64,000 nt of DNA from Parapedobacter pyrenivorans (GCF_014636865.1 NZ_BMER01000003.1:372215-436214); one strand, 5' to 3'. Positions 1-64,000 are shown, numbered from the stretch's first letter. Notes: generated by a model not told the origin, from the sequence alone. Numbers and translations are program-made.

Positions 1-1091
1 GGCACCACCATGACCAGCTGGACACCTGCTGCTAGGATCATCCCGATTACCACCGGTCGGATGCCCTTAAACACGGCTTTGATCCCGTTTTGCTGGTAGT
101 TGATGTACTGTGCCAGCACGATCATCAAGCTGGCCGAGGGAACAAAAATCGCCAAGGTTGCCAATACCGCCCCTAGCATACCCGCAATTTTATAACCGAT
201 AAACGTAACACTGACGAGAATAGGCCCCGGCGTAATCTGTCCGAATGCGATGGCATCCACATATTCCTTTACCGGAAGCCAATGCAGTTCGTCGACCAGT
301 ATGGATTGCATGTAGGGTATAATAACCATCCCGCCGCCGAAAAGCGTCAGGCTCATCCCGCTGAAAACCGACAGCACCTGCCAGGAGCCATAGGGTACGA
401 AGCGATAACCTCCCAGTAAATACCCAACCAGTATGATCAACAGCAGGGAAATGATAAAAATATTCACGTGCGACCGGGAAGGGGCACGCGGCATCCGAAC
501 CGACGGAACTGACTCCTTTCGGTAGCGCAGATAACCTACTGCCGCACCCACCAGAATCAATACGATAGAGCCGGCAAAGCCACGATATAGGAGCGTCGTG
601 GCCAATGCGCCCAGGCATAGCAACAATCCTGTCCGATCCTTGCCGATCTGCTTTTTGTACAAGGTAAACCCCGTAGACAAGACTACGGCAGCCACCGCCA
701 GCAACACAAATAGATTTGAACCGCCCCCTCCGGGTTGGCCCGCTGACTGATAATACCAGGCCGCAATAGCGACCATCAGGATCGTGGGTGGAGCAGCAAT
801 CGCAACAAAAAACACACCCGCTCCTAACCAGCCACCTAACCGGTATCCCAGGTAGCAGACCACGTTGACGGCCATCGGCCCTGGCAAGAGTGTGGCCAAG
901 CTCATGGCATTTAATACATCCTCACTACTGAAAATCTTTTTCTGCCCAACCAGGTAACGTTCCACCATGACCACCAGGGCCGCATGGCCACCAAATGCCA
1001 CCGCTCCCACCTTGAAAATGCCCCACGAAAGCTCCAGCAGCGATGGGGCTGCCGCGTGCGTCGGGCGATGGGTCGTCAGTTGGCTGTCCAT
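1..1091 (-). CDS. chrA: CHR-family chromate/oxyanion transporter, 3' end outside window
   Basis: Reading from the ATG at 1091 gives 363 codons that run off the left edge without a stop. The protein is a polytopic membrane protein with two similar halves. The first half has a GAVAFGGHMA stretch near residues 32-41 followed by LPGPMAVN. The second half repeats the pattern with LTLFGGGMVIIPY and FGQITPGPILVS. This FGG...PGP double signature is that of long-chain CHR transporters, which move chromate and perhaps sulfate across the inner membrane. Nearly the whole protein (about 380-400 residues in the family) is in the window. Its start overlaps the end of the arylsulfotransferase gene by 16 bases, so it is the last visible gene of the susC-susD-sulfotransferase operon. 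The family call is firm. The substrate, chromate or another oxyanion such as sulfate, cannot be read from the sequence. Confidence 0.9.
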   Translation of the reverse strand, partial: MDSQLTTHRPTHAAAPSLLELSWGIFKVGAVAFGGHAALVVMVERYLVGQKKIFSSEDVLNAMSLATLLPGPMAVNVVCYLGYRLGGWLGAGVFFVAIAAPPTILMVAIAAWYYQSAGQPGGGGSNLFVLLAVAAVVLSTGFTLYKKQIGKDRTGLLLCLGALATTLLYRGFAGSIVLILVGAAVGYLRYRKESVPSVRMPRAPSRSHVNIFIISLLLIILVGYLLGGYRFVPYGSWQVLSVFSGMSLTLFGGGMVIIPYMQSILVDELHWLPVKEYVDAIAFGQITPGPILVSVTFIGYKIAGMLGAVLATLAIFVPSASLMIVLAQYINYQQNGIKAVFKGIRPVVIGMILAAGVQLVMVV

Positions 1092-2482
1092 GGCGTGGTG
1101 GTGGTTAGCAAAGGTACTTCTTCGATGCGATAGGGATCGCCCCCGATACTGATTTTCCAAAGCAGGTTACCTTCGTAGTCTGACAGCACAAATAAGCGGG
1201 GGTCGGTCAAACAAGTGAGCACACTGCTTTCACCCAATAGTGCTGAATTACCTTTTACCGATGAGAAGAATGCGGGTGGGTACTTGATTTCCAGGACACG
1301 GCGATACTGTCTGTTGGTTTCATCCAGCTTAAAAGCCAGCGCCCTCGACTGTTTCCGCTTGACCCCATTATCCAGTATCATCAACTCGCCACGCCGATTT
1401 ATGTGGACATAATGTTGTGCAAAAAACAGGTCATCTTCCTGCATGGTAAAATCGCCTCCCTGACCAAATTTCCATACCACGTCCCCGGTTTTCCTGTTGA
1501 TTTTCCAAATCTGGTTTAAATCGCGGAATGACATCAGAAAGTGTCCGTTTCCGTCGTCATACAGTGCATTGCCGTGCACGAGATCGCTTTTGTCCTTCAA
1601 GATGGTTGGGTAATGCAGCACGTCGAGGTGGTCCAGCACCGACCACTCCCAGATCTTCTTTCCGTCGGGATCAAAGACCACGATGCCATCGGCCTTGACC
1701 GTATCGGCGGGTCCGCCACCTGCGGTACTCAGGTCAAACACTTTGTGGTCAAACGTGATGGCGTAAATATTGCCGTCTGCATCCTTGCGTACCTCGTGGT
1801 GCACCATTTTATCCATATCCCCCTGCCCTACTTTGAAATGTTTCAGGTATTCGCCTTTGAGATTTACCTCCACAATTTCATCTCCTCCCGATGAAGGGAT
1901 ATCTTCCGAACCGACAATACATAATACCGTACGATCGGGTGTCCAGGAAGACACTTTCACGCCCTTTGAGAAAGGTTCATACCATACCATATCCCCCAGT
2001 CCGTTCAGGATCACCGCGGCGCCAGGCTCGGTCAGGATCTGCGTCAGGAAATACCGTGATTGCATATCCTCCCGGATCGAGTCGACCAAGCTATCCAATG
2101 TAAAATAAGGAGTAGCGTGATAAATGGACTTAGTTTCAATGGAATATACGTTACTCCAGTCGGTATCGGATCCCCGCTGTGCTTTTACCTGATAGGCATA
2201 TTGGCGTTGGGGCAGGAAGTTATACAGGATAACAGCATGATCGGATTCGTCGGCATACACATCAGACCACAGGGTATCCCTGCTGCCGTCCAGCCAGTAC
2301 TTGATCTGCACCGACGACGATTTATTCGTCGTAACGTTAACTCGCACGCGCAAACGATTCTCAGGTAGGTAATGCAGCTCAATCTTTTCGATATTCAACG
2401 GCCGCAATGCCTGATAAAGGGATACGGTGCCGACCAGAATCAGCACCGCAATCACGATATACACGACGAGGTTTCGCCTCAT
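1076..2482 (-). CDS. Arylsulfotransferase (ASST) family protein, membrane-anchored
   Basis: 468 residues. Residues 6-24 form a single N-terminal hydrophobic anchor, residues about 30-118 an immunoglobulin-like domain, and the rest a six-bladed-propeller-like ASST domain. The known catalytic positions of PAPS-independent aryl-sulfate sulfotransferases have clear counterparts: HH at 228-229, HGN at 303-305, Arg320 in the SFRDLN stretch, and the QHYVH segment at 356-360, where the sulfated His is expected. ASST moves a sulfuryl group between phenolic compounds outside the cytoplasm. The start codon overlaps the susD stop as TAATG, implying translational coupling. A sulfotransferase in a susCD operon is uncommon and suggests that the imported substrate, or a cell-surface partner, carries aryl sulfate or sulfated sugar. 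The acceptor is unknown. Confidence 0.85.
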   Translation of the reverse strand: MRRNLVVYIVIAVLILVGTVSLYQALRPLNIEKIELHYLPENRLRVRVNVTTNKSSSVQIKYWLDGSRDTLWSDVYADESDHAVILYNFLPQRQYAYQVKAQRGSDTDWSNVYSIETKSIYHATPYFTLDSLVDSIREDMQSRYFLTQILTEPGAAVILNGLGDMVWYEPFSKGVKVSSWTPDRTVLCIVGSEDIPSSGGDEIVEVNLKGEYLKHFKVGQGDMDKMVHHEVRKDADGNIYAITFDHKVFDLSTAGGGPADTVKADGIVVFDPDGKKIWEWSVLDHLDVLHYPTILKDKSDLVHGNALYDDGNGHFLMSFRDLNQIWKINRKTGDVVWKFGQGGDFTMQEDDLFFAQHYVHINRRGELMILDNGVKRKQSRALAFKLDETNRQYRRVLEIKYPPAFFSSVKGNSALLGESSVLTCLTDPRLFVLSDYEGNLLWKISIGGDPYRIEEVPLLTTTTPWTAN

Positions 2483-4056
2483 TACTGTCTTACCCGTCCT
2501 TGGTTAATACTGATATCCAGCGATGTATTTGCCTGGATTTCCTGAATCGGATAGGGATACAACGCATAGTTGACCGCATCCGAATAGGTGTTCTGATCGC
2601 GAAGCAACGGCTTGACTTTTTCTTTAAACTTCAATAAGGGGTCGGCGCCGTTGGTGGCACTGCGTCCCCATCGGATCAAGTCGTCCCGACGGCGCCCTTC
2701 CATAAACAACTCCAATCCGCGTTCGTCAAAGATAAAGTCGCGCAACGTTTCTTTCGAAGAAAAGTCTGACAGCTGGATAGCCGATACGTTGCTGCGTTCC
2801 CGCACATCATCGATCAAGGAGATGGATTCGTCATTAGGGCCGTTTAGTTCATTGAGCGCTTCGGCCCGCATCAGCAGGATATCGGAATACCGGATGATGC
2901 TGACGTTGTTATATCCGGCGTAGTTATAATTGTTGACGTGGGGATATTTGAGGCCGAAGGTAAACTGCGCTTGCACCGTATCGGGCAAGCTCCCGCCTTC
3001 GCCGCCAAACTCCTTGGGTAACGTGATGATTTGTCCGTACAACGCTTTATAGGTACCCAGCAGTAACTGACGGCGCTGATCCTGCGGATTAAATTTCGCA
3101 TAAAATTCACGATGGATCGGGAAGTTACCCCAACCGCGGTTGTAATCCCAGGGTACGGACTGGATACCGAAACTGTTGGAGAGAATGCCATACGATCCCG
3201 GTTCGCTCGATGATTTCATCACAAAGATAAATTCATTATCCGATCGGTTCATGTTGTCAAACAACGCAACCACACCGCCCTCGCCTGGGGCACGTAAATC
3301 ATACTCACCCGCTGTGATAATCTCGCCACATTTATCGGCGGCCTTCTGCCATTCCCCCCGCCGCATATACAACCTGGCCAATAGTCCTTGGGCAGCAGCC
3401 TTTGTGGCACGACCGTTTAGTTCCGCGGGATAACTCAGCGGAAGGTGTTCTTGGGCATATTGCAGATCGATAACGATCTGCTCTTCAACAGTTGCCTGTG
3501 CCACCAACGGTGGATTCTCGTCTGCTTCGGTAAAATCAGCCGACGATTTCAGGTTCAGCGGCACATCCCCCCACAGCGATGTCGCATCGTAATAAGCCAG
3601 GGCACGTAGGAAACGGACTTCTGCCAGATGCTGCATTTTGACTTCTTCCGACTCGCCGTTGCCCGTGTAGTCGATCTTGCCGATGAGGTATTCCGACTCG
3701 TTGGCTCTTGAAATCAACCGGAAGATGCTCGCCCACACGTCGTTGATAATGGAATTACTGGCATCGTAGGTCAATTGGTCGAGCTGGATTCCTTGCCGGC
3801 TATCAGGTTTGGTCGTAACGATATCCGATGGATATTCCGTTAACTGATGCAAGTAACCAGCATAATACCCATTTCCACCGTTATCCCGGAGTGCGGCATA
3901 CACACCGCGTACCCCCTGCAAACCGTTTTCCGGTTTGGTGAGCGTTGTCTCGTCAAAAACAGAATACGACTCTTCCTGCAGGCCGTTCTCACAGGAGATC
4001 GGCAAAAATGAGCAGAGCAGGAACACATATAAGGTTGGTTTTACGTAGTAGTTCAT
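2482..4056 (-). CDS. SusD/RagB-like nutrient-binding outer-membrane lipoprotein
   Basis: 524 residues. The N-terminus has a lipoprotein signal peptide with a lipobox ending in PISC (Cys23). The remainder shows the alpha-helical TPR-rich SusD fold: an N-terminal ENGLQ...YSVFDETT segment, helices such as LAEVRFLRALAYYDA near residue 145, and the C-terminal FIFDERGLELFMEGRRRDDLIRW type motif that marks the family. SusD proteins cap the SusC channel on the cell surface and present glycans or other large nutrients to it. The gene follows susC after 19 bases and overlaps the arylsulfotransferase start by one base. The family is certain; the ligand is not predictable. Confidence 0.95.
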   Translation of the reverse strand: MNYYVKPTLYVFLLCSFLPISCENGLQEESYSVFDETTLTKPENGLQGVRGVYAALRDNGGNGYYAGYLHQLTEYPSDIVTTKPDSRQGIQLDQLTYDASNSIINDVWASIFRLISRANESEYLIGKIDYTGNGESEEVKMQHLAEVRFLRALAYYDATSLWGDVPLNLKSSADFTEADENPPLVAQATVEEQIVIDLQYAQEHLPLSYPAELNGRATKAAAQGLLARLYMRRGEWQKAADKCGEIITAGEYDLRAPGEGGVVALFDNMNRSDNEFIFVMKSSSEPGSYGILSNSFGIQSVPWDYNRGWGNFPIHREFYAKFNPQDQRRQLLLGTYKALYGQIITLPKEFGGEGGSLPDTVQAQFTFGLKYPHVNNYNYAGYNNVSIIRYSDILLMRAEALNELNGPNDESISLIDDVRERSNVSAIQLSDFSSKETLRDFIFDERGLELFMEGRRRDDLIRWGRSATNGADPLLKFKEKVKPLLRDQNTYSDAVNYALYPYPIQEIQANTSLDISINQGRVRQ

Positions 4057-4075
4057 TACTGTTTGATTTGTATAG

Positions 4076-7000
4076 TTAAAAAGTCAACCTCAATCCAAAG
4101 ATATACATTTTGGCCAGTGGATAGGCATTGAAATCAAGGCCTCTTCCAACATTCCTATTTTGCTGGTCGTTCGAAACCAGGTTCCCGATTTCGGGATCCA
4201 GTCCAGTGTACGAAGTCCAGGTATGCAGGTTCTGCGCGTTGACATAAAGCTGTAACTGCGCCACCCGGATTTTCGACAACAGGGAAGACGGAACCTGATA
4301 GGCCAGCGTTACATTCTTGACACGCAGGTAATCGGAACTCTCCACAAACCGGGAATTCACCCACCCGCCGTGGCTGGTACCGTAAAAACCGCGTTGAGGC
4401 AGCGTGCCGTTTGGATTATCCGGCGTCCACGTTTCTGCTTCGGTGGAAGCCAGTACGTTTCCGGTTGATAGCGGGTCCATCATATCCAAGCTTTGCACAT
4501 TCACCAATTTACCTCCGGCCTGCCCCTGAAGCACCACCGTCAGATTAAATCCTTTATAGCCCAAGCTATTGGTCATCCCGAAAAAGGAAGTAGGCACACC
4601 CGTTCCGAGTACCACACGATCTTCCGTGTTGAGGATGCCATCTCCGTTCGCATCCACGTATTTGGGGTCACCCGCCTGGGCGTTGGGGTGTGTGGTTGTC
4701 AGTGCGGGATCGTCGGGCAACAGGATACCGTCGTACAGGTATCCGTTAATGGAACCGATGGACTCGCCCACACGGATAATGAAAGGGTCTTCAAAATTTG
4801 CAGCACCGTCGGGTTTGACAGATCCTACATAAATATCGGCATTGTTGCTGCCCAATTCGCGGACACGGTTGCGGTTGCGGGAATAGTTGATCGATGTATT
4901 CCACTCCAAGTGATCATTCCGCACGTTAACCGTCTGCAATGCAAATTCCCATCCCTTGTTGGATACTGCCCCCGCATTGCCCGTCCGGAATAAGAATCCC
5001 GTGGAGGGTGCGATGTTCCGATCCAACAACAGGTTGTCGGTATACTTGTCGTAATAGTCGGCTATCAGGACGATCCGGTCGTTAACAAAACCGATATCCA
5101 CCCCGATATCCAGCGCCTTCGTGCTTTCCCATTTTAGATTCTGGTTTGAAAGCCGGGTCACGGCGATCCCGTTGACTGTCGTGAGGCCGTCTTCCGTGTA
5201 TTTGGTGGAGTTGTTACTGGCATAGGTAGCCAGGGAAATACCCGGGCTGATCCGGTCATTGCCCGTCAGGCCGTAGCTGGCCCGCAGCTTGGCTTGCGAA
5301 AGCCACGTCACATCTTCGGCAAAACTTTCATTCTTCACATTCCAAGCGGCAGCTACCGAAGGAAAATAGCCCAATTTATTGGACTTGCCGAATACCGAAG
5401 ATCCGTCGATGCGGTAGGTTGCTGTCAAGCTATAACGCGCATCGTAGTCATAGTCGACACGGCCGAACCAGCTGGCACGATTGGTACGGTTACGGGCCGA
5501 GTAGCTGGTAAAATTCTGCGCAGTACCCAGGTTATTATATCCCAGATTGTCGCTGGCGAAATTGGTGGCGTTGGTTCCGTATTCGAAATAGAGATACGTT
5601 TGGTAGTTATAACCGGCCAGCAGTCCGATATTGTGTTTCTCAAATGTACGGTTGTAGCGAGCGGTGGGGTTGAAGATAAGCTCTTTTGCATCAAATGACA
5701 CAATAGATCCCCGACCCTTGGTAGCTGATGCATTGGGCACCGTGGACGGCGCAAAATAAAATTGCTCCGTTCTATTCAGGTCTGCTCCGAAATCCGCTTG
5801 CAGAAAGAGGTCCCGGATCGGTTCATACTTCATCGAGAAATATCCATTGGTCCGGTAGCTTGTGTTTTCGCGGTCTTCCGCCTCCACGAAGTGTAACGGG
5901 TTTTGTGCATCCAGCCGTGGGGGAACACCCGAATCAAATGTCGACGCAGGATTCGCACTCAGCACCTGTTTCAGGAATCCGTTAATGGTTGACGGTGCCA
6001 GGGGAAGATCGTTCTGGATGCCATAGTTTCCGAATACACGACCTGAAAGTGTAAATTGATCGCTCACATGATGGTCCACGTTGATACGTGCCCCAATCCG
6101 CTTGTATTTAGAATGTACGACAACCCCCTCCTGTCCCAGGTAGTCGAAACTGGTGTACACGCCGGTTTTGTTGGTTCCGCCGATGAAGCTAAGGGAATGG
6201 TCGTTCACACGGCCCACCTGGAAAACCTCGTTTTGCCAGTCGGTGCCGAGTATCCCGGATTGCAGCGAATCCAAACGCCCGGCGGAATACGGAGGTAGTT
6301 CCCCATTTGCCTCTGACATCCGGTTGCGCCGCAGCGCGAAATCATAAGAGCCCATCAAGTCATAGCGATCGATGACACGCTGGTACCCCACCGAACTGTT
6401 CACATTCAGGTTACTTTTTTTGTCGGTCCCTTTTTTCGTGGTAACCAACACCACGCCGTTTGCCCCGCGTGCACCATAGATGGACGTGGAAGCAGCATCT
6501 TTCAAGATGGTGATGGTTTCGATGTCCTCGGGTTTGATGGTCATTCCGATTCCTTCGGATGCGGGAAACCCATCGATGACGTAGAGCGGTTCACTATCCG
6601 CATTAATTGAGTTGGTGCCTCGGATGCGGATCGATAAGCCGGCACCGGGCGTACCGTTATTTTGACTGACCTGCACACCCGCAGCCCTCCCTTGCAACAT
6701 ATTTCCCACCGAAATGGACGATTTATTGAGGTCCTCGGCATTGAGTGACACGGCTGAACCTGCAAACAGGTTCTTATCCCGGGTGCCGTACCCTACCACG
6801 ACCACTTCCTCCAGTGTTTCCTGTTCGGCTGCCAGTGTGATAGTTAGTCCGGTAACCGACGATCCACCGGTCTGATGTGTCTGACGGGCGTAGCCCACAC
6901 GCGAAAACACCAGCTGACTATTTACCGGCACCACAAGCGCGAACGTACCCGCTTCCGTGGATTTGGTTAACGTTGCGCCACCCACGACGCCTATATTGAC

Positions 7001-7147
7001 ATCGCTGAGCACAGTTCCGTTTTCATCGATAACAGTTCCTGAAACGTTGATCTGTGTTTGGGCATTTGCCAACAGGGCACTTCCTCCCATCCACAAAAAC
7101 AACAGTAGGCTTGTCAGTCGGATAAACTTGGGTTTACAATTTACCAT
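4076..7147 (-). CDS. SusC/RagA-type TonB-dependent outer-membrane transporter
   Basis: 1023 residues. A signal peptide ends near ANAQ (about residue 30). It is followed by a carboxypeptidase-D-regulatory-like beta-sandwich (about 34-110), the EEVVVVGYG segment typical of SusC proteins, a TonB plug domain (about 120-240, containing YVIDGFP and SIYGARGANGVVLVTTKKG), and a 22-strand barrel ending in LRLTF. There is no STN domain, so it is not built for direct signalling to a FecR/sigma pair. It imports large solutes with its SusD partner, driven by TonB. It is the first gene of the operon, and a candidate promoter lies about 70 bases upstream. Length and domain order are normal for the family. 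Confidence 0.96.
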   Translation of the reverse strand: MVNCKPKFIRLTSLLLFLWMGGSALLANAQTQINVSGTVIDENGTVLSDVNIGVVGGATLTKSTEAGTFALVVPVNSQLVFSRVGYARQTHQTGGSSVTGLTITLAAEQETLEEVVVVGYGTRDKNLFAGSAVSLNAEDLNKSSISVGNMLQGRAAGVQVSQNNGTPGAGLSIRIRGTNSINADSEPLYVIDGFPASEGIGMTIKPEDIETITILKDAASTSIYGARGANGVVLVTTKKGTDKKSNLNVNSSVGYQRVIDRYDLMGSYDFALRRNRMSEANGELPPYSAGRLDSLQSGILGTDWQNEVFQVGRVNDHSLSFIGGTNKTGVYTSFDYLGQEGVVVHSKYKRIGARINVDHHVSDQFTLSGRVFGNYGIQNDLPLAPSTINGFLKQVLSANPASTFDSGVPPRLDAQNPLHFVEAEDRENTSYRTNGYFSMKYEPIRDLFLQADFGADLNRTEQFYFAPSTVPNASATKGRGSIVSFDAKELIFNPTARYNRTFEKHNIGLLAGYNYQTYLYFEYGTNATNFASDNLGYNNLGTAQNFTSYSARNRTNRASWFGRVDYDYDARYSLTATYRIDGSSVFGKSNKLGYFPSVAAAWNVKNESFAEDVTWLSQAKLRASYGLTGNDRISPGISLATYASNNSTKYTEDGLTTVNGIAVTRLSNQNLKWESTKALDIGVDIGFVNDRIVLIADYYDKYTDNLLLDRNIAPSTGFLFRTGNAGAVSNKGWEFALQTVNVRNDHLEWNTSINYSRNRNRVRELGSNNADIYVGSVKPDGAANFEDPFIIRVGESIGSINGYLYDGILLPDDPALTTTHPNAQAGDPKYVDANGDGILNTEDRVVLGTGVPTSFFGMTNSLGYKGFNLTVVLQGQAGGKLVNVQSLDMMDPLSTGNVLASTEAETWTPDNPNGTLPQRGFYGTSHGGWVNSRFVESSDYLRVKNVTLAYQVPSSLLSKIRVAQLQLYVNAQNLHTWTSYTGLDPEIGNLVSNDQQNRNVGRGLDFNAYPLAKMYIFGLRLTF

Positions 7148-7215
7148 AGTGTTAGTTAATTTATGTAGTACATTGGGTATTTAGGGTATTATTGGCTTCA
7201 CCAACAACATACCCA

Positions 7216-7244
7216 CAAATGTACCGCTCCAAAGATGGCTTAAA
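7216..7244 (-). promoter_or_regulatory. Candidate Bacteroidota promoter for the susC operon
   Basis: On the minus strand TACATTTG (7223-7216) matches the Bacteroidota -7 consensus TAnnTTTG exactly. A weak -33 element, TTTA, lies at 7244-7241, 17 bases away. The susC start codon is about 70 bases downstream. The -33 is poor, so this is a candidate only. Confidence 0.4.
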
Positions 7245-7361
7245 ATTCCTATAGTCCTTATTTTTTGTCCATTCATCCGAATCCGTAGCCGGACTGTAGC
7301 CCAAGTTTTCAGGAATATGGTAAAAAAGATTTCAACACGGCCACTTAGCTTTGCCTTTCAT

Positions 7362-9878
7362 ATGAAAATGAATATACCGGTTATTGGATTGGTTTTTGGA
7401 TTTTTTTTGTCGGCTTGTGTTGCAGGCCGACAATCTCAGCACGATCTGACGTACAACGTCGAAATCCACACGGATGCCGAGGGACAGCTGGAGCCGGTTT
7501 GCTATATCCACCTGCAGGTTTCTCCATTGCTTGATTTAAACCGAAAGAACTGGAAACTTTATTTCAACTCGTATAAGAACCCACAGATCGACAGTGCGGA
7601 AGCCGGTAAGCTTACCGTTGTTCCTGTCAATGGGGATTTGAATTACATAGCGCCAACAGCTGATTTCCATGTGGGGGACGACAGATTGGTCATCCCCATC
7701 CGACAGGCACGGCTACGGAACATCTCCGATTTTCCAACCGGGTTTTACCTGGTGTACAACGACCAACCGGATCAATATTACCCGTTCACCAACGAGAATC
7801 CGCAATACGACCACCTGGTTTTTCCCGAAAATGTATTGGCACAAGAAATTTACGAACGCAACGAACGGCTGACGCCCAAGCATACCCTTGATTTGGGAGA
7901 CCAGCTATTGCCTTCTCCGAAGGCAATGAAATCCAATGGCCAGTCTTATACACTTACCGACGGTTCATTGATCATTGCCGACAATCCGTTCGCCGGGCAA
8001 GCTACCTATTTGACGAACGAATTAAAAAAATACACCCAGCTTGGCCTTCGTACCGTTAATGACCCCACCAAGGCCGGAATTAAACTGAAGTATTGGAACC
8101 TGGAAGAAGAGGCTTATCAACTGCGTATTGGAAACACGGGGATAGAAATCAGTGCAGGTACCGCTTCCGGTATGTTTTATGGGATACAGACATTAAAAAG
8201 ATTGATCCTCGACCACTATCGCGACGGCAAGTGTATCCTGCCGGGCCTTGAAGTGGATGACCGCCCCCGCTTTGCCCATCGATCACTGATGCTGGACGTT
8301 GCCCGCAACTTCCTACCGAAAGAGAAGCTATTACAGGTGCTGGATCGGATGGCGGCTTATAAAATTAATACCTTGCATTTTCACTTCAACGACGATGAAG
8401 GCTGGCGTGTAGCGATTCCGGGGTTGCCGGAGTTGACTTCCTTCGGTGGATACCGCGGGCATACCGCCGACGGGATGGGATACTTGCCTCCATCACATGG
8501 CTCGGGCCCCGATTCCGCCGCTACACGCGGCAGCGGGTTTTACAGCCGGAAAGACTTTGTCGATATTTTAACCTATGCCAAGGAGCGGTTTATCACCGTA
8601 ATCCCGGAGCTTGAAACACCCGGACATGCACGGGCCGCAATCAAATCGATGGAACATCGATACCGTGCCTATGCACAGACCGATAGCAATAAAGCAACGG
8701 AATACCTGCTTAGCGACCTTCGGGATTCATCGGAATACCGTACGGTACAGGGTTGGCGCGACGATGCCATCAACCCGGCGATGGAATCTACCTACCGCTT
8801 CATTGAAAAGGTGATTACCGAATTGACACTGATGTACCAAGATGCGGGATCAGAGTTAAAGATGGTCCACATGGGTGGCGACGAAGTACCGGCGGGTGTA
8901 TGGGAACAATCTACGGCGGTACAACGCCTACTACGCGAAAAACCCTCATTTAAAACGGCCGACGACCTCTGGGAATACTTTTACAGTCGAGTTGGCGGGA
9001 TACTGGCCAAGAAGGATATCCGCATGCAGGGATGGGAAGAAATCGGAATGAAACGCGTGAATGTAAATGGCAGAAAAAAGATGGAAATCGTTCCCCAACT
9101 GCGGAACAACGGCTACCTTTTGGATGTATGGAACAATGTGTATGGCACCGGTGCCGAAGACTTAGCCTATCGACTGGCCAACCAAGGTTTTGACGTTGTG
9201 CTTTCAAATGTAACCCACCTGTACCTCGACCTGGCATCGACCCGAAGTTTCTATGAACCCGGCATGTACTGGGGTGGCTATGTGAATCCCGAAAAAATAT
9301 TTTCGGTCATCCCGGAGAATTACTACCGTACATTTCTACGTGATGACCTTGATCGGCCCATTGACACCGCTACGCTGCGCGATAAAGTGCGGCTGACCCC
9401 GGAAGGTCAACAGCATATCCAGGGTCTGCAATGTGCCTTATGGTCGGAAACACTAATCAACGGAGAAAATTTTGATTACATGCTATTCCCTAAGTTGATT
9501 GCCTTTGCTGAACGGGCATGGGCGCCGCAACCGGCGTGGGCAACGGCATCCAACGAAACGTTCGATGCGCAATATGCCGACGCATGGGGTAGATTCAACA
9601 GCGTATTATGGAACCAAGACCTACCACGATTTGACCGCTATTGGAAAAACATCCAGTATCGAATACCCACACCGGGTGTAAAAATCGTCGACGGCCGGGT
9701 TTTGGTGAACACCGAGTCGGAAGCATTGACCGTGCGTTATACCGTTAATGGCGGCACTCCCTCGATTACCGATGCGGAAGTCCAAGGTCCATTGAAGGAG
9801 AAAGGCCTATACCGGCTCAAGGTATTTCACAGGAAGACAGGCCGATCGAGCCGAATGATGGTAGTCAACAACCGGTAA
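7362..9878 (+). CDS. Beta-N-acetylhexosaminidase, GH20, lipoprotein
   Basis: 838 residues from the ATG at 7362; an upstream in-frame ATG at 7317 would add 15. The shorter start is preferred because it gives a compact lipoprotein signal (MKMN, a hydrophobic run, then LSAC). A TAGCTTTG promoter-like element at 7346-7353 would also sit inside the longer version. Domains, counted from the 7317 start: CHB_HEX carbohydrate-binding-like domain (about 43-150), GH20b domain (about 195-310), GH20 barrel (about 315-750) with the catalytic Asp-Glu pair in HMGGDE (522-523), and a small C-terminal beta domain (VRYTVNGGTP onward). It removes terminal GlcNAc or GalNAc, probably at the outer membrane or in the periplasm. 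It is divergent from the susC operon and may process what that operon imports. Confidence 0.93.
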   Translation: MKMNIPVIGLVFGFFLSACVAGRQSQHDLTYNVEIHTDAEGQLEPVCYIHLQVSPLLDLNRKNWKLYFNSYKNPQIDSAEAGKLTVVPVNGDLNYIAPTADFHVGDDRLVIPIRQARLRNISDFPTGFYLVYNDQPDQYYPFTNENPQYDHLVFPENVLAQEIYERNERLTPKHTLDLGDQLLPSPKAMKSNGQSYTLTDGSLIIADNPFAGQATYLTNELKKYTQLGLRTVNDPTKAGIKLKYWNLEEEAYQLRIGNTGIEISAGTASGMFYGIQTLKRLILDHYRDGKCILPGLEVDDRPRFAHRSLMLDVARNFLPKEKLLQVLDRMAAYKINTLHFHFNDDEGWRVAIPGLPELTSFGGYRGHTADGMGYLPPSHGSGPDSAATRGSGFYSRKDFVDILTYAKERFITVIPELETPGHARAAIKSMEHRYRAYAQTDSNKATEYLLSDLRDSSEYRTVQGWRDDAINPAMESTYRFIEKVITELTLMYQDAGSELKMVHMGGDEVPAGVWEQSTAVQRLLREKPSFKTADDLWEYFYSRVGGILAKKDIRMQGWEEIGMKRVNVNGRKKMEIVPQLRNNGYLLDVWNNVYGTGAEDLAYRLANQGFDVVLSNVTHLYLDLASTRSFYEPGMYWGGYVNPEKIFSVIPENYYRTFLRDDLDRPIDTATLRDKVRLTPEGQQHIQGLQCALWSETLINGENFDYMLFPKLIAFAERAWAPQPAWATASNETFDAQYADAWGRFNSVLWNQDLPRFDRYWKNIQYRIPTPGVKIVDGRVLVNTESEALTVRYTVNGGTPSITDAEVQGPLKEKGLYRLKVFHRKTGRSSRMMVVNNR

Positions 9879-9905
9879 AGAGGGAAATTATCGGATATTC
9901 GGATT

Positions 9906-10622
9906 TTAGACGCCCAGACGATTCAATAAGTTTGTTTCGATACAGGCCATCAACGCAGCTGTCTCGGTGCGTAGACGTACATTACCAAATGTAATGGGGA
10001 TAAATCCCTGAGCTTGGGCCGCATCAATTTCTCCTTTGCTGAAATCTCCTTCGGGGCCGATCATTACCAATAACGGCACCGACGGTTGTAGCAAGGTACT
10101 TAGGTAAGATTTATCCCCCTCGGCACAGTGGGCAATAAACCGCTTCCCTTCAAATTTACGTCGAATAAAGTCGTCAAATTTAACAGAATGATTTATTTTC
10201 GGCAGATAAGCTTTTAACGACTGCTTCATGGCGGCAACCATTACTTTATTCAACCGTTCAAGCTTCACCTCTTTACGTTCGGAATGTTCGCAGATGATTG
10301 GGGTGATTTCGTCTATGCCCACTTCGGTCGCTTTTTCAAGAAACCACTCCAAACGATCGCTGTTTTTGGTAGGGGCAATAGCGACATGCAGGTAATAAGA
10401 TCTTTTTTCATGGTCGAGATGCACATCCACAATTTCCAGTACTGTCCGCTTGGGATGTGCGTCCGTGATGACGGCAATGTAGCGTCCACCCCTTCCATCT
10501 ATCAGATAAAGCTGATGTCCTTTCTCCATCCGCAATACCCGGACAGCATGCTTGCTTTCCTCCTCATTCAGGATAAAAGCCTTGTGCTGGGGTAGGATAT
10601 CCGGTGTATAAAACAGTTGCAA
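9906..10622 (-). CDS. rsmE: 16S rRNA (uracil1498-N3)-methyltransferase RsmE
   Basis: RsmE methylates U1498 of 16S rRNA using S-adenosylmethionine and is a SPOUT-fold enzyme. Visible signatures are the N-terminal QLFYTPD segment with ESKHAVRVLRM, and the SAM-binding knot with LLVMIGPEGDFSKGEID followed by FGNVRLRTETAA near the C-terminus. The start is uncertain. I chose the TTG at 10622, because it puts the conserved xLFYTPD at the very N-terminus as in relatives (238 residues). A TTG at 10664 would add 14 residues encoded inside the corC tail. No ATG is available near either. The gene closes the dedA-ppa-corC-rsmE run. Confidence 0.93.
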   Translation of the reverse strand: MQLFYTPDILPQHKAFILNEEESKHAVRVLRMEKGHQLYLIDGRGGRYIAVITDAHPKRTVLEIVDVHLDHEKRSYYLHVAIAPTKNSDRLEWFLEKATEVGIDEITPIICEHSERKEVKLERLNKVMVAAMKQSLKAYLPKINHSVKFDDFIRRKFEGKRFIAHCAEGDKSYLSTLLQPSVPLLVMIGPEGDFSKGEIDAAQAQGFIPITFGNVRLRTETAALMACIETNLLNRLGV

Positions 10623-10632
10623 ATCAAAGGGT

Positions 10633-11946
10633 TTATTCGTCGTCGTCCTCGTCTGCAAGAGCAATCAGCTCCAGTTTCACAAACTCAATATTCTGCTGGG
10701 TTTTCTTCATGATGATGAAGTTATATCCATGGAACTCTTTGTGTTCTCCAACATCAGGTATCTTATCGAACAAATCGCTCACCAAGCCCGAAATCGTATC
10801 GTAGTCGTTGCTTTCCGGCAGCTCCTTAGGCAAGAACTCATTGACATCATGCACATTAGCGCTCGCATCGACCATATATTCCGTATCGGATATTTTCTCT
10901 ACCACGGGCGTTTCCTCATCGTACTCATCTTGGATTTCGCCGACCAGTTCTTCCACAATATCTTCCAAGGTAACCATCCCGGCAGTACCACCGAATTCAT
11001 CCAGCACGATCGCTATCTGAATGCGCTTCTGCTGGAATTCCGCCATCAAATCGTTAATCTTCTTGGTTTCGGGGATAAAATAAGGTTTGCGGATGATATT
11101 CCGAAGTACCAGTTCCTTCCCTTTCGCAATGATAGGTAGAATATCTTTGGTATGTACGATGCCGATGATTTGATCAATGTTGTCATCATAAATCGGTATC
11201 CGTGAATACCCTTCTTTCGTGATGCGCTCGATGAACTCATTTCCGGGGCAGTTCATCTCAATCGCCGAAATCTTGGTTCGTGGCACCATGATATTCTTCA
11301 CGATACGTTCATTAAAATCAAATACGTTTTTTATCAGTTCGTGTTCAACGGTATCTAGCGCACCGCTCTCCCGACCCTGATCTAGCAGGTATTGCAATTC
11401 TTCAGACGAATGATGGGCCTCCCCTACATTCACCCGAAAACCCATCAGCTTTAGCAGCAGGTTGGCGAAACCGTTCAACACCCAGATAATCGGCCTGAAT
11501 AATACATAGAAAAAGCGTAGGGGTAACGCGATACTCATGGTAGTACCCACAGGACGTTGGATAGCAATGGATTTCGGCGCTAATTCACCAAATACAATGT
11601 GCAACACCGTGATGATGCTGAAAGCGAGCACATGGCCCAGATTCTTTGCTAGCGTACCGGTCAATTCCACATTGAACCAACCGAAAACCCCCGTCACGAT
11701 ATCGGTCATCACCGCCTCACCTATCCAACCTAAACCAAGAGAGGATAGCGTAATGCCTAACTGGGTGGCGGCCAAATAGCCGTCCAAATGGCTGGTGATA
11801 TGTTTTGCTACCTGGGCTACCTGGCTGCCTGTCTTGATTTTCAACTCGATTTGCGAGGCTCTCACCTTAACAATGGCAAACTCTGCAGCCACAAAAAAGC
11901 CGTTTGCAAACACCAAGAAAAATGTCCAAAAAATCTCCCAACCCAT
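10633..11946 (-). CDS. CNNM/CorC-type transporter-like protein with CBS pair (hemolysin C family)
   Basis: 437 residues. The N-terminal CNNM (DUF21) domain has three to four membrane helices (residues about 1-175; begins FWTFFLVFANGFFVAAEFAIVK). Two CBS domains follow (about 205-330, with the typical IMVPRTKI entry and GIVHTKDIL), then a C-terminal CorC_HlyC domain (about 345-430). Family members are linked to Mg2+/Co2+ efflux or homeostasis; the older name hemolysin is misleading. The C-terminus is a short acidic tail coded by GAC/GAG repeats. The start overlaps the ppa stop as TAATG, so the two are probably co-translated. Confidence 0.9.
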   Translation of the reverse strand: MGWEIFWTFFLVFANGFFVAAEFAIVKVRASQIELKIKTGSQVAQVAKHITSHLDGYLAATQLGITLSSLGLGWIGEAVMTDIVTGVFGWFNVELTGTLAKNLGHVLAFSIITVLHIVFGELAPKSIAIQRPVGTTMSIALPLRFFYVLFRPIIWVLNGFANLLLKLMGFRVNVGEAHHSSEELQYLLDQGRESGALDTVEHELIKNVFDFNERIVKNIMVPRTKISAIEMNCPGNEFIERITKEGYSRIPIYDDNIDQIIGIVHTKDILPIIAKGKELVLRNIIRKPYFIPETKKINDLMAEFQQKRIQIAIVLDEFGGTAGMVTLEDIVEELVGEIQDEYDEETPVVEKISDTEYMVDASANVHDVNEFLPKELPESNDYDTISGLVSDLFDKIPDVGEHKEFHGYNFIIMKKTQQNIEFVKLELIALADEDDDE

Positions 11947-12497
11947 TAGGTCGTCGTTTGGTTAACAAATTCCTTTTGGTACAATTCGATGCTATCTTGT
12001 ATGACCTTATATGCATACGAACGACCAAAAAGGCGCTCTATGGTAACGTTCTTGCGTTCCAACGCTTTATAGTCTTGAAAGAAACGAACAATCTCTTTCA
12101 TCGTATGTGGTGGCAATTCTGATAAATCGCTGATGTAATTGACGGACATGTCGTTCTTAGCCACCGCAATGATCTTATCGTCCTGCTCGCCATTATCGAT
12201 CATATGCATCACGCCAATGACCTTGGCCTCGATAATACTCATTGGGTAAACATCAACCGAACAAAGTACCAAAATGTCCAGCGGATCTTTGTCGTCGCAA
12301 TAGGTTTTAGGAATAAAGCCATAATTGGCCGGATACATCACTGACGAAAACAAAACACGGTCTAACTTGATCAGCCCGCTTTCTTTGTCTATTTCGTACT
12401 TCGCTTTTGAACCTTTTGGAATCTCAATAATGGCATTAACGGACGAGGGGACATCGTCGCCCGGAGATACTTCATGCCATGGGTGGGATATGCTCAT
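11946..12497 (-). CDS. ppa: Inorganic pyrophosphatase, family I
   Basis: 183 residues, the normal size for the soluble family I enzyme that hydrolyses pyrophosphate and so drives biosynthetic reactions forward. Key features are the [20 protein letters not shown] stretch with the metal-binding Asp cluster, the [15 protein letters not shown] opening beta segment, and [15 protein letters not shown] with more acidic ligands. The gene is 12 bases downstream of the dedA gene and overlaps corC by one base. Nothing unusual is seen. Confidence 0.96.
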
Positions 12498-12509
12498 TAT
12501 GGATGGAAT

Positions 12510-13172
12510 TTACGGTTGTTTGTTTTTCGCTTCAACCTCATTTTTATTGAGGTGCAACTTTCTTCTAATCAACGCAATCAATATTGGTGAAAATGAAATA
12601 GCAATGAATCCGACGATAATATATTCAATGTAATTGACGATTTGGGGAAATTCACGCCCCAAAAAAAAACCCGACAAGGTAAGTGTCAGCACCCAGATGG
12701 CACCACCGGAAATGTTATACAATACAAACTTCCGGAAATCCAATTGCACAATACCCGCCAATATGGGGGCAAATGTACGAATTATTGGCATGAAGCGACC
12801 AATAATCAACGCCACCCCACCATATTTGTGATAAAATTCTTCGGCCATGACCACATATCGCCGCTTGAAAAGCCACGTATCCTTACGCTTGAAAAGCATT
12901 GGGCCTGTTCGCCATCCAAACCAGTATCCCGTGAAATTACCCAGTACACCCGCCACAAAAAGCCCCATACACAGCGTAAAGATATCCACGCTCAACATGC
13001 CCGATGCACAAAAAAGCCCTGCCAAAAACAAGAGGTAATCTCCGGGAAGGAAAAAACCGAAGAAAAGCCCTGTCTCCGCGAAAACGATAAATATAACAAG
13101 ATAGAAGCCACCAGACCTTATCAATGCTTCAGCATCCAGCAATTGTGAAAATGAATCCCAGAACTCTTGCAT
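12510..13172 (-). CDS. DedA family membrane protein
   Basis: 220 residues with about five hydrophobic segments. Diagnostic DedA/SNARE-associated motifs are FFLPGDYLLFLAGLF (about 39-53) and GRFMPIIRTFAPILAGI (about 127-143). The family works in phospholipid or undecaprenyl-phosphate flipping and proton-dependent membrane homeostasis. Which lipid this member handles cannot be told. The C-terminus is a basic, lysine/asparagine-rich cytoplasmic tail. It is the first gene of a minus-strand run with ppa, corC and rsmE. Confidence 0.9.
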   Translation of the reverse strand: MQEFWDSFSQLLDAEALIRSGGFYLVIFIVFAETGLFFGFFLPGDYLLFLAGLFCASGMLSVDIFTLCMGLFVAGVLGNFTGYWFGWRTGPMLFKRKDTWLFKRRYVVMAEEFYHKYGGVALIIGRFMPIIRTFAPILAGIVQLDFRKFVLYNISGGAIWVLTLTLSGFFLGREFPQIVNYIEYIIVGFIAISFSPILIALIRRKLHLNKNEVEAKNKQP

Positions 13173-13250
13173 AAATATCAGTTACAAACTTACACAAATT
13201 GCGCTTATGGCCAAAGCAATTTATGGACGGAAGTAAGTAACAAACCGTGA

Positions 13251-13661
13251 TTACTTATTGGTTATTGCCAAAATCGAATTCTTTATGGCGTCTGCACTTT
13301 CCAAAAGCTCTTCCTGGTTAAGTTTAAGTTTCGGCCGACTGAAATTAATGTCGCCTACTTCATTGATTGGGACCAAGTGAATATGCGCATGGGCGACCTC
13401 CAATCCCACCACCGCTACTCCAATCCGCTCACAAGGATACACTCGCTTGATCCCTTGTGCAACTATTTTCGCAAATATCCAAAGCCCCATGTATTCTTCA
13501 TCTCCGATATCAAACAGGTAATCTGTCTCTTGTTTGGGAATAACCAAAACGTGTCCCTTGGCTAAGGGATTGATATCTAAAAAAGCAAGGTAGTCATTAC
13601 TTTCTGCTACTTTAAATGCCGGAATTTCACCGGATATGATTTTCGAAAATATGGTTGGCAT
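13251..13661 (-). CDS. HIT family nucleotide-binding protein
   Basis: 136 residues with the histidine-triad motif HAHIHLVP near residues 90-97 and the FSKIISGEIPAFKVAE opening usual for HINT-type proteins. Such proteins hydrolyse AMP-amide or adenylylated substrates. It lies about 140 bases downstream of greA, with the greA terminator between them, so it is probably transcribed on its own. Confidence 0.93.
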   Translation of the reverse strand: MPTIFSKIISGEIPAFKVAESNDYLAFLDINPLAKGHVLVIPKQETDYLFDIGDEEYMGLWIFAKIVAQGIKRVYPCERIGVAVVGLEVAHAHIHLVPINEVGDINFSRPKLKLNQEELLESADAIKNSILAITNK

Positions 13662-13712
13662 ATACTTCTTTTTTTTTAATCTACGTAAATAGTCTGTTTA
13701 CAAAAATAAAAA

Positions 13713-13739
13713 ACGGCTGTTCTTATTATAGACAGCCGT
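13713..13739 (-). terminator. Rho-independent terminator of greA
   Basis: The arms ACGGCTGT (13713-13720) and ACAGCCGT (13732-13739) pair across an 11-base loop. Read on the minus strand, the hairpin is followed by a T-rich run (complement of 13701-13712). This is the classical form, and it sits between greA and the HIT gene. A second hairpin without a T-run (TGTGCGG/CCGCACA, 13760-13784) lies just upstream of it. Confidence 0.8.
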
Positions 13740-13800
13740 CGGACAATATTGTTTCAGCATGTGCGGTTATGGCAAACCCGCACATAACCGTCACGCTATT

Positions 13801-14274
13801 CTATCTGGAAATATCCAGGATTTCCAATTCCACTTGGCCAGCCGGCACCTGTATTTGGGCCTTATCGCCAATTGACTTACCCAGCAACCCTTGTGCTATG
13901 GGCGATTTAACTGATATTTTGCCCGCCTTAAGGTCCGCCTCTGTTTCGGACACCAGTTGGTAGGTCATTACGCTTCCGTTCTTTACGTTTTTGAGCTTGA
14001 CGATAGACAGCGCCAGTACTTTCGATGCATCCAATGTCGATTCGTCAATGACACGTGCGTTGGACAAGCTCTCCTCCAGTTTGGCAATTTTCGCCTCGTG
14101 CAACCCTTGAGCATCTTTTGCCGCATCGTACTCCGCGTTTTCCGACAAATCACCTTTGTCACGGGCTTCTGCGATTGCTTTGGCTATCTTCGCCCTACCT
14201 TCCGTTTTGAGATACTGCAACTCATCTTTGAGTTTCTCCAATCCCTCTTTGCTGTAATACGTTACTTCTGCCAT
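13801..14274 (-). CDS. greA: Transcription elongation factor GreA
   Basis: 157 residues, the standard GreA length. The N-terminal antiparallel coiled coil contains the tip motif DKGDLSENAEYDAAK (residues about 39-53), whose acidic residues reach the RNA polymerase active site to stimulate cleavage of backtracked RNA. The C-terminal FKBP-like domain ends in SPIAQGLLGKSIGD. It stands alone with its own terminator. Confidence 0.97.
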   Translation of the reverse strand: MAEVTYYSKEGLEKLKDELQYLKTEGRAKIAKAIAEARDKGDLSENAEYDAAKDAQGLHEAKIAKLEESLSNARVIDESTLDASKVLALSIVKLKNVKNGSVMTYQLVSETEADLKAGKISVKSPIAQGLLGKSIGDKAQIQVPAGQVELEILDISR

Positions 14275-14396
14275 AATTATGAATTAAAAAAATAAAGTCA
14301 AAAAAAGAAGCAAGACCATACCGTCTTAGCGATATGGCCTTGCTCATTCCTACGAAGATAAGCAATGTTTTTCAATAAACCAAAAAAAGATAACGA

Positions 14397-15089
14397 TTAA
14401 GGATTATCCACAAATTTATATCCCATTCCCCTTACTGTCTGCAGATAGGCGGGTTTATCGGCATTGAGTTCGATTTTCTTGCGCAAGCGTACAATGTGCA
14501 TATCCAATGTCCGCGTATTTACATTGGAGCTATAGCCCCACACCACCTGCATCAGCTCATCCCTGCTGATAACCCGCCCCATATTTTGCAGGAAATAAAG
14601 CAGGATCCGGTTTTCCAGAATCGTTAGTTCGATCTTCTTACCGTTTCGCACCAATGAATGGATATTCGGATGATGCTCCGTTTCTCCAAATGTGTACAGG
14701 TCTGCCGCTTGCGTGTTTATAAAATACTTAATCTTATTTTCAATCATCGCGACCAAGACGTCCATACTAAACGGCTTTGTGATATAATCCGAAACCCCGA
14801 AGCTATAGGCATCGATCTTGTCTATATCCTGGGACTTGGCCGTCATCATAATGATGAGGTTTGCAAACCCGTCCTTACGTAAATTGGCACATATCTCAGC
14901 ACCTTGTTTACCCGGCAGCATCCAATCCAGCAAAACAATGTCGGGCTTTTGTTCCTGTATCAGTTTTTCGGCGTCGTTGCCGTTTCCTGCCTGGATGACC
15001 GCGTAATTCTCAGACTCAAGGCGATGAGCAACCAGAAAACGCAGGTTTTCATCGTCTTCGATGATGGCTATTTTAATGTTCTTATACAT
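14397..15089 (-). CDS. Response regulator, OmpR/PhoB family
   Basis: 230 residues from the ATG at 15089; a TTG four codons upstream is possible. The receiver domain (about 1-120) has the acidic pocket IIEDDE and the phospho-acceptor Asp55 in LLDWMLPG, with the KPF lysine near residue 105. A winged-helix DNA-binding domain (about 130-228) ends in YLQTVRGMGYKFV, the usual OmpR-class C-terminus. It lies 67 bases after the sensor kinase gene and is almost certainly its partner. The target genes are not evident. Confidence 0.94.
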   Translation of the reverse strand: MYKNIKIAIIEDDENLRFLVAHRLESENYAVIQAGNGNDAEKLIQEQKPDIVLLDWMLPGKQGAEICANLRKDGFANLIIMMTAKSQDIDKIDAYSFGVSDYITKPFSMDVLVAMIENKIKYFINTQAADLYTFGETEHHPNIHSLVRNGKKIELTILENRILLYFLQNMGRVISRDELMQVVWGYSSNVNTRTLDMHIVRLRKKIELNADKPAYLQTVRGMGYKFVDNP

Positions 15090-15156
15090 ATCCTGATACA
15101 ATTTCTTCGTTAAGTTTAAAAATCAAAGCGAAAAGTCACAACCTAGGGCAAGTTAA

Positions 15157-16824
15157 TCAATCTAACGGAAATACAATACTGAAAGTCGTGCCCCGACCCA
15201 ATTCACTATCAACGCTGATATCTCCACCCATGAAATTCACTAATTCCTTGCAAAATGCCAGCCCGAGGCCTACACTGCCTTGTTGATTATACTGGTTCTG
15301 CACGCGATAGAACTTCTTAAAAATATGCACCAATTCTTTTTTTTCAATACCGATACCTTGATCCGAAAAATGCATGATTACTTGCTTTTTTGCTTGCGTC
15401 ACCTTAATATCCAACACTTTATTGTCTGGCTTGGAATATTTGTATGCATTATCAATCAGGTTTTGAAATATGCTACCCAACAACACTGGATCGACATAAA
15501 GCGCCTTTTTCACTTCCACGATGCACTGTATCTGCAAGTCGCGGTACTTGATTTCGGAAGCCGCCAGCACCTTATTACAAAATTCGTGCAAATCGACCTC
15601 CTCTCGCTTCATTTTTATCGATTTATTTTCGATTTGTGTAAAGGAAAGCAGCGTATTCATCAGATTATTCAGCTTATCGGCCTCCTCATCCAGTATCTTG
15701 CCATAGTGTCTCCGCTCATTATCGGAAAGCTGTTTGGCACTATGGATATTATTGCCCGCTATTTTAATCACGCTCACCGGTGTCTTGAATTCATGGGTCA
15801 GATTATTGACGAAATCATATTGCAATTTAAACATGCGCTTATTTACATACAGGTTGCGGTAAATCAAATATGCAATAACCGCCAGCAGCAGGTATATCGT
15901 CATCACACCAGCCATGACGGGCAGAAATCGTCTGTTGATCTCGGACTGCAGGAACGGTCGACTTGAGCTCAGGTAAATTTTATAGTCCGCCAATGCGCCC
16001 GGCAACGGTGTCTCCGTGGTGAATAAATCCGGATCTGTATCAATGGATTCATAGACCAATGGTTGAATCGCGATATGTTGGTATAATTCGGGGACCGTAT
16101 TCGTCAGTGATAGCTTATTTGGATTGATAAAGAAGGTCAAGACATCCTGCTCGTAAACGGCATTATGTATATGATGTCCATACATCAGTTCCTTATAGGT
16201 TTTCAGATCGTCCCGCCGTGGAATATTCATGTATGATATTTTTCCGGGCGTAACCGAATAAAACACCTTAAAGATGTCATCTTCGAGCAACGCCTTGGCC
16301 GTATCGACCCGTTCGATAAAGGCTGCAAATTTCACCGCCATGTTATTGAAGTCATCCGATAAGGATAGTGGTAACTGACTGTTCTGATCGGTTGCAGACG
16401 ATGGATCCTCGTGGGCGCCGTGGGCACTGAATTGATAAACACCTTTGGGATATACAACCAGGTTATTGGCTGAAAACCCATAGTCGATATGCTCACTATT
16501 ACTCAACGAAACGTCGTAAAACACAATCCGCTCAACAAACGGATAAGCCCGCAAAATACTATCGGCATATGCGGAAACTCCGGCCGAATCCAGATAGCCT
16601 TGGTAAAACGAGATTTCCGGAATACGATTATGGAAAAAGTTATTAAATGGATCGATGTTATATTCCAATACCTCCACTTTTCGGGATGCGAATTCATTTT
16701 CGACATAAGTCACGGTCAAGTCGCGGGCAAGGAAAGTGGCCAATACAAATGAGGCAATAACAACGACAATAAAAGCACTAACCAACAGATAGTTTACACG
16801 ATAGGTGTTGCGCTGTTGTGTCAT
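15157..16824 (-). CDS. Sensor histidine kinase with large extracytoplasmic domain
   Basis: 555 residues. TM1 is about 11-33, the periplasmic domain 34-300, and TM2 about 302-323. A dimerisation and phospho-acceptor domain has His344 in NLTHEFKTPV, and the HATPase_c domain (about 445-553) has the N box NLIDNAYKYS, the DQGIGI G1 box and the SVGLGLAFCK G2 box. There is no HAMP or PAS domain. The start codon overlaps the stop of the S9-peptidase-like gene by four bases (ATGA), so the sensor and that lipoprotein are translated together. The stimulus is unknown; the 265-residue sensor region shows no motif I recognise. Confidence 0.93.
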   Translation of the reverse strand: MTQQRNTYRVNYLLVSAFIVVVIASFVLATFLARDLTVTYVENEFASRKVEVLEYNIDPFNNFFHNRIPEISFYQGYLDSAGVSAYADSILRAYPFVERIVFYDVSLSNSEHIDYGFSANNLVVYPKGVYQFSAHGAHEDPSSATDQNSQLPLSLSDDFNNMAVKFAAFIERVDTAKALLEDDIFKVFYSVTPGKISYMNIPRRDDLKTYKELMYGHHIHNAVYEQDVLTFFINPNKLSLTNTVPELYQHIAIQPLVYESIDTDPDLFTTETPLPGALADYKIYLSSSRPFLQSEINRRFLPVMAGVMTIYLLLAVIAYLIYRNLYVNKRMFKLQYDFVNNLTHEFKTPVSVIKIAGNNIHSAKQLSDNERRHYGKILDEEADKLNNLMNTLLSFTQIENKSIKMKREEVDLHEFCNKVLAASEIKYRDLQIQCIVEVKKALYVDPVLLGSIFQNLIDNAYKYSKPDNKVLDIKVTQAKKQVIMHFSDQGIGIEKKELVHIFKKFYRVQNQYNQQGSVGLGLAFCKELVNFMGGDISVDSELGRGTTFSIVFPLD

Positions 16825-18716
16825 TTCAGGTATTTATCAAAAAAATCACCCAACGCCTGGTAAAACTGGATGCGGTTGTCTTCATTACGAAAATACCGGC
16901 CCTCTTCTTCGCGCAGGATATAAGTGACAGGGATTTTTCGTTTCCTGAGTTTCTGTACAAATTGGTTGGTTTCATTAACGGCACTCCAGCCATCCTTGCC
17001 ACCCTGTGCAATGAATACGGGTATCTTGATGTGCTCCGAATGGAACACCGGAGACATCGTTTTGATCATATCGGGTTCTACCTCGGGATTGCCGATGATT
17101 TCATAGTACATTTGTAGGTAAGGTTTGAGGTGCGGGGGGATTTCCTTAAGGTACGTAAACAGGTTGGTAAACCCCGAATAAGAGGCTGCACATGCATATA
17201 GACCCGAATTGAAGCATGCACCATGCAGTGCTGAGTACCCACCAAATCCGGCTCCATAAATACCAATGCGCGCTGAATCAACGATACCTTCGTCAATTAA
17301 CCATCGCACGCCATCCGTGATATCGTCCTGTATTTTCCCGCCCCATTCCTTAAAACCAGCCGACCAAAATTCTTTTCCATAACCGGTTGATCCTCTATAA
17401 TTGACCTGGAAAACTGCAAATCCGCGATTTGCAAAAAACTGCACTTCGGGGTTGAATCCCCATTTGCTCCGGGTGCCCGGACCACCATGTGGATACACGA
17501 TCACCGGTATTTTCCTACCTGCTGCTCCCCTCGGTATCGTCAGATACCCCTGTATTTGCCGACCATCGCGCGCCCGGTATGTGACCGGCTTCATCTCAGC
17601 CAACATACAGTCTTTTAAAGCAGGGCTATTGTCCGTCAACTTCACCAGCTCGTCGCTCGACAGATCAAAATAATATATGGCACCTGGATCAGTATCAGTA
17701 AACGTACTGACTATAAAACGATTACGAGCCGTATCACGATCTATTATACTCACTTCGTAACCACTCAATTTTTGATCGATTGCGTTATAAACCTGTTCTG
17801 TCTGCTTGCTCAGGAAATGGCGTTGTTGTTTCCATGTGGCATACGTAGCATATGCCATCTCACCCCGATCAGTGGAATAGCCGCCATGGTCGATATCGAC
17901 ATCGGGGTTGCTGTAAATCATCCGCACTTCATTGCCCGTTTCCATATCAATTTCCACCAACGCCAACTTGTCTCTATTGATATTGGATAATGCAAAAACA
18001 TGACTTCGCTTGCCTTCAGAAAATCCCAATGGCATGATGGAATTCCTGAAACTGTTACTCATTACTGGTTTGAATGGCTCTTTCTCGTTGGCACGATACA
18101 GCATCGTCTCCTTAACGCTGTCACTAGCTAATGCCAAGCGTAGTTCACCATTTAAATCAGCGAACCACCTGATGATATTTCCCGGATTTTTGGCTACCAT
18201 TTCCTTCTTACACGCATCTGTACGCAGCCTATAGACATCAAAGACAGAAGAATCCCGCTCATTAAGTGAAATCAAAAAACCATTGTCTATCACCTTCGTA
18301 GGCGATATCCATCGTAGCTTTACTGGCGACGGCTGCATCAGATGTCTTACGGCCAGTGTCGTGCGATCGACAGCAAATACTTGAAGGCTATCGCGCCTTT
18401 TGTCCTTAGTAAAAATCAGTTCGTCATTATTCGCCCAAAAATAGGTCTGTACACCCAGTTCACTTTCAGATGTAATACGCTGCTCGCTATATCCCTCATC
18501 CGGATGTATAATAAATATGTTCTTTTCACCCCGATATAATCCCAAATAAGCAATGTACTTACCGTTGGGCGATATTCGGAAATTTGTCTTCTCCGGCGTA
18601 GAAAAAAAATCCGCTACCGGTATAACACGCCCCTTGTGGTTATCGCAGCCGTTCAAACAGCCTGAAATAACCACTACGAAAATCAAATAGATAACACTGC
18701 GCACCATAGTAACCAT
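16821..18716 (-). CDS. S9 (prolyl oligopeptidase-like) lipoprotein, catalytic residues missing
   Basis: 631 residues from the ATG at 18716; a GTG at 18734 and an ATG at 18707 are alternatives. The signal peptide ends in a lipobox (VISGC or LNGC), so it is a predicted lipoprotein. Residues about 35-375 form a beta-propeller and about 385-631 an alpha/beta-hydrolase domain with an intact HGGPG oxyanion segment (410-414). The nucleophile motif, usually GxSxGG, reads GAGFGG with Gly490 in place of Ser. The usual EGHGF reads EGRYF with Arg607 in place of His. Only the catalytic Asp (Asp575) remains. The ORF is intact, so this looks like a deliberate non-enzyme, perhaps a peptide-binding sensor. 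It is coupled to the kinase gene by ATGA. Confidence 0.88.
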   Translation of the reverse strand: MVTMVRSVIYLIFVVVISGCLNGCDNHKGRVIPVADFFSTPEKTNFRISPNGKYIAYLGLYRGEKNIFIIHPDEGYSEQRITSESELGVQTYFWANNDELIFTKDKRRDSLQVFAVDRTTLAVRHLMQPSPVKLRWISPTKVIDNGFLISLNERDSSVFDVYRLRTDACKKEMVAKNPGNIIRWFADLNGELRLALASDSVKETMLYRANEKEPFKPVMSNSFRNSIMPLGFSEGKRSHVFALSNINRDKLALVEIDMETGNEVRMIYSNPDVDIDHGGYSTDRGEMAYATYATWKQQRHFLSKQTEQVYNAIDQKLSGYEVSIIDRDTARNRFIVSTFTDTDPGAIYYFDLSSDELVKLTDNSPALKDCMLAEMKPVTYRARDGRQIQGYLTIPRGAAGRKIPVIVYPHGGPGTRSKWGFNPEVQFFANRGFAVFQVNYRGSTGYGKEFWSAGFKEWGGKIQDDITDGVRWLIDEGIVDSARIGIYGAGFGGYSALHGACFNSGLYACAASYSGFTNLFTYLKEIPPHLKPYLQMYYEIIGNPEVEPDMIKTMSPVFHSEHIKIPVFIAQGGKDGWSAVNETNQFVQKLRKRKIPVTYILREEEGRYFRNEDNRIQFYQALGDFFDKYLK

Positions 18717-18854
18717 ATTCCCTTCACTGATCACTCAAAGGTGAAAAATTTTACCGTAAAAGGCCGTTATGCAACCTTAATTTTACATGCCTAAATATCC
18801 TGATTTAACATGGGCTATCCAACAGTTAAAACGGCAAATTTTCGATAGATTGTT

Positions 18855-18862
18855 TATCTTCG
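18855..18862 (+). promoter_or_regulatory. Possible -7 element upstream of the DUF4286 gene
   Basis: TATCTTCG differs by one base from TAnnTTTG and ends four bases before the ATG at 18867. If used, the transcript would be almost leaderless. No good -33 element is seen, so this is a weak call. Confidence 0.25.
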
Positions 18863-18866
18863 CGCC

Positions 18867-19163
18867 ATGTATTTATACAATGTCACCATCATTGCTGAAA
18901 ACGACATCCGAGATGCGGTAAAACAATGTATCGATGCGCAGTTTTTCGACCATCCGGATACAACGTCATCCCTTTCTTTGCTCGAAGTACTGGATTCTCC
19001 GCATGAAGGCACTACATACTGTATTCAATTACGCACCGAAAACAGCGATGACATTCTAGCGTTCCAAGCGCAGCACTGGAACGTTGTGCAGGAGTTACTC
19101 AGCCAACAACACCCGGGTAAAGTACTGTTTTTCGATAGCATGATGAAATACCTCAACAAGTAA
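18867..19163 (+). CDS. DUF4286 family protein
   Basis: 98 residues, soluble. It opens MYLYNVTIIAEN and has one compact alpha/beta domain ending in VLFFDSMMKYL. This is the pattern of the DUF4286 family, small proteins common in Bacteroidota with no known function. The fold resembles ferredoxin-like dimeric proteins by general look only. The gene is four bases upstream of rfbC, so the two probably share a transcript, although I know of no functional link. Confidence 0.7.
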   Translation: MYLYNVTIIAENDIRDAVKQCIDAQFFDHPDTTSSLSLLEVLDSPHEGTTYCIQLRTENSDDILAFQAQHWNVVQELLSQQHPGKVLFFDSMMKYLNK

Positions 19164-19167
19164 TCAT

Positions 19168-19716
19168 ATGAATTTTATTTCCACCCCTATACCAGATCTT
19201 ACCGTCATCGAGCCACAAATATGGAAAGACGAGCGCGGTTTTTTCATTGAAACTTATAATGAAAAATCATTCAAAGCACATGGGATTGATGAGACCTTTG
19301 TGCAGGACAATCTTTCGTATTCCCAAAAAGGGGTATTGCGCGGTATGCACGCCCAGGCAGGGGAAAACGCCCAAGGCAAATTAGTTAGGGTATTGCGCGG
19401 CCGGGTACTGGATGTAGCTGTTGATATACGCCGGGGATCCGAAACGTACGGACAAAGCTTTTCAATTATACTTGATGAATACCAAGCGAAATCCCTGTGG
19501 ATACCACCGGGCTTTCTGCACGGATTCTTAGCACTCGAAAACGACACAATATTTACTTATAAAGTGACGGGATTTTATGACAGAAGCGGTGAGGTAGGCG
19601 TACGATGGAATGACCCGGACCTGAATATCGATTGGCCCATCCGCGAGAAAGAACTGATTGTTTCCGAAAAGGACCGCCAGCTACCGCTGCTCAGCGATAT
19701 GGCAAACCCCTTTTAA
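19168..19716 (+). CDS. rfbC: dTDP-4-dehydrorhamnose 3,5-epimerase
   Basis: 182 residues, the normal size for RmlC/RfbC. It epimerises C3 and C5 of dTDP-4-keto-6-deoxyglucose in dTDP-L-rhamnose synthesis for surface polysaccharides. The cupin core carries VLRGMHAQ with the catalytic His (most relatives have RGLHYQ), DVAVDIRRGSETYG, and the IPPGFLHGFLAL motif. No rfbA, rfbB or rfbD is next to it; these must lie elsewhere. Confidence 0.95.
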   Translation: MNFISTPIPDLTVIEPQIWKDERGFFIETYNEKSFKAHGIDETFVQDNLSYSQKGVLRGMHAQAGENAQGKLVRVLRGRVLDVAVDIRRGSETYGQSFSIILDEYQAKSLWIPPGFLHGFLALENDTIFTYKVTGFYDRSGEVGVRWNDPDLNIDWPIREKELIVSEKDRQLPLLSDMANPF

Positions 19717-19732
19717 ACGGTATTCGCCCACA

Positions 19733-20143
19733 TCAGGATAGTTCCTCGTTGAGCTCATCCTCGTATTTGGGATCGTACTTCACTTTGGGGGTCAGGTAAT
19801 GTAACAGAATAAGCCTTGAATAGCGAAAGTTGAATGGAGCAAAAATCAGGATAGCCACCATCAACACCCCCAGGTATACCCAAGGAGATTCGCTTTTGGT
19901 AAATTGGTACGTGAGCAAACCGATCACGATCACCTGTGCCATCGAGAGCCCATAGCTCACATACATCGCCGCGTAGAAATAGCCGGGCTCAATCTCAAAG
20001 CGGAATCCGCAATGGGGGCACACATCATTCATGCGTTGCCTTTTGAAGCTATAGGTATTTCCGACAAACATATGCCCCACTCTACATTTAGGGCATCTGG
20101 AAGCCATGACCGCTTTAATTTTGGATGTATGTGACGCGGCCAT
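19733..20143 (-). CDS. DUF983 family protein with zinc ribbon and two membrane helices
   Basis: 136 residues. The N-terminus carries two CPxC knuckles (CPKC about 18-21, CPHC about 42-45) likely to bind zinc. Two hydrophobic helices follow (about 60-80 and 88-110), and the tail is acidic. This is the DUF983 layout. In some other phyla DUF983 genes stand beside cytochrome oxidase assembly genes, which hints at a role there, but no oxidase gene is in this window. It is followed upstream on the same strand by a small CxxC membrane protein, with seven bases between them. Confidence 0.8.
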   Translation of the reverse strand: MAASHTSKIKAVMASRCPKCRVGHMFVGNTYSFKRQRMNDVCPHCGFRFEIEPGYFYAAMYVSYGLSMAQVIVIGLLTYQFTKSESPWVYLGVLMVAILIFAPFNFRYSRLILLHYLTPKVKYDPKYEDELNEELS

Positions 20144-20150
20144 TGGAAAA

Positions 20151-20429
20151 CTAATTCAGCACGATCGGATCATCGTCCACGTTCACGGTTTTTTTACCCC
20201 GATATCGCTTGTACCAAAGCAAACCTACCCCTGCGGTCGCTAAGTATGGAATTGCCAACAGAAACAATATCCCTTTATTGAGGCCCTTTCCTTGTGTATT
20301 ACCGTTTTCCGTAGCGTTTTCAGCCGTTAGTGTACACATGGCACATTGCGCATCGGCACGATCAGGTATCGCTACCGTCAATGAGGCAACCACTACCATC
20401 GCCCCCATAAAGCGCTTGATCTTATTCAT
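20151..20429 (-). CDS. Small exported CxxC membrane protein, function unknown
   Basis: 92 residues. A signal peptide ends at about ADA-Q (residue 27), immediately followed by CAMC (29-32). Next come an Asn/Thr/Gly-rich linker and one transmembrane helix (about 54-72) with a basic cytoplasmic end. The Cys pair would lie outside the membrane, where it could bind copper or take part in thiol exchange; that is inference. Similar short proteins occur beside DUF983 genes in Bacteroidota as far as I remember. No function is known to me. Confidence 0.7.
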   Translation of the reverse strand: MNKIKRFMGAMVVVASLTVAIPDRADAQCAMCTLTAENATENGNTQGKGLNKGILFLLAIPYLATAGVGLLWYKRYRGKKTVNVDDDPIVLN

Positions 20430-20461
20430 AGCACAAAGTTACAACTAATCTATCATATCTA

Positions 20462-21157
20462 CTATTGATCATCGAATAGTTCAAAACGATCCCAGAAACC
20501 ATCTTTGGGCAATTTAGCAATAATTTCGATGGGTTCCTTCCGGATGGGATGGATAAACGACAGCTTTTTGGCATGCAAACAAATGGATCGCCGTAGGCTC
20601 CCACGTGGATAACCATATTTATGGTCTCCTACGATAGGGCATCCCATGGATGCCAATTGGGCACGGATTTGATGGGTGCGTCCTGTCAACGGGTAAACTT
20701 CAATGAGGTAATACCCATCCAATTCCCCGAGCAAATGGTAATCTAATTCTGCATAAACCCGGCCCTGGGCAGCTTCAGCATGGGTTTTGGTGATGTTTTG
20801 TGTGCGGTCCCGCGAAAGCCAATGTGCCAATTTACCTTCGGGCTCTTGGGGTGGTTTGCGCACCACTGCCCAATAGGTCTTTTGGATTTCCCGATCCTTG
20901 AAAAGTTGCTGCATTCGCTCCAATCCCTTACTTGTCTTGGAAAACAGAATCAGCCCGCTTACCGGACGGTCAAGTCGGTGTACCACCCCGACAAAAGCAC
21001 CGTTGGGCTTATTATATTTTTTTGTCAGGTATTTATTCACCATATCTTCCAGCGGCTCATCGCCACTTGGATCGGCTTGCACAAGGTAACCCGCACGTTT
21101 ATTTACGGCAAGCAAGTGGTTATCTTCGTAGATGATGTCGTTGTCGGTAATAGGCAT
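20462..21157 (-). CDS. RluA-family RNA pseudouridine synthase
   Basis: 231 residues, catalytic domain only, without an S4 domain. The active-site motif VHRLDRPVSGLILFSKT (about 59-75) contains the conserved Asp. GRTHQIRAQLASMGCPIVGDHKYG near residue 155 is the second family motif. It isomerises uridine in rRNA or tRNA. The exact target (RluA, RluC, RluD or TruC type) cannot be decided from sequence alone. It appears monocistronic. Confidence 0.92.
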   Translation of the reverse strand: MPITDNDIIYEDNHLLAVNKRAGYLVQADPSGDEPLEDMVNKYLTKKYNKPNGAFVGVVHRLDRPVSGLILFSKTSKGLERMQQLFKDREIQKTYWAVVRKPPQEPEGKLAHWLSRDRTQNITKTHAEAAQGRVYAELDYHLLGELDGYYLIEVYPLTGRTHQIRAQLASMGCPIVGDHKYGYPRGSLRRSICLHAKKLSFIHPIRKEPIEIIAKLPKDGFWDRFELFDDQ

Positions 21158-21195
21158 AATTCCGTATCTTCACGTTACGTTGCAAAGGTAGCGAT

Positions 21196-22650
21196 TTATG
21201 GGGTTACCATCAAATCCACAAATTCGTTTACCGGCATTGCAGCCAATTGATCGATATCCATTGAGGCCTCCAAAATCTGCTGTTGCTGCTTTTCGGGAAA
21301 TATCCGGGCTAAATTGGTCTTATATTTCTCAATTAATACAGGCATCCCCTCTTCGCGTCGCCGTTTATGGCCTATGGGGTATTCAACGACCAGTTCATCC
21401 AACGCCGTGCCGTCGGTAAACGTGATCGTAAGTGCATTTGCAATCGAACGCTTGTTGGGGTCGTGATAATCATGAGTAAATCCGGAATCTTCAACCGTTT
21501 CCATTTTAGCCCGCAAGCTATCGATACGGGAATCCGCAGCGACGTTGTCCTCGTAGTCGGCAGCTGTCAAGCGACCGAAGATCAAGGGTACAGCAATCAT
21601 GTATTGGATGCAATGGTCACGGTCCGCCGGATTATGCAACGGGCCCTTTTTATCGATAATGCGAATGGCGGCTTCATGCGTGCGTATACGGATATGTCGG
21701 ATATCTTCCGTTGTTTTACCCAATTGCCCGAGTTTGTGATGCAACGCCATGGCTGCTTCCACCGCCGTTTGTGAATGGAATTCGGCGGGAAAGGAGATTT
21801 TGAACAATACGTTTTCCATGACATAGGAACCATACTCCCGTTGAAATTTAAATGCGTTGCCTTTAAACAATACATCATAGAATCCCCACGTATTGGCAGT
21901 GAGTACCGATGGATATCCCATCTCACCCGTTTTAGCGATCAATGCCAAGCGCACGGCGCGGGAAGTGGCATCTCCGGCAGCCCAGGATTTGCGGCTTCCC
22001 GTATTGGGCGTATGTCGATAGGTGCGCAGGGAATGGCCATCAACAAAAGCATGGGATATCGCATTGACGAGCTCATCGCGACCAAGCCCCAATAGCTTAC
22101 CGACCACTGCAGTGGAAGCTAGCTTTACCAAGATAACGTGATCGAGTCCAACCTTGTTGAACGAGTTTTCCAATGCCATTATACCCTGTATTTCATGCGC
22201 ACGGATCATGGCGTCCAATACGTCGCGAACGGTTAGGGGCGGCTTGCCATTAGCCACCGCTGTACGCGATAACCAATCGGCTGTTGCCAGTATACCGCCG
22301 AGGTTGTCGGAAGGGTGGCCCCATTCTGCAGCCAGCCACGTATCATTGAAATCGAGCCAGCGGATCATCGCCCCGATGTTGAAAGCCGCATGGATAGGAT
22401 CCAATTGATAAGATGTGCCGGGCACCTTGGCGCCATGTGGCACGATCGTGCCACTCACCACCGGTCCAAGTAATTTGGTGCACGCAGGGTAGGTCAAAGC
22501 CTCAAATCCGCACCCCAACGTATCCAGTAGGCAATAATGAGCGGTTTTGAACGCTAATTCACTCGTAATCCGATAATCCAGTACGTAATTTACAATATTG
22601 GTAATGACGCTGTCCGTTTCCGGACGCTCGTTTGAGCTATATGATGACAT
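21196..22650 (-). CDS. prpD: 2-methylcitrate dehydratase
   Basis: 484 residues, typical MmgE/PrpD length. Characteristic stretches are [12 protein letters not shown] near the N-terminus, [21 protein letters not shown], and [17 protein letters not shown] with AADYED in the second half. It dehydrates 2-methylcitrate to 2-methyl-cis-aconitate in propionyl-CoA oxidation. It is the last gene of prpB-prpC-prpD, 51 bases after prpC. No acnD/prpF pair is present, so the PrpD route is used. Confidence 0.95.
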
Positions 22651-22701
22651 GTATCTAAATTTGTTTACGCTGTATGCCTTGTCGCCTATTGTCCATAACT
22701 T

Positions 22702-23859
22702 TTACAGCCTATCACTGAGCGGAACGAACGACTGCGGCTCTGGCCCGGTATAATTGGCGCTCGGCCGAATAATTTTACCGTCCTGCCGTTGTTCAATGAC
22801 ATGGGCACTCCAGCCTGTTACGCGGGCGATTACAAAAAGTGGTGTAAAAAAGGCAGTCGGTATCCCCATTAGGTGATAGGAAACCGCTGAAAACCAATCC
22901 AAATTGGGAAACATTTTTTTCTCCGTCCACAATAAGGTCTCCAATCGCTCAGCAATAACGAACAGGCTTTGGTCACCGGTCTCTTCCGACAGTTGTTGAG
23001 CTACCTTTTTAATGACAACGTTGCGTGGATCCGAAATGGAGTATACTGGATGGCCAAAGCCGATGATTACTTCTTTGCGCTCTAGCCGCTGCTTGATATC
23101 ATCAGCGGCCTCGTCGGCATTGGCATAGCGGCTCTGGATTTCATAGGCAACCTCATTGGCACCGCCGTGCTTAGGCCCCCGCAATGCGCCGATGCTCCCC
23201 GTCACGCAAGAATAGATATCCGAACCTGTGCCTGCAATCACCCGACCGGTAAACGTAGACGCGTTGAATTCATGTTCTGCATAAAGGTTTAAGGAAATTG
23301 CCATCGCCTTTACCCACGATGCCGAAGGTACTTTACCATGTAGCAGGTGTAAAAAATGCGCACCGATAGATTCGTCATCTGTCTCCACATCGATGCGTTT
23401 GCCATGGTGGGCATAATGATACCAATACAGCAATGCGGAAGCATAAGAAGCCAACAGTTTATCGGCAATGTCACGTGCGCCTACGGGATTGTGGTCCTCC
23501 CTTTCGGGATAGATGGTACCCAAAATCGACGTATAGGTACGGAGTACATCCATGGGATGCGCTGCGGCGCGGATCTGTTCCAAGGCGTTTTTTGCAATTT
23601 GGGGTAACCCGCGTAATGTTCTTAACTTATTCTGGTAGGCCCGCAATTGCGCCTTGTTAGGTAGTCGTTCGTGTATAAGGAGGTAAGCCACTTCTTCAAA
23701 AGATGCCCCCTCTGCCAAATCGAGTATATCATATCCCCTGTAGTGCAGGTCGTTGCCACTTCGGCCTACCGTACACAACGCTGTGTTTCCTGCTGCCACG
23801 CCAGACAAGGCTACCGATTTTTTGGGTTTAAATCCCATGGATTGACTACTATCGCCCAT
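22702..23859 (-). CDS. prpC: 2-methylcitrate synthase
   Basis: 385 residues of citrate-synthase fold. Visible signatures are the N-terminal [14 protein letters not shown] and [24 protein letters not shown] (about 218-231) with an active-site His, and IGFGHPVY (about 265-272) with a second His. The size and the prpB/prpD neighbours indicate the methylcitrate synthase, which joins propionyl-CoA with oxaloacetate, rather than the main citrate synthase. It is translated from its own ATG, 56 bases after prpB. Confidence 0.95.
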
Positions 23860-23915
23860 CGTATTATCGTTTTAATTGTTAGCTAACTGCTAAGCCGGCT
23901 TCGACGGTTTAAAAC

Positions 23916-24800
23916 CTATTTCCCGTACAGCTCATCCAGCTTATTCTCAAAATCATGGTAAGCGATACTCTCATATAACTCCGCACGGGTCTGCATTGCA
24001 TCGAGCACCTGTTGCTGGGTTCCGTCTTGGCGGATATGTTGATAAGCATTCCACGCGGCCCGGTTAGCTGCCCGGAATGCCGACAGTGGATACAGCACCA
24101 ATGACACGCCTGCACCCGCCAATTCGGAGACCGTCCATAGCGGTGTCATCCCAAATTCCGTAATGTTAGCTAATACCGGGCGACCCGTCGCTTCATGGAA
24201 AGCACGGTATTGTGCTAATTCAGTCACCGCTTCCGCAAAGATGAAATCAGCACCGGCTTCGACATAGGCGACCGCCCTTGCAAGCGTTGCTTCCAACCCT
24301 TCGTTCGCCAGGGCATCCGTGCGCGCGCCAATAGCAAACTGCTCATCAGTACGTGCGTCTACTGCTGCTTTCAGTCGATCAACCATTTCACCCTGGCTCA
24401 CCAATTCTTTATTTGGCCGGTGGCCACAACGCTTAGCACCTACCTGGTCTTCCATATGCAAAGCCGCCGCCCCGGCCTTAATCAAGCTCTTAACCGTACG
24501 GCTCACATTAAATGCCGAGGGACCAAATCCGGTATCGACGTCAACCAACAGCGGTGTGTTACATACATTGGTTATGCGTTCGACATCAACAAGCACATCC
24601 TGCAGGTTGGTAATCCCTAAATCGGGCACGCCCAATGATCCCGCGGCAACCCCGCCCCCTGAAAGGTATATGGCCTTAAAACCTACCTGAGTGGCCAGCA
24701 ATGCATGATTAGCGTTTATCGCCCCGACAATTTGCAGCGGTTGCTCAGCTTGCAAAGCGGCGCGCCACCGTGCCCCAGCCGAGGATAAGGTCCCGTTCAT
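23916..24800 (-). CDS. prpB: 2-methylisocitrate lyase
   Basis: 294 residues of the isocitrate-lyase/PEP-mutase barrel. The catalytic loop motif KRCGH (about 132-136) and the metal-binding DVDTGFGP stretch (about 88-95) are present. It cleaves 2-methylisocitrate to pyruvate and succinate, the last step of the methylcitrate cycle. It is the first gene of the prpBCD operon. No prpR or prpE lies nearby, so both the regulator and the propionyl-CoA supply are elsewhere. Confidence 0.96.
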
Positions 24801-24863
24801 ATTAGATTAATTTGCGAATTTGGTAAATATACGGGATACGATTGAGGTAGACAAGCTACATGA

Positions 24864-25688
24864 TCACGTCTTTATAAACAAGGATGGTATGGTCGGGTAA
24901 TTCGCCACCGCTTTAGTGAGGCTGGCTACAAAGATTTTCTGAAAGAAAGATTTATGAGGCCTGGCAAATACCAATAAGTCCAGGTTCTCAGACTTGGCTT
25001 CCCGGGTTAACGCATTGATGTCAACTTTTTCTACGGCTGTAGCCTTGCATGATACACCCCAGTCGGGATAAGCCGCTTCCACTTTCCGTTGCCATCGCTC
25101 CAATTCCTTGTCGGGCGCCTTTTCCCCTTCTTTGTAAAAATGAAGCATGGATAGGTGCGGCCGAAGGTTAAGCGCCCGCTGAAAAACCATCAATGCGTCC
25201 AACTCGTGATCATCGTAAGCCGTGAAAAAGCCTACACGCTGAAATGAAAAATCCGGCGTATCAATAGGCACCACCAATACGGGTACCGGCGACTTCTTGA
25301 TTACCTCATATGTCGTGCTGCCCAAGATGCTTTCCGTGATATTCGTAGCGCCTTTTGTACCCATCACAACCAGGGAGTTCTCATTTCTTTTGAGTTTATC
25401 CACTACGATATCGATCATGAATCCCTTGAGGCACTCTCCTTCGATTTCGACCTGGGGGAATTGCTCGCTGAGGTTCTCCACCAGGGTTCTCATGGCTTCC
25501 GCTGATTCGGTTTCCGCCCATTTGATTTGCTTTACACTATTGCCCTCTTCGCCGTAACCCGCGTACAATGCGATGTATACGTGCAGCAATTGCACTTTTT
25601 GCTTCGATTCATTCGCCAATGCGCAGGCGTATTCTGCGGCTACAAAAGCGTTCTCTGAAAAATCAGTGGGGACTAATATCGTTTTCAT
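24864..25688 (-). CDS. Universal stress protein with two Usp domains
   Basis: 274 residues. The first Usp domain (1-142) opens MKTILVPTDFSENA and keeps the ATP-binding pattern G-2x-G-9x-GST in MGTKGATNITESILGST, then VPVLVVP. The second domain (about 148-274) lacks that glycine pattern and is degenerate, so only one half is likely to bind nucleotide. Such proteins help survival under starvation or redox stress. The gene is next to, and on the opposite strand from, a copper-storage-like gene. Confidence 0.92.
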   Translation of the reverse strand: MKTILVPTDFSENAFVAAEYACALANESKQKVQLLHVYIALYAGYGEEGNSVKQIKWAETESAEAMRTLVENLSEQFPQVEIEGECLKGFMIDIVVDKLKRNENSLVVMGTKGATNITESILGSTTYEVIKKSPVPVLVVPIDTPDFSFQRVGFFTAYDDHELDALMVFQRALNLRPHLSMLHFYKEGEKAPDKELERWQRKVEAAYPDWGVSCKATAVEKVDINALTREAKSENLDLLVFARPHKSFFQKIFVASLTKAVANYPTIPSLFIKT

Positions 25689-25732
25689 GAATTTTTTTAC
25701 TTTAAACTTGGCTTAAAACGCACTTACAAAGG

Positions 25733-25740
25733 CAAACTTA
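25733..25740 (-). promoter_or_regulatory. Candidate -7 promoter element for the universal stress protein
   Basis: On the minus strand the sequence reads TAAGTTTG, an exact match to TAnnTTTG, 45 bases upstream of the ATG at 25688. No convincing -33 element is seen at the usual distance. Confidence 0.35.
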
Positions 25741-25860
25741 CATAAATGAAATATAAAATACATTATTGACTATCAGGTAATCGTCACCTTATCGTTTACC
25801 TAAACAAATACACATTACCGATGTTATCCAATTAGACATAAAGTTCATTGCCAAATTAGG

Positions 25861-26211
25861 ATGACTATGGTACGAGAGAAATTCAGGGAGTGTATCGCCG
25901 CATGTTACCGCTGTGCCGACGCGTGCGACCATTGTGCAACATCATGCTTACAGGAAGATGATATAGCGGCTATGGTCACCTGCATCCATTTAGATCGATT
26001 TTGCGCTGAAGTATGCCGTATGGCCGCTTCATTCATGGCGAAGACCAGCGGAACGGGACATGAAGGATATGTAGCTAAGCTCTGTGAGCTTTGTGCCCAA
26101 ATTTGCAATGACTGCGCGGACGAATGCGAGAAACATCACCACGATCACTGCAAAGCCTGCGCCCAAGCGTGCCGGGAATGTGCCGAAGCATGTCGGAAAA
26201 TGACGGTGTGA
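25861..26211 (+). CDS. Four-helix-bundle copper-storage-like protein (Csp family)
   Basis: 116 residues with 19 cysteines, mostly in CxxxC and CxxC spacing along predicted helices (C11, C15, C18, C22, C25, C29; C41, C48, C52; C75 to C89; C97 to C111). There is also a HHHDH cluster at 92-96. No signal peptide is seen, so it is like the cytosolic Csp3 type, which stores many Cu(I) ions inside a four-helix bundle. An ATG at 25867 is an alternative start. The neighbours are a stress protein and an oxidoreductase subunit, not copper pumps. Confidence 0.85.
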   Translation: MTMVREKFRECIAACYRCADACDHCATSCLQEDDIAAMVTCIHLDRFCAEVCRMAASFMAKTSGTGHEGYVAKLCELCAQICNDCADECEKHHHDHCKACAQACRECAEACRKMTV

Positions 26212-26215
26212 GCTG

Positions 26216-26845
26216 TTATCCCCAACCGGTTGTGAATCCATGCGCGTCAAGCACATCTTGCGGCACACCATCCCATACCCCGGGGCGATTCCCCACATAG
26301 CCGATGTCTTTTACTCCTATCTCGCTGGTGAAGAAGCCCGAAGCCGTAAGATTGCGCATAAGGCTAAAGAAAGCCACTCCCGGTCCCATCTCCGGTTTGG
26401 CCTTGGCTGGATAAGCGATTTCATCCACCAATTGCAGCTGCTGCTTTTCTTCGCATCTTGCAAATACATTGCTGTACCGCTGCTGGCTCTGTACATCCAA
26501 CCATTTGAGTCCACCCCGCATCGGCGTCTGATAGGCCGGGATATCCTTCACCATGAATTCGATGAACACCGGCACTCCGGCATCCGAAGCGCTGCCCGAA
26601 ATTCCATCTGCCGGAATAATGATATCTGCCAATACCGTTAGCGTGGCCAATTCATGCTCCGTAAAAAATTGCTCTTCCGACAGGCGCCCATTCCGTTCAT
26701 GCTCTGCGTCTGTCACACCAGGGAGCTTCTCCCCCCCTGCGGCGGCTTCCTTTTTGGTGTTTGTTTTCGGGCCGCAGGAATCAAGCAACAGCGCACCGCC
26801 CGCTGCCGCTAAACCAAGTGCCTTGATAGAATCTCTTCTGTTCAT
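26216..26845 (-). CDS. Gluconate 2-dehydrogenase subunit 3 family protein (small subunit)
   Basis: 209 residues. The N-terminus has twin Arg (NRRDSIKALG), a hydrophobic run and LLLDSC, so a Tat-type lipoprotein signal is likely. The mature part (FFTEHELATLTVLADIIIPAD onward) is the gluconate 2-dehydrogenase subunit 3 family pattern. In such enzymes the small subunit carries the GMC flavoprotein across the membrane and stabilises it. It follows the GMC gene on the same strand after 21 bases. Confidence 0.9.
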   Translation of the reverse strand: MNRRDSIKALGLAAAGGALLLDSCGPKTNTKKEAAAGGEKLPGVTDAEHERNGRLSEEQFFTEHELATLTVLADIIIPADGISGSASDAGVPVFIEFMVKDIPAYQTPMRGGLKWLDVQSQQRYSNVFARCEEKQQLQLVDEIAYPAKAKPEMGPGVAFFSLMRNLTASGFFTSEIGVKDIGYVGNRPGVWDGVPQDVLDAHGFTTGWG

Positions 26846-26866
26846 ATCGTAGGGATCGTCTTATTA

Positions 26867-28603
26867 TTAGATATTCAGTTTACTGCGCTGATCGAGCATG
26901 TAATCGGCTGACCGCATCGAGAGCGCGAGAATCGTCCATGTAAGGTTCTTGTCGCCCTGCTGTACAAATGGGCCGGCGTCCACCACAAAGAGGTTCTGGC
27001 AGTCATGCGCCTGCCCCCATTTATTTAGCACCGATGTCCGCGGATCGTCGCCCATCCGCGTGGTACCGCCCTCATGTATAATTTTGCCGGGGGCTTCCAA
27101 GCCGTAGGAAGTCTCGGGTCCCGGCATCGCGGAAGTAACGATCGCCCCCATCTCGTGCAAGATTTCCCTGAATGTCTCCTGCATATGTTTTGCCTGGGCC
27201 ACTTCTTCCGTGGCCCACTTATAATGGAAACGCAGCACCGGGATACCATATTTGTCTACACGCGTGGGGTCTATTTCGCAGTAGTTATCGTGCCGCGCTA
27301 GGGCTGTACCCCTACCCGCCATACCTACACTGGCTCCGTAGAACCGACGATAATCCGTTTTCAATGATGCTCCGTAGCCGCCCTGTTCGCGTTGCTGCCC
27401 ATCTTGAGTAGGCACCAAATGATTGACCGCCGGCACCCAATCCGTGAACCCATAAGAAGGCATACGCATGCCTCCGCCGTATTCGATATGGTATCCGCGT
27501 GGGAAACCCAATTTTTGATTGTCTCCCCACCATGGAGAATAAATGTGCACACTGCCCACCCCGTCTTCATTATACCGTTTCCTATCCAGCAATTGCGGGA
27601 GAAACCCACCGGCACTAGCCCCAGTGGAGTCATGCAGGTATCGCCCTACCAAGCCACTGCTATTGCCAATACCGCCCGGATGCGCCGATGACCGGGAGTT
27701 GAGCATCAAGCGAGCACTCTCACAGGCACTGGCACCCAACACCACGAGCTTGCCCCGTACCGTATGCTCCTGCAGGTTCTGCGTGTCTACATAGGAGACC
27801 CCTGTAGCGCGTCCCTCATCGTCGGTGAGTACCTCACGCACCATCGCGTTGTCAATCACCGTGAGGTTTCCTGTCTTCATTGCTGGCATGACCAAGCAGG
27901 ACGAAGACGAAAAATCGCCGTAAACCCGGCATGCACGACCGCACTGCCCACAATAAAAACAGGTACCACGTCCCTCCACACCCGGAAGTGCTTCGGTAAG
28001 CACCGATCCACGACCAGCAATCACCGGGACCCCGGCTTTTTCTGCACCACGCTTAATATAGAGCTCGTTGAGCCGTGGCTTCGGTGGTTTCAGAAATATA
28101 CCGTCCGGCTCATTGCGGATGCCTTCCACCGTGCCATATATCCCCACCATCCGGTCTACCCGGTCATAGTAAGGTTTCACCTCTTCGTACGTGATCGGCC
28201 ACTCGGTCGTCACCCCATCCGTCGGCTTGAAATCATCCGGGCCCATCCGCAACGAGATGCGCCCCCAATGGTTGGTTCGCCCCCCCAGCATCCGCGCACG
28301 GAACCACTCGAACTCGGTACCTGCCGCTCGTGTGTATGGCTCACCATCCAATTCCCATCCACCGTAAGCGGCATCGAAATCGCCGAACGGCCGGATGGTA
28401 CTTGCGCCGCGCCGCGGCGACTCCCACGGCCACCGCAATTGAAGCGTGTCTTTAGCTGGATCGAAAAAAGGGCCCGCCTCCAGCATCAGCACCTTTAGCC
28501 CCGCATGGGCAAGCACATAGCCCGCCATCCCTCCGCCAGCGCCGGATCCCACCACTATTGCGTCATATACCGTGGGACTCTCCTTGATTTGATAAGAAAT
28601 CAT
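26867..28603 (-). CDS. GMC-family FAD-dependent dehydrogenase, large subunit
   Basis: 578 residues. The FAD-binding GSGAGGGMAG motif lies at 19-28 and the GMC C-terminal region is near 505-570 (HEGGTTRMGDDPR, then VVDAGPF). Cysteines at 215, 218, 221 and 225 form a CxxCxxCxxxC cluster. The 6- and 4-residue spacing of 215/221/225 equals that of the three Cys that, as I recall, hold a 3Fe-4S centre in Burkholderia FAD-glucose dehydrogenase. There is no signal peptide, so it is probably exported with its Tat-tagged partner encoded just downstream. It oxidises an alcohol or sugar group; the substrate is unknown. No cytochrome subunit gene is adjacent. Confidence 0.92.
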   Translation of the reverse strand: MISYQIKESPTVYDAIVVGSGAGGGMAGYVLAHAGLKVLMLEAGPFFDPAKDTLQLRWPWESPRRGASTIRPFGDFDAAYGGWELDGEPYTRAAGTEFEWFRARMLGGRTNHWGRISLRMGPDDFKPTDGVTTEWPITYEEVKPYYDRVDRMVGIYGTVEGIRNEPDGIFLKPPKPRLNELYIKRGAEKAGVPVIAGRGSVLTEALPGVEGRGTCFYCGQCGRACRVYGDFSSSSCLVMPAMKTGNLTVIDNAMVREVLTDDEGRATGVSYVDTQNLQEHTVRGKLVVLGASACESARLMLNSRSSAHPGGIGNSSGLVGRYLHDSTGASAGGFLPQLLDRKRYNEDGVGSVHIYSPWWGDNQKLGFPRGYHIEYGGGMRMPSYGFTDWVPAVNHLVPTQDGQQREQGGYGASLKTDYRRFYGASVGMAGRGTALARHDNYCEIDPTRVDKYGIPVLRFHYKWATEEVAQAKHMQETFREILHEMGAIVTSAMPGPETSYGLEAPGKIIHEGGTTRMGDDPRTSVLNKWGQAHDCQNLFVVDAGPFVQQGDKNLTWTILALSMRSADYMLDQRSKLNI

Positions 28604-28827
28604 TATTATTGGTTTATACTTTTACTATGCTCAGTCGATTAGCGCGCAGCTTATTACCACCACTATCAGTTGCCAAATATAAAATTTTATTGACAACTAA
28701 CCACAAAGAAATTGCTAAAACGATTATGCTATGAAAAACGGTGACGGTTTGATAGGAAGTCAAAAATTTGTTAACTTTAACGTATATGCATCAGCAATCC
28801 ACGAAAGGAATTGAGCAAGTTTCGGAT

Positions 28828-28857
28828 TTTATGGGCCAACAGTATCGTTTATTTTTG
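28828..28857 (+). promoter_or_regulatory. Candidate promoter of the alkylation-repair operon
   Basis: TATTTTTG at 28850-28857 matches the -7 consensus TAnnTTTG, and a weak -33 TTTA lies at 28828-28831 with 18 bases between. The first ATG is 22 bases downstream. I found no obvious Ada-box-like repeat in the 275 bases between the divergent GMC and MGMT genes. Confidence 0.45.
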
Positions 28858-28878
28858 TGAGCATAAAATCAATATAAC

Positions 28879-29739
28879 ATGAATGAGCAAGAAATCATCA
28901 ATTACAATCGTGTAGCCGATGCGATCGATTATATCAAACAACACTTCAGGGAGCAGCCCACCCTTGATGAAATTGCTGAACGCGTACATCTCAGCCCTTA
29001 TCACTTTCAGCGCCTTTTTACGGAATGGGCAGGTACAAGCCCTAAAAAATTTCTGCAATACACGAGCGTGGAACATGCCAAACGATTGCTTAAGGAACGG
29101 CAGGCCACACTTTTCGAGACAGCAATTGAAACAGGCCTTTCTGGGCCAAGCCGGTTGCACGACCTATTTATCAGTATCGAGGGGATGACTCCCGCCGCTT
29201 ACAAAAATGGTGGAAAAAGCCTCTCTATCCATTACAGCTTTGCCGAAAGTCCTTTTGGGAATCTGATCATCGCCTCTACCAACAAAGGAATCTGTCATAT
29301 GGCATTTTGCGACGATCAACAAATCGCCTTGGAAAACCTGACCCGTAAATTTCCGGACGCGGCATTTAGCTGTGAGCTGGATTTAATGCAACAACATGCG
29401 CTGTTCATTTTCCGAAATGACCAAAACCGACTTCATGATATCAAACTGCACTTGAAAGGCACGGATTTCCAACTAAAAGTATGGGAGGCATTGCTAAAAA
29501 TTCCAATGGGGCGGCTTTCTACCTACGGGGCCATTGCGGAAGAAATAGGGACCCCAACGGCCTCTAGAGCCGTCGGAACCGCGATCGGCAGCAATCCGGT
29601 AGCATTTTTAATTCCTTGCCACCGCGTTATCCAATCTACAGGAAATGTAGGCGGTTACCTTTGGGGCAGTACACGAAAAACGGCTATCATCGGTTGGGAA
29701 AGCGCCAAAGCGGATCACCTATACGCATTAAACTTATGA
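28879..29739 (+). CDS. AraC-type regulator fused to methylated-DNA-cysteine methyltransferase
   Basis: 286 residues. Residues about 12-110 are an AraC double helix-turn-helix (EIAERVHLSPYHFQRLF). Residues about 115-200 are the MGMT N-terminal part, and 200-275 the active-site domain with PCHRV, where Cys247 accepts the alkyl group from O6-alkylguanine. E. coli Ada has an additional N-terminal zinc domain that repairs phosphotriesters and switches on transcription. That domain is absent here and is found instead on the next protein. The start codon of that gene overlaps this stop as ATGA, so the pair is co-translated. The regulatory role of the AraC part is inferred. Confidence 0.93.
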   Translation: MNEQEIINYNRVADAIDYIKQHFREQPTLDEIAERVHLSPYHFQRLFTEWAGTSPKKFLQYTSVEHAKRLLKERQATLFETAIETGLSGPSRLHDLFISIEGMTPAAYKNGGKSLSIHYSFAESPFGNLIIASTNKGICHMAFCDDQQIALENLTRKFPDAAFSCELDLMQQHALFIFRNDQNRLHDIKLHLKGTDFQLKVWEALLKIPMGRLSTYGAIAEEIGTPTASRAVGTAIGSNPVAFLIPCHRVIQSTGNVGGYLWGSTRKTAIIGWESAKADHLYALNL

Positions 29740-30575
29740 TCACACATCTGGCCAACCCGGATCGTCAACTAGCGGCAGACATCAGGGCAGGTAGCATTAC
29801 CTTCGCGGGAAACAAACGGATGAAAATCTTCGGCACCCTCCGCTGCGCACAAGGTAAGCGGATGAAACGGGAAAACCGGATTTTCTTCCAATCGATCGAT
29901 GAAGCAATAAACGAGGGTTACAGACCATGTGGACATTGTATGAACGTCGCTTATCACAAATGGAAAATGGATTTATTCAACAATAACATAGATGAGACCC
30001 GCAACTTACTGCCCCAAGACGGGACGGTGAATTATTATGGCAATATCTTATCGCCCAAAGCAGCTGACCGGTACCTGGATTACCTGCTCGCGTCCATCCC
30101 GTGGCAGCACGATGAAGCGGTTATCTTTGGCAAGCATTACCTGACAAAAAGGAAGGTAGCTTGGTATGCCGACATGCCCTATGAATACACCTATTCCAAA
30201 GTAACAAAGCGCGCAGTGGTATGGACCGCGGAATTGCTGGAACTGAAGGCGATTGTGGAGCAAAAAACCGGGGAACGTTTCAACTCCTGCCTACTAAACC
30301 TCTATCATGATGGCAATGAGGGCATGGCGTGGCATAGCGACGGCGAAAAGGATCTCATGAAAGACGGAGCAATCGCCTCACTAAGTCTCGGTGCAGAACG
30401 GAAATTTGCCTTTCGGCATAAACAGACCAAAGAAACGATTTCGCTGATGCTACCGCACGGCAGTCTTCTTGTTATGAAAGATACGACACAGACGCATTGG
30501 CTTCACCGCCTCCCGCCAACCACTACGGTTAAGCGGCCAAGGGTGAATCTTACGTTCCGGATGATGCTCCGTTAG
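29736..30575 (+). CDS. Fusion of Ada-type zinc domain and AlkB-like 2OG-Fe(II) dioxygenase
   Basis: 279 residues from the ATG at 29736, chosen because it overlaps the previous stop as ATGA; a longer reading exists but duplicates MGMT coding sequence. Residues about 18-77 resemble the Ada metal-binding domain: ITFAGNKRMKIFG, RENRIFF and GYRPCGHC. Cys37, Cys65 and Cys68 are kept, but Gly33 sits where Ada has its methyl-acceptor Cys38. Residues about 98-279 are an AlkB domain with iron ligands His200, Asp202 and His257 and the 2-oxoglutarate arginines in RPRVNLTFR. The AlkB part should demethylate N1-methyladenine and N3-methylcytosine. The fusion is continuous, with no frameshift. Confidence 0.88.
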   Translation: MITHLANPDRQLAADIRAGSITFAGNKRMKIFGTLRCAQGKRMKRENRIFFQSIDEAINEGYRPCGHCMNVAYHKWKMDLFNNNIDETRNLLPQDGTVNYYGNILSPKAADRYLDYLLASIPWQHDEAVIFGKHYLTKRKVAWYADMPYEYTYSKVTKRAVVWTAELLELKAIVEQKTGERFNSCLLNLYHDGNEGMAWHSDGEKDLMKDGAIASLSLGAERKFAFRHKQTKETISLMLPHGSLLVMKDTTQTHWLHRLPPTTTVKRPRVNLTFRMMLR

Positions 30576-31150
30576 GAAATTCCCTTCAGGGAATCCGCTA
30601 ATTTGGCAACGGCTATAGCGCGGTGACTGATGGCATTCTTCTCAATCGATGTCATTTGAGCAAAGGTTTTGTCATAACCGGATGGAGTAAATAACGGGTC
30701 ATAGCCAAAGCCACCTTCGCCTTGGCGTTCAAAACCGATTTCACCTGCTACGGTTCCTTCAAAAAAGTATTCCTTTCCCCCTATACGCAGGGAAATCACC
30801 GTGCGGAAACGGGCTCTGCGGTCGGAATGACTGCCTAGCCGTTGAAGCAATAGGTCAATATTTCTTTCCATATCCCTGGTTCCCGAATAACGGGCGGAGT
30901 ATACACCGGGTTCGTTACCCAAAGCCAATACTTCCAATCCTGAATCATCGGCAAAGCAGTCGTGCCCGTAGCGCTCATACAGGTAGCCGCTCTTTTGGGA
31001 GGCGTTTGCCTCAAACGTATCTCCGGTTTCGGGAATATCCTCTGCACATCCGATATCAGCCAGTGTTATAATACGGAAGCTACTTCCCACCACCGCCTGC
31101 ACTTCTTCCAGCTTGTGTGCATTATTGGTTGCAAATACCAATTGAATCAT
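30572..31150 (-). CDS. rdgB: RdgB/HAM1 non-canonical purine NTP pyrophosphatase
   Basis: 192 residues from the ATG at 31150, where the start overlaps the upstream gene's stop by four bases (ATGA). Signatures: LVFATNNAHKLEEV at the N-terminus, FADDSGLEVLALGNEPGVYSARY (about 66-88), and GFGYDPLF (about 147-154). It hydrolyses dITP, XTP and similar damaged nucleotides, keeping them out of DNA. The 3' end overlaps the convergent AlkB-fusion gene by four bases. Confidence 0.95.
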   Translation of the reverse strand: MIQLVFATNNAHKLEEVQAVVGSSFRIITLADIGCAEDIPETGDTFEANASQKSGYLYERYGHDCFADDSGLEVLALGNEPGVYSARYSGTRDMERNIDLLLQRLGSHSDRRARFRTVISLRIGGKEYFFEGTVAGEIGFERQGEGGFGYDPLFTPSGYDKTFAQMTSIEKNAISHRAIAVAKLADSLKGIS

Positions 31151-31659
31151 AACAACAACGTTTTTATCGTGGTCCAAAAAACACGTTTCTTTTCGGCATC
31201 GGTCAGCATCTCATCAAACGAATGGGTAGGGAATACAATAATGCCCTGCTGCTCCGGCCAAACGAGGGATGCGCCAAGACTGACGACGACCTTTGGTTTG
31301 AAAAATAAGGAAAGGTCATCAACGGATGGAGCTTCCGTCAGCTTAGCCAAATTCAAAACCGCTACGTCATCCATAGTCAGTTTCAACGCGGCCAGGGTTT
31401 TGATAAATGCATCCATCGCGGTTCCCGACATCCATTCATTTTGCCGATCTTGCGTTAGAAACAAATAATTCCGCTGGTTTTGGCCACAAAAAGAAAAACG
31501 CGGCACCTGCTTTGGCTCCCCGAGAAATTCGGCTTCCCGGGCAGGTGGCTCAACCGCATTTATTGCGTTGTGTGCTACGTCGAAAATCGTCTCCGTCATC
31601 AAATAGCGCAGAGCGATTGGATCAGACGTATTTATTTTAGCTGGCAACGACGCCTCCAT
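31147..31659 (-). CDS. Unknown protein, possibly DNA polymerase III psi (HolD)-like
   Basis: 170 residues, soluble, no signal peptide. I do not recognise it with certainty. Its second half runs in the same order as E. coli HolD: a beta strand (NYLFLTQD, compare LVMVAND), then an amphipathic helix and strand (FIKTLAALKLTMDDVAVLNL, compare VLRALTVSPDQVLQLTPE). It ends in a segment (SFDEMLTDAEKKRVFWTTI, compare ALTDLRANPTARAALWQQI) that carries the helix-Trp ending of psi. The first 60 residues are unlike E. coli psi, which starts with a chi-independent tail. It is coupled to rdgB by ATGA, which fits a replication-related job. Treat this as a hypothesis; the fallback is a conserved hypothetical. 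Confidence 0.6.
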   Translation of the reverse strand: MEASLPAKINTSDPIALRYLMTETIFDVAHNAINAVEPPAREAEFLGEPKQVPRFSFCGQNQRNYLFLTQDRQNEWMSGTAMDAFIKTLAALKLTMDDVAVLNLAKLTEAPSVDDLSLFFKPKVVVSLGASLVWPEQQGIIVFPTHSFDEMLTDAEKKRVFWTTIKTLLL

Positions 31660-31740
31660 GTCTTTTAATTCTCAAATCAACATTACCTCAAATCCCCAAG
31701 GGTTCATTCATGTTATTGGAAGCAAGTCAGAAAGAATCAA

Positions 31741-32721
31741 CTATTGCCCCAAAACCCATGCAAAAATCAATGGAGCCACGATAGTCGCGTCAGATTCAAC
31801 AATGAATTTCGGCGTATCAATATCCAGCTTTCCCCAGGTTATTTTCTCATTGGGCACAGCCCCTGAATACGAACCATAGGAAGTCGTTGAGTCCGATATC
31901 TGGCAGAAATAACTCCAAAACGGAATGTTTTCCATCTCCATATCCTGATAAAGCATAGGCACTACGCATATTGGAAAATCACCCGCAATGCCACCGGCGA
32001 TCTGGAAAAACCCCACACCTTTACCCCCGGAATTACTGATGTACCAATCCGAAAGATAGGCCATATATTCGATGCCGCTCTTCATTGTGGAAGCATTCAG
32101 CTCACCTTTGATCACATACGACGCAAAAATATTGCCCATGGTGCTGTCTTCCCAACCCGGCACCACGATGGGCAGGTTCTTCTCGGCGGCGGCCAGCATC
32201 CAGGAGTTTTTCGGATCTATTTCATAATATTGCTCCAGTACACCACTATTGAGCATCTTATACATGTATTCATGCGGAAAATACCGCTCACCTGCCGTTT
32301 CGGCATCTTTCCATATTTTGTGGATATGCTGCTGCAAGCGGCGGAACGCCTCTTCTTCAGGAATGCAGGTATCTGTGACGCGGTTGTAATGGTTCTCCAA
32401 CAGGTCCCACTCATCTTGCGGGCTAAGGTCGCGGTAATTAGGCACCCGTTTGTAATGTGAATGGGCGACCAGGTTCATAATGTCTTCCTCCAGGTTTGCC
32501 CCGGTGCAACTGATAATAGATACTTTATCCTGCCGGATCATCTCAGCCAGCGAAATCCCCAATTCGGCGGTGCTCATTGCACCCGCCAGGGTAATCATCA
32601 TTTTGCCTCCCGCATCTAGATGTGCTTCGTAACCCTTAGCAGCATCCACCAAAGCTGCTGCATTGAAATGCAGGTAATTCGTTTCGATAAACTGGGATAT
32701 CGGACCTCTTAATTTGCTCAT
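31741..32721 (-). CDS. Deoxyhypusine-synthase-like protein
   Basis: 326 residues. The NAD-binding parts of deoxyhypusine synthase are visible: MITLAGAMSTAELG (42-55), SCTGANLEED (71-80), and the Lys that forms the enzyme-substrate imine in eukaryotes is kept as Lys298 in ITWGKLD. The region where the eukaryotic enzyme has KHH with the catalytic His reads GGIAGDFPICVVPML (243-257), so that His is missing. Bacteria have no eIF5A, so the product is more likely a polyamine such as homospermidine or an unknown modification. Genes for putrescine synthesis (aguB, aguA) lie 12 kb away. It stands 47 bases after the dipeptide epimerase. Confidence 0.88.
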   Translation of the reverse strand: MSKLRGPISQFIETNYLHFNAAALVDAAKGYEAHLDAGGKMMITLAGAMSTAELGISLAEMIRQDKVSIISCTGANLEEDIMNLVAHSHYKRVPNYRDLSPQDEWDLLENHYNRVTDTCIPEEEAFRRLQQHIHKIWKDAETAGERYFPHEYMYKMLNSGVLEQYYEIDPKNSWMLAAAEKNLPIVVPGWEDSTMGNIFASYVIKGELNASTMKSGIEYMAYLSDWYISNSGGKGVGFFQIAGGIAGDFPICVVPMLYQDMEMENIPFWSYFCQISDSTTSYGSYSGAVPNEKITWGKLDIDTPKFIVESDATIVAPLIFAWVLGQ

Positions 32722-32768
32722 CGTTTTATTGTACTTGATTTTACGGATACAAAGGTAGGGTTTTCAAC

Positions 32769-33866
32769 TCATACCTCCCATTGCTCGCACTTTTTGAGGA
32801 ACGCTTCGTCTGCGTCCGCACCGATACCCGGCAACTCGGGCAGCGTTATCCGATAGCCATCGAATTGTACGCCAGCCACTACCGGATCCTCCAAATGCCC
32901 AATCATACAAGTATCCAAATCGAAGAACTGCACATTGGATGCGGAATATGCAAAATGCACCTTAGCTGACAAGGCTATGCGACTTTCAAGCATGCCGCCG
33001 ATCATGCAAGGGACACCATATTTTGCGGCGACCCGCTGGATACGCATTGCTTCTGTGATACCGCTGGATTTAGCAAACTTAATATTGATGTAGTCGCAGG
33101 CGCTTTGGCCCGCCAGTCGGATAGCATCACGATGGTCGTAACAGCTTTCGTCGGCCATGATGGGAATGACGGTTTCCTTGCGTAGCTGCGGCAAGAGGTG
33201 ATCATTATAGTCGCGCAGGGGCTGTTCACAAAATTGGATATTCGATGCTTCCAGTCCCCGCAACGCGCTGCAGGCCTGGCCAAAATCCCAACCTTGATTG
33301 GCGTCTATCCGTAAAGGTATCTCTTGCCCGACGGCCCCGCGGATGGCCCGTATCCTGGCAATGTCAGCCTCGGGTTCCTTGCCCAACTTAACTTTTAGCA
33401 CTTCTGCACCTTGGTTTTTGAAGGCCAGCGCCTTCTTAGCCATCTCCGCCGGGCTGGCGATCCCTACGGTGATGTCCGTAACGATATCGCGCACCTCTCC
33501 TTTCAGGTAGCGATACAGCGGCAAGGCCGCATGTTTGGCGGCCAGATCGTATAGTGCCATATCAAAGGCGCTTTTAATCGTGGTATTCCGGGCAATAAAC
33601 CCATCGAGTTCCGCCAACCGTGCATCGATAGCCAGCGGCTCCTTTCCTTTCCACAGCCGCGCGAACTCACGGGCCAGCACCAAGCAGGTATCCTGTGTTT
33701 CACCCACAATCATCGGGAAGGCCGAACATTCGCCAACACCATACAAGCCTCTGTCTGTGTGTATCCGAATCAACGTATTCTGTGCGTAGTCCATTGTTCC
33801 GGTAGCGATGACAAAAGGTTCCATCGGGATGCTGAAGCGGTAGATTGATGTGTGGGTTATTTTCAT
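32769..33866 (-). CDS. Dipeptide epimerase, enolase superfamily
   Basis: 365 residues of the muconate-lactonizing-enzyme subgroup. The catalytic Lys pair is in LKVKLG (about 157-162). Metal-binding acids are in RIDANQGW (about 190), EQP (about 214) and ADES (about 239), and a further Lys lies in NIKFAKSSG (about 265). A DLD motif near residue 335 is the mark of L-Ala-D/L-Glu and related dipeptide epimerases. It probably recycles peptidoglycan peptides or epimerises dietary dipeptides in the cytoplasm. The exact dipeptide is not predictable. Confidence 0.85.
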   Translation of the reverse strand: MKITHTSIYRFSIPMEPFVIATGTMDYAQNTLIRIHTDRGLYGVGECSAFPMIVGETQDTCLVLAREFARLWKGKEPLAIDARLAELDGFIARNTTIKSAFDMALYDLAAKHAALPLYRYLKGEVRDIVTDITVGIASPAEMAKKALAFKNQGAEVLKVKLGKEPEADIARIRAIRGAVGQEIPLRIDANQGWDFGQACSALRGLEASNIQFCEQPLRDYNDHLLPQLRKETVIPIMADESCYDHRDAIRLAGQSACDYINIKFAKSSGITEAMRIQRVAAKYGVPCMIGGMLESRIALSAKVHFAYSASNVQFFDLDTCMIGHLEDPVVAGVQFDGYRITLPELPGIGADADEAFLKKCEQWEV

Positions 33867-33939
33867 TTCATTCGGGTTACATCGGTCCGAAATTACTGTT
33901 TTTACACCGAAAGAGAATTAAAATCAGTGAATAAAAAAA

Positions 33940-33966
33940 CCGCCGTCAGCCTGTGGACTGCGGCGG
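33940..33966 (-). terminator. Rho-independent terminator of amt
   Basis: CCGCCGTCAG (33940-33949) pairs with CTGCGGCGG (33958-33966), with one bulged base. On the minus strand the stem is followed by seven T (complement of 33933-33939). It lies about 25 bases after the amt stop. Confidence 0.85.
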
Positions 33967-33989
33967 CAAACACTAAAACATGAATCAAA

Positions 33990-35300
33990 CTACAATTTCT
34001 CGCCGTGTTGGCTGATATCCAGCCCAATCTCTTCCTCCTCGGGAGAAACTCTCAATTTAGTAATCAAATCGGTAATTTTGAGGATAACGAAGGCCATTAC
34101 CAAGGTAAAAATCACCGCACCGATAAGTCCGATGACGTGGGCGAAAAACAACCCCGTTTCACCGAAAAACAGTCCGTCGGTCGTAACCACTCCGTTTATA
34201 GTCTTAGTCGCAAATACACCCGTCAATAACATTCCAACCATCCCGCCAACGCCATGACTTGGAAAGACATCCAACGTATCATCTACGCGTGAATGAGTGC
34301 GCCACTCGACAATTAATCTACTAATGATGGAAGCGACCACGCCAATAATCAGGGAATGGGGTACCGTAACGAATCCTGCCGCGGGAGTAATGGCCACCAA
34401 ACCGACTACAACACCAATACACACGCCCATAGCCGTAGGTTTCTTGCCGCGAGCCGCATCAAAGAAAATCCACGCCAATGCCGCTGCACCCGACGCCGTG
34501 CTGGTAGTAGCCACGGCCGTTGCTGCCAACTCGGTTGCACCGAAAGCGGAGCCGGCATTGAAGCCAAACCAACCGAACCACAAAAAACCCGTTCCCAAAA
34601 TGACATAAGAAATGCGCGCGGGATCATGCCCACCATTTGCATATCCCTGTTTGAGGTATAAAGCCGATGCCAACGCCGTGACCCCCGCCGACATATGCAC
34701 GACAGTCCCACCGGCGAAGTCAAGCACACCCATTCCCGCAAGCAATCCGTCGGGGTGCCAAGTGGCATGGGCCAGTGGCGCATAAATGAAAACAAAAAAC
34801 AAGCAAAGAAACAACACATATGAAGTAAACCGAATGCGTTCGGCGAACGCACCGGTAATCAACGCCGGCGTGATAATTGCGAACTTCAATTGGTACATGG
34901 CAAACAAAACAAAGGGAATTGTCGGCGCCCCGGGCCAATTCGGTCCACCGATGACCCCGTCGAACATAAAATAGGTAGTCGGATTACCGATAACGCCACC
35001 AACGGATTCTCCGAACACCAAACTAAAACCAAATACTACCCAGATAACGGCCACGACGGCCATGCAAATGAAACTTTGCAGCATCGTGGAAATCACATTT
35101 TTCTTCTTGACCATGCCCCCATAGAAAAATGCCAAGCCAGGCGTCATAATCAGTACCAAAGCCGTTGAGGTAAGCATCCATGCGATGTCTGCACTATCAA
35201 AATCATGATTACCCTCATTGGGAATGCCGGGATAAAACAAGGCCAACAACACAATTAAACTCAATAAAACGAACGGAATTGTAGATTTTCGTGATTTCAT
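33990..35300 (-). CDS. amt: Ammonium transporter, Amt family
   Basis: 436 residues with about 11-12 membrane helices. Characteristic parts are AWMLTSTALVLIMTPGLAFFYGGMV near the N-terminus, the DFAGGTVVHMSAGV pore segment (His of the central pair), and FPSHGVGGMVGMLLTGVF near residue 345 with the second pore His. It moves ammonium into the cell for the GltBD route. No glnB/glnK gene is adjacent, which is unusual for proteobacteria but not rare in Bacteroidota. It has its own promoter candidate and terminator. Confidence 0.96.
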   Translation of the reverse strand: MKSRKSTIPFVLLSLIVLLALFYPGIPNEGNHDFDSADIAWMLTSTALVLIMTPGLAFFYGGMVKKKNVISTMLQSFICMAVVAVIWVVFGFSLVFGESVGGVIGNPTTYFMFDGVIGGPNWPGAPTIPFVLFAMYQLKFAIITPALITGAFAERIRFTSYVLFLCLFFVFIYAPLAHATWHPDGLLAGMGVLDFAGGTVVHMSAGVTALASALYLKQGYANGGHDPARISYVILGTGFLWFGWFGFNAGSAFGATELAATAVATTSTASGAAALAWIFFDAARGKKPTAMGVCIGVVVGLVAITPAAGFVTVPHSLIIGVVASIISRLIVEWRTHSRVDDTLDVFPSHGVGGMVGMLLTGVFATKTINGVVTTDGLFFGETGLFFAHVIGLIGAVIFTLVMAFVILKITDLITKLRVSPEEEEIGLDISQHGEKL

Positions 35301-35624
35301 TTTGACTTTTTACATTAATTTTTTTCCAAAACTATGCATAATGTCAATAACATTTTAAATTTTTTAATAAAAAACATACAAAAACCAATAAAAAACCAAA
35401 AAACATACATAAAAATGCGAAATTAAACAAACAAACAACCATATAATTACCAATAATAAAAACAATAGGCACAAAACCAAAAAAAACCAACAAAACCCCA
35501 ATCACCAACCAAACACTAAAGTCGCTCAATATTTTTGTCGCGATTTCCCCTTACAATGGCACAATCACCACCCATGGAGTATAACCATATTTGCTACCTT
35601 TGAACGAAACAAACATCAAACATC
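35301..35624. other. AT-rich, G-depleted intergenic region between amt and the DinB gene
   Basis: 324 bases without a convincing gene. From about 35340 to 35520 the plus strand is almost free of G and made of A-runs and C, so the minus strand is T/G-rich. A TTG-started, wholly hydrophobic 61-codon reading frame on the minus strand (35344-35529) follows from this bias and is not called a gene. At the left end a minus-strand TAGTTTTG (35334-35327) is a candidate -7 element for amt. At the right end TACCTTTG (35595-35602) is a candidate -7 element for the DinB gene. Confidence 0.6.
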
Positions 35625-36266
35625 ATGAACAAGTTATTGCTTCTGAGTGCAGCGTTTCTCACACTCTCATTCACCACAACGGAATCGACCCTCCCGACGA
35701 AACACATCCATGGAGAGGCTATTGTACCGCAAAATGACAAAGCATTCTTGCGGGACTATTACCGAGAAACGAAAAACCAACTAAAAAAGAGTATCAAGGG
35801 GTTAAGTACGGCCCAATTGCAGTACAAACCATCGGCTTCAGAATGGTCGGTAAGCCAATGTTTGGAACACATCATCAAGACGGAGAAAGCCATCTTCGGC
35901 ATGACCAAGGAAGCATTGGAAAAGCCAGCGAATCCTGAGCGGAAGGATGAAGTAAAAGTTACCGATCAGCAACTCATTGATGGCATGACGGACCGCAGCG
36001 AAAAAGCAGAAGCACCAGCCATGTTGACAGGTACCGGTAGCTATCAGGATGTTGCAACAGCCCTCAAGGATTTTCAGGCACAACGCACCGAAATATTGGA
36101 TTATATCGAAACCGTTCCCCTTGATGAATTGCGCAATCACATCAACGATTCACCTTTCGGACCGGTAGACTCCTACCATTCCATACTATTTATCGCAGCG
36201 CACACAGCGCGGCACACTCTTCAAATAGAAGAAGTAAAATCAAAAGATACGTTCCCGAAGGAATAA
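35625..36266 (+). CDS. Exported DinB-superfamily protein
   Basis: 213 residues. An N-terminal hydrophobic stretch (about 4-20) acts as a signal peptide or anchor. The rest is a DinB/YfiT-type four-helix bundle: WSVSQCLEHIIKTEKAIFGM (metal His in CLEH, about residue 82) and FIAAHTARHTLQIEE near the end with two further His. These three His are expected to bind a divalent metal. Family members act as thiol or S-transferases, or have no known role; the export signal is unusual. A perfect 30-base palindrome lies 12 bases after the stop. Confidence 0.85.
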   Translation: MNKLLLLSAAFLTLSFTTTESTLPTKHIHGEAIVPQNDKAFLRDYYRETKNQLKKSIKGLSTAQLQYKPSASEWSVSQCLEHIIKTEKAIFGMTKEALEKPANPERKDEVKVTDQQLIDGMTDRSEKAEAPAMLTGTGSYQDVATALKDFQAQRTEILDYIETVPLDELRNHINDSPFGPVDSYHSILFIAAHTARHTLQIEEVKSKDTFPKE

Positions 36267-36278
36267 TTGACAACTACA

Positions 36279-36308
36279 ATGGATAGCGGGCAATTGCCCG
36301 CTATCCAT
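36279..36308. terminator. Perfect 30-base palindrome after the DinB gene, probable bidirectional terminator
   Basis: Two 15-base arms, the left one ATGGATAGCGGGCAA, are exact reverse complements with no spacer. As RNA it would fold into a stable hairpin of about 13 pairs. No T-run follows, so simple Rho-independent termination is doubtful; a transcript-end-protecting hairpin or a protein site are alternatives. Confidence 0.5.
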
Positions 36309-36461
36309 GCACAACTGGCTATGTGGAAAACCTAAACCATGTAATCCCAATTACTTGGCGCCACAAAGGCCCTAAGTTTACCTGTTCATTAGACTTTCCC
36401 TTTAAAAAACCGTAAGTTTGTTTGGGTATTCTAACCCATGAGGTTTTTTTCTAGGGAAGCG

Positions 36462-39400
36462 ATGTATTTAATTTTTGACACCGAAACGACCGGTCTCCCC
36501 AAGCGCTGGGATGCACCGATTAGCGATACTGACAATTGGCCGCGATGTATACAAATTGCCTGGCAATTGCATGATGCGTTTGGCAACCTCATCGAGCACC
36601 AAGACTACTTGATCAAACCGGAAGGCTTCAATATCCCATTTGACGCGGAACGGATTCACGGCATTTCTACTGAACTGGCAGACGAACAAGGCGTCGCTTT
36701 AACAGGTGTACTTCAAAAATTCAACGATGCGCTGGGCAAAGCCAAATTCGTTGTCGGCCAAAACATCGGGTTCGACATCAACATCATGGGTTGTGAATTT
36801 TACCGACTTGGCGTTGATTCTCCCCTAGCCCAAATGCCGGTACTCGACACGTGCACGGAAGTGACCGCAGAACTGATCAAGATCCCCGGTGGCCGTGGTG
36901 GCAGGTACAAGCTACCAACTCTCACGGAGTTACACCAATATCTTTTCGGCGTACCCTTCGCTGAGGCGCACAACGCCACGGCAGACGTGGAAGCAACCAC
37001 CCGTTGTTTTCTCGAATTAATAAAACGGGAGGTCTTCACGCTAGCACAATTGCAGGCGGACACGGGCTACTTCATCGAATTCCGCCAGCAAAACCCCCAA
37101 ACGATACAACCTGTCGGGCTTACGCACATTAATCTCAAGGCAGCATCCGATGAAATACGTAAACGCCTACAAAGCCAGCAGCAGACCGATGTGCCCGCGC
37201 AAGACCTGGAAGCCAACAAGAGGGATATGGCAAGCGTGGATTTTGTCCATTTGCATAACCACACCCAATTTTCGGTCTTACAATCCACGATATCCGTCGG
37301 AGACCTGGTAAAGGCGGCGGCGGCCCACAAAATGCCTGCCGTAGCCGTTACCGACCACGGTAATATGATGGGGGCATTTCATTTCGTAAGCAATGTGCTT
37401 AACCACAACAAAGCTGCGGAAGCTAAGAATAAAATCGCGCTTGAAAAGGGAGAACCAGCTACAGAAACGATCATCAAACCCATTGTGGGTTGCGAGTTTT
37501 ACGTATGTGAAGACCATACCGATAAGTCGAGAAAAGACAATGGTTATCAGGTAGTTTTACTTGCGAAGAATAAGGCCGGCTATCATAACCTGGCGAAAAT
37601 GTCCTCCATAGCCTACACCAAGGGCTTTTACTACGTACCACGTATTGACCGCACCATCCTGGAACGGTACAAGGAAAACATTATCGTGCTCTCCGGTAAC
37701 CTTTACGGCGAAATCCCCAGCAAGCTGCTAAATATTGGCGAAAACCAAGCAGAAGAAGCATTGATTTGGTGGAAAAACACCTTCGGCGCCGATTTTTATA
37801 TCGAATTGATGCGGCATGGACAGGAAGATGAGGAGCGCGTAAATCAAAGCCTTATCGCTTTGGCTGGCAAACACGCCGTGAAAATCGTTGCGACCAACAA
37901 CACCTATTATATCAGCAGGGCTGATGCCCACGCTCACGACATCCTGCTCTGTGTAAAAGATGGCGAGAAACTCGCCACCCCCAAGGGACGTGGACGTGGC
38001 TTTCGTTTTGGGTTACCGAACGACGAATATTACTTCAAATCGGGAGAGGAAATGAAAAAAGCCTTTGCCGATCTCCCCGAGGCCATTCTCAACATTCAAG
38101 AAGTTGTAAACAAGATCGAGCCCTACTCCCTGTACCGCGATGTACTGTTGCCTAAATTTGAGATACCAGCAGAATTTCAGGTGGCGGATGACCAGACCGA
38201 CGAGGGCAAACGCGGCGAAAACAAATATCTACGTCACCTTACCTATGTCGGCGCCGACAAGCGCTATCCCGAAATCACGCCCGAGATACGCGAGCGCCTG
38301 GACTTTGAACTTGCAACCATTGAACGTACTGGATATCCGGGCTATTTTCTCATCGTCCAAGATTTCATTGCCGAGGCTAGGAACCTTGGTGTCTCCGTAG
38401 GACCGGGGCGAGGTTCTGCGGCCGGGTCTGCCGTAGCTTACTGTCTTGGTATTACGAATATCGACCCCATAGCATACGACCTGCTATTCGAACGGTTTCT
38501 CAATCCAGACCGGATTTCGATGCCCGATATCGATATCGATTTCGACGACGAAGGTCGTGGCCGGGTAATGGATTACGTCATTGATAAATATGGAGCTAAC
38601 CAAGTGGCCCAGATTATCACATATGGCACCATGGCTGCCAAATCGTCTATCCGTGACACGGCACGGGTACTCGACCTCCCCTTGTTTGAAGCCGATAAGA
38701 TTGCCAAGCTCATTCCCAATCTGAAACTCAATAAAATCTTCACCATGGGTGCTCAAGCACTCAAAAGTGCACTCCGTGCGGATGAAATGGAAAATGTCCA
38801 GCAATTGGTTTCAATGGCCGACGGCAAAGGGCTTGAAGCCGAAACCATCCGCCAGGCACAGGTGCTCGAAGGCTCACTCCGCAATACAGGTATCCATGCC
38901 TGCGGAGTCATTATCACACCGGATGACATCACGAATTTTGTACCGGTAGCAACGGCAAAAGATTCCGAGCTGTATGTAACCCAGTTTGACAACTCCGTGG
39001 TGGAAAGCGCGGGATTGTTAAAAATGGACTTTTTGGGACTAAAAACGCTTACGCTCATTAAGGATACGGTAAAAATCGTCAAATATCGGCACAACGTCGA
39101 CCTCGACCCTGATGAATTCCCGATAGATGACCAGAAGACTTACGAACTCTTCCAACGCGGCGAAACCGTCGGCATCTTCCAATATGAGTCGCCCGGCATG
39201 CAGAAATACATGAAGGAGCTGAAGCCGACCGTCTTCGGCGACTTGATTGCCATGAATGCGCTCTATCGGCCCGGTCCCATGGAATACATTCCGAGTTTCA
39301 TCCGTCGTAAGCACGGCCACGAACCGATCACGTACGATATCGATGCCTGTGAGGAATACCTGAAAGAGACGTATGGCATCACCGTATACCAAGAGCAGGT

Positions 39401-40892
39401 GATGCTCCTTTCCCAGAAACTGGCCGGTTTTACAAAGGGAGAAGCGGATGTACTACGTAAGGCGATGGGTAAAAAGCAGCGTGACGTGCTGGATAAAATG
39501 AAACCCAAATTCGTCGAGCAAGCGGCAGCCATCGGCCATCCGGCCAAGGTGCTGGAAAAAATATGGAAGGATTGGGAGGCGTTTGCCAGCTACGCATTCA
39601 ATAAGTCGCATTCGACCTGCTACGCATGGGTGGCGTATCAGACCGCTTACTTAAAAGCCCATTATCCGGCGGAATATATGGCTGCTGTGCTCTCCAATAA
39701 CATGAGTGACATCAAGCAGGTGACTTTTTTCATGGAAGAGTGTAAACGCATGGGCTTGCAGGTATTGGGACCGGATGTCAATGAATCGCATTATAAATTC
39801 ACAGTAAATGACAAGGGAGCCATCCGGTTTGGCATGGGGGCCGTCAAAGGAGTGGGTGCGGGAGCCGTAGATACCATTGTACAAAATCGCAAAGATAGCC
39901 CATACCTTTCGATTTTTGACTTGACACGCCGTATCGACTTGCGTGCTGCCAATAAAAAGGCATTTGAAAGCTTAGCCTACGCGGGTGGATTTGACAGCTT
40001 TATGGACACGCACCGAGCACAGTATTTCCATGCGGACGGTGATGGGGGCACGACACTTGAAAAAGCTTTAAAATATGGCACAAAACATCGGGAAAGTGAA
40101 AACTCAACACAGGTAAGCCTATTCGGGGGCAGCAGTAACATCCCAATTCCCGAACCCACACTACCTTTCTGTGCTGAATGGGGTCTGATCGAAAAACTCA
40201 AATATGAAAAGGATGTCATCGGCATCTACCTCACCAGTCATCCACTGGATAACTACCGATTTGAGATCACCCATTTTTGCCAACACCCGGTAAAAATGCT
40301 TAACCTGATCGACAAAGTGAAACAATCGGAAGTGGATGAAGAAACCCGTGATGAGTTTAACAAAATCAGGAACCGAGAACTTACAATCGGCGGTATGGTA
40401 ACGGCAGCCAGCCACCGTGTTACCAAAAATGGTAAGCCTTTCGGCGTAATGGTATTGGAAGACTATTCCGATTCCTATGAAATTGCACTCTTCGGTGAAG
40501 ACTACGTAAAAATGAAAGGTTACTTGCATGAAGGCTATTTCATACAAGTACGTGGCATGATCCAAGAACGCTACCGGCAAGCTGGAAATTGGGGATTCGA
40601 GGTAAAAAGCATGCAATTACTTTCCGATCTGCGGGACAAGCTGGCTAAAAGCCTAACCATCCAAGTGCCGCTACATGAGCTGAATGATGGTTTTGTAGGC
40701 CGCATCCAACAACTCGTGCACTCCAATATCGAGCAGCATGAGAACAAGACCTGCCAACTGAAGTTCGCCGTACGGGACTTTGATTCGGAGATAAGCATTG
40801 AAATGCCTTCTAAAGGACTGAAAATCAGTCCAAGCAACGACTTTATCGAGGCACTCACCAAACTAAGTGGTGTCCACTACAAGTTAAATTAA
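36462..40892 (+). CDS. dnaE: DNA polymerase III alpha subunit with fused N-terminal 3'-5' exonuclease
   Basis: 1476 residues from the ATG at 36462 (AGGG upstream); an ATG at 36438 would add eight. Residues about 1-185 are a DnaQ-type exonuclease with Exo I (IFDTETTGL), Exo II (GQNIGFDIN) and Exo III (HNATADVEAT). A PHP domain follows (VDFVHLHNHTQFSVL onward). The polymerase core has the catalytic DIDIDFDDEGR and GPGRGSAAGS. Next come helix-hairpin-helix parts and an OB-fold near residues 1290-1390. It is the replicative polymerase. In E. coli the proofreading exonuclease is the separate DnaQ; here it is joined in front of the PHP domain, unlike PolC, where it is inserted inside it. It appears monocistronic. 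Confidence 0.95.
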   Translation: MYLIFDTETTGLPKRWDAPISDTDNWPRCIQIAWQLHDAFGNLIEHQDYLIKPEGFNIPFDAERIHGISTELADEQGVALTGVLQKFNDALGKAKFVVGQNIGFDINIMGCEFYRLGVDSPLAQMPVLDTCTEVTAELIKIPGGRGGRYKLPTLTELHQYLFGVPFAEAHNATADVEATTRCFLELIKREVFTLAQLQADTGYFIEFRQQNPQTIQPVGLTHINLKAASDEIRKRLQSQQQTDVPAQDLEANKRDMASVDFVHLHNHTQFSVLQSTISVGDLVKAAAAHKMPAVAVTDHGNMMGAFHFVSNVLNHNKAAEAKNKIALEKGEPATETIIKPIVGCEFYVCEDHTDKSRKDNGYQVVLLAKNKAGYHNLAKMSSIAYTKGFYYVPRIDRTILERYKENIIVLSGNLYGEIPSKLLNIGENQAEEALIWWKNTFGADFYIELMRHGQEDEERVNQSLIALAGKHAVKIVATNNTYYISRADAHAHDILLCVKDGEKLATPKGRGRGFRFGLPNDEYYFKSGEEMKKAFADLPEAILNIQEVVNKIEPYSLYRDVLLPKFEIPAEFQVADDQTDEGKRGENKYLRHLTYVGADKRYPEITPEIRERLDFELATIERTGYPGYFLIVQDFIAEARNLGVSVGPGRGSAAGSAVAYCLGITNIDPIAYDLLFERFLNPDRISMPDIDIDFDDEGRGRVMDYVIDKYGANQVAQIITYGTMAAKSSIRDTARVLDLPLFEADKIAKLIPNLKLNKIFTMGAQALKSALRADEMENVQQLVSMADGKGLEAETIRQAQVLEGSLRNTGIHACGVIITPDDITNFVPVATAKDSELYVTQFDNSVVESAGLLKMDFLGLKTLTLIKDTVKIVKYRHNVDLDPDEFPIDDQKTYELFQRGETVGIFQYESPGMQKYMKELKPTVFGDLIAMNALYRPGPMEYIPSFIRRKHGHEPITYDIDACEEYLKETYGITVYQEQVMLLSQKLAGFTKGEADVLRKAMGKKQRDVLDKMKPKFVEQAAAIGHPAKVLEKIWKDWEAFASYAFNKSHSTCYAWVAYQTAYLKAHYPAEYMAAVLSNNMSDIKQVTFFMEECKRMGLQVLGPDVNESHYKFTVNDKGAIRFGMGAVKGVGAGAVDTIVQNRKDSPYLSIFDLTRRIDLRAANKKAFESLAYAGGFDSFMDTHRAQYFHADGDGGTTLEKALKYGTKHRESENSTQVSLFGGSSNIPIPEPTLPFCAEWGLIEKLKYEKDVIGIYLTSHPLDNYRFEITHFCQHPVKMLNLIDKVKQSEVDEETRDEFNKIRNRELTIGGMVTAASHRVTKNGKPFGVMVLEDYSDSYEIALFGEDYVKMKGYLHEGYFIQVRGMIQERYRQAGNWGFEVKSMQLLSDLRDKLAKSLTIQVPLHELNDGFVGRIQQLVHSNIEQHENKTCQLKFAVRDFDSEISIEMPSKGLKISPSNDFIEALTKLSGVHYKLN

Positions 40893-40916
40893 TGTCAGAT
40901 TGTCCGAGCCGAAGGC

Positions 40917-40944
40917 TTGGCAATGAATTTGTTCACTATCTTTG
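40917..40944 (+). promoter_or_regulatory. Candidate promoter of trxA
   Basis: A TTG at 40917-40919 and TATCTTTG at 40937-40944 are separated by 17 bases, a good fit to the Bacteroidota TTG / TAnnTTTG pattern. Transcription would start near 40951, about 70 bases before the trxA ATG. Confidence 0.55.
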
Positions 40945-41022
40945 CAGAACCCGATGTTTCAGAATCGGAAAGTCGGAAATACGAATAGCAAATAGGCGAA
41001 TAAATAAAATAAGCAAAACATC

Positions 41023-41340
41023 ATGGCATTAGAGATCACAGACAGCAACTTTGATGAAGTTGTACTTAAATCAGACAAACCTGTATTGGTGGATTTTTGG
41101 GCAGAATGGTGCGGCCCTTGCCGCATGGTAGGTCCAATTGTGGAAGAATTGGCAAAAGAGTATGACGGTAAGGCCGTTGTTGGCAAGGTAAATGTCGATT
41201 ATAACCCCGACATTTCGGTCAAGTACGGTATCCGCAATATACCTGCACTACTTTTCTTTAAAGATGGCCAAATTGTAGATAAGCAGATTGGGGCAGTGCC
41301 CAAATCAGTGTTGGCCGACAAATTGGTTAAACAACTTTAA
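41023..41340 (+). CDS. trxA: Thioredoxin
   Basis: 105 residues with the active-site WCGPC motif (about 29-33) in DFWAEWCGPCRMVGP and the cis-proline segment RNIPALLFF near residue 76. It reduces protein disulfides in the cytoplasm. Its own promoter and a strong terminator make it a single-gene unit. Confidence 0.97.
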   Translation: MALEITDSNFDEVVLKSDKPVLVDFWAEWCGPCRMVGPIVEELAKEYDGKAVVGKVNVDYNPDISVKYGIRNIPALLFFKDGQIVDKQIGAVPKSVLADKLVKQL

Positions 41341-41360
41341 AAACAACGATACCACTTGTA

Positions 41361-41398
41361 CAACAAAGCCCGCGGCTTAATCGCCGTGGGCTTTGTTG
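41361..41398 (+). terminator. Strong terminator after trxA
   Basis: CAACAAAGCCCGCGGC (41361-41376) pairs with GCCGTGGGCTTTGTTG (41383-41398) with one G-U pair and a six-base loop, followed by TTTTA. The spacing from the trxA stop is 20 bases. Confidence 0.85.
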
Positions 41399-41523
41399 TT
41401 TTATGTACCGCGCAGCATTGTTGCGAGTGAGGATGAAGTTTGCTAAACTGTACAGCTTCTTTTTTGAATGGCAGCCCATGCAGGTTTGCCCTATTTTCTG
41501 TATGTTTGTGAAGTGAATAGATT

Positions 41524-42996
41524 ATGCTAAAACAGACTTTACAACAAAAATTATTACAAAAACTATCTCCTCAGCAAATCCAGTTTATCAAATTGCTGCA
41601 GGTACCAACCGTCTCATTGGACACCCGCATTAAGGAAGAACTGGAAGAAAATCCTGCGCTGGAAGATATCAGCCTGGCTAACATGAACGAGCCAGCGGAG
41701 GAGTATCCGGATAAAGACCCAGACGAGAGTTTTAGCGAAGATGACCAACCCGGAGAACTTGATGAGTTCAATGTGGATGATTATTTGCAAGCCGACGACG
41801 TCAACGACTACGGTTCCAGCCAAAGTAACAATGGCGACGATGAAGACGAGCGCAAAGAAATCCCCATTGCCATTCAAAACTCCTTTTTCGAAAATCTCCA
41901 GCAGCAGTTGGACCTACTTGCGCTGTCAGACAGGGATTTCCTTATTGGACAGCAAATCATCGGCAGTCTGGACGATGATGGATACCTCAGACGCCCCATC
42001 TCCTCCCTCATCGATGATCTTGCTTTTGCCCAAAACGTCATAGCCGAGGAAGATGAGGTGGAAGATCTATTACGGATCATTCAAGAATTTGACCCGGCGG
42101 GAATAGGCGCGCGCAATCTCCAGGAATGCCTGCTGATCCAACTGCGCAAAAAAGATCAGGAGAATCCCATCATCAAAAAGGCGATCGCCGTCGTGGAAAA
42201 CCATCTTGAAGAGTTCACCAAAAAACATTACGACAAGCTGGAACGCTCGCTCAATATTAATTCGGAAGAGCTCAAAGGCATCGTCAACGAGATCCTCAAA
42301 CTTAATCCCAAGCCCGGTGATTCGGGTGCCGTAGCGGGTAAGCAACTCCATATCATCCCCGATTTCCACATCAGCAACAATGATGGCGTGCTCCACCTAA
42401 CACTCAATGCGCGAAACGCTCCCGAGCTCCGCGTAAGCCGCTCCTATCAGGAAATGTTCGATCACTATGATAAGGCCGCGCAAAAAGACAAAAAAATGAA
42501 GGAGGCCGTGCAGTTCGTCAAACAAAAGCTCGATTCGGCAAAATGGTTTATCGATGCCATCAAACAACGGCAGCAAACGTTGTTAAAAACTATGAATGCC
42601 ATCATGAATTATCAATACGACTATTTTCTCACTGCCGACGAACGCCAACTTAAACCGATGATCCTTAAAGATATAGCGGATCGCATCGATATGGATATCT
42701 CTACCGTATCCCGGGTGGCCAATTCCAAATACGTGCAGACAGAATTCGGGACATTCCTGTTGAAGTCATTTTTCTCGGAAGCCATCCAAACAGACAGCGG
42801 CGAAGAGGTATCCAATAAGGAAGTGAAAAAAATATTAGAGGAGTGCATCTCCAACGAAAATAAGCGGAAACCGCTCGCAGATGAAAAACTCACCGAAATA
42901 CTGAAGGAAAAGGGATATACCATCGCCCGCCGTACGGTGGCCAAATATCGGGAAGCCATGGGAATTCCCGTTGCACGGTTACGCAAGGAGTTGTAG
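41524..42996 (+). CDS. rpoN: RNA polymerase sigma-54 factor
   Basis: 490 residues. Region I is Gln/Leu-rich (KLLQKLSPQQIQFIKLLQ). Region II is a long acidic stretch (about 55-120). The core-binding part follows, then the C-terminal DNA-binding part with a helix-turn-helix (MDISTVSRVANSKYVQT) and the RpoN box ARRTVAKYRE near residue 470. It directs polymerase to -24/-12 promoters with an AAA+ activator. A TATGTTTG at 41501-41508 is a candidate -7 promoter element. No activator or hpf gene is next to it. Confidence 0.96.
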   Translation: MLKQTLQQKLLQKLSPQQIQFIKLLQVPTVSLDTRIKEELEENPALEDISLANMNEPAEEYPDKDPDESFSEDDQPGELDEFNVDDYLQADDVNDYGSSQSNNGDDEDERKEIPIAIQNSFFENLQQQLDLLALSDRDFLIGQQIIGSLDDDGYLRRPISSLIDDLAFAQNVIAEEDEVEDLLRIIQEFDPAGIGARNLQECLLIQLRKKDQENPIIKKAIAVVENHLEEFTKKHYDKLERSLNINSEELKGIVNEILKLNPKPGDSGAVAGKQLHIIPDFHISNNDGVLHLTLNARNAPELRVSRSYQEMFDHYDKAAQKDKKMKEAVQFVKQKLDSAKWFIDAIKQRQQTLLKTMNAIMNYQYDYFLTADERQLKPMILKDIADRIDMDISTVSRVANSKYVQTEFGTFLLKSFFSEAIQTDSGEEVSNKEVKKILEECISNENKRKPLADEKLTEILKEKGYTIARRTVAKYREAMGIPVARLRKEL

Positions 42997-43084
42997 GGTT
43001 TGAAGATTTGATGATCTATTGATGCGGTAATCGATGGATTGGTTGCCAATTTGCATATTGCTAACATATAAATCCTTAACGACT

Positions 43085-43951
43085 ATGAACAATTCATTTC
43101 TTTTTGCAGCAGCTGCGGCTTTAGCCTTATCAGGATGCGCAGGCAGTCAAAATGGGGGTACGGACGAAACGCCCGTCACGCCCGAACTTACCCAGGTTTG
43201 GAAAACCGACACTGTATTCACCGGTTCGGAATCCACCCTGTACGACCCTTCAGCTGACGTCATTTATGTCTCCAACGGCAATACCAAAGCCGGTGAAAAA
43301 GATAACGACGGATTCATTTCCGTCGTCAATACCGACGGCACCGTACGCGATCTCAGATGGGCGGAAGGCAACCTCCATGCACCTAAGGGCATGGCCCTTA
43401 TCGGCGGAAAACTATATGTAACGGACATCGACGAAGTTAAGATCATCGATGTCGCATCGGCTTCCATCGAAAAGACAATTGCTGTGGATAGCGCTGTCTT
43501 CTTGAATGATGTGGCTACAGATGGACAACAAGTGTATTTCTCGGATAGCCGGACAGGTCGCATCTACGCATTGGCAACGGACGGCAGTTACGAGACTATA
43601 TCCACCACCAACACCGGCGTAAACGGACTGGAATGCCATGCTGGCCATTTATATGCGTTGGACGGTGAGGGGCTGAAAAAATTCAGCAGTGATGGCAACT
43701 ACACACAAGAAACCATCAACACGCAAGTAACCGGTGGCGATGGGCTGGTGATATTAAACGATAGCACGTTTGTGGCTAGTAGGTGGCATGGCGAGATCTT
43801 TTTTATCCGTGGCAGCGAAACCACGGTATTGCTTGATACACAAGCCGAAAAATCGAATACAGCAGATATCGGGTTTGTGCCCGGCAAAAACCTTGTCATC
43901 GTCCCTACCTTCCTCAAAAATGAAGTTGCAGCGTACGAACTAGCGTATTGA
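43085..43951 (+). CDS. Predicted lipoprotein with beta-propeller (SMP-30/NHL-like) fold
   Basis: 288 residues from the ATG at 43085; an in-frame ATG 17 codons upstream gives no signal peptide. A lipobox ends ALSGC (Cys18). The rest has repeated strand pairs typical of six-bladed propellers: DVIYVSNGNT, APKGMALIGGKLYVTDID, VFLNDVATDGQQVYFSDS, GRIYAL, LECHAGHLYAL. This is the SMP-30/gluconolactonase-like pattern, but I cannot see a clear metal-site set, so I do not claim an enzyme activity. It stands alone between rpoN and the agu genes. Confidence 0.75.
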   Translation: MNNSFLFAAAAALALSGCAGSQNGGTDETPVTPELTQVWKTDTVFTGSESTLYDPSADVIYVSNGNTKAGEKDNDGFISVVNTDGTVRDLRWAEGNLHAPKGMALIGGKLYVTDIDEVKIIDVASASIEKTIAVDSAVFLNDVATDGQQVYFSDSRTGRIYALATDGSYETISTTNTGVNGLECHAGHLYALDGEGLKKFSSDGNYTQETINTQVTGGDGLVILNDSTFVASRWHGEIFFIRGSETTVLLDTQAEKSNTADIGFVPGKNLVIVPTFLKNEVAAYELAY

Positions 43952-43969
43952 CGGTTACCATGTTGACAC

Positions 43970-44020
43970 AACGCCACTTTGTCGCCAGGGGAATTTAACC
44001 CGGGGCTATGAAGTGGCGTT
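43970..44020. other. 51-base structured inverted repeat between the propeller lipoprotein and aguB
   Basis: AACGCCACTT (43970-43979) pairs exactly with AAGTGGCGTT (44011-44020). Inside, an inner GGG/CCC stem can form. There is no T-run on either strand, so it is either a non-classical terminator or an RNA element upstream of aguB. No riboswitch class I know fits. Confidence 0.45.
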
Positions 44021-44068
44021 ACTCCCCCCTTTCAAACTTGTTGGCTTTTTTACTGTTGTAATAAGTAG

Positions 44069-44076
44069 TACCTTTG
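44069..44076 (+). promoter_or_regulatory. Candidate -7 promoter element for aguB
   Basis: TACCTTTG matches TAnnTTTG exactly, 21 bases before the aguB ATG. The -33 region is only T-rich. Confidence 0.4.
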
Positions 44077-44097
44077 CACGACTAAAAAAAGCGCATT

Positions 44098-44970
44098 ATG
44101 ACCAAAGTGAAAATCGGAACGGTGCAGATGAGTTGCGTGGCAGACAAGGCTTCGAACCTGAAAAAGGCTGTTGAGCAGATTCGTGTCGCAGCTGCCAAGG
44201 GGGCTCAGATTGTGTGTCTGCAGGAGTTATTTACATCGCTTTATTTCTGCGATGTAGAAGACTATGACAATTTTGAATTGGCAGAGGCCATTCCCGGCCC
44301 ATCAACGGAAGCGCTGCAAACTATAGCCGCCGAACTGGGGGTAGTCATCATCGCTTCCCTATTTGAAAAGCGAACCGAGGGCCTATATCACAATACCACA
44401 GCGGTCATTGATGCTGACGGCACTTACCTTGGAAAATACCGTAAAATGCACATTCCTGATGATCCGGGCTTTTACGAAAAATTCTACTTCACTCCTGGTG
44501 ACTTAGGCTATAAAGTGTTCAAAACTAAATACGCGACCATCGGTGTGCTAATCTGCTGGGATCAATGGTATCCCGAGGCCTCACGTATCACCGCATTGAT
44601 GGGGGCGGAGGTCTTATTTTTCCCTACCGCTATCGGCTGGGCTACGGATCAAGATGAGGAAACCAATCAAGACCAATACAATGCGTGGCAGACCATCCAG
44701 CGTAGCCACTCGGTAGCCAACGGCATTCCCGTCGTGAGTGTAAACCGGGTAGGATTCGAGCAAGCTGGCGCCATGAAGTTTTGGGGGGGTAGCTTTATTA
44801 CAAACGCACAGGGCCGATTACTTTACCTTGGCTCGCATGACGTCGAAGAAACCGAGGTTACCGAAGTGGATTTGTCGCAATCGGATTATTTCCGCAAACA
44901 TTGGCCCTTCCTCCGCGATCGTAGAATTGATAGCTACCAGCCTATCACGAAAAGATTTATCGATGAGTAA
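44098..44970 (+). CDS. aguB: N-carbamoylputrescine amidase
   Basis: 290 residues of the nitrilase superfamily. The catalytic Glu is in CLQELF (about 42), the Lys in KYRKMHIPDD (about 120), and the Cys in GVLICWDQWYPEASR (about 155). The HIPDDPGFYEKFYF and WATDQDEETNQD stretches mark N-carbamoylputrescine amidases. It releases putrescine, CO2 and ammonia. Agmatine deiminase follows 53 bases downstream, completing the arginine-agmatine-putrescine route. Confidence 0.95.
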   Translation: MTKVKIGTVQMSCVADKASNLKKAVEQIRVAAAKGAQIVCLQELFTSLYFCDVEDYDNFELAEAIPGPSTEALQTIAAELGVVIIASLFEKRTEGLYHNTTAVIDADGTYLGKYRKMHIPDDPGFYEKFYFTPGDLGYKVFKTKYATIGVLICWDQWYPEASRITALMGAEVLFFPTAIGWATDQDEETNQDQYNAWQTIQRSHSVANGIPVVSVNRVGFEQAGAMKFWGGSFITNAQGRLLYLGSHDVEETEVTEVDLSQSDYFRKHWPFLRDRRIDSYQPITKRFIDE

Positions 44971-45023
44971 TTAGGAAATCACATTCCCATTTTTTTCCAA
45001 AAATCCGCTGTTTATTTGTACCA

Positions 45024-46073
45024 ATGACGATTCCGACCCCACATGCGTTAGGTTACTATTTTCCTGCCGAATGGCACCCACATCGGGCCACCTGGTTAAG
45101 TTGGCCCCACAAAGAAGCCAGTTGGCCGGGCAGACTCAACGATGTATACCGACCCTATTGCCAGTTTATTAAGGAAGTATCTGTCGGCGAACAGGTCTGC
45201 ATTAATGTGGCTGACGCGGCGATGGAAAAGTTTGCGTCCACCCATTTGATAGAAGCCGGTGTAAATCTGGCGAGGATTTCCTTTCATCACCATCCGACGG
45301 ACGATGCCTGGTGCCGAGACCACGGCCCGGCGTTCCTGATCAATCCAAATGCAGCTATTAAAAAAATCATTGTGGATTGGGGTTATAATGCTTGGGGCGG
45401 AAAATACCCACCTTATGAACAGGATGATGTCATTCCTACACGCGTAGGCGGCGCACTGGATATTCCGGTCTACCATCCCAACATCGTTATGGAGGGTGGC
45501 TCGGTCGATTTCAACGGGCAGGGCACGATCTTGACCACAACGGCATGTTTGCTGAATAAAAATCGTAATCCTCACCTGAGCCAGTACCAGGTCGAGGAAT
45601 ATCTATATGAATATTATGGGGCATCCCAAATTCTTTGGCTTGGGGACGGTATCGTGGGTGACGACACCGACGGCCACATTGACGATATCACGCGCTTTGT
45701 GAATAGCGATACCGTAGTGACCGTAGTCGAGGAGGATCGTACAGACGAGAACTATGGCATTTTGCAAGAGAACCTTCTATTGCTCAAAAAAATGCGGCTG
45801 GTGGATGGAAAACAACTCCATATCGTTGAATTGCCAATGCCGAAACCCGTAAGCTATGAAGGGCAGCGATTACCAGCCTCTTATGCAAATTTCTATATTG
45901 CCAACGCAGCGGTAGTGGTACCTACTTACCGCGACGACAAAAATGACCAACAAGCGCTGGATACGTTAGCTAAGTGCTTCCCGGGTCGTAAAGTAGTAGG
46001 CATAGACAGTACTGACATTATTTGGGGGCTTGGCAGCTGGCATTGCCTCAGTCAACAGGAGCCTGAAATTTAG
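45024..46073 (+). CDS. aguA: Agmatine deiminase
   Basis: 349 residues of the peptidyl-arginine-deiminase-like fold. Motifs: WCRDHGPAF (about 93-101), DDTDGHIDDITRF (about 213-225) with the catalytic His, and the C-terminal LGSWHCLSQQEP with the nucleophilic Cys. It converts agmatine to N-carbamoylputrescine, the substrate of the neighbouring amidase. Arginine decarboxylase is not in the window. Confidence 0.95.
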   Translation: MTIPTPHALGYYFPAEWHPHRATWLSWPHKEASWPGRLNDVYRPYCQFIKEVSVGEQVCINVADAAMEKFASTHLIEAGVNLARISFHHHPTDDAWCRDHGPAFLINPNAAIKKIIVDWGYNAWGGKYPPYEQDDVIPTRVGGALDIPVYHPNIVMEGGSVDFNGQGTILTTTACLLNKNRNPHLSQYQVEEYLYEYYGASQILWLGDGIVGDDTDGHIDDITRFVNSDTVVTVVEEDRTDENYGILQENLLLLKKMRLVDGKQLHIVELPMPKPVSYEGQRLPASYANFYIANAAVVVPTYRDDKNDQQALDTLAKCFPGRKVVGIDSTDIIWGLGSWHCLSQQEPEI

Positions 46074-46119
46074 CGGGCCTCTCTAAGGATCACTATAATT
46101 TATCATAAATCACTTACGG

Positions 46120-47328
46120 ATGAACAAGACTTTCCTTTCATGCTTAACTTCGCTTTTGATCTTAGGCACAACATTCATAGCGATGGCGCAACGTCAAAGC
46201 GATGAACGCCCAACGATTGAAAATTTTAAAGGCATTCAATTCACAGGTGATGATTCTACATTCTACATCAATTTCCGGTTCAGGATGCAGAGTCGCTTAA
46301 AATACACTTCAATCAGCGGTGAAGATTTCGGCGCGGAAAGCTTCGAGGCGCGGATTAGGAGGTTGCGTCTACGTATGGATGGTTACATCTACAACCCTAA
46401 GCTCTCCTATAGCATCCAATTAGGATTCACTCGCGGTGACCAGGATTACGATGATACGGACGTACCCAATATCGTACGCGACGCCGTGATCTTCTACAAT
46501 TTTACAGATAATTTTTACGTCGCCTTCGGACAGAACAAACTCCCCGGCAACCGACAACGCGTAAACTCGTCGGGCGAGCTGCAATTTGCAGAACGGTCGC
46601 TCGTCAATGCCACCTTCAACATCGATCGCGATTTCGGCATCAAAGCTTATTACTCGCCCAAAATCGGCTCGGTGCCCGTCCACTTAAAAGGCGCCATCAG
46701 CACCGGTGAAGGACGCGTAGCCAACGTGACCGACGACGGTCTGGCCTATACCGGACGTGCTGAATTTCTACCGTTGGGTGAATTTACCAATGAGGGCGAC
46801 TATTACGAGGGCGACCTCGAATATGAAGAGACACCCAAGCTATCCATCGGTGGCGGTTACAGCTTCAATGACCGTACCACCCGATCGGGCGGACAAACGG
46901 GAAAATTCCTTAGCAGCCCCCTCTCCTTAAAAACATCGTTTTACGATGCTATTTTCAAGTACAGGGGCTGGGCCTACCAGGTAGAATACATGCAACGGGA
47001 TGTGGATGACCCCATCACCGCGGATCCCGAAGGGGAGCTCGCGTATGCATTCAAGGGAAAGGGCGTGAACCAACAACTCTCCTACGTGTTGAACAAGGAC
47101 CTGGGCTACGAACTCGCTGGGCGTTATACCTGGATCAAGCCACATGCAGACATCCAAACCCTTGAAAAGCAAACCGAAGTCGTCGAACTCGGATTGACGA
47201 AATATTTCCGTGCACACCGGCTCAAACTCCAACTCAACGCCCATTACCAAACCAAGGACGGCATTTACCGTACCGATCACGACGGTAATGACTGGGGGGC
47301 GACCTTCCAGATCGAATTGGGGATATAA
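46120..47328 (+). CDS. OprO/OprP-type porin
   Basis: 402 residues. A signal peptide ends near AMAQ (residue 23). The mature protein is rich in alternating beta strands with aromatic girdles and ends in TFQIELGI, a plausible outer-membrane barrel. The segments ARIRRLRLRMDGYIYNPKLSYSIQ and DNFYVAFGQNKLPGNRQR are typical of phosphate-selective porin O/P family proteins. It probably lets anions through; the actual solute is unknown. The stop overlaps the lpxB start as TAATG, so the two outer-membrane genes are coupled. Confidence 0.87.
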   Translation: MNKTFLSCLTSLLILGTTFIAMAQRQSDERPTIENFKGIQFTGDDSTFYINFRFRMQSRLKYTSISGEDFGAESFEARIRRLRLRMDGYIYNPKLSYSIQLGFTRGDQDYDDTDVPNIVRDAVIFYNFTDNFYVAFGQNKLPGNRQRVNSSGELQFAERSLVNATFNIDRDFGIKAYYSPKIGSVPVHLKGAISTGEGRVANVTDDGLAYTGRAEFLPLGEFTNEGDYYEGDLEYEETPKLSIGGGYSFNDRTTRSGGQTGKFLSSPLSLKTSFYDAIFKYRGWAYQVEYMQRDVDDPITADPEGELAYAFKGKGVNQQLSYVLNKDLGYELAGRYTWIKPHADIQTLEKQTEVVELGLTKYFRAHRLKLQLNAHYQTKDGIYRTDHDGNDWGATFQIELGI

Positions 47329-48455
47329 TGAAATACTACATCATCGCCGGAGAGACGTCGGGTGACCTGCATGGTGCCAACCTGATCGATGCGCTGAAGA
47401 AGTTCGATACAGCAGCTGAGTTCCGTATCGTGGGTGGAGATCGTATGCAACATGCTTCCGGGCAAACTGCAGTCATCCACACCTCGCAAATGGCTTTTAT
47501 GGGATTTGTGGAAGTCCTGGCCAATATCCGTACCATAAGCCGGAATCTTCGTATCGTTAAAGCAGACGTGTCCGCTTACGAACCCGACACGTTGATACTT
47601 ATTGATTTCCCGGGGTTTAACCTCAAAATTGCCGAATTTGCCAAAAAGAATGGACTAAGGGTATGCTATTACATTTCGCCTAAAGTATGGGCATGGAACC
47701 AACGGCGCGTATTGAAGATCAAACAGGTGGTCGACAAGCTATTTTGCATCCTCCCCTTCGAAGTTGATTTCTATCGGGAATGGGGCATGGAAGTAGAATA
47801 TGTGGGCAATCCCCTCTTGGATGCCATTGCAAAACACGCCGTTAACCCGAATTTCCTTGAGGAACATCGCCTTACCGGCAGGCCGATCATCGCGCTATTA
47901 CCGGGTAGCCGCGAAATGGAAATCAGCCGGCTATTGCCCATTATGGCGAATGTGTCTCGCCTCTTCCCTGCACACCATTGCGTCATAGCCGGTGCGCCAA
48001 ACTTTACCGAGGAATACTACAAACAACACCTATCCGGACTCGAACTACCCATCGTATTCGATGCCACATATGACCTCCTTAAAAACGCCGAAGCGGCCGT
48101 AGTGGCCAGCGGAACCGCTACATTGGAGGCAGCGCTGCTGCGGGTGCCCCAGGTGGTGGTATACAAAGCCAATCCGATTTCCATTGCCATAGCCCGGATG
48201 GTCATTAAGGTGCGATTCATTTCGCTCGTTAACCTGATTACCGATATGCTCGCTGTCCGTGAATTAATCCAGAAAGATTGCAATGTAGATCGCATTGCAG
48301 ATGAATTGGACCTACTCATCAATAACAGCGAGTATCGCGACAATATTTTTGAGAATTATGATTTACTCATGGAAAAAATGGGGGAACCGGGTGCGTCCCA
48401 ACGCACGGCAAAATCAATCACTACGTTCCTACATCAACCGACCAACTCCCTGTAA
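47328..48455 (+). CDS. lpxB: Lipid-A-disaccharide synthase
   Basis: 375 residues, GT19 family. The N-terminal AGETSGDLHG motif and the PLLDAI and LLPGSREMEISRLLP stretches are diagnostic. It joins UDP-2,3-diacylglucosamine and lipid X at the inner membrane to make the lipid A disaccharide. The last 22 bases overlap the convergent aroB gene. Other lpx genes are not next to it. Confidence 0.96.
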   Translation: MKYYIIAGETSGDLHGANLIDALKKFDTAAEFRIVGGDRMQHASGQTAVIHTSQMAFMGFVEVLANIRTISRNLRIVKADVSAYEPDTLILIDFPGFNLKIAEFAKKNGLRVCYYISPKVWAWNQRRVLKIKQVVDKLFCILPFEVDFYREWGMEVEYVGNPLLDAIAKHAVNPNFLEEHRLTGRPIIALLPGSREMEISRLLPIMANVSRLFPAHHCVIAGAPNFTEEYYKQHLSGLELPIVFDATYDLLKNAEAAVVASGTATLEAALLRVPQVVVYKANPISIAIARMVIKVRFISLVNLITDMLAVRELIQKDCNVDRIADELDLLINNSEYRDNIFENYDLLMEKMGEPGASQRTAKSITTFLHQPTNSL

Positions 48456-49504
48456 AAATCAAGGCTCTCCTTAATTAGCCCCTCCTCCACAAATACGTCG
48501 ATATCGCATGCGCCGATTTTATTGAGCAACGCAAATCCGATATGATGACCCGTGTTTTTTTTATCATTTTTCATCAGGGCAATTAACTGCGCATAAATTT
48601 CCTGGCCGTATTGGTAATCGGGAAAATGCATACGGAACGTACGGATGATATCAGCCAGTGCGTCATCGTCCAACCCATTGATCCGGTGAGCTAGATAAGC
48701 TTCGCAGATCATGCCCACAGCTATGGCTTCACCATGCAGCAACGGTTTGCTGTCATTGGCCAATGAATATCCCTCGATGGCATGGCCGATTGTATGACCG
48801 AAATTCAATATTTTACGCAATCCTTTTTCAAAGGGGTCTTGAGTCACGACATCATTTTTGATGACTACCGAATGTTTGATATGTTCCAAGGATAACGCAA
48901 CTGCATCCAACCCCTTCACCTTTTCATAAAATGCTTCGTCCGCAATCAGCCCATGTTTGATCACCTCCGCAAATCCCGAAACCAGCTGCCGATTATCCAG
49001 CGTTTCCAGAAATTTTGCTGCGATAAATACAGCTTTTGGCTGAGCAAAAGTACCGATGATGTTCTTCACATTATCCATATCAATCCCCGTTTTGCCTCCA
49101 ACGGAAGCATCCACTTGTGATAGCAATGTGGTAGGTACCTGTACGAAATCGATTCCTCGTTTGAAAGTAGAGGCTGCAAACCCACCCATATCGGTCACGA
49201 CCCCGCCTCCCAAGTTAATCATTAAGCTCTGGCGGTCCGCACCAAAGTCGAGCATCATTTTCCAAATACCCACACAGAAGTCGATATTTTTATTCTCCTC
49301 ACCTGGATCTACCTCAATCACATCGTATCCCTCGAATCCAGGCATGGCGGATTGAAAAACCGGCAAACAATGTATGGCTGTATTCCGGTCAGTAAGGATC
49401 AGTATTTTTGTATAACGATTGGTGCGAATGAACGCCCCCAGCTCAGCCAATGTATCATCAAAAAACACATCGTAGCCCGTACTTGGTATGCTATATTGAT
49501 TCAT
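48434..49504 (-). CDS. aroB: 3-dehydroquinate synthase
   Basis: 356 residues from the ATG at 49504; a TTG one codon earlier is possible. NAD-binding and active-site parts are visible: DPGEENKN, GGGVVTDMGGFAASTFKRG (about 98-116), and VGGKTGIDM. Zinc ligands lie near GFAEVIKHG (about 178), ILNFGHTIGHAIE (about 234) and LLHGEAIAVGM (about 252). It makes 3-dehydroquinate in the shikimate pathway. It is the last gene of an S4-lipoprotein-aroB run and overlaps lpxB tail to tail. Confidence 0.96.
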   Translation of the reverse strand: MNQYSIPSTGYDVFFDDTLAELGAFIRTNRYTKILILTDRNTAIHCLPVFQSAMPGFEGYDVIEVDPGEENKNIDFCVGIWKMMLDFGADRQSLMINLGGGVVTDMGGFAASTFKRGIDFVQVPTTLLSQVDASVGGKTGIDMDNVKNIIGTFAQPKAVFIAAKFLETLDNRQLVSGFAEVIKHGLIADEAFYEKVKGLDAVALSLEHIKHSVVIKNDVVTQDPFEKGLRKILNFGHTIGHAIEGYSLANDSKPLLHGEAIAVGMICEAYLAHRINGLDDDALADIIRTFRMHFPDYQYGQEIYAQLIALMKNDKKNTGHHIGFALLNKIGACDIDVFVEEGLIKESLDFYRELVG

Positions 49505-49514
49505 CAACGCTATA

Positions 49515-49937
49515 CTATCTTGCTAACATCAATTTTAATTCAAAATCCTTCACCCGATCATAATAGGGAATATCCGAACGCCTTGCAAATTGGATAAAAT
49601 TCATAATGATACTATCGCGTTGGTGCTGCGGAATGGCAGGAACGACATCGTTTCCCTGGTCATCCCATATGTTTATGCCTTTCACTCCTTTTACCGAATC
49701 GGGAAACTGCTCAACATGCATCAACACGGCTGCGTATTTCTGGATACCCTTGGAATAAGCAGCCAGCGCTGAGGGTACTTCAACGGTATCCGTTTCAATT
49801 TTTTCAACCATGATATCCGATCCTTTTTTTGAATACGTCTCAACCGGAATGACCAAGACATAGGATCTATTGTTATTCTTTTGATTTCCCTGGCAGGCGC
49901 ATAGCACCGTCAATAATATAATTGCAATTTTCTTCAT
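49515..49937 (-). CDS. Small lipoprotein of unknown function
   Basis: 140 residues from the ATG at 49937. The signal ends in a lipobox TVLCAC (Cys13 or Cys15) followed by QGNQKNNN. The mature part has no motif I recognise. It contains strands (YVLVIPVETYS, KYAAVLMHVEQFP) and a C-terminal Arg-rich helix ending ELKLMLAR. It lies 10 bases before aroB and 13 after the S4 gene, so it is probably co-transcribed with them. Confidence 0.7.
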   Translation of the reverse strand: MKKIAIILLTVLCACQGNQKNNNRSYVLVIPVETYSKKGSDIMVEKIETDTVEVPSALAAYSKGIQKYAAVLMHVEQFPDSVKGVKGINIWDDQGNDVVPAIPQHQRDSIIMNFIQFARRSDIPYYDRVKDFELKLMLAR

Positions 49938-49950
49938 CCCTAACTCGTTA

Positions 49951-50160
49951 TTATTCAATTACACGCACCTGCTTTCCACTAAACTCCACAACATCTCCCG
50001 GCCTTACTTTTAGACGTTTACGATAATCTACCTCACCATTGCACTTCACAGATCCCGATGACACTGCAGCCTGGGCCTCGCCACCGTGTTCCACCCAATT
50101 GAGTGCCTTCAGCAATTGGATTAAGGGGATATAGCCCCCGGTGATTCTATAGGTAACCAT
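49951..50160 (-). CDS. Small S4-domain RNA-binding protein
   Basis: 69 residues from the ATG at 50160. Almost the whole protein is one S4 fold: YIPLIQLLKALNWVEHGGEA, then VKCNGEVDYRKRLKVRPGDVVEF. It resembles the YbcJ/YaaA group of lone S4 proteins, which bind structured RNA with no firm role known. An upstream in-frame start would add 21 residues without S4 character. Confidence 0.85.
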   Translation of the reverse strand: MVTYRITGGYIPLIQLLKALNWVEHGGEAQAAVSSGSVKCNGEVDYRKRLKVRPGDVVEFSGKQVRVIE

Positions 50161-50283
50161 GGCGCAAATGTAAGGCATAAATACGGGCAAACCAATACCG
50201 CGATTTGACCGAATTAAGCACATATTTAACGATACCGTTCTATTATTGCAAAGTCAACAATTCAAACCACATGTTTTTAACAT

Positions 50284-50379
50284 ATTATCAATAAAAAGTA
50301 TAAATAATAGGTAATTATCAATAATAATGATAAAAGATTGAAAAAAATTGAAATATTAAATGATTAATTAGTAATTTAG
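50284..50379 (+). promoter_or_regulatory. gltB upstream region: repeat operator candidates and promoter
   Basis: ATTATCAATAA occurs at 50284-50294 and again at 50314-50324, exactly 30 bases apart (about three helical turns). The second copy is also the left half of an inverted repeat, TTATCA-N7-TGATAA (50315-50333). Downstream, TTG (50348-50350) and TAATTTAG (50372-50379), 21 bases apart, approximate a Bacteroidota promoter. Together they suggest a DNA-binding regulator acting on gltBD; the protein is unknown. The region is very AT-rich, so chance repeats are possible. Confidence 0.4.
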
Positions 50380-50406
50380 CAAATCGAATTTGGTTAACTA
50401 AATAGA

Positions 50407-53400
50407 ATGACTGATATATTAAAACAACAGGAAGGGCTTTACCAATCTGATTTTGAGCACGATGCATGTGGAGTGGGGTTTGTTGCAAACCTCAAAGGGA
50501 ACAAGACCCATACGCAAGTAAAGGATGCGTTAACCATGTTGGAAAATATGGAACATCGTGGTGCATGTGGTTGTGATCCGGAGAGCGGTGATGGTGCCGG
50601 TATCATGCTACAATTACCACATGAATTCCTATGGGAAGAATGCATATCACTGGGTATTCAGCTCACTGAGCCCGGTTATTACGGCACCGGCATGGCTTTT
50701 CTACCCAAAGATGCCGAAGCTAATGATATTTGCAGGCAGATCATCCAAGGTGCTACCGAGGAACGAGGCATGGATTTCTTGGGGTTCAGGCGTGTCCCCG
50801 TAAACCCTGATGGTATCGGCAGCACGGCGTTGAGCGTGGAACCAGAAATTGTACAGTTTTTTGTTTCTCGTCCCGCAGACGTTACCACTACGAAAGACTT
50901 TGAACGAAAACTCTTCGTATTGAGGCGGCTCATCGCAAAAAAAACCCGGGAAAACCAAGCGCTGACCAGCGAACTTTATATCGCCTCACTATCTTGTAAA
51001 GTCATCGTATATAAGGGTCAGCTGACCACTTACCAGGTTGGCTCATATTTTCCCGAACTTTCGGATGAGCGGGTCGTATCTGCTTTCGGCATGGTCCATT
51101 CTCGTTTTTCCACCAATACGTTCCCCTCGTGGCAACTAGCCCAGCCGTTCCGCATGCTAGCCCACAACGGCGAAATCAATACATTGACTGGAAACCTAAA
51201 TTGGTTTTATGCAGGTCTCCGTTCACTATCTTCCCCTTATTTTACGGAGGAAGAAATGCAGATTTTACTCCCGGTGGTAGATGGGCATCAATCGGACTCT
51301 GCCTGTCTGGATAATGTAGCGGAGCTACTGCTGCATAGCGGACGCAGCGTAGCCCATGCCATGCTCATGATGGTGCCCGAAGCATGGGACGGAAATACCC
51401 AGATGGACCCACTTAAAAAGGCATTCTATGAATATCACGCCACGTTGATGGAACCTTGGGATGGCCCGGCTGCGCTTTGCTTCACCGACGGAACAACCAT
51501 CGGAGCGATGCTGGATCGCAATGGCTTGCGGCCATTGCGTTTTGCAATTACTTCAGACGATCGCATCATTGTGGCGTCCGAAGCTGGAGCCCTCCCGGTA
51601 GACGAGCGCACCATCATCAAAAAAGGCCGGCAGCAACCCGGAAAAATCCTCCTCATCGATATGGAGAAAGGCGAGATCCTATCCGATGAACAGGTGAAGG
51701 GCGAACTTTCGGCCAGACAGCCATACGCGGATTGGCTAGACCAATACAAAATCCGAATGGAAGAACTTGCCGAACCCAGGGTTACCTTTACCTATCTTTC
51801 CAAAGAATCGGTATTCAAATATCAACAGATATTTGGCTATTCAAGGGAAGATGTGGAAAGCATCCTTACACCTATGGCAATCGATGGTAAGGAACCCGTG
51901 GGTTCCATGGGCACGGACGTTCCGCTAGCGGTGCTTTCTAATCACCCGCAGCATCTATCGAGTTACTTCAAACAATTCTTTGCACAGGTGACCAACCCAC
52001 CCATTGATCCGATACGGGAACGACTGGTGATGAGTTTAGCTACTTTTATCGGCAACGCGGGAAACATCTTGGATGAAAATAAAATGCATTGCCACTGCGT
52101 CTCCTTGGATCATCCCATTTTGACCAGCAGGGAGCTGGAGAAGCTCCGCAGTATTGACACCGGCGTATTCCAAGCCAAAACGCTGCAATGTTACTTCAAA
52201 GCCAACGGAAAACCGGGCGCACTTAAGGATGGACTAGATCGTCTTTGCCGTTATGCAGAAGACGCTGTGCGTGATGGTTTTGAGGTAATCATACTGTCCG
52301 ACCGAGCCATCGACTCCCAGCATGCCGCCATACCTTCCTTATTAGCGGTATCGGCCGTACACCACCACCTGATCAAAACCGGTCACCGTGGTGCAGTAGG
52401 CCTGGTAGTGGAAGGCGGCGATGTATGGGAAGTTCATCATTTTGCGTGCCTGCTGGCCTTCGGTGCAACGGCTATCAACCCTTATATGGCGCTGGCCACC
52501 ATCCGGACGCTCAAAGAGCAAAAAATATTGGAGACCGACTTGACCTGGCCACAACTCGCTAAGAATTATGTGAAGGCGGTATGTGGCGGCTTGCTTAAAA
52601 TCTTCTCCAAGATGGGCATATCCACCCTACAATCTTATCACGGCGCACAGATTTTCGAAGTACTGGGTATCAACAAAGATGTGGTAGACAATTACTTCTG
52701 TGGTGCTGTATCACGTATTGGCGGCCTGGATCTCGATGACATTGCTCGGGAGGTACTTAGTAAGCACCATCGGGGTTTCGTAAGCTCGCGCAACGCAAAA
52801 GATTTGCTACCTGAAGGAGGCATTTACCAGTGGAAAAGGAGGGGCGAAGCACATCTCTTCAATCCGGACACCGTACACTTACTTCAACGGGCCTGCCGCA
52901 CGGACGATTACGAAACCTATAAGAAGTATGCGGCACATATTAACAACCAGAAAGAACGCATGTACACCCTGCGGGGGCTGCTCGATTTTGCCAGGCACCG
53001 CACGCCAGTCAGTATCGATGAAGTAGAACCGGCCGAAAATATCATGAAACGCTTCGCTACCGGCGCCATGTCATTTGGCTCCATATCCCATGAAGCGCAT
53101 AGCACCTTGGCAATAGCCATGAATCGCATCGGTGGCAAAAGCAATACCGGCGAAGGCGGTGAAGATGAGATGCGCTACAAGCGACTACCCAATGGCGATT
53201 CGATGCGTTCTGCCATCAAACAGGTTGCCTCGGGCCGCTTTGGCGTAACCTCCCATTACCTTACCCAAGCAGATGAATTGCAAATCAAAATGGCCCAAGG
53301 TGCAAAGCCGGGTGAAGGCGGGCAGCTACCTGGCCATAAAGTGGACGACTGGATAGCCAAAGTAAGGCATTCCACACCGGGCGTTGGATTGATTTCTCCT

Positions 53401-54921
53401 CCCCCACACCACGATATTTACTCGATCGAAGACTTGGCCCAACTAATATTTGATCTCAAAAATGCAAACCGCGATGCGCGCATCAACGTCAAATTGGTAT
53501 CGAAGGCCGGAGTAGGCACCATCGCCGCAGGCGTAGCGAAAGCTCATGCGGATGTTATCCTGATTGCCGGATACGATGGAGGAACGGGGGCCTCCCCCAT
53601 CAGTTCCATCAAGCATGCCGGATTGCCGTGGGAACTGGGCTTGGCAGAATCTCATCAGACTTTGGTGCGGAATGGTTTGCGTAGCCGAGTGGTATTACAA
53701 ACCGACGGCCAGCTCAAGACCGGAAGGGACATCGCCATCGCGACGCTCCTGGGTGCCGAAGAATGGGGGGTGGCAACTGCCGCGCTGGTGGCCGGCGGAT
53801 GTATCATGATGCGCAAATGCCATTTGAACACCTGCCCCGTCGGCGTAGCCACACAGGATCCGGAATTGCGTAAATTATTTACGGGCAAGCCCGAAGATAT
53901 CGTTAACCTATTCAGGTTCCTTGCCGAAGAGCTCCGCGAAATCATGGCCGACCTGGGCTTTCGCACCATCAATGAAATGGTAGGACGAGCACAGTTTCTC
54001 AAGAAGCGGGAGAATATTGACCATTGGAAAATAAACAAGCTCGACCTCTCCGGCATACTCCATGTTGCCCATAGCCGTGCAGGCGATAGCCTACACCAAA
54101 CAGAGCAGCAAGACCATGGATTGGACATGATCCTCGATTGGGGCCTAGTAACGCAAGCTCGTAAAGCGCTGGAGAGCAAAACGCCGGTTTTCGGCACATT
54201 CAATGTAAAAAATACGGACCGGACGATCGGCACACTCCTTTCCAACGAAGTCTCCAAAATTTATGGTGGCGAAGGACTTCCCGACAATACGATCAACTAC
54301 AAATTCACCGGTTCTGCCGGGCAGAGCTTCGGTGCTTTTGCGGCCAAAGGGCTGTCATTTGAACTGGAGGGCGAGGCAAACGATTATGTGGGCAAGGGCT
54401 TATCGGGTGCCCAATTGGCAATCTATCCGCATCACAGCAGCCCACGAGTACCCCACGAGCATATTATCATTGGCAACGTGGCCTTATACGGAGCGACTTC
54501 GGGCCATCTCTTTGTTTGCGGACAGGCGGGTGAGCGGTTTGCGGTGCGCAACTCCGGTGCTACGGCGGTGGTAGAAGGCGTGGGCGATCACGGTTGTGAA
54601 TACATGACCGGAGGCCGCGCATTAATACTGGGCGAAACAGGCCGGAATTTCGCGGCCGGCATGAGTGGTGGCATCGCATGGGTCTATGACCATAACGGCA
54701 CATTCAGGGACAACTGCAACATGGAGATGGTAGACCTCGACCCACTGGAACCCGAGGATGAAACAGCCATCATCGCCTTACTAAAACGGCACATCCATCT
54801 TACTGAAAGTAAATGTGCTACCGGTATCCTCAAAAACTGGAAAACGGAAAAGGCGTGTTTCATTAAAGTATTCCCAAGGGAGTACAAAAATGTGATGCGG
54901 TCAAAATTAGTCGAAGCATAA
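50407..54921 (+). CDS. gltB: Glutamate synthase (NADPH) large subunit
   Basis: 1504 residues, the usual length. The N-terminal glutamine amidotransferase domain has its nucleophile in DACGVGF (Cys21 after a short propeptide). The central domain follows, then the FMN-binding synthase barrel (LISPPPHHDIYSIEDL, GYDGGTGASP). The 3Fe-4S cysteine segment is MMRKCHLNTCPVGVA. The C-terminal GXGXG beta-helix (GQSFGAFAAKGLSF onward) ends the protein. It makes glutamate from glutamine and 2-oxoglutarate together with GltD, which follows after 20 bases. Confidence 0.97.
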   Translation: MTDILKQQEGLYQSDFEHDACGVGFVANLKGNKTHTQVKDALTMLENMEHRGACGCDPESGDGAGIMLQLPHEFLWEECISLGIQLTEPGYYGTGMAFLPKDAEANDICRQIIQGATEERGMDFLGFRRVPVNPDGIGSTALSVEPEIVQFFVSRPADVTTTKDFERKLFVLRRLIAKKTRENQALTSELYIASLSCKVIVYKGQLTTYQVGSYFPELSDERVVSAFGMVHSRFSTNTFPSWQLAQPFRMLAHNGEINTLTGNLNWFYAGLRSLSSPYFTEEEMQILLPVVDGHQSDSACLDNVAELLLHSGRSVAHAMLMMVPEAWDGNTQMDPLKKAFYEYHATLMEPWDGPAALCFTDGTTIGAMLDRNGLRPLRFAITSDDRIIVASEAGALPVDERTIIKKGRQQPGKILLIDMEKGEILSDEQVKGELSARQPYADWLDQYKIRMEELAEPRVTFTYLSKESVFKYQQIFGYSREDVESILTPMAIDGKEPVGSMGTDVPLAVLSNHPQHLSSYFKQFFAQVTNPPIDPIRERLVMSLATFIGNAGNILDENKMHCHCVSLDHPILTSRELEKLRSIDTGVFQAKTLQCYFKANGKPGALKDGLDRLCRYAEDAVRDGFEVIILSDRAIDSQHAAIPSLLAVSAVHHHLIKTGHRGAVGLVVEGGDVWEVHHFACLLAFGATAINPYMALATIRTLKEQKILETDLTWPQLAKNYVKAVCGGLLKIFSKMGISTLQSYHGAQIFEVLGINKDVVDNYFCGAVSRIGGLDLDDIAREVLSKHHRGFVSSRNAKDLLPEGGIYQWKRRGEAHLFNPDTVHLLQRACRTDDYETYKKYAAHINNQKERMYTLRGLLDFARHRTPVSIDEVEPAENIMKRFATGAMSFGSISHEAHSTLAIAMNRIGGKSNTGEGGEDEMRYKRLPNGDSMRSAIKQVASGRFGVTSHYLTQADELQIKMAQGAKPGEGGQLPGHKVDDWIAKVRHSTPGVGLISPPPHHDIYSIEDLAQLIFDLKNANRDARINVKLVSKAGVGTIAAGVAKAHADVILIAGYDGGTGASPISSIKHAGLPWELGLAESHQTLVRNGLRSRVVLQTDGQLKTGRDIAIATLLGAEEWGVATAALVAGGCIMMRKCHLNTCPVGVATQDPELRKLFTGKPEDIVNLFRFLAEELREIMADLGFRTINEMVGRAQFLKKRENIDHWKINKLDLSGILHVAHSRAGDSLHQTEQQDHGLDMILDWGLVTQARKALESKTPVFGTFNVKNTDRTIGTLLSNEVSKIYGGEGLPDNTINYKFTGSAGQSFGAFAAKGLSFELEGEANDYVGKGLSGAQLAIYPHHSSPRVPHEHIIIGNVALYGATSGHLFVCGQAGERFAVRNSGATAVVEGVGDHGCEYMTGGRALILGETGRNFAAGMSGGIAWVYDHNGTFRDNCNMEMVDLDPLEPEDETAIIALLKRHIHLTESKCATGILKNWKTEKACFIKVFPREYKNVMRSKLVEA

Positions 54922-54941
54922 ACAACGATATAGCAGAAAAG

Positions 54942-56408
54942 ATGGGAAAACCAACGGGATTTAAAGAATTTGAGCGAACGCTTCCTAAGAAAGAAGCCGT
55001 AGCGAGCCGAAAAAAAACATACAACGAATTTGTACACGCTTACAGTGATGAAGAGCTGAACAAACAAGCTGCCCGGTGCATGAACTGCGGCATCCCGTTT
55101 TGCCATTCGGGCTGTCCATTGGGCAATGTCATTCCCGAATTTAACGACGCGGTGTACGACGGCAAGTGGGAAGAGGCATATCGGATATTGGTATCTACCA
55201 ATAATTTCCCCGAGTTTACCGGACGGATCTGCCCCGCTCCCTGCGAATCGGCATGTGTATTGGGTATCAATCGTCCACCAGTAGCCATCGAGGAAATTGA
55301 AAAGCACATCATCGAAATCGCTTTCAAACGAGAGTTTATAAAAGCACGGCCAACACACCTAAAGACGGGAAAACGGGTGGCTGTGGTGGGGAGCGGGCCT
55401 GCCGGGCTTGCGGCGGCTGCCCAATTGATCAAGGTAGGCCATGAAGTGACAGTGTACGAACGGGACGATAAGCCGGGCGGACTGCTCCGCTATGGTATTC
55501 CTGATTTCAAATTGGAGAAATGGGTTATCGACCGCCGGATAAAATTACTAGAAGAAGAAGGAGTGCAGTTTCGTTGCAACGCCGAAGTTGGCAAAAATGT
55601 GCCCGTTACCGAACTCGAAGCTTATGATGCAGTAGTACTTGCTGGCGGATCCACTATCCCACGTAATCTTAACATCCCCGGCCGGGAGCTAAACGGTGTA
55701 CATTTTGCGATGGAATTCCTGAAACAGCAAAATAAACGTGTGGGTAATTCGACCTTTGAAGAGGCCGACATCCTGGCCACGGGCAAAAACGTATTGGTAA
55801 TCGGAGGCGGTGACACCGGGTCAGATTGTGTGGGCACTTCAAACCGGCACGGGGCCAAGTCTGTAACCCAATTTGAATTGATGCCTCAACCCCCGAAAGA
55901 CCGTACGGAAGCCATGCCTTGGCCCACTTACCCCATGTTGCTCAAAACTACGACATCGCACGAGGAGGGCTGCGAGCGCCAATGGAGTGTCGGCACCAAA
56001 GAATTTATTGGCGATGGCGAGGGCAATCTCAAAGCCATCCGTGTGGTGGACCTGGAATGGGAACGCGACCAAATGGGGCGTCCAGTTAAATTCACCGAAG
56101 TGGCCGGATCAGCGCGCGAATTACCTTGCGAACGGGTCTTTCTGGCCATGGGCTTTTTGCACCCGCAGCATGAAGGTCTCCTCCAGCAATTGGGTGTGGA
56201 ATTGGATGAACGAGGTAATGTGCGTGCCGTTGAAGGCGAATACCAAACGTCTGCAGATCGTATTTTTGTGGCCGGTGATATGCGACGTGGACAGTCGCTT
56301 GTGGTATGGGCCATATCCGAAGGCCGAGAGTGTGCCCGCAAAGTAGATGAATACCTTATGGGTTATTCTGAGTTGGAAAGCAAAGACGCCGTATTTGACT
56401 ACGCTTAA
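54942..56408 (+). CDS. gltD: Glutamate synthase small subunit
   Basis: 488 residues. The N-terminal iron-sulfur domain has Cys motifs CMNCGIPFC and GCPLGNVIPEFN, and later CPAPCESAC. An FAD-binding fold begins VAVVGSGPAGLAAAAQL (about 146), and an NADPH-binding fold has VIGGGDTGSD (about 286). It passes electrons from NADPH to GltB. It shares a transcript with gltB. Confidence 0.97.
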   Translation: MGKPTGFKEFERTLPKKEAVASRKKTYNEFVHAYSDEELNKQAARCMNCGIPFCHSGCPLGNVIPEFNDAVYDGKWEEAYRILVSTNNFPEFTGRICPAPCESACVLGINRPPVAIEEIEKHIIEIAFKREFIKARPTHLKTGKRVAVVGSGPAGLAAAAQLIKVGHEVTVYERDDKPGGLLRYGIPDFKLEKWVIDRRIKLLEEEGVQFRCNAEVGKNVPVTELEAYDAVVLAGGSTIPRNLNIPGRELNGVHFAMEFLKQQNKRVGNSTFEEADILATGKNVLVIGGGDTGSDCVGTSNRHGAKSVTQFELMPQPPKDRTEAMPWPTYPMLLKTTTSHEEGCERQWSVGTKEFIGDGEGNLKAIRVVDLEWERDQMGRPVKFTEVAGSARELPCERVFLAMGFLHPQHEGLLQQLGVELDERGNVRAVEGEYQTSADRIFVAGDMRRGQSLVVWAISEGRECARKVDEYLMGYSELESKDAVFDYA

Positions 56409-56509
56409 GCGTAACTAAATTTCAACAAAAAAGCGCATTAACTTCTCCCCGCATTTCCCCTATGGCACGCATTACGGCAGGAAGATATCAGAACAGTGGG
56501 TATAGAAAG

Positions 56510-57394
56510 TCAGTATTTCTTTTGAAATCGATAACGTGCCAAAGGGTATAGAAATACAGCACAAAAAATAATTATCGCGCCGGCATAGAAGCCGGCGCTC
56601 ATCTTTTCGCTTTGACCGAAAAACAACCAAGCCAATAAAATACCGTATAACGGTTCCAGGTTACTGGCTAGGGCCACACGGAAGGCACTGATCTCTTTCA
56701 TAACGGAGACAGCAGCAACATAGGCAACCGATGTGCATACTGTACCCAACAGTACCAAATAAGCCCAATCGCCACTTGTTGGCTTCATGTTGTGGTCAAA
56801 GCCACCCGAAACTAGAATAAACACGGATACCCAAACCCATGCACCAAGCATTTCATAGAGGCTGATGATCGTAGCGCCGTTTTTCTTCACCAATTTCGAA
56901 TTGATGGTACCAAACAACGCCGCAGCCAGTGCCGCCGCCAGCCCCAGGGTGATACCCCGGATATATGCACTTTCGAACTTAAAAATAAGGTATATACCAA
57001 TAACGATAAGCAACCCCACGAACACCTCCGTCTTGGAAGTCCGCCGCTTGTAAAACAACGGCTCAATGATTGCGGTAAATAGTGTAACGGACGACAGGCA
57101 CACCAACGTGACTGAAACCGTGGAAACCTTGATCGACTCAAAAAAAAGCACCCAATGCAAGCCAACAAGTCCGCCGGTAAGAAAAAACTGGATGAACGCT
57201 TTCCTACCCACAGCAAAGGGATATCCCCTAAACCAAAAATAGAGTGCTAACGATGCAGCAGCGATAAGCACGCGATACCACACCAGGTGAATGGCCGAAA
57301 TGGAAATAAGATTACCCAAAATCCCGGTAAAACCCCACACCATAACAGTGAGGTGGAGAATGAGTAGGTTACGGCCAGGAGCAGGGATTCCCAT
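56510..57394 (-). CDS. EamA/DMT-family transporter
   Basis: 294 residues with about ten hydrophobic helices in two EamA halves (about 8-140 and 150-285). Small-residue helices such as GLAAALAAALFGTINSK and the ASNLEPLYGILLAWLFFGQ segment are typical of the drug/metabolite exporter superfamily. The substrate cannot be predicted. The gene is 11 bases downstream of the lptG-like gene on the same strand. Confidence 0.9.
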   Translation of the reverse strand: MGIPAPGRNLLILHLTVMVWGFTGILGNLISISAIHLVWYRVLIAAASLALYFWFRGYPFAVGRKAFIQFFLTGGLVGLHWVLFFESIKVSTVSVTLVCLSSVTLFTAIIEPLFYKRRTSKTEVFVGLLIVIGIYLIFKFESAYIRGITLGLAAALAAALFGTINSKLVKKNGATIISLYEMLGAWVWVSVFILVSGGFDHNMKPTSGDWAYLVLLGTVCTSVAYVAAVSVMKEISAFRVALASNLEPLYGILLAWLFFGQSEKMSAGFYAGAIIIFCAVFLYPLARYRFQKKY

Positions 57395-57405
57395 TGTATT
57401 GCTTA

Positions 57406-58506
57406 TTATTTGGGTGCCTTACGCAAAAGGTAAAAGGCAAGCAGTCCGAAAATCACGTTAGGAATGAAAACCGCAATGATTGGTGTTAATCCGCCCTTTA
57501 GCGAAAACATTGTGGCAAATTGAATGAATACGATATACGTGAAGCTTAATGCGATGCCAATTCCAAGACTTAAACCAATTCCGCCCCTTACCTTCTTTGA
57601 CGAAAGCGCTACGCCCATCAATGTGAGCACGTAAGCTGCCAACGGAGTCACAAACCGTTTGTATTTCTCCAACAACAGGTCGGTCATCATCCCCGTACCT
57701 CTGGTCTCCTCCTTATCTATACGGGCATTCAACTCATTCATGTTCATTGCCGTAAAAATATTGTCATACACTTCGAAATCCCGCGGTGTCATATCCAACA
57801 GGGTATCCATGCTTGTTCCTTTGGTCATTTCCTCCTTGAGAGAGTCGATGGTTCGAATGGTATAATTTTCAATGCGCCAGTTATTTTTCACGGAATCCCA
57901 TGTAATACGATCAGCCATGAGCTTTTCAGTCATCTCCCCCTCATCAAACTTTTCAAGCACGAAATTATATCCTACTTTTCGGTTATTGTCAAAATTATCG
58001 ATATAGACATAACTATCATCGTCAATCTGCATGTGGGTCGAACTTTTGGTATTGTTAGTCACTGGCTTTACGTACACACGTTCAAAACCCACTTTCAATT
58101 TATTGGTACGCGGAATGATATATACGCTGAATACGAAATTGAGGACAAAAATAACCGAGGCGGCTATCATATATGGTCGTATGAACCGGTTGAAACTCAT
58201 CCCCCCGCTCAAAATCGGAACGATCTCGGTTTGGTCTGCCATTTTCGCGGTGAAAAAGATTACAGCAATAAAATTGATCAGTGGCGAAAGCATATTGAGA
58301 TAGAACGGCACAAACCCTGCGTAATACTCGAATACAATCTTAGAAAGGGGTGCCTTATATTTCATGAAATCATCCAGGCGCTCAGATATGTCGAAAATCA
58401 CAGCCACGACTGTAAAAATAGCCATGGTAAATGCAAATGTGCTCAGGTATTTGCCGATGATATACCGATCAATCGTATTTAAATAGGATACACGCAACCA
58501 CTTCAT
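57406..58506 (-). CDS. LptF/LptG-family permease (LPS export)
   Basis: 366 residues from the ATG at 58506, chosen because it overlaps the tgt stop as ATGA. The layout is two N-terminal helices and a third near residue 95, then a periplasmic beta-jellyroll (about 125-270), then three C-terminal helices. The opening IDRYIIGKYLSTFAFTMAIF is typical for YjgP/YjgQ proteins. LptG forms the inner-membrane part of the Lpt bridge. Which of LptF or LptG it is cannot be settled here; the partner is elsewhere. Confidence 0.9.
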   Translation of the reverse strand: MKWLRVSYLNTIDRYIIGKYLSTFAFTMAIFTVVAVIFDISERLDDFMKYKAPLSKIVFEYYAGFVPFYLNMLSPLINFIAVIFFTAKMADQTEIVPILSGGMSFNRFIRPYMIAASVIFVLNFVFSVYIIPRTNKLKVGFERVYVKPVTNNTKSSTHMQIDDDSYVYIDNFDNNRKVGYNFVLEKFDEGEMTEKLMADRITWDSVKNNWRIENYTIRTIDSLKEEMTKGTSMDTLLDMTPRDFEVYDNIFTAMNMNELNARIDKEETRGTGMMTDLLLEKYKRFVTPLAAYVLTLMGVALSSKKVRGGIGLSLGIGIALSFTYIVFIQFATMFSLKGGLTPIIAVFIPNVIFGLLAFYLLRKAPK

Positions 58507-59633
58507 AGTTTTTCGCCCAATTGCCTGACCATCTTGTTTTTCCATGATAGAAAGTCCCCTGCCATGATGTGCGCACGGGCCTCCTTGACCAGCCACAGGT
58601 AAAAATGCAGGTTGTGCAATGATGCAATTTGCGCACCAAGAATTTCCTGCGAGCGGATGAGGTGCCTTAGGTAGGCCTTGCTGTACATCCGATCCGCCAA
58701 CAGGTCGCTTTCAGTATCTATGGCAGAGAAATCCGCCTCCCATTTCTTGTTCTTGATATTGATGATCCCATTTCTGGTAAACAACATACCGTTGCGTGCA
58801 TTTCGCGTCGGCATGACGCAGTCAAACATATCAATGCCCAAGGCGATATTCTCCAAGATATTAACCGGCGTACCTACCCCCATCAAGTAACGAGGTTTAT
58901 CGGCTGGGAGTATATTGCACACCACTTCGGTCATGGCATACATTTCTTCTGCCGGCTCTCCCACAGAAAGCCCGCCAATTGCGTTGCCATCGCGTTCGAA
59001 GGCAGCAATTGCTTCTGCCGATTTCTCCCTTAAATCACGGTAAACCGAACCCTGCACAATAGGAAAAAGAGTTTGTTCATAGCCATATAACGGTGCCGTG
59101 CCATCAAATCGCTCACAGCAACGCTTGAGCCAGCGGTGGGTCATATCTAAAGAGCGCTTAGCGTACTGGTAATCACAAGGGTATGGCGTACATTCATCAA
59201 ATGCCATCACAATATCAGCACCGATTACACGCTGAGTATCCATCACGTTCTCTGGCGTAAAAAGGTGTTTGGAACCGTCGATATGCGAGCGGAAAGTCAC
59301 CCCTTCCTCCTTGATTTTGCGCACCTCGGTCAACGAATACACCTGGTAACCACCGCTGTCAGTCAATATAGGTCCTTCCCAGCCATTGAACCGGTGAAGA
59401 CCACCAGCACGCTGCAACACATCCAGGCCCGGGCGAAGATACAAGTGGTACGTATTGCCAAGAATGATTTGGGCCTTAACATCATCCACCAGTTCATGCT
59501 GGTGAACCGCTTTCACTGTACCCGCGGTACCCACCGGCATGAAAATAGGAGTTTCAATAGTTCCATGCGCGGTCGTCACGATACCAGCTCGTGCCTTGGA
59601 TTGCGTGTCTTTTGCCTGAAGGGTAAATTTCAT
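58503..59633 (-). CDS. tgt: tRNA-guanine transglycosylase
   Basis: 376 residues from the ATG at 59633; an upstream start adds 20 residues that do not match the family. The barrel has ARAGIVTTAHGTIETPIFMPVG, GNTYHLYLRPG, and LTDSGGYQVYSL with the catalytic Asp. A second catalytic Asp lies in MFDCVMPTRNARNG. It swaps guanine 34 for preQ1 in queuosine tRNAs. The usual CxCxxC zinc ligands are replaced by the S-D-L-L-A-D stretch in front of RMYSKAYLRHL, although the last ligand His in SLHNLHFY remains. Bacteroides enzymes show the same loss as far as I remember, so this is probably a phylum trait. Confidence 0.95.
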   Translation of the reverse strand: MKFTLQAKDTQSKARAGIVTTAHGTIETPIFMPVGTAGTVKAVHQHELVDDVKAQIILGNTYHLYLRPGLDVLQRAGGLHRFNGWEGPILTDSGGYQVYSLTEVRKIKEEGVTFRSHIDGSKHLFTPENVMDTQRVIGADIVMAFDECTPYPCDYQYAKRSLDMTHRWLKRCCERFDGTAPLYGYEQTLFPIVQGSVYRDLREKSAEAIAAFERDGNAIGGLSVGEPAEEMYAMTEVVCNILPADKPRYLMGVGTPVNILENIALGIDMFDCVMPTRNARNGMLFTRNGIINIKNKKWEADFSAIDTESDLLADRMYSKAYLRHLIRSQEILGAQIASLHNLHFYLWLVKEARAHIMAGDFLSWKNKMVRQLGEKL

Positions 59634-59681
59634 CCTACTGAATATCGCGCAAAAATAGGAAAAACTAAGGGGATAAAAGTC

Positions 59682-59689
59682 TATATTTG
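59682..59689 (+). promoter_or_regulatory. Candidate -7 element before the glycosyltransferase gene
   Basis: TATATTTG matches TAnnTTTG and lies 10 bases before the ATG at 59699. No clear -33 element is visible. Confidence 0.3.
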
Positions 59690-59698
59690 GCAACTGAT

Positions 59699-60841
59699 AT
59701 GGAACTATTCAACCAAATAACCGGAAATGCATTCATCCTATTGGTGGGGGCATGTGGATTGCTTTTGGTTATCCAATTGTATTTTCTGTTAGTTGTATAC
59801 AGCCGGCTCGCGTTCTACAAAAACGCGCCAAAACAAGAAAAAAACGCTACACCGCCACTATCTGTAATTATCTGTGCCCGTAATGAAGAAGAAAATCTAA
59901 GGCACAAGCTACCAAAAATCCTCACCCAGGATTATCCACAGTTCGAAGTAATCCTCGTTAACGATTTCTCAGAAGACGATACAAAATGGTTACTGACAGA
60001 CTTGCGCGCGCAATACAACCACCTCAAGGTGGTAGAAATCGCCGAACATGTACGTCTCAAACACGGAAAGAAATTCGCCGTCACCTTGGGAATCAAAGGC
60101 GCTCAATACGAACACCTAGTTTTCACAGATGCAGATTGCATTCCGCAGTCCGATCAATGGCTTCGGCACATGGCCAATTCTTTTAGTGGCGGAGAGGAAA
60201 TCGTATTGGGATATTCACCTTACAACAAAAAACCGGGCTTGTTGAACGCCTTGATCCGCTTCGAAACCTTTCACACGGCCATGAGCTACCTCTCCTATGC
60301 GCTGAGGGGGAAAGCTTATATGGGCGTGGGACGTAATCTCGGATATACCAAAAGTTTATTCTTCAGGGGTAAGGGGTTCGCTGCCCACATGCATATTCCT
60401 TCGGGGGATGACGATCTTTTTGTAAACCAAAATGCATCCCCGCATAATACCGTTATTTGCATCCATCCCGAAGCGCAGGTATGGAGCGAGCCCAAGACTA
60501 CATTTTCGGCATATTCACGGCAGAAAACCCGACATGCAGGTGCTTCAAAAGCCTATAAGGCTTCGCATCGCCGGATGCTGGCCACCCAGCTGACAAGCGC
60601 ATTTCTCTTTTATATAGTCGCCATTCCCACGGTGATCATATACCCGCAGTATTGGTATGTTATACTTGGAATTTACTTATTCCGGTTGTTGGCGCAACTT
60701 ATTGTTTATTTCCCAATCATGAAGAAACTTCAGGTAAGGGGGCTGATATGGTGGCTTCCGTTTTTGGATGCTTGTTATTACAATTATATCTGTATTAACG
60801 GTTTTTTTGCGCTATTCAGAAAGGAAGTAAAATGGAAATAA
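59699..60841 (+). CDS. Membrane glycosyltransferase, family 2
   Basis: 380 residues from the ATG at 59699. One N-terminal helix (about 12-35) is followed by a GT-A domain (about 50-270): LSVIICARNEEENL, VNDFSEDDT, and FTDADCIP with the DxD metal site. SGDDDLFVNQ, near residue 235, holds the general-base Asp. Two to three C-terminal helices (about 300-370) complete it. This is the layout of processive or lipid-linked GT2 enzymes; sugar and acceptor are unknown. The end overlaps rsmG by 10 bases. Confidence 0.88.
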   Translation: MELFNQITGNAFILLVGACGLLLVIQLYFLLVVYSRLAFYKNAPKQEKNATPPLSVIICARNEEENLRHKLPKILTQDYPQFEVILVNDFSEDDTKWLLTDLRAQYNHLKVVEIAEHVRLKHGKKFAVTLGIKGAQYEHLVFTDADCIPQSDQWLRHMANSFSGGEEIVLGYSPYNKKPGLLNALIRFETFHTAMSYLSYALRGKAYMGVGRNLGYTKSLFFRGKGFAAHMHIPSGDDDLFVNQNASPHNTVICIHPEAQVWSEPKTTFSAYSRQKTRHAGASKAYKASHRRMLATQLTSAFLFYIVAIPTVIIYPQYWYVILGIYLFRLLAQLIVYFPIMKKLQVRGLIWWLPFLDACYYNYICINGFFALFRKEVKWK

Positions 60842-61470
60842 TCCCAAGTGTCGATATCATTTATCGCTATTTCCCAAAACTCACTGAAAAACAACGGGAG
60901 CAATTTCGGCAATTGGGTGAACTGTATCCGCATTGGAATGCGCAAATCAATGTCGTATCACGTAAGGATATCAATAGCCTATACCTCCACCATGTACTAC
61001 ATTCATTAGGAATCGCCAAATTTACCGACTTTGTACCCGGTACGCGGATATTGGATGTCGGCACGGGGGGCGGATTCCCCGGTATCCCGCTGGCTATTCT
61101 ATTTCCGGCGGTCCATTTCCATCTGGTTGATTCCATTGGCAAGAAAATCAAGGTGGTACGCGAAGTGGCGACGACCATTGGCCTAGACAATGTAGAAGCC
61201 GATCACATCCGGGCTGAGCAATTGGACGAGAAATACGATTTTGTGGTGTCCCGTGCTGTTACCCGACTTGCCGAATTCTACCCCTGGGTAGCCAATAGGT
61301 TCTTAAAAAAAGACCGGAATGCCGTTCCCAACGGCATCCTATATTTAAAGGGTGGGGATTTACGCGGTGAGATCCAGGAAACAAGGCTTAGTGCCGAAGT
61401 GTATGCGCTCTCTGACTATTTCGAGGAAGAATTTTTCGAAACAAAACACATCGTTTATGTCCCCATTTGA
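60832..61470 (+). CDS. rsmG: 16S rRNA (guanine527-N7)-methyltransferase
   Basis: 212 residues. The SAM-binding fold shows ILDVGTGGGFPGIPLAI (about 70-86), HLVDSIGKKIKVV, and the VSRAVTRLAEF segment, all typical for RsmG (GidB). It methylates G527 of 16S rRNA. The start lies inside the end of the glycosyltransferase gene. Confidence 0.95.
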   Translation: MEIIPSVDIIYRYFPKLTEKQREQFRQLGELYPHWNAQINVVSRKDINSLYLHHVLHSLGIAKFTDFVPGTRILDVGTGGGFPGIPLAILFPAVHFHLVDSIGKKIKVVREVATTIGLDNVEADHIRAEQLDEKYDFVVSRAVTRLAEFYPWVANRFLKKDRNAVPNGILYLKGGDLRGEIQETRLSAEVYALSDYFEEEFFETKHIVYVPI

Positions 61471-61473
61471 TAA

Positions 61474-62007
61474 TCACTCGCCTTCGCTATTGACAAACGG
61501 GATGAGCTTTACCGTTACGAGCAGCTGACCTACATGGCGTTGGGTGTGTTCGGCGGCATGGAAAAGCAAGCCCAACAACGTGGTCGGTATCTGCTTTCTG
61601 CCCAGATAACGGGTATCGGTTAGCATGGCTTCGTCTGTTTCCGTCAATTGTATAATGGCAAGGTCCACCTGTTTTCCGAATGCCGCCACCAAATCGCCCG
61701 AACTGAGATCTGACATCCCCTGCCCCTCCCTACGGAGGTATTCAAATTGTGGGTCTGACAGTGGTTTAGCCAACGCATAAGTAAACAACCGGTCTATCAC
61801 CCCTGTTATATGTTGCAAATGGAAACCTATGGACGCACTGCCGGCCGGTCGTACCCATAGCCAAGTATCATCAAATCCATCCATATACCTCACGACCTCC
61901 TCGCTCGCCTGTAATAGCGCATGCGCCACAGGTTGCAGTAGCGAAGGTACGTCTGGTATGGGGCCGCGCATCCAAACTTCTGGTTGGGGGATTTTATATT
62001 CCGGCAT
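61474..62007 (-). CDS. DinB-superfamily protein
   Basis: 177 residues, soluble. The four-helix bundle has His in GFHLQHITGVIDRLF (about 62-76) and FHAAEHTQRHVGQL near residue 152, placed as in metal-binding DinB/YfiT proteins. The function is unknown. It is convergent with rsmG (three bases between stops) and unrelated in sequence order to the exported DinB at 35.6 kb. Confidence 0.85.
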   Translation of the reverse strand: MPEYKIPQPEVWMRGPIPDVPSLLQPVAHALLQASEEVVRYMDGFDDTWLWVRPAGSASIGFHLQHITGVIDRLFTYALAKPLSDPQFEYLRREGQGMSDLSSGDLVAAFGKQVDLAIIQLTETDEAMLTDTRYLGRKQIPTTLLGLLFHAAEHTQRHVGQLLVTVKLIPFVNSEGE

Positions 62008-62110
62008 TCTACAAATGTAATACAGCTATTTCAATCCGACAATAAAAAACAATACCCGATAGGGTTATCTGCTATGAGTTTAAGCTTTTTTACTATATTC
62101 GCCTATCCAA

Positions 62111-63205
62111 ATGAGCCTACTTTACCAAATAGCACTGACCAAGGTCAATGGTGTAGGGCCAGTAGCGGCACGTCACCTCATTTCCCATTTTGGGAATGCG
62201 GAGCCTATATTCTCGGCTTCCAAGAAACAATTGGTTACCATTCCGGGAATAGGCATGCGTTTGGCAGACAACATATTGGCGGCCCAGCCACTACGGGAAG
62301 CCGAAATTGAGCTCCGTTTTGTTGAAAAACACAACATCGAGGCGATTTTTTGTGAAAACAAAAAATATCCGAAGCGGCTAGCCGAGTGTCCCGATGCGCC
62401 GATCCTACTGTATTACAAAGGAAATACAGACCTCAATCCTTCACGAACGATCAGCATCGTGGGTACACGCAATGCTACCGCTTATGGTAAATCCATTTGT
62501 GCCGAGTTTATAAAAGCCCTTGTCCCCTACGAGGTCACCATTATCAGCGGCTTAGCTTACGGTATAGACAGCTACGCGCACCGAAACGCGCTGGCACAGG
62601 GGATACCTACTGTTGGTGTACTTGGGCATGGACTCGATCGTATATACCCGGCAGCAAACCGGGAGATGGCTGCGAAGATGATTGGCAGTGGTGGGCTCCT
62701 TACGGAATTTTCTTCCGGCACGAATCCGGACAAGCAAAACTTCCCTATGCGCAATCGCATCATCGCTGGTCTGGCCGATGTGACCGTCGTGGTGGAAGCC
62801 GCTGCCAAAGGCGGTGCGTTGATTACTGCCGAAATTGCGAATACTTATAATCGCGACGTATGTGCATTCCCCGGGAAATTGGACCAAGAATTTTCAGCCG
62901 GATGCAATTACCTCATTAAAACCAACCGGGCCCACCTGATCACCGGTGCCAAAGATTTGCAATACCTGATGAATTGGGAGCTTGCGCAGACGCCCGTGCA
63001 ACCGAAGCAACTGGCGCTTCCCGTATCGCTTGATACTTCTGAACAACAGGCATATGCCACCATACAGACCGCTAAGCAGGTCACAATTGACGAACTATCA
63101 CGGCAGCTGCAATGGCCGCAAAGCAAGCTGGCCATCATCCTGCTTCAACTGGAGATGAAAGGCATCATCGTTGCGCTTCCCGGCAAAGTATACCGGATAA
63201 AATAG
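62111..63205 (+). CDS. dprA: DNA-processing protein DprA
   Basis: 364 residues. The N-terminal helix-hairpin-helix part (LTKVNGVGPVAARHLI) is followed by the Rossmann-like DprA core (about 105-300): IVGTRNATAYGK, ISGLAYGIDSYAHRNAL, GHGLDRIYPAANREMA, FPMRNRIIAGL. A C-terminal winged helix ends it (about 310-362). It loads RecA on incoming single-stranded DNA during natural transformation. No other competence genes are in the window. Confidence 0.95.
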   Translation: MSLLYQIALTKVNGVGPVAARHLISHFGNAEPIFSASKKQLVTIPGIGMRLADNILAAQPLREAEIELRFVEKHNIEAIFCENKKYPKRLAECPDAPILLYYKGNTDLNPSRTISIVGTRNATAYGKSICAEFIKALVPYEVTIISGLAYGIDSYAHRNALAQGIPTVGVLGHGLDRIYPAANREMAAKMIGSGGLLTEFSSGTNPDKQNFPMRNRIIAGLADVTVVVEAAAKGGALITAEIANTYNRDVCAFPGKLDQEFSAGCNYLIKTNRAHLITGAKDLQYLMNWELAQTPVQPKQLALPVSLDTSEQQAYATIQTAKQVTIDELSRQLQWPQSKLAIILLQLEMKGIIVALPGKVYRIK

Positions 63206-63248
63206 ACTTGCTCTAAACCAACCAGTTGAGAACGGAACGTGATTTTTA

Positions 63249-63279
63249 TTGGTTGTTATCGCAATTTTCGCTACTTTTG
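63249..63279 (+). promoter_or_regulatory. Promoter of the SRP RNA
   Basis: TACTTTTG (63272-63279) is an exact TAnnTTTG match, and TTG at 63249-63251 gives a 20-base spacer. Transcription would start a few bases on, right at the base of the SRP RNA stem. Confidence 0.6.
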
Positions 63280-63282
63280 CCG

Positions 63283-63380
63283 TGGGTAAGTCTTTTACGA
63301 CCAGCTCCTCGAGAATCCCCCAGGGTGGGAACGCAGCAAGGGTATCGAGTTGTAGCGGTGCGATAAAAGTAGCTTACCCA
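63283..63380 (+). ncRNA. ffs: Signal recognition particle RNA, small bacterial type
   Basis: About 98 bases in one long hairpin. The ends TGGGTAAG (63283-63290) and CTTACCCA (63373-63380) pair, as do TTTTA and TAAAA inside them. The apical part GGTGGGAACGCAGCAAGGG (63324-63342) is the conserved Ffh-binding domain. A T-run directly after 63380 ends transcription. It forms the SRP with Ffh and targets membrane proteins. Exact ends are inferred from the stem. Confidence 0.9.
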
Positions 63381-63516
63381 TTTTTTATTTATGCCTGTGG
63401 ATCTTCCCATAGCCCTTTCGCTGCCTCCTAACGTTACCACATAACACCGATCCGCTCAACAACACTTGCATATCCACACAAGTTTATCTAAGTTTGCATC
63501 CCATAACACGATTTGC

Positions 63517-64000
63517 ATGAGTTGGTTTAGACGTGAAAAGGCCGGGATCAGTACGGCTACCGAACACAAAAAGGAAGCACCTGACGGCCTATGGAACAAG
63601 TGCCCTTCCTGCAAAAAACCTTTACTGAATATCGAACAGATTGAAAACAAGTATGTATGCCATTATTGTAGCTACCATCTACGCATTGGCTCCGCCGCTT
63701 ATTTTTCCATTTTGTTTGACGATAATCAGTTTACGGAGCTATTCGCCAATTTGCGGTCCGGCGACCCGCTCCACTTCGAAGACACGAAAAAATATACGGA
63801 GCGCCTGGAAGAAAGCTATACTAAAACAGGCTTGAATGATGCCATCCGCTGTGCGCATGGAAAAATAGAAGGACAGGACCTCGTATTAGCGTGCATGGAT
63901 TTCACCTTTATCGGCGGATCCATGGGTTCGGTGGTAGGCGAAAAAATAGCTCGCTCCATTGACTATTGTTTGCAACATAAGACACCCTTTATGCTGATAT
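63517..64000 (+). CDS. accD: Acetyl-CoA carboxylase carboxyltransferase beta subunit, 3' end outside window
   Basis: 161 codons from the ATG at 63517 to the right edge. A four-Cys zinc finger is formed by CPSC (about 30-33) and CHYC (about 48-51). It is followed by the start of the carboxyltransferase fold (FTELFANLRSGDPLHFEDTKKY, FIGGSMGSVVGEKI). It works with AccA to carboxylate acetyl-CoA, the first step of fatty-acid synthesis. The opening MSWFRREKAGI is typical of Bacteroidota AccD. Confidence 0.95.
   Translation, partial: MSWFRREKAGISTATEHKKEAPDGLWNKCPSCKKPLLNIEQIENKYVCHYCSYHLRIGSAAYFSILFDDNQFTELFANLRSGDPLHFEDTKKYTERLEESYTKTGLNDAIRCAHGKIEGQDLVLACMDFTFIGGSMGSVVGEKIARSIDYCLQHKTPFMLI

Follow-up and report, generated by a model that had tools for sequence, protein, structure and literature searches.

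Histidine kinases with accessory proteins are already known. In Enterobacteriaceae, QseG, a lipoprotein of the outer membrane, is a direct binding partner of the kinase QseE, whose autokinase activity it increases (PMC12691602, PMC6075780), and in Streptomyces the HbpS-SenS-SenR system comprises an extra-cytoplasmic accessory protein with its own kinase and regulator; HbpS is a secreted redox-stress protein and, unlike the lipoprotein described here, not a relative of peptidases (PMC4991794). Here we analyse a locus of Parapedobacter pyrenivorans that lies in a stretch of 64,000 nucleotides (NZ_BMER01000003.1:372215-436214), referred to as the window. Judged from gene organisation, it resembles QseG-QseE-QseF, as in both an operon encodes a lipoprotein, a histidine kinase and a response regulator. 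It differs in that the lipoprotein is a peptidase-derived propeller-hydrolase protein, the kinase sensor is predicted to be dCACHE-like and the regulator is of the OmpR type. The likeness is thus one of organisation between systems of unrelated origin: what we find is an S9 fold, and we do not claim membership of the QseG family.

The S9 acylaminoacyl peptidases, 5l8s and its relatives, have their domain order and fold in common with the lipoprotein, which differs from them by the loss of the catalytic Ser and His, by its predicted lipid anchor and by being encoded with a kinase. Catalytically dead proteins of the S9 fold are also found in animals, where DPP6 and DPP10 are auxiliary subunits of a membrane protein, the Kv4 channels; these are eukaryotic, have a channel as their partner and lost catalysis independently. 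We count the present protein as a member neither of these nor of the HbpS group. LpqB is a β-propeller lipoprotein encoded with the two-component system MtrA-MtrB. It shares with the present locus the combination of such a lipoprotein with a two-component system, and differs in coming from another phylum and in that it is not known to have a peptidase domain. The actinobacterial MtrA-MtrB-LpqB system is named in PMC10714768.

Within the open-access literature, which leaves most subscription journals outside, we found no paper that pairs a kinase with a lipoprotein of the S9 or acylaminoacyl-peptidase type, nor a useful precedent for a pseudoprotease paired with a kinase. To our knowledge, few histidine-kinase accessory proteins have a clear enzyme ancestry, and pseudoenzymes usually represent single events. 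What is new here is a putative accessory lipoprotein, peptidase-derived, with a rare parallel loss of catalysis. On balance, we lean towards the view that lipoprotein, kinase and regulator form one sensory unit, in which the S9 protein would act as a non-catalytic, lipid-anchored co-receptor of the kinase.

An S9 pseudoenzyme encoded with a two-component system

The lipoprotein gene (16821..18716, minus strand) encodes an acylaminoacyl-peptidase-like S9 protein of 631 residues, or 637 if an upstream GTG is taken as the alternative start, as defined by its open reading frame, Pfam and alignment with solved structures. A signal peptide precedes Cys20, the predicted lipidation site at the end of the lipobox I-S-G-C (residues 17-20; 18657..18668, minus strand), and an obvious surface-export signal appears to be absent after it. 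A lipobox-like motif is found in 124 of 154 homologues coupled to the same kinase.

The β-propeller half of the protein (approximately residues 21-418; 17463..18656, minus strand) is delimited by the AlphaFold model, and the α/β-hydrolase domain (residues 419-631; 16824..17462, minus strand) by a match to PF00326 of 131.9 bits that covers the whole Pfam length. A profile of the lipoprotein aligns with the acylaminoacyl peptidase 5l8s over its full length (E 3e-65), and 4wjl, 'Inactive dipeptidyl peptidase 10', is also among the matches. The AlphaFold2 model, made with 63 orthologues, has an intact propeller-hydrolase fold (pLDDT 91, pTM 0.89), and its best solved matches are S9 acylaminoacyl peptidases and carboxypeptidases, led by 5l8s (TM 0.76). 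A hydrolase domain with an N-terminal β-propeller, the hallmark of the S9 fold family, is therefore present by Pfam match, by model and by the model's match to a solved structure.

The Ser-Asp-His triad is broken at two of its positions. The nucleophile Ser is replaced by Gly490 (codon GGA; 17247..17249, minus strand) in the motif GAGFGG and the catalytic His by Arg607 (codon CGG; 16896..16898, minus strand) in EGRYF, and the catalytic Asp575 is kept in GGKDGWS (16992..16994, minus strand). In the profile alignment with 5l8s, Gly490 falls on GGSYGG and Arg607 on DEGHGF. Judged from its sequence, the protein is thus a pseudoenzyme of the S9 family and not an active member. The genome encodes 8 further S9 proteins of full length, and all of them keep GxSxGG, which makes the lipoprotein an exception in its own genome; as the loss of Ser and His is also common to all Parapedobacter species sampled, it is not a chance event.

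The S9 stop and the kinase start overlap in ATGA (16821..16824, minus strand). The sensor histidine kinase (15157..16824, minus strand; 555 residues) comprises HisKA and HATPase_c domains by Pfam, with an intact H-box (NLTHEFKTP) and intact ATP-binding boxes. Next comes a response regulator of the OmpR/PhoB type (14397..15101, minus strand; 234 residues, with the start perhaps at the ATG at 15089), which retains the phospho-accepting Asp and the Lys. Identity with RprX-RprY of Bacteroides was considered and rejected, as the regulator scores 119.4 bits against a cut-off of 370 bits for the NCBIfam RprY equivalog.

A first-pass annotation of the same DNA had described a reading frame intact over propeller and hydrolase, the motifs GAGFGG and EGRYF with their codons, and the ATGA overlap followed by a regulator; each of these stands, and the alignment with 5l8s agrees with the assigned catalytic positions. 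It had also noted the retained oxyanion motif HGGPG. The motif is there in the window protein, but this position varies among coupled members (HDGPN, HNGPS, RSNPE and others), so its retention weighs little as an argument.

The periplasmic sensor domain of the kinase, with its flanking transmembrane ends, spans residues 28-306 (15907..16743, minus strand) according to model and searches. Pfam matched no sensor family on the kinase, and the profile of the sensor, searched against PDB sequences, gave no match up to E 1. The AlphaFold2 model (61 sequences, pLDDT 84) has a double-PAS-like fold between two membrane helices. Foldseek matches were weak (best E 0.018), and it is VIA-align, not Foldseek, on which the dCACHE assignment rests: many dCACHE sensors of chemoreceptors and kinases align with Z 9-10.0 over approximately 175-215 of 283 residues, and the top rows are mostly dCACHE or related sensor domains. 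On the basis of the model, the sensor is likely to be dCACHE-like.

Conservation of the three-gene locus

Of 151 Sphingobacteriaceae genomes surveyed, 141 have the S9 orthologue and 146 the kinase sensor domain, and all S9-bearing genomes also carry the kinase. The kinase lies directly downstream, on the same strand, at all coupled-clade S9 loci examined in the family, and the regulator comes next at 142 of the 142 loci whose contig or sequence stretch extends far enough. From S9 stop to kinase start, the median distance is 6 nt, with less than 50 nt at 151 of 152 distinct loci; the two genes truly overlap at 12 of the 152, and overlap by ATGA is seen mainly in Parapedobacter. When loci were retrieved by the kinase sensor, S9 was upstream at 79 of 80 named loci, and the other one (L255) ends at a contig edge. 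Together with the lipobox of the window protein, the family loci place a lipoprotein gene in one conserved operon with kinase and regulator. The co-occurrence with the kinase in other genomes, on which the first-pass reading had hinged, is thereby borne out family-wide, across the 141 genomes with S9. The kinase sensor domain itself gave no match by sequence and profile search in 285 other Bacteroidia genomes, and is restricted to Sphingobacteriaceae among the genomes searched.

A few genomes depart from this pattern. The complete genome G067 is missing both S9 and kinase. In five genomes of one genus (g10), kinase and regulator are present and S9 is undetectable anywhere, with a divergent TPR gene upstream of the kinase at the two loci read; S9 is therefore not strictly required. 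In another family, represented by a single genome (G387), a dead S9 protein of the coupled clade is encoded divergently from a different kinase-regulator pair.

The lipoprotein could be a co-regulated effector, that is, an envelope output or housekeeping protein outside the sensor, with a conserved role that is structural or chaperone-like. Operon position by itself suggests co-expression and not contact, and the genus with kinase and regulator but no S9 is in line with such an arrangement. However, within Sphingobacteriaceae, S9 proteins of the coupled clade never occur without the kinase, and Ser-Asp-His is present in 28 of 28 relatives encoded away from this kinase, in the family as well as in the wider class, which argues that the change of role follows coupling. 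We regard an effector as quite unlikely.

Catalytic residues of coupled proteins

The active site was surveyed in 154 distinct coupled S9 proteins, 153 of which could be scored at the Ser position. Ser is found in 36, Gly in 107, Arg in 7, Glu in 2 and Asn in 1, with 1 unscorable, so that Ser is missing in 117 of 153. The His position holds His in 47 proteins and otherwise Arg, Lys, Asn, Phe, Tyr, Thr, Ser, Ala or others, including a deletion. The catalytic Asp is retained in 151 of 154, and in 115 of the 117 that lack Ser. Twelve proteins have lost Ser only and one His only, which suggests that Ser tends to be lost first. Whether members are dead or live, the nucleophile-elbow backbone, G-x-x-F-G-G, shows little or no variation.

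Of 153 coupled proteins, 35 keep both Ser and His, with examples in Daejeonella and Olivibacter. The expectation of the first-pass annotation that the two residues would be lost in all members beside this kinase thus fails, on a condition that it had itself named as refuting, and, with the full triad in these 35, some species may still have an enzyme. Catalysis is dispensable for the association with the kinase and has been lost repeatedly; the system is not built on a dead enzyme.

Parapedobacter and Sphingobacterium belong to a clade of 55 proteins in which Arg or Lys invariably stands in place of His, perhaps forming a conserved salt bridge with the Asp that remains. This fixation, and the near-constant Asp of Ser-less members, might also be read as a changed chemistry, with the Gly and Arg replacements giving a different activity through Asp575 or another residue. 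But in other dead clades the His is deleted or replaced by Thr, Ser, Asn, Phe, Tyr or Ala, and the Ser has given way to Arg, Glu or Asn, and a structural salt bridge would explain the Asp as well; a new activity therefore seems very unlikely.

Parallel losses within one clade

Coupled proteins group in a single clade (local support 100), and uncoupled, triad-bearing enzymes from across the class lie outside it. On an S9 tree built with the catalytic columns removed, parsimony requires a minimum of 14 changes of the Ser state, and an independent tree of kinase and regulator again gives 14 changes, compared with about 30 when labels are shuffled; a losses-only (Dollo) count gives 17. Several inner nodes are weakly supported, and the number of Ser losses may shift by a few, but the conclusion that there were many independent ones is robust. 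In a two-state likelihood model, a coupled ancestor with Ser is favoured by 7.6 log units and one with His by 10.1, which indicates that an active enzyme joined the operon first and that catalysis was dropped later, many times.

An active ancestor, together with the intact triad of part of the coupled members, would also suit an account in which the ancestral S9 protein made or destroyed the dCACHE ligand, for instance by freeing amino acids from peptides, and the dead forms now buffer that ligand without contacting the kinase. Most of the structurally matching dCACHE domains have amino acids or other small molecules as ligands, as this account would have it. Against it, the repeated and full loss of catalysis implies that ligand production is not the conserved role, and free buffering would not need tight linkage in every genome; we consider ligand processing unlikely.

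Selection on dead copies

Among close pairs of dead S9 genes, the median dN/dS is about 0.03 (50 pairs, NG86) and that of their kinases 0.014, compared with 0.055 for live S9 pairs and 0.043 for their kinases; the pairs cannot be taken as independent, and Sphingobacterium makes up most of the dead sample. The ratio of S9 to kinase distance is 1.55 in dead clades and 1.04 in live ones, and such faster divergence of S9 is expected if constraint is relaxed. Dead S9 proteins are thus constrained, with some relaxation or faster adaptation. Full length is kept in 115 of 117 Ser-less copies, so the earlier remark that catalytic residues were lost without frame damage holds well beyond the window protein, under purifying selection. 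A reading of the dead genes as pseudogenes is ruled out by this dN/dS and the open frames.

A related idea is that the S9 gene is decaying and is kept only for translation-driven expression of the kinase, through the short spacing or overlap. The tight spacing, the faster divergence of S9 in dead clades, one frameshifted copy (genome G141, locus L301) and one copy with a shortened propeller (genome G122, locus L174) point in this direction. It is nevertheless already largely refuted, and we give it hardly any probability: dN/dS in dead pairs is about 0.03, nearly all Ser-less copies are full length, the predicted fold is confident and intact, and a real overlap exists at just 12 of 152 loci.

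A probable non-catalytic role alongside the kinase

A function without catalysis but linked to the kinase is favoured by five observations taken together: the linkage, the co-loss in G067, the lack of uncoupled clade members in the family, the constrained fold and the dispensable catalysis. Its most economical version is the co-receptor reading, an accessory lipoprotein that would bind and modulate the kinase sensor in the manner of QseG with QseE. In such a scheme, an intact S9 enzyme would have been recruited upstream of a dCACHE-type kinase and an OmpR-type regulator in an ancestor of the Sphingobacteriaceae. Its function would then have become that of a lipid-anchored accessory subunit, or co-receptor, presumably in the periplasm. 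A ligand, probably a peptide or acyl-peptide, may be bound in the cavity that lies between the propeller and the hydrolase domain; alternatively, the lipoprotein might simply cap the kinase sensor by direct contact. In either case, it could set the balance of kinase and phosphatase activity through the dCACHE domain, with signalling probably running from lipoprotein to kinase. As turnover is not needed for a co-receptor, Ser would have been lost on 14 or more occasions, with His going next and the fold, the elbow backbone and the Asp being kept. The fuller version of this scheme, in which a peptidase was captured once as a kinase subunit, lost Ser at least 14 times in parallel while kinase-bound and exerts ligand-dependent control through a peptidase-shaped cavity, we put a little short of even chances.

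The first-pass annotation had proposed a three-part sensor, in which the lipoprotein would bind a fragment of peptide or peptidoglycan and signal through the kinase. Its non-enzymatic, kinase-tied core is upheld by the family-wide link and by purifying selection, but its uniform loss of Ser and His is not. Members with a live triad and the kinase without S9 in g10 both set limits on the co-receptor claim.

If the co-receptor reading is true, the parallel Ser losses amount to a natural replicate experiment on the true function of the lipoprotein. The Sphingobacteriaceae offer many such losses in an otherwise constant operon, alongside living relatives with an intact active site, and since one and the same kinase is accompanied by live orthologues in some species and dead ones in others, the role of an enzyme fold that no longer cuts becomes directly testable by comparison. 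The two-component system, with its predicted dCACHE-like sensor, is family-wide, occurring in Pedobacter, Sphingobacterium, Mucilaginibacter and Parapedobacter, and we found no study of it in the open-access literature. Its hosts are bacteria of soil and water.

Kinase and regulator without the lipoprotein

Within the genus coded g10, the S9 gene was undetectable in genomes G049, G010, G033, G060 and G070, all of which retain the sensor histidine kinase and the OmpR-type response regulator (loci L158, L159, L160, L161 and L162, respectively). These loci provide a natural test of how the kinase functions in the absence of the S9 lipoprotein. The genomes are small, at about 2 Mb, and in the two loci that were read, L158 and L162, a divergent TPR gene lies upstream of the kinase.

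Altered S9 genes and locus position

In G122, the S9 homologue (L174:2361-3897) has a propeller about 120 residues short and has lost the catalytic Ser (GTGFGG), with the His retained (EGHTF). A frameshift in G141 divides the S9 gene (L301:2948-4936) into frames of 500 and 176 codons beside an intact kinase and regulator, and reflects either a sequencing error or real decay.

In the window, what we take from sequence recognition to be a GreA-type gene (13801-14274, minus strand) lies downstream of the regulator, and presumed DUF983-like and pseudouridine-synthase-like genes (19733-21157, minus strand) flank the opposite side of the trio. These neighbours are also present in L301, making the position of the locus, as judged from sequence, partly syntenic.

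S9 copies outside the coupled arrangement

Genomes G004 and G046, in which the coupled copy is dead, each carry an additional, uncoupled S9 copy with an intact triad (L137 and L138). Because these copies cluster with class-wide enzymes, they were possibly regained through transfer.

Outside Sphingobacteriaceae, locus L298:7455-11725 of G387 encodes a dead S9 protein of the coupled clade (GAFFGG, EGRGM), relative to which a kinase-regulator pair is divergently transcribed. The sensor of this kinase appears to differ from that of the coupled-clade kinase, and the arrangement may represent a second form of the association, beyond the family.
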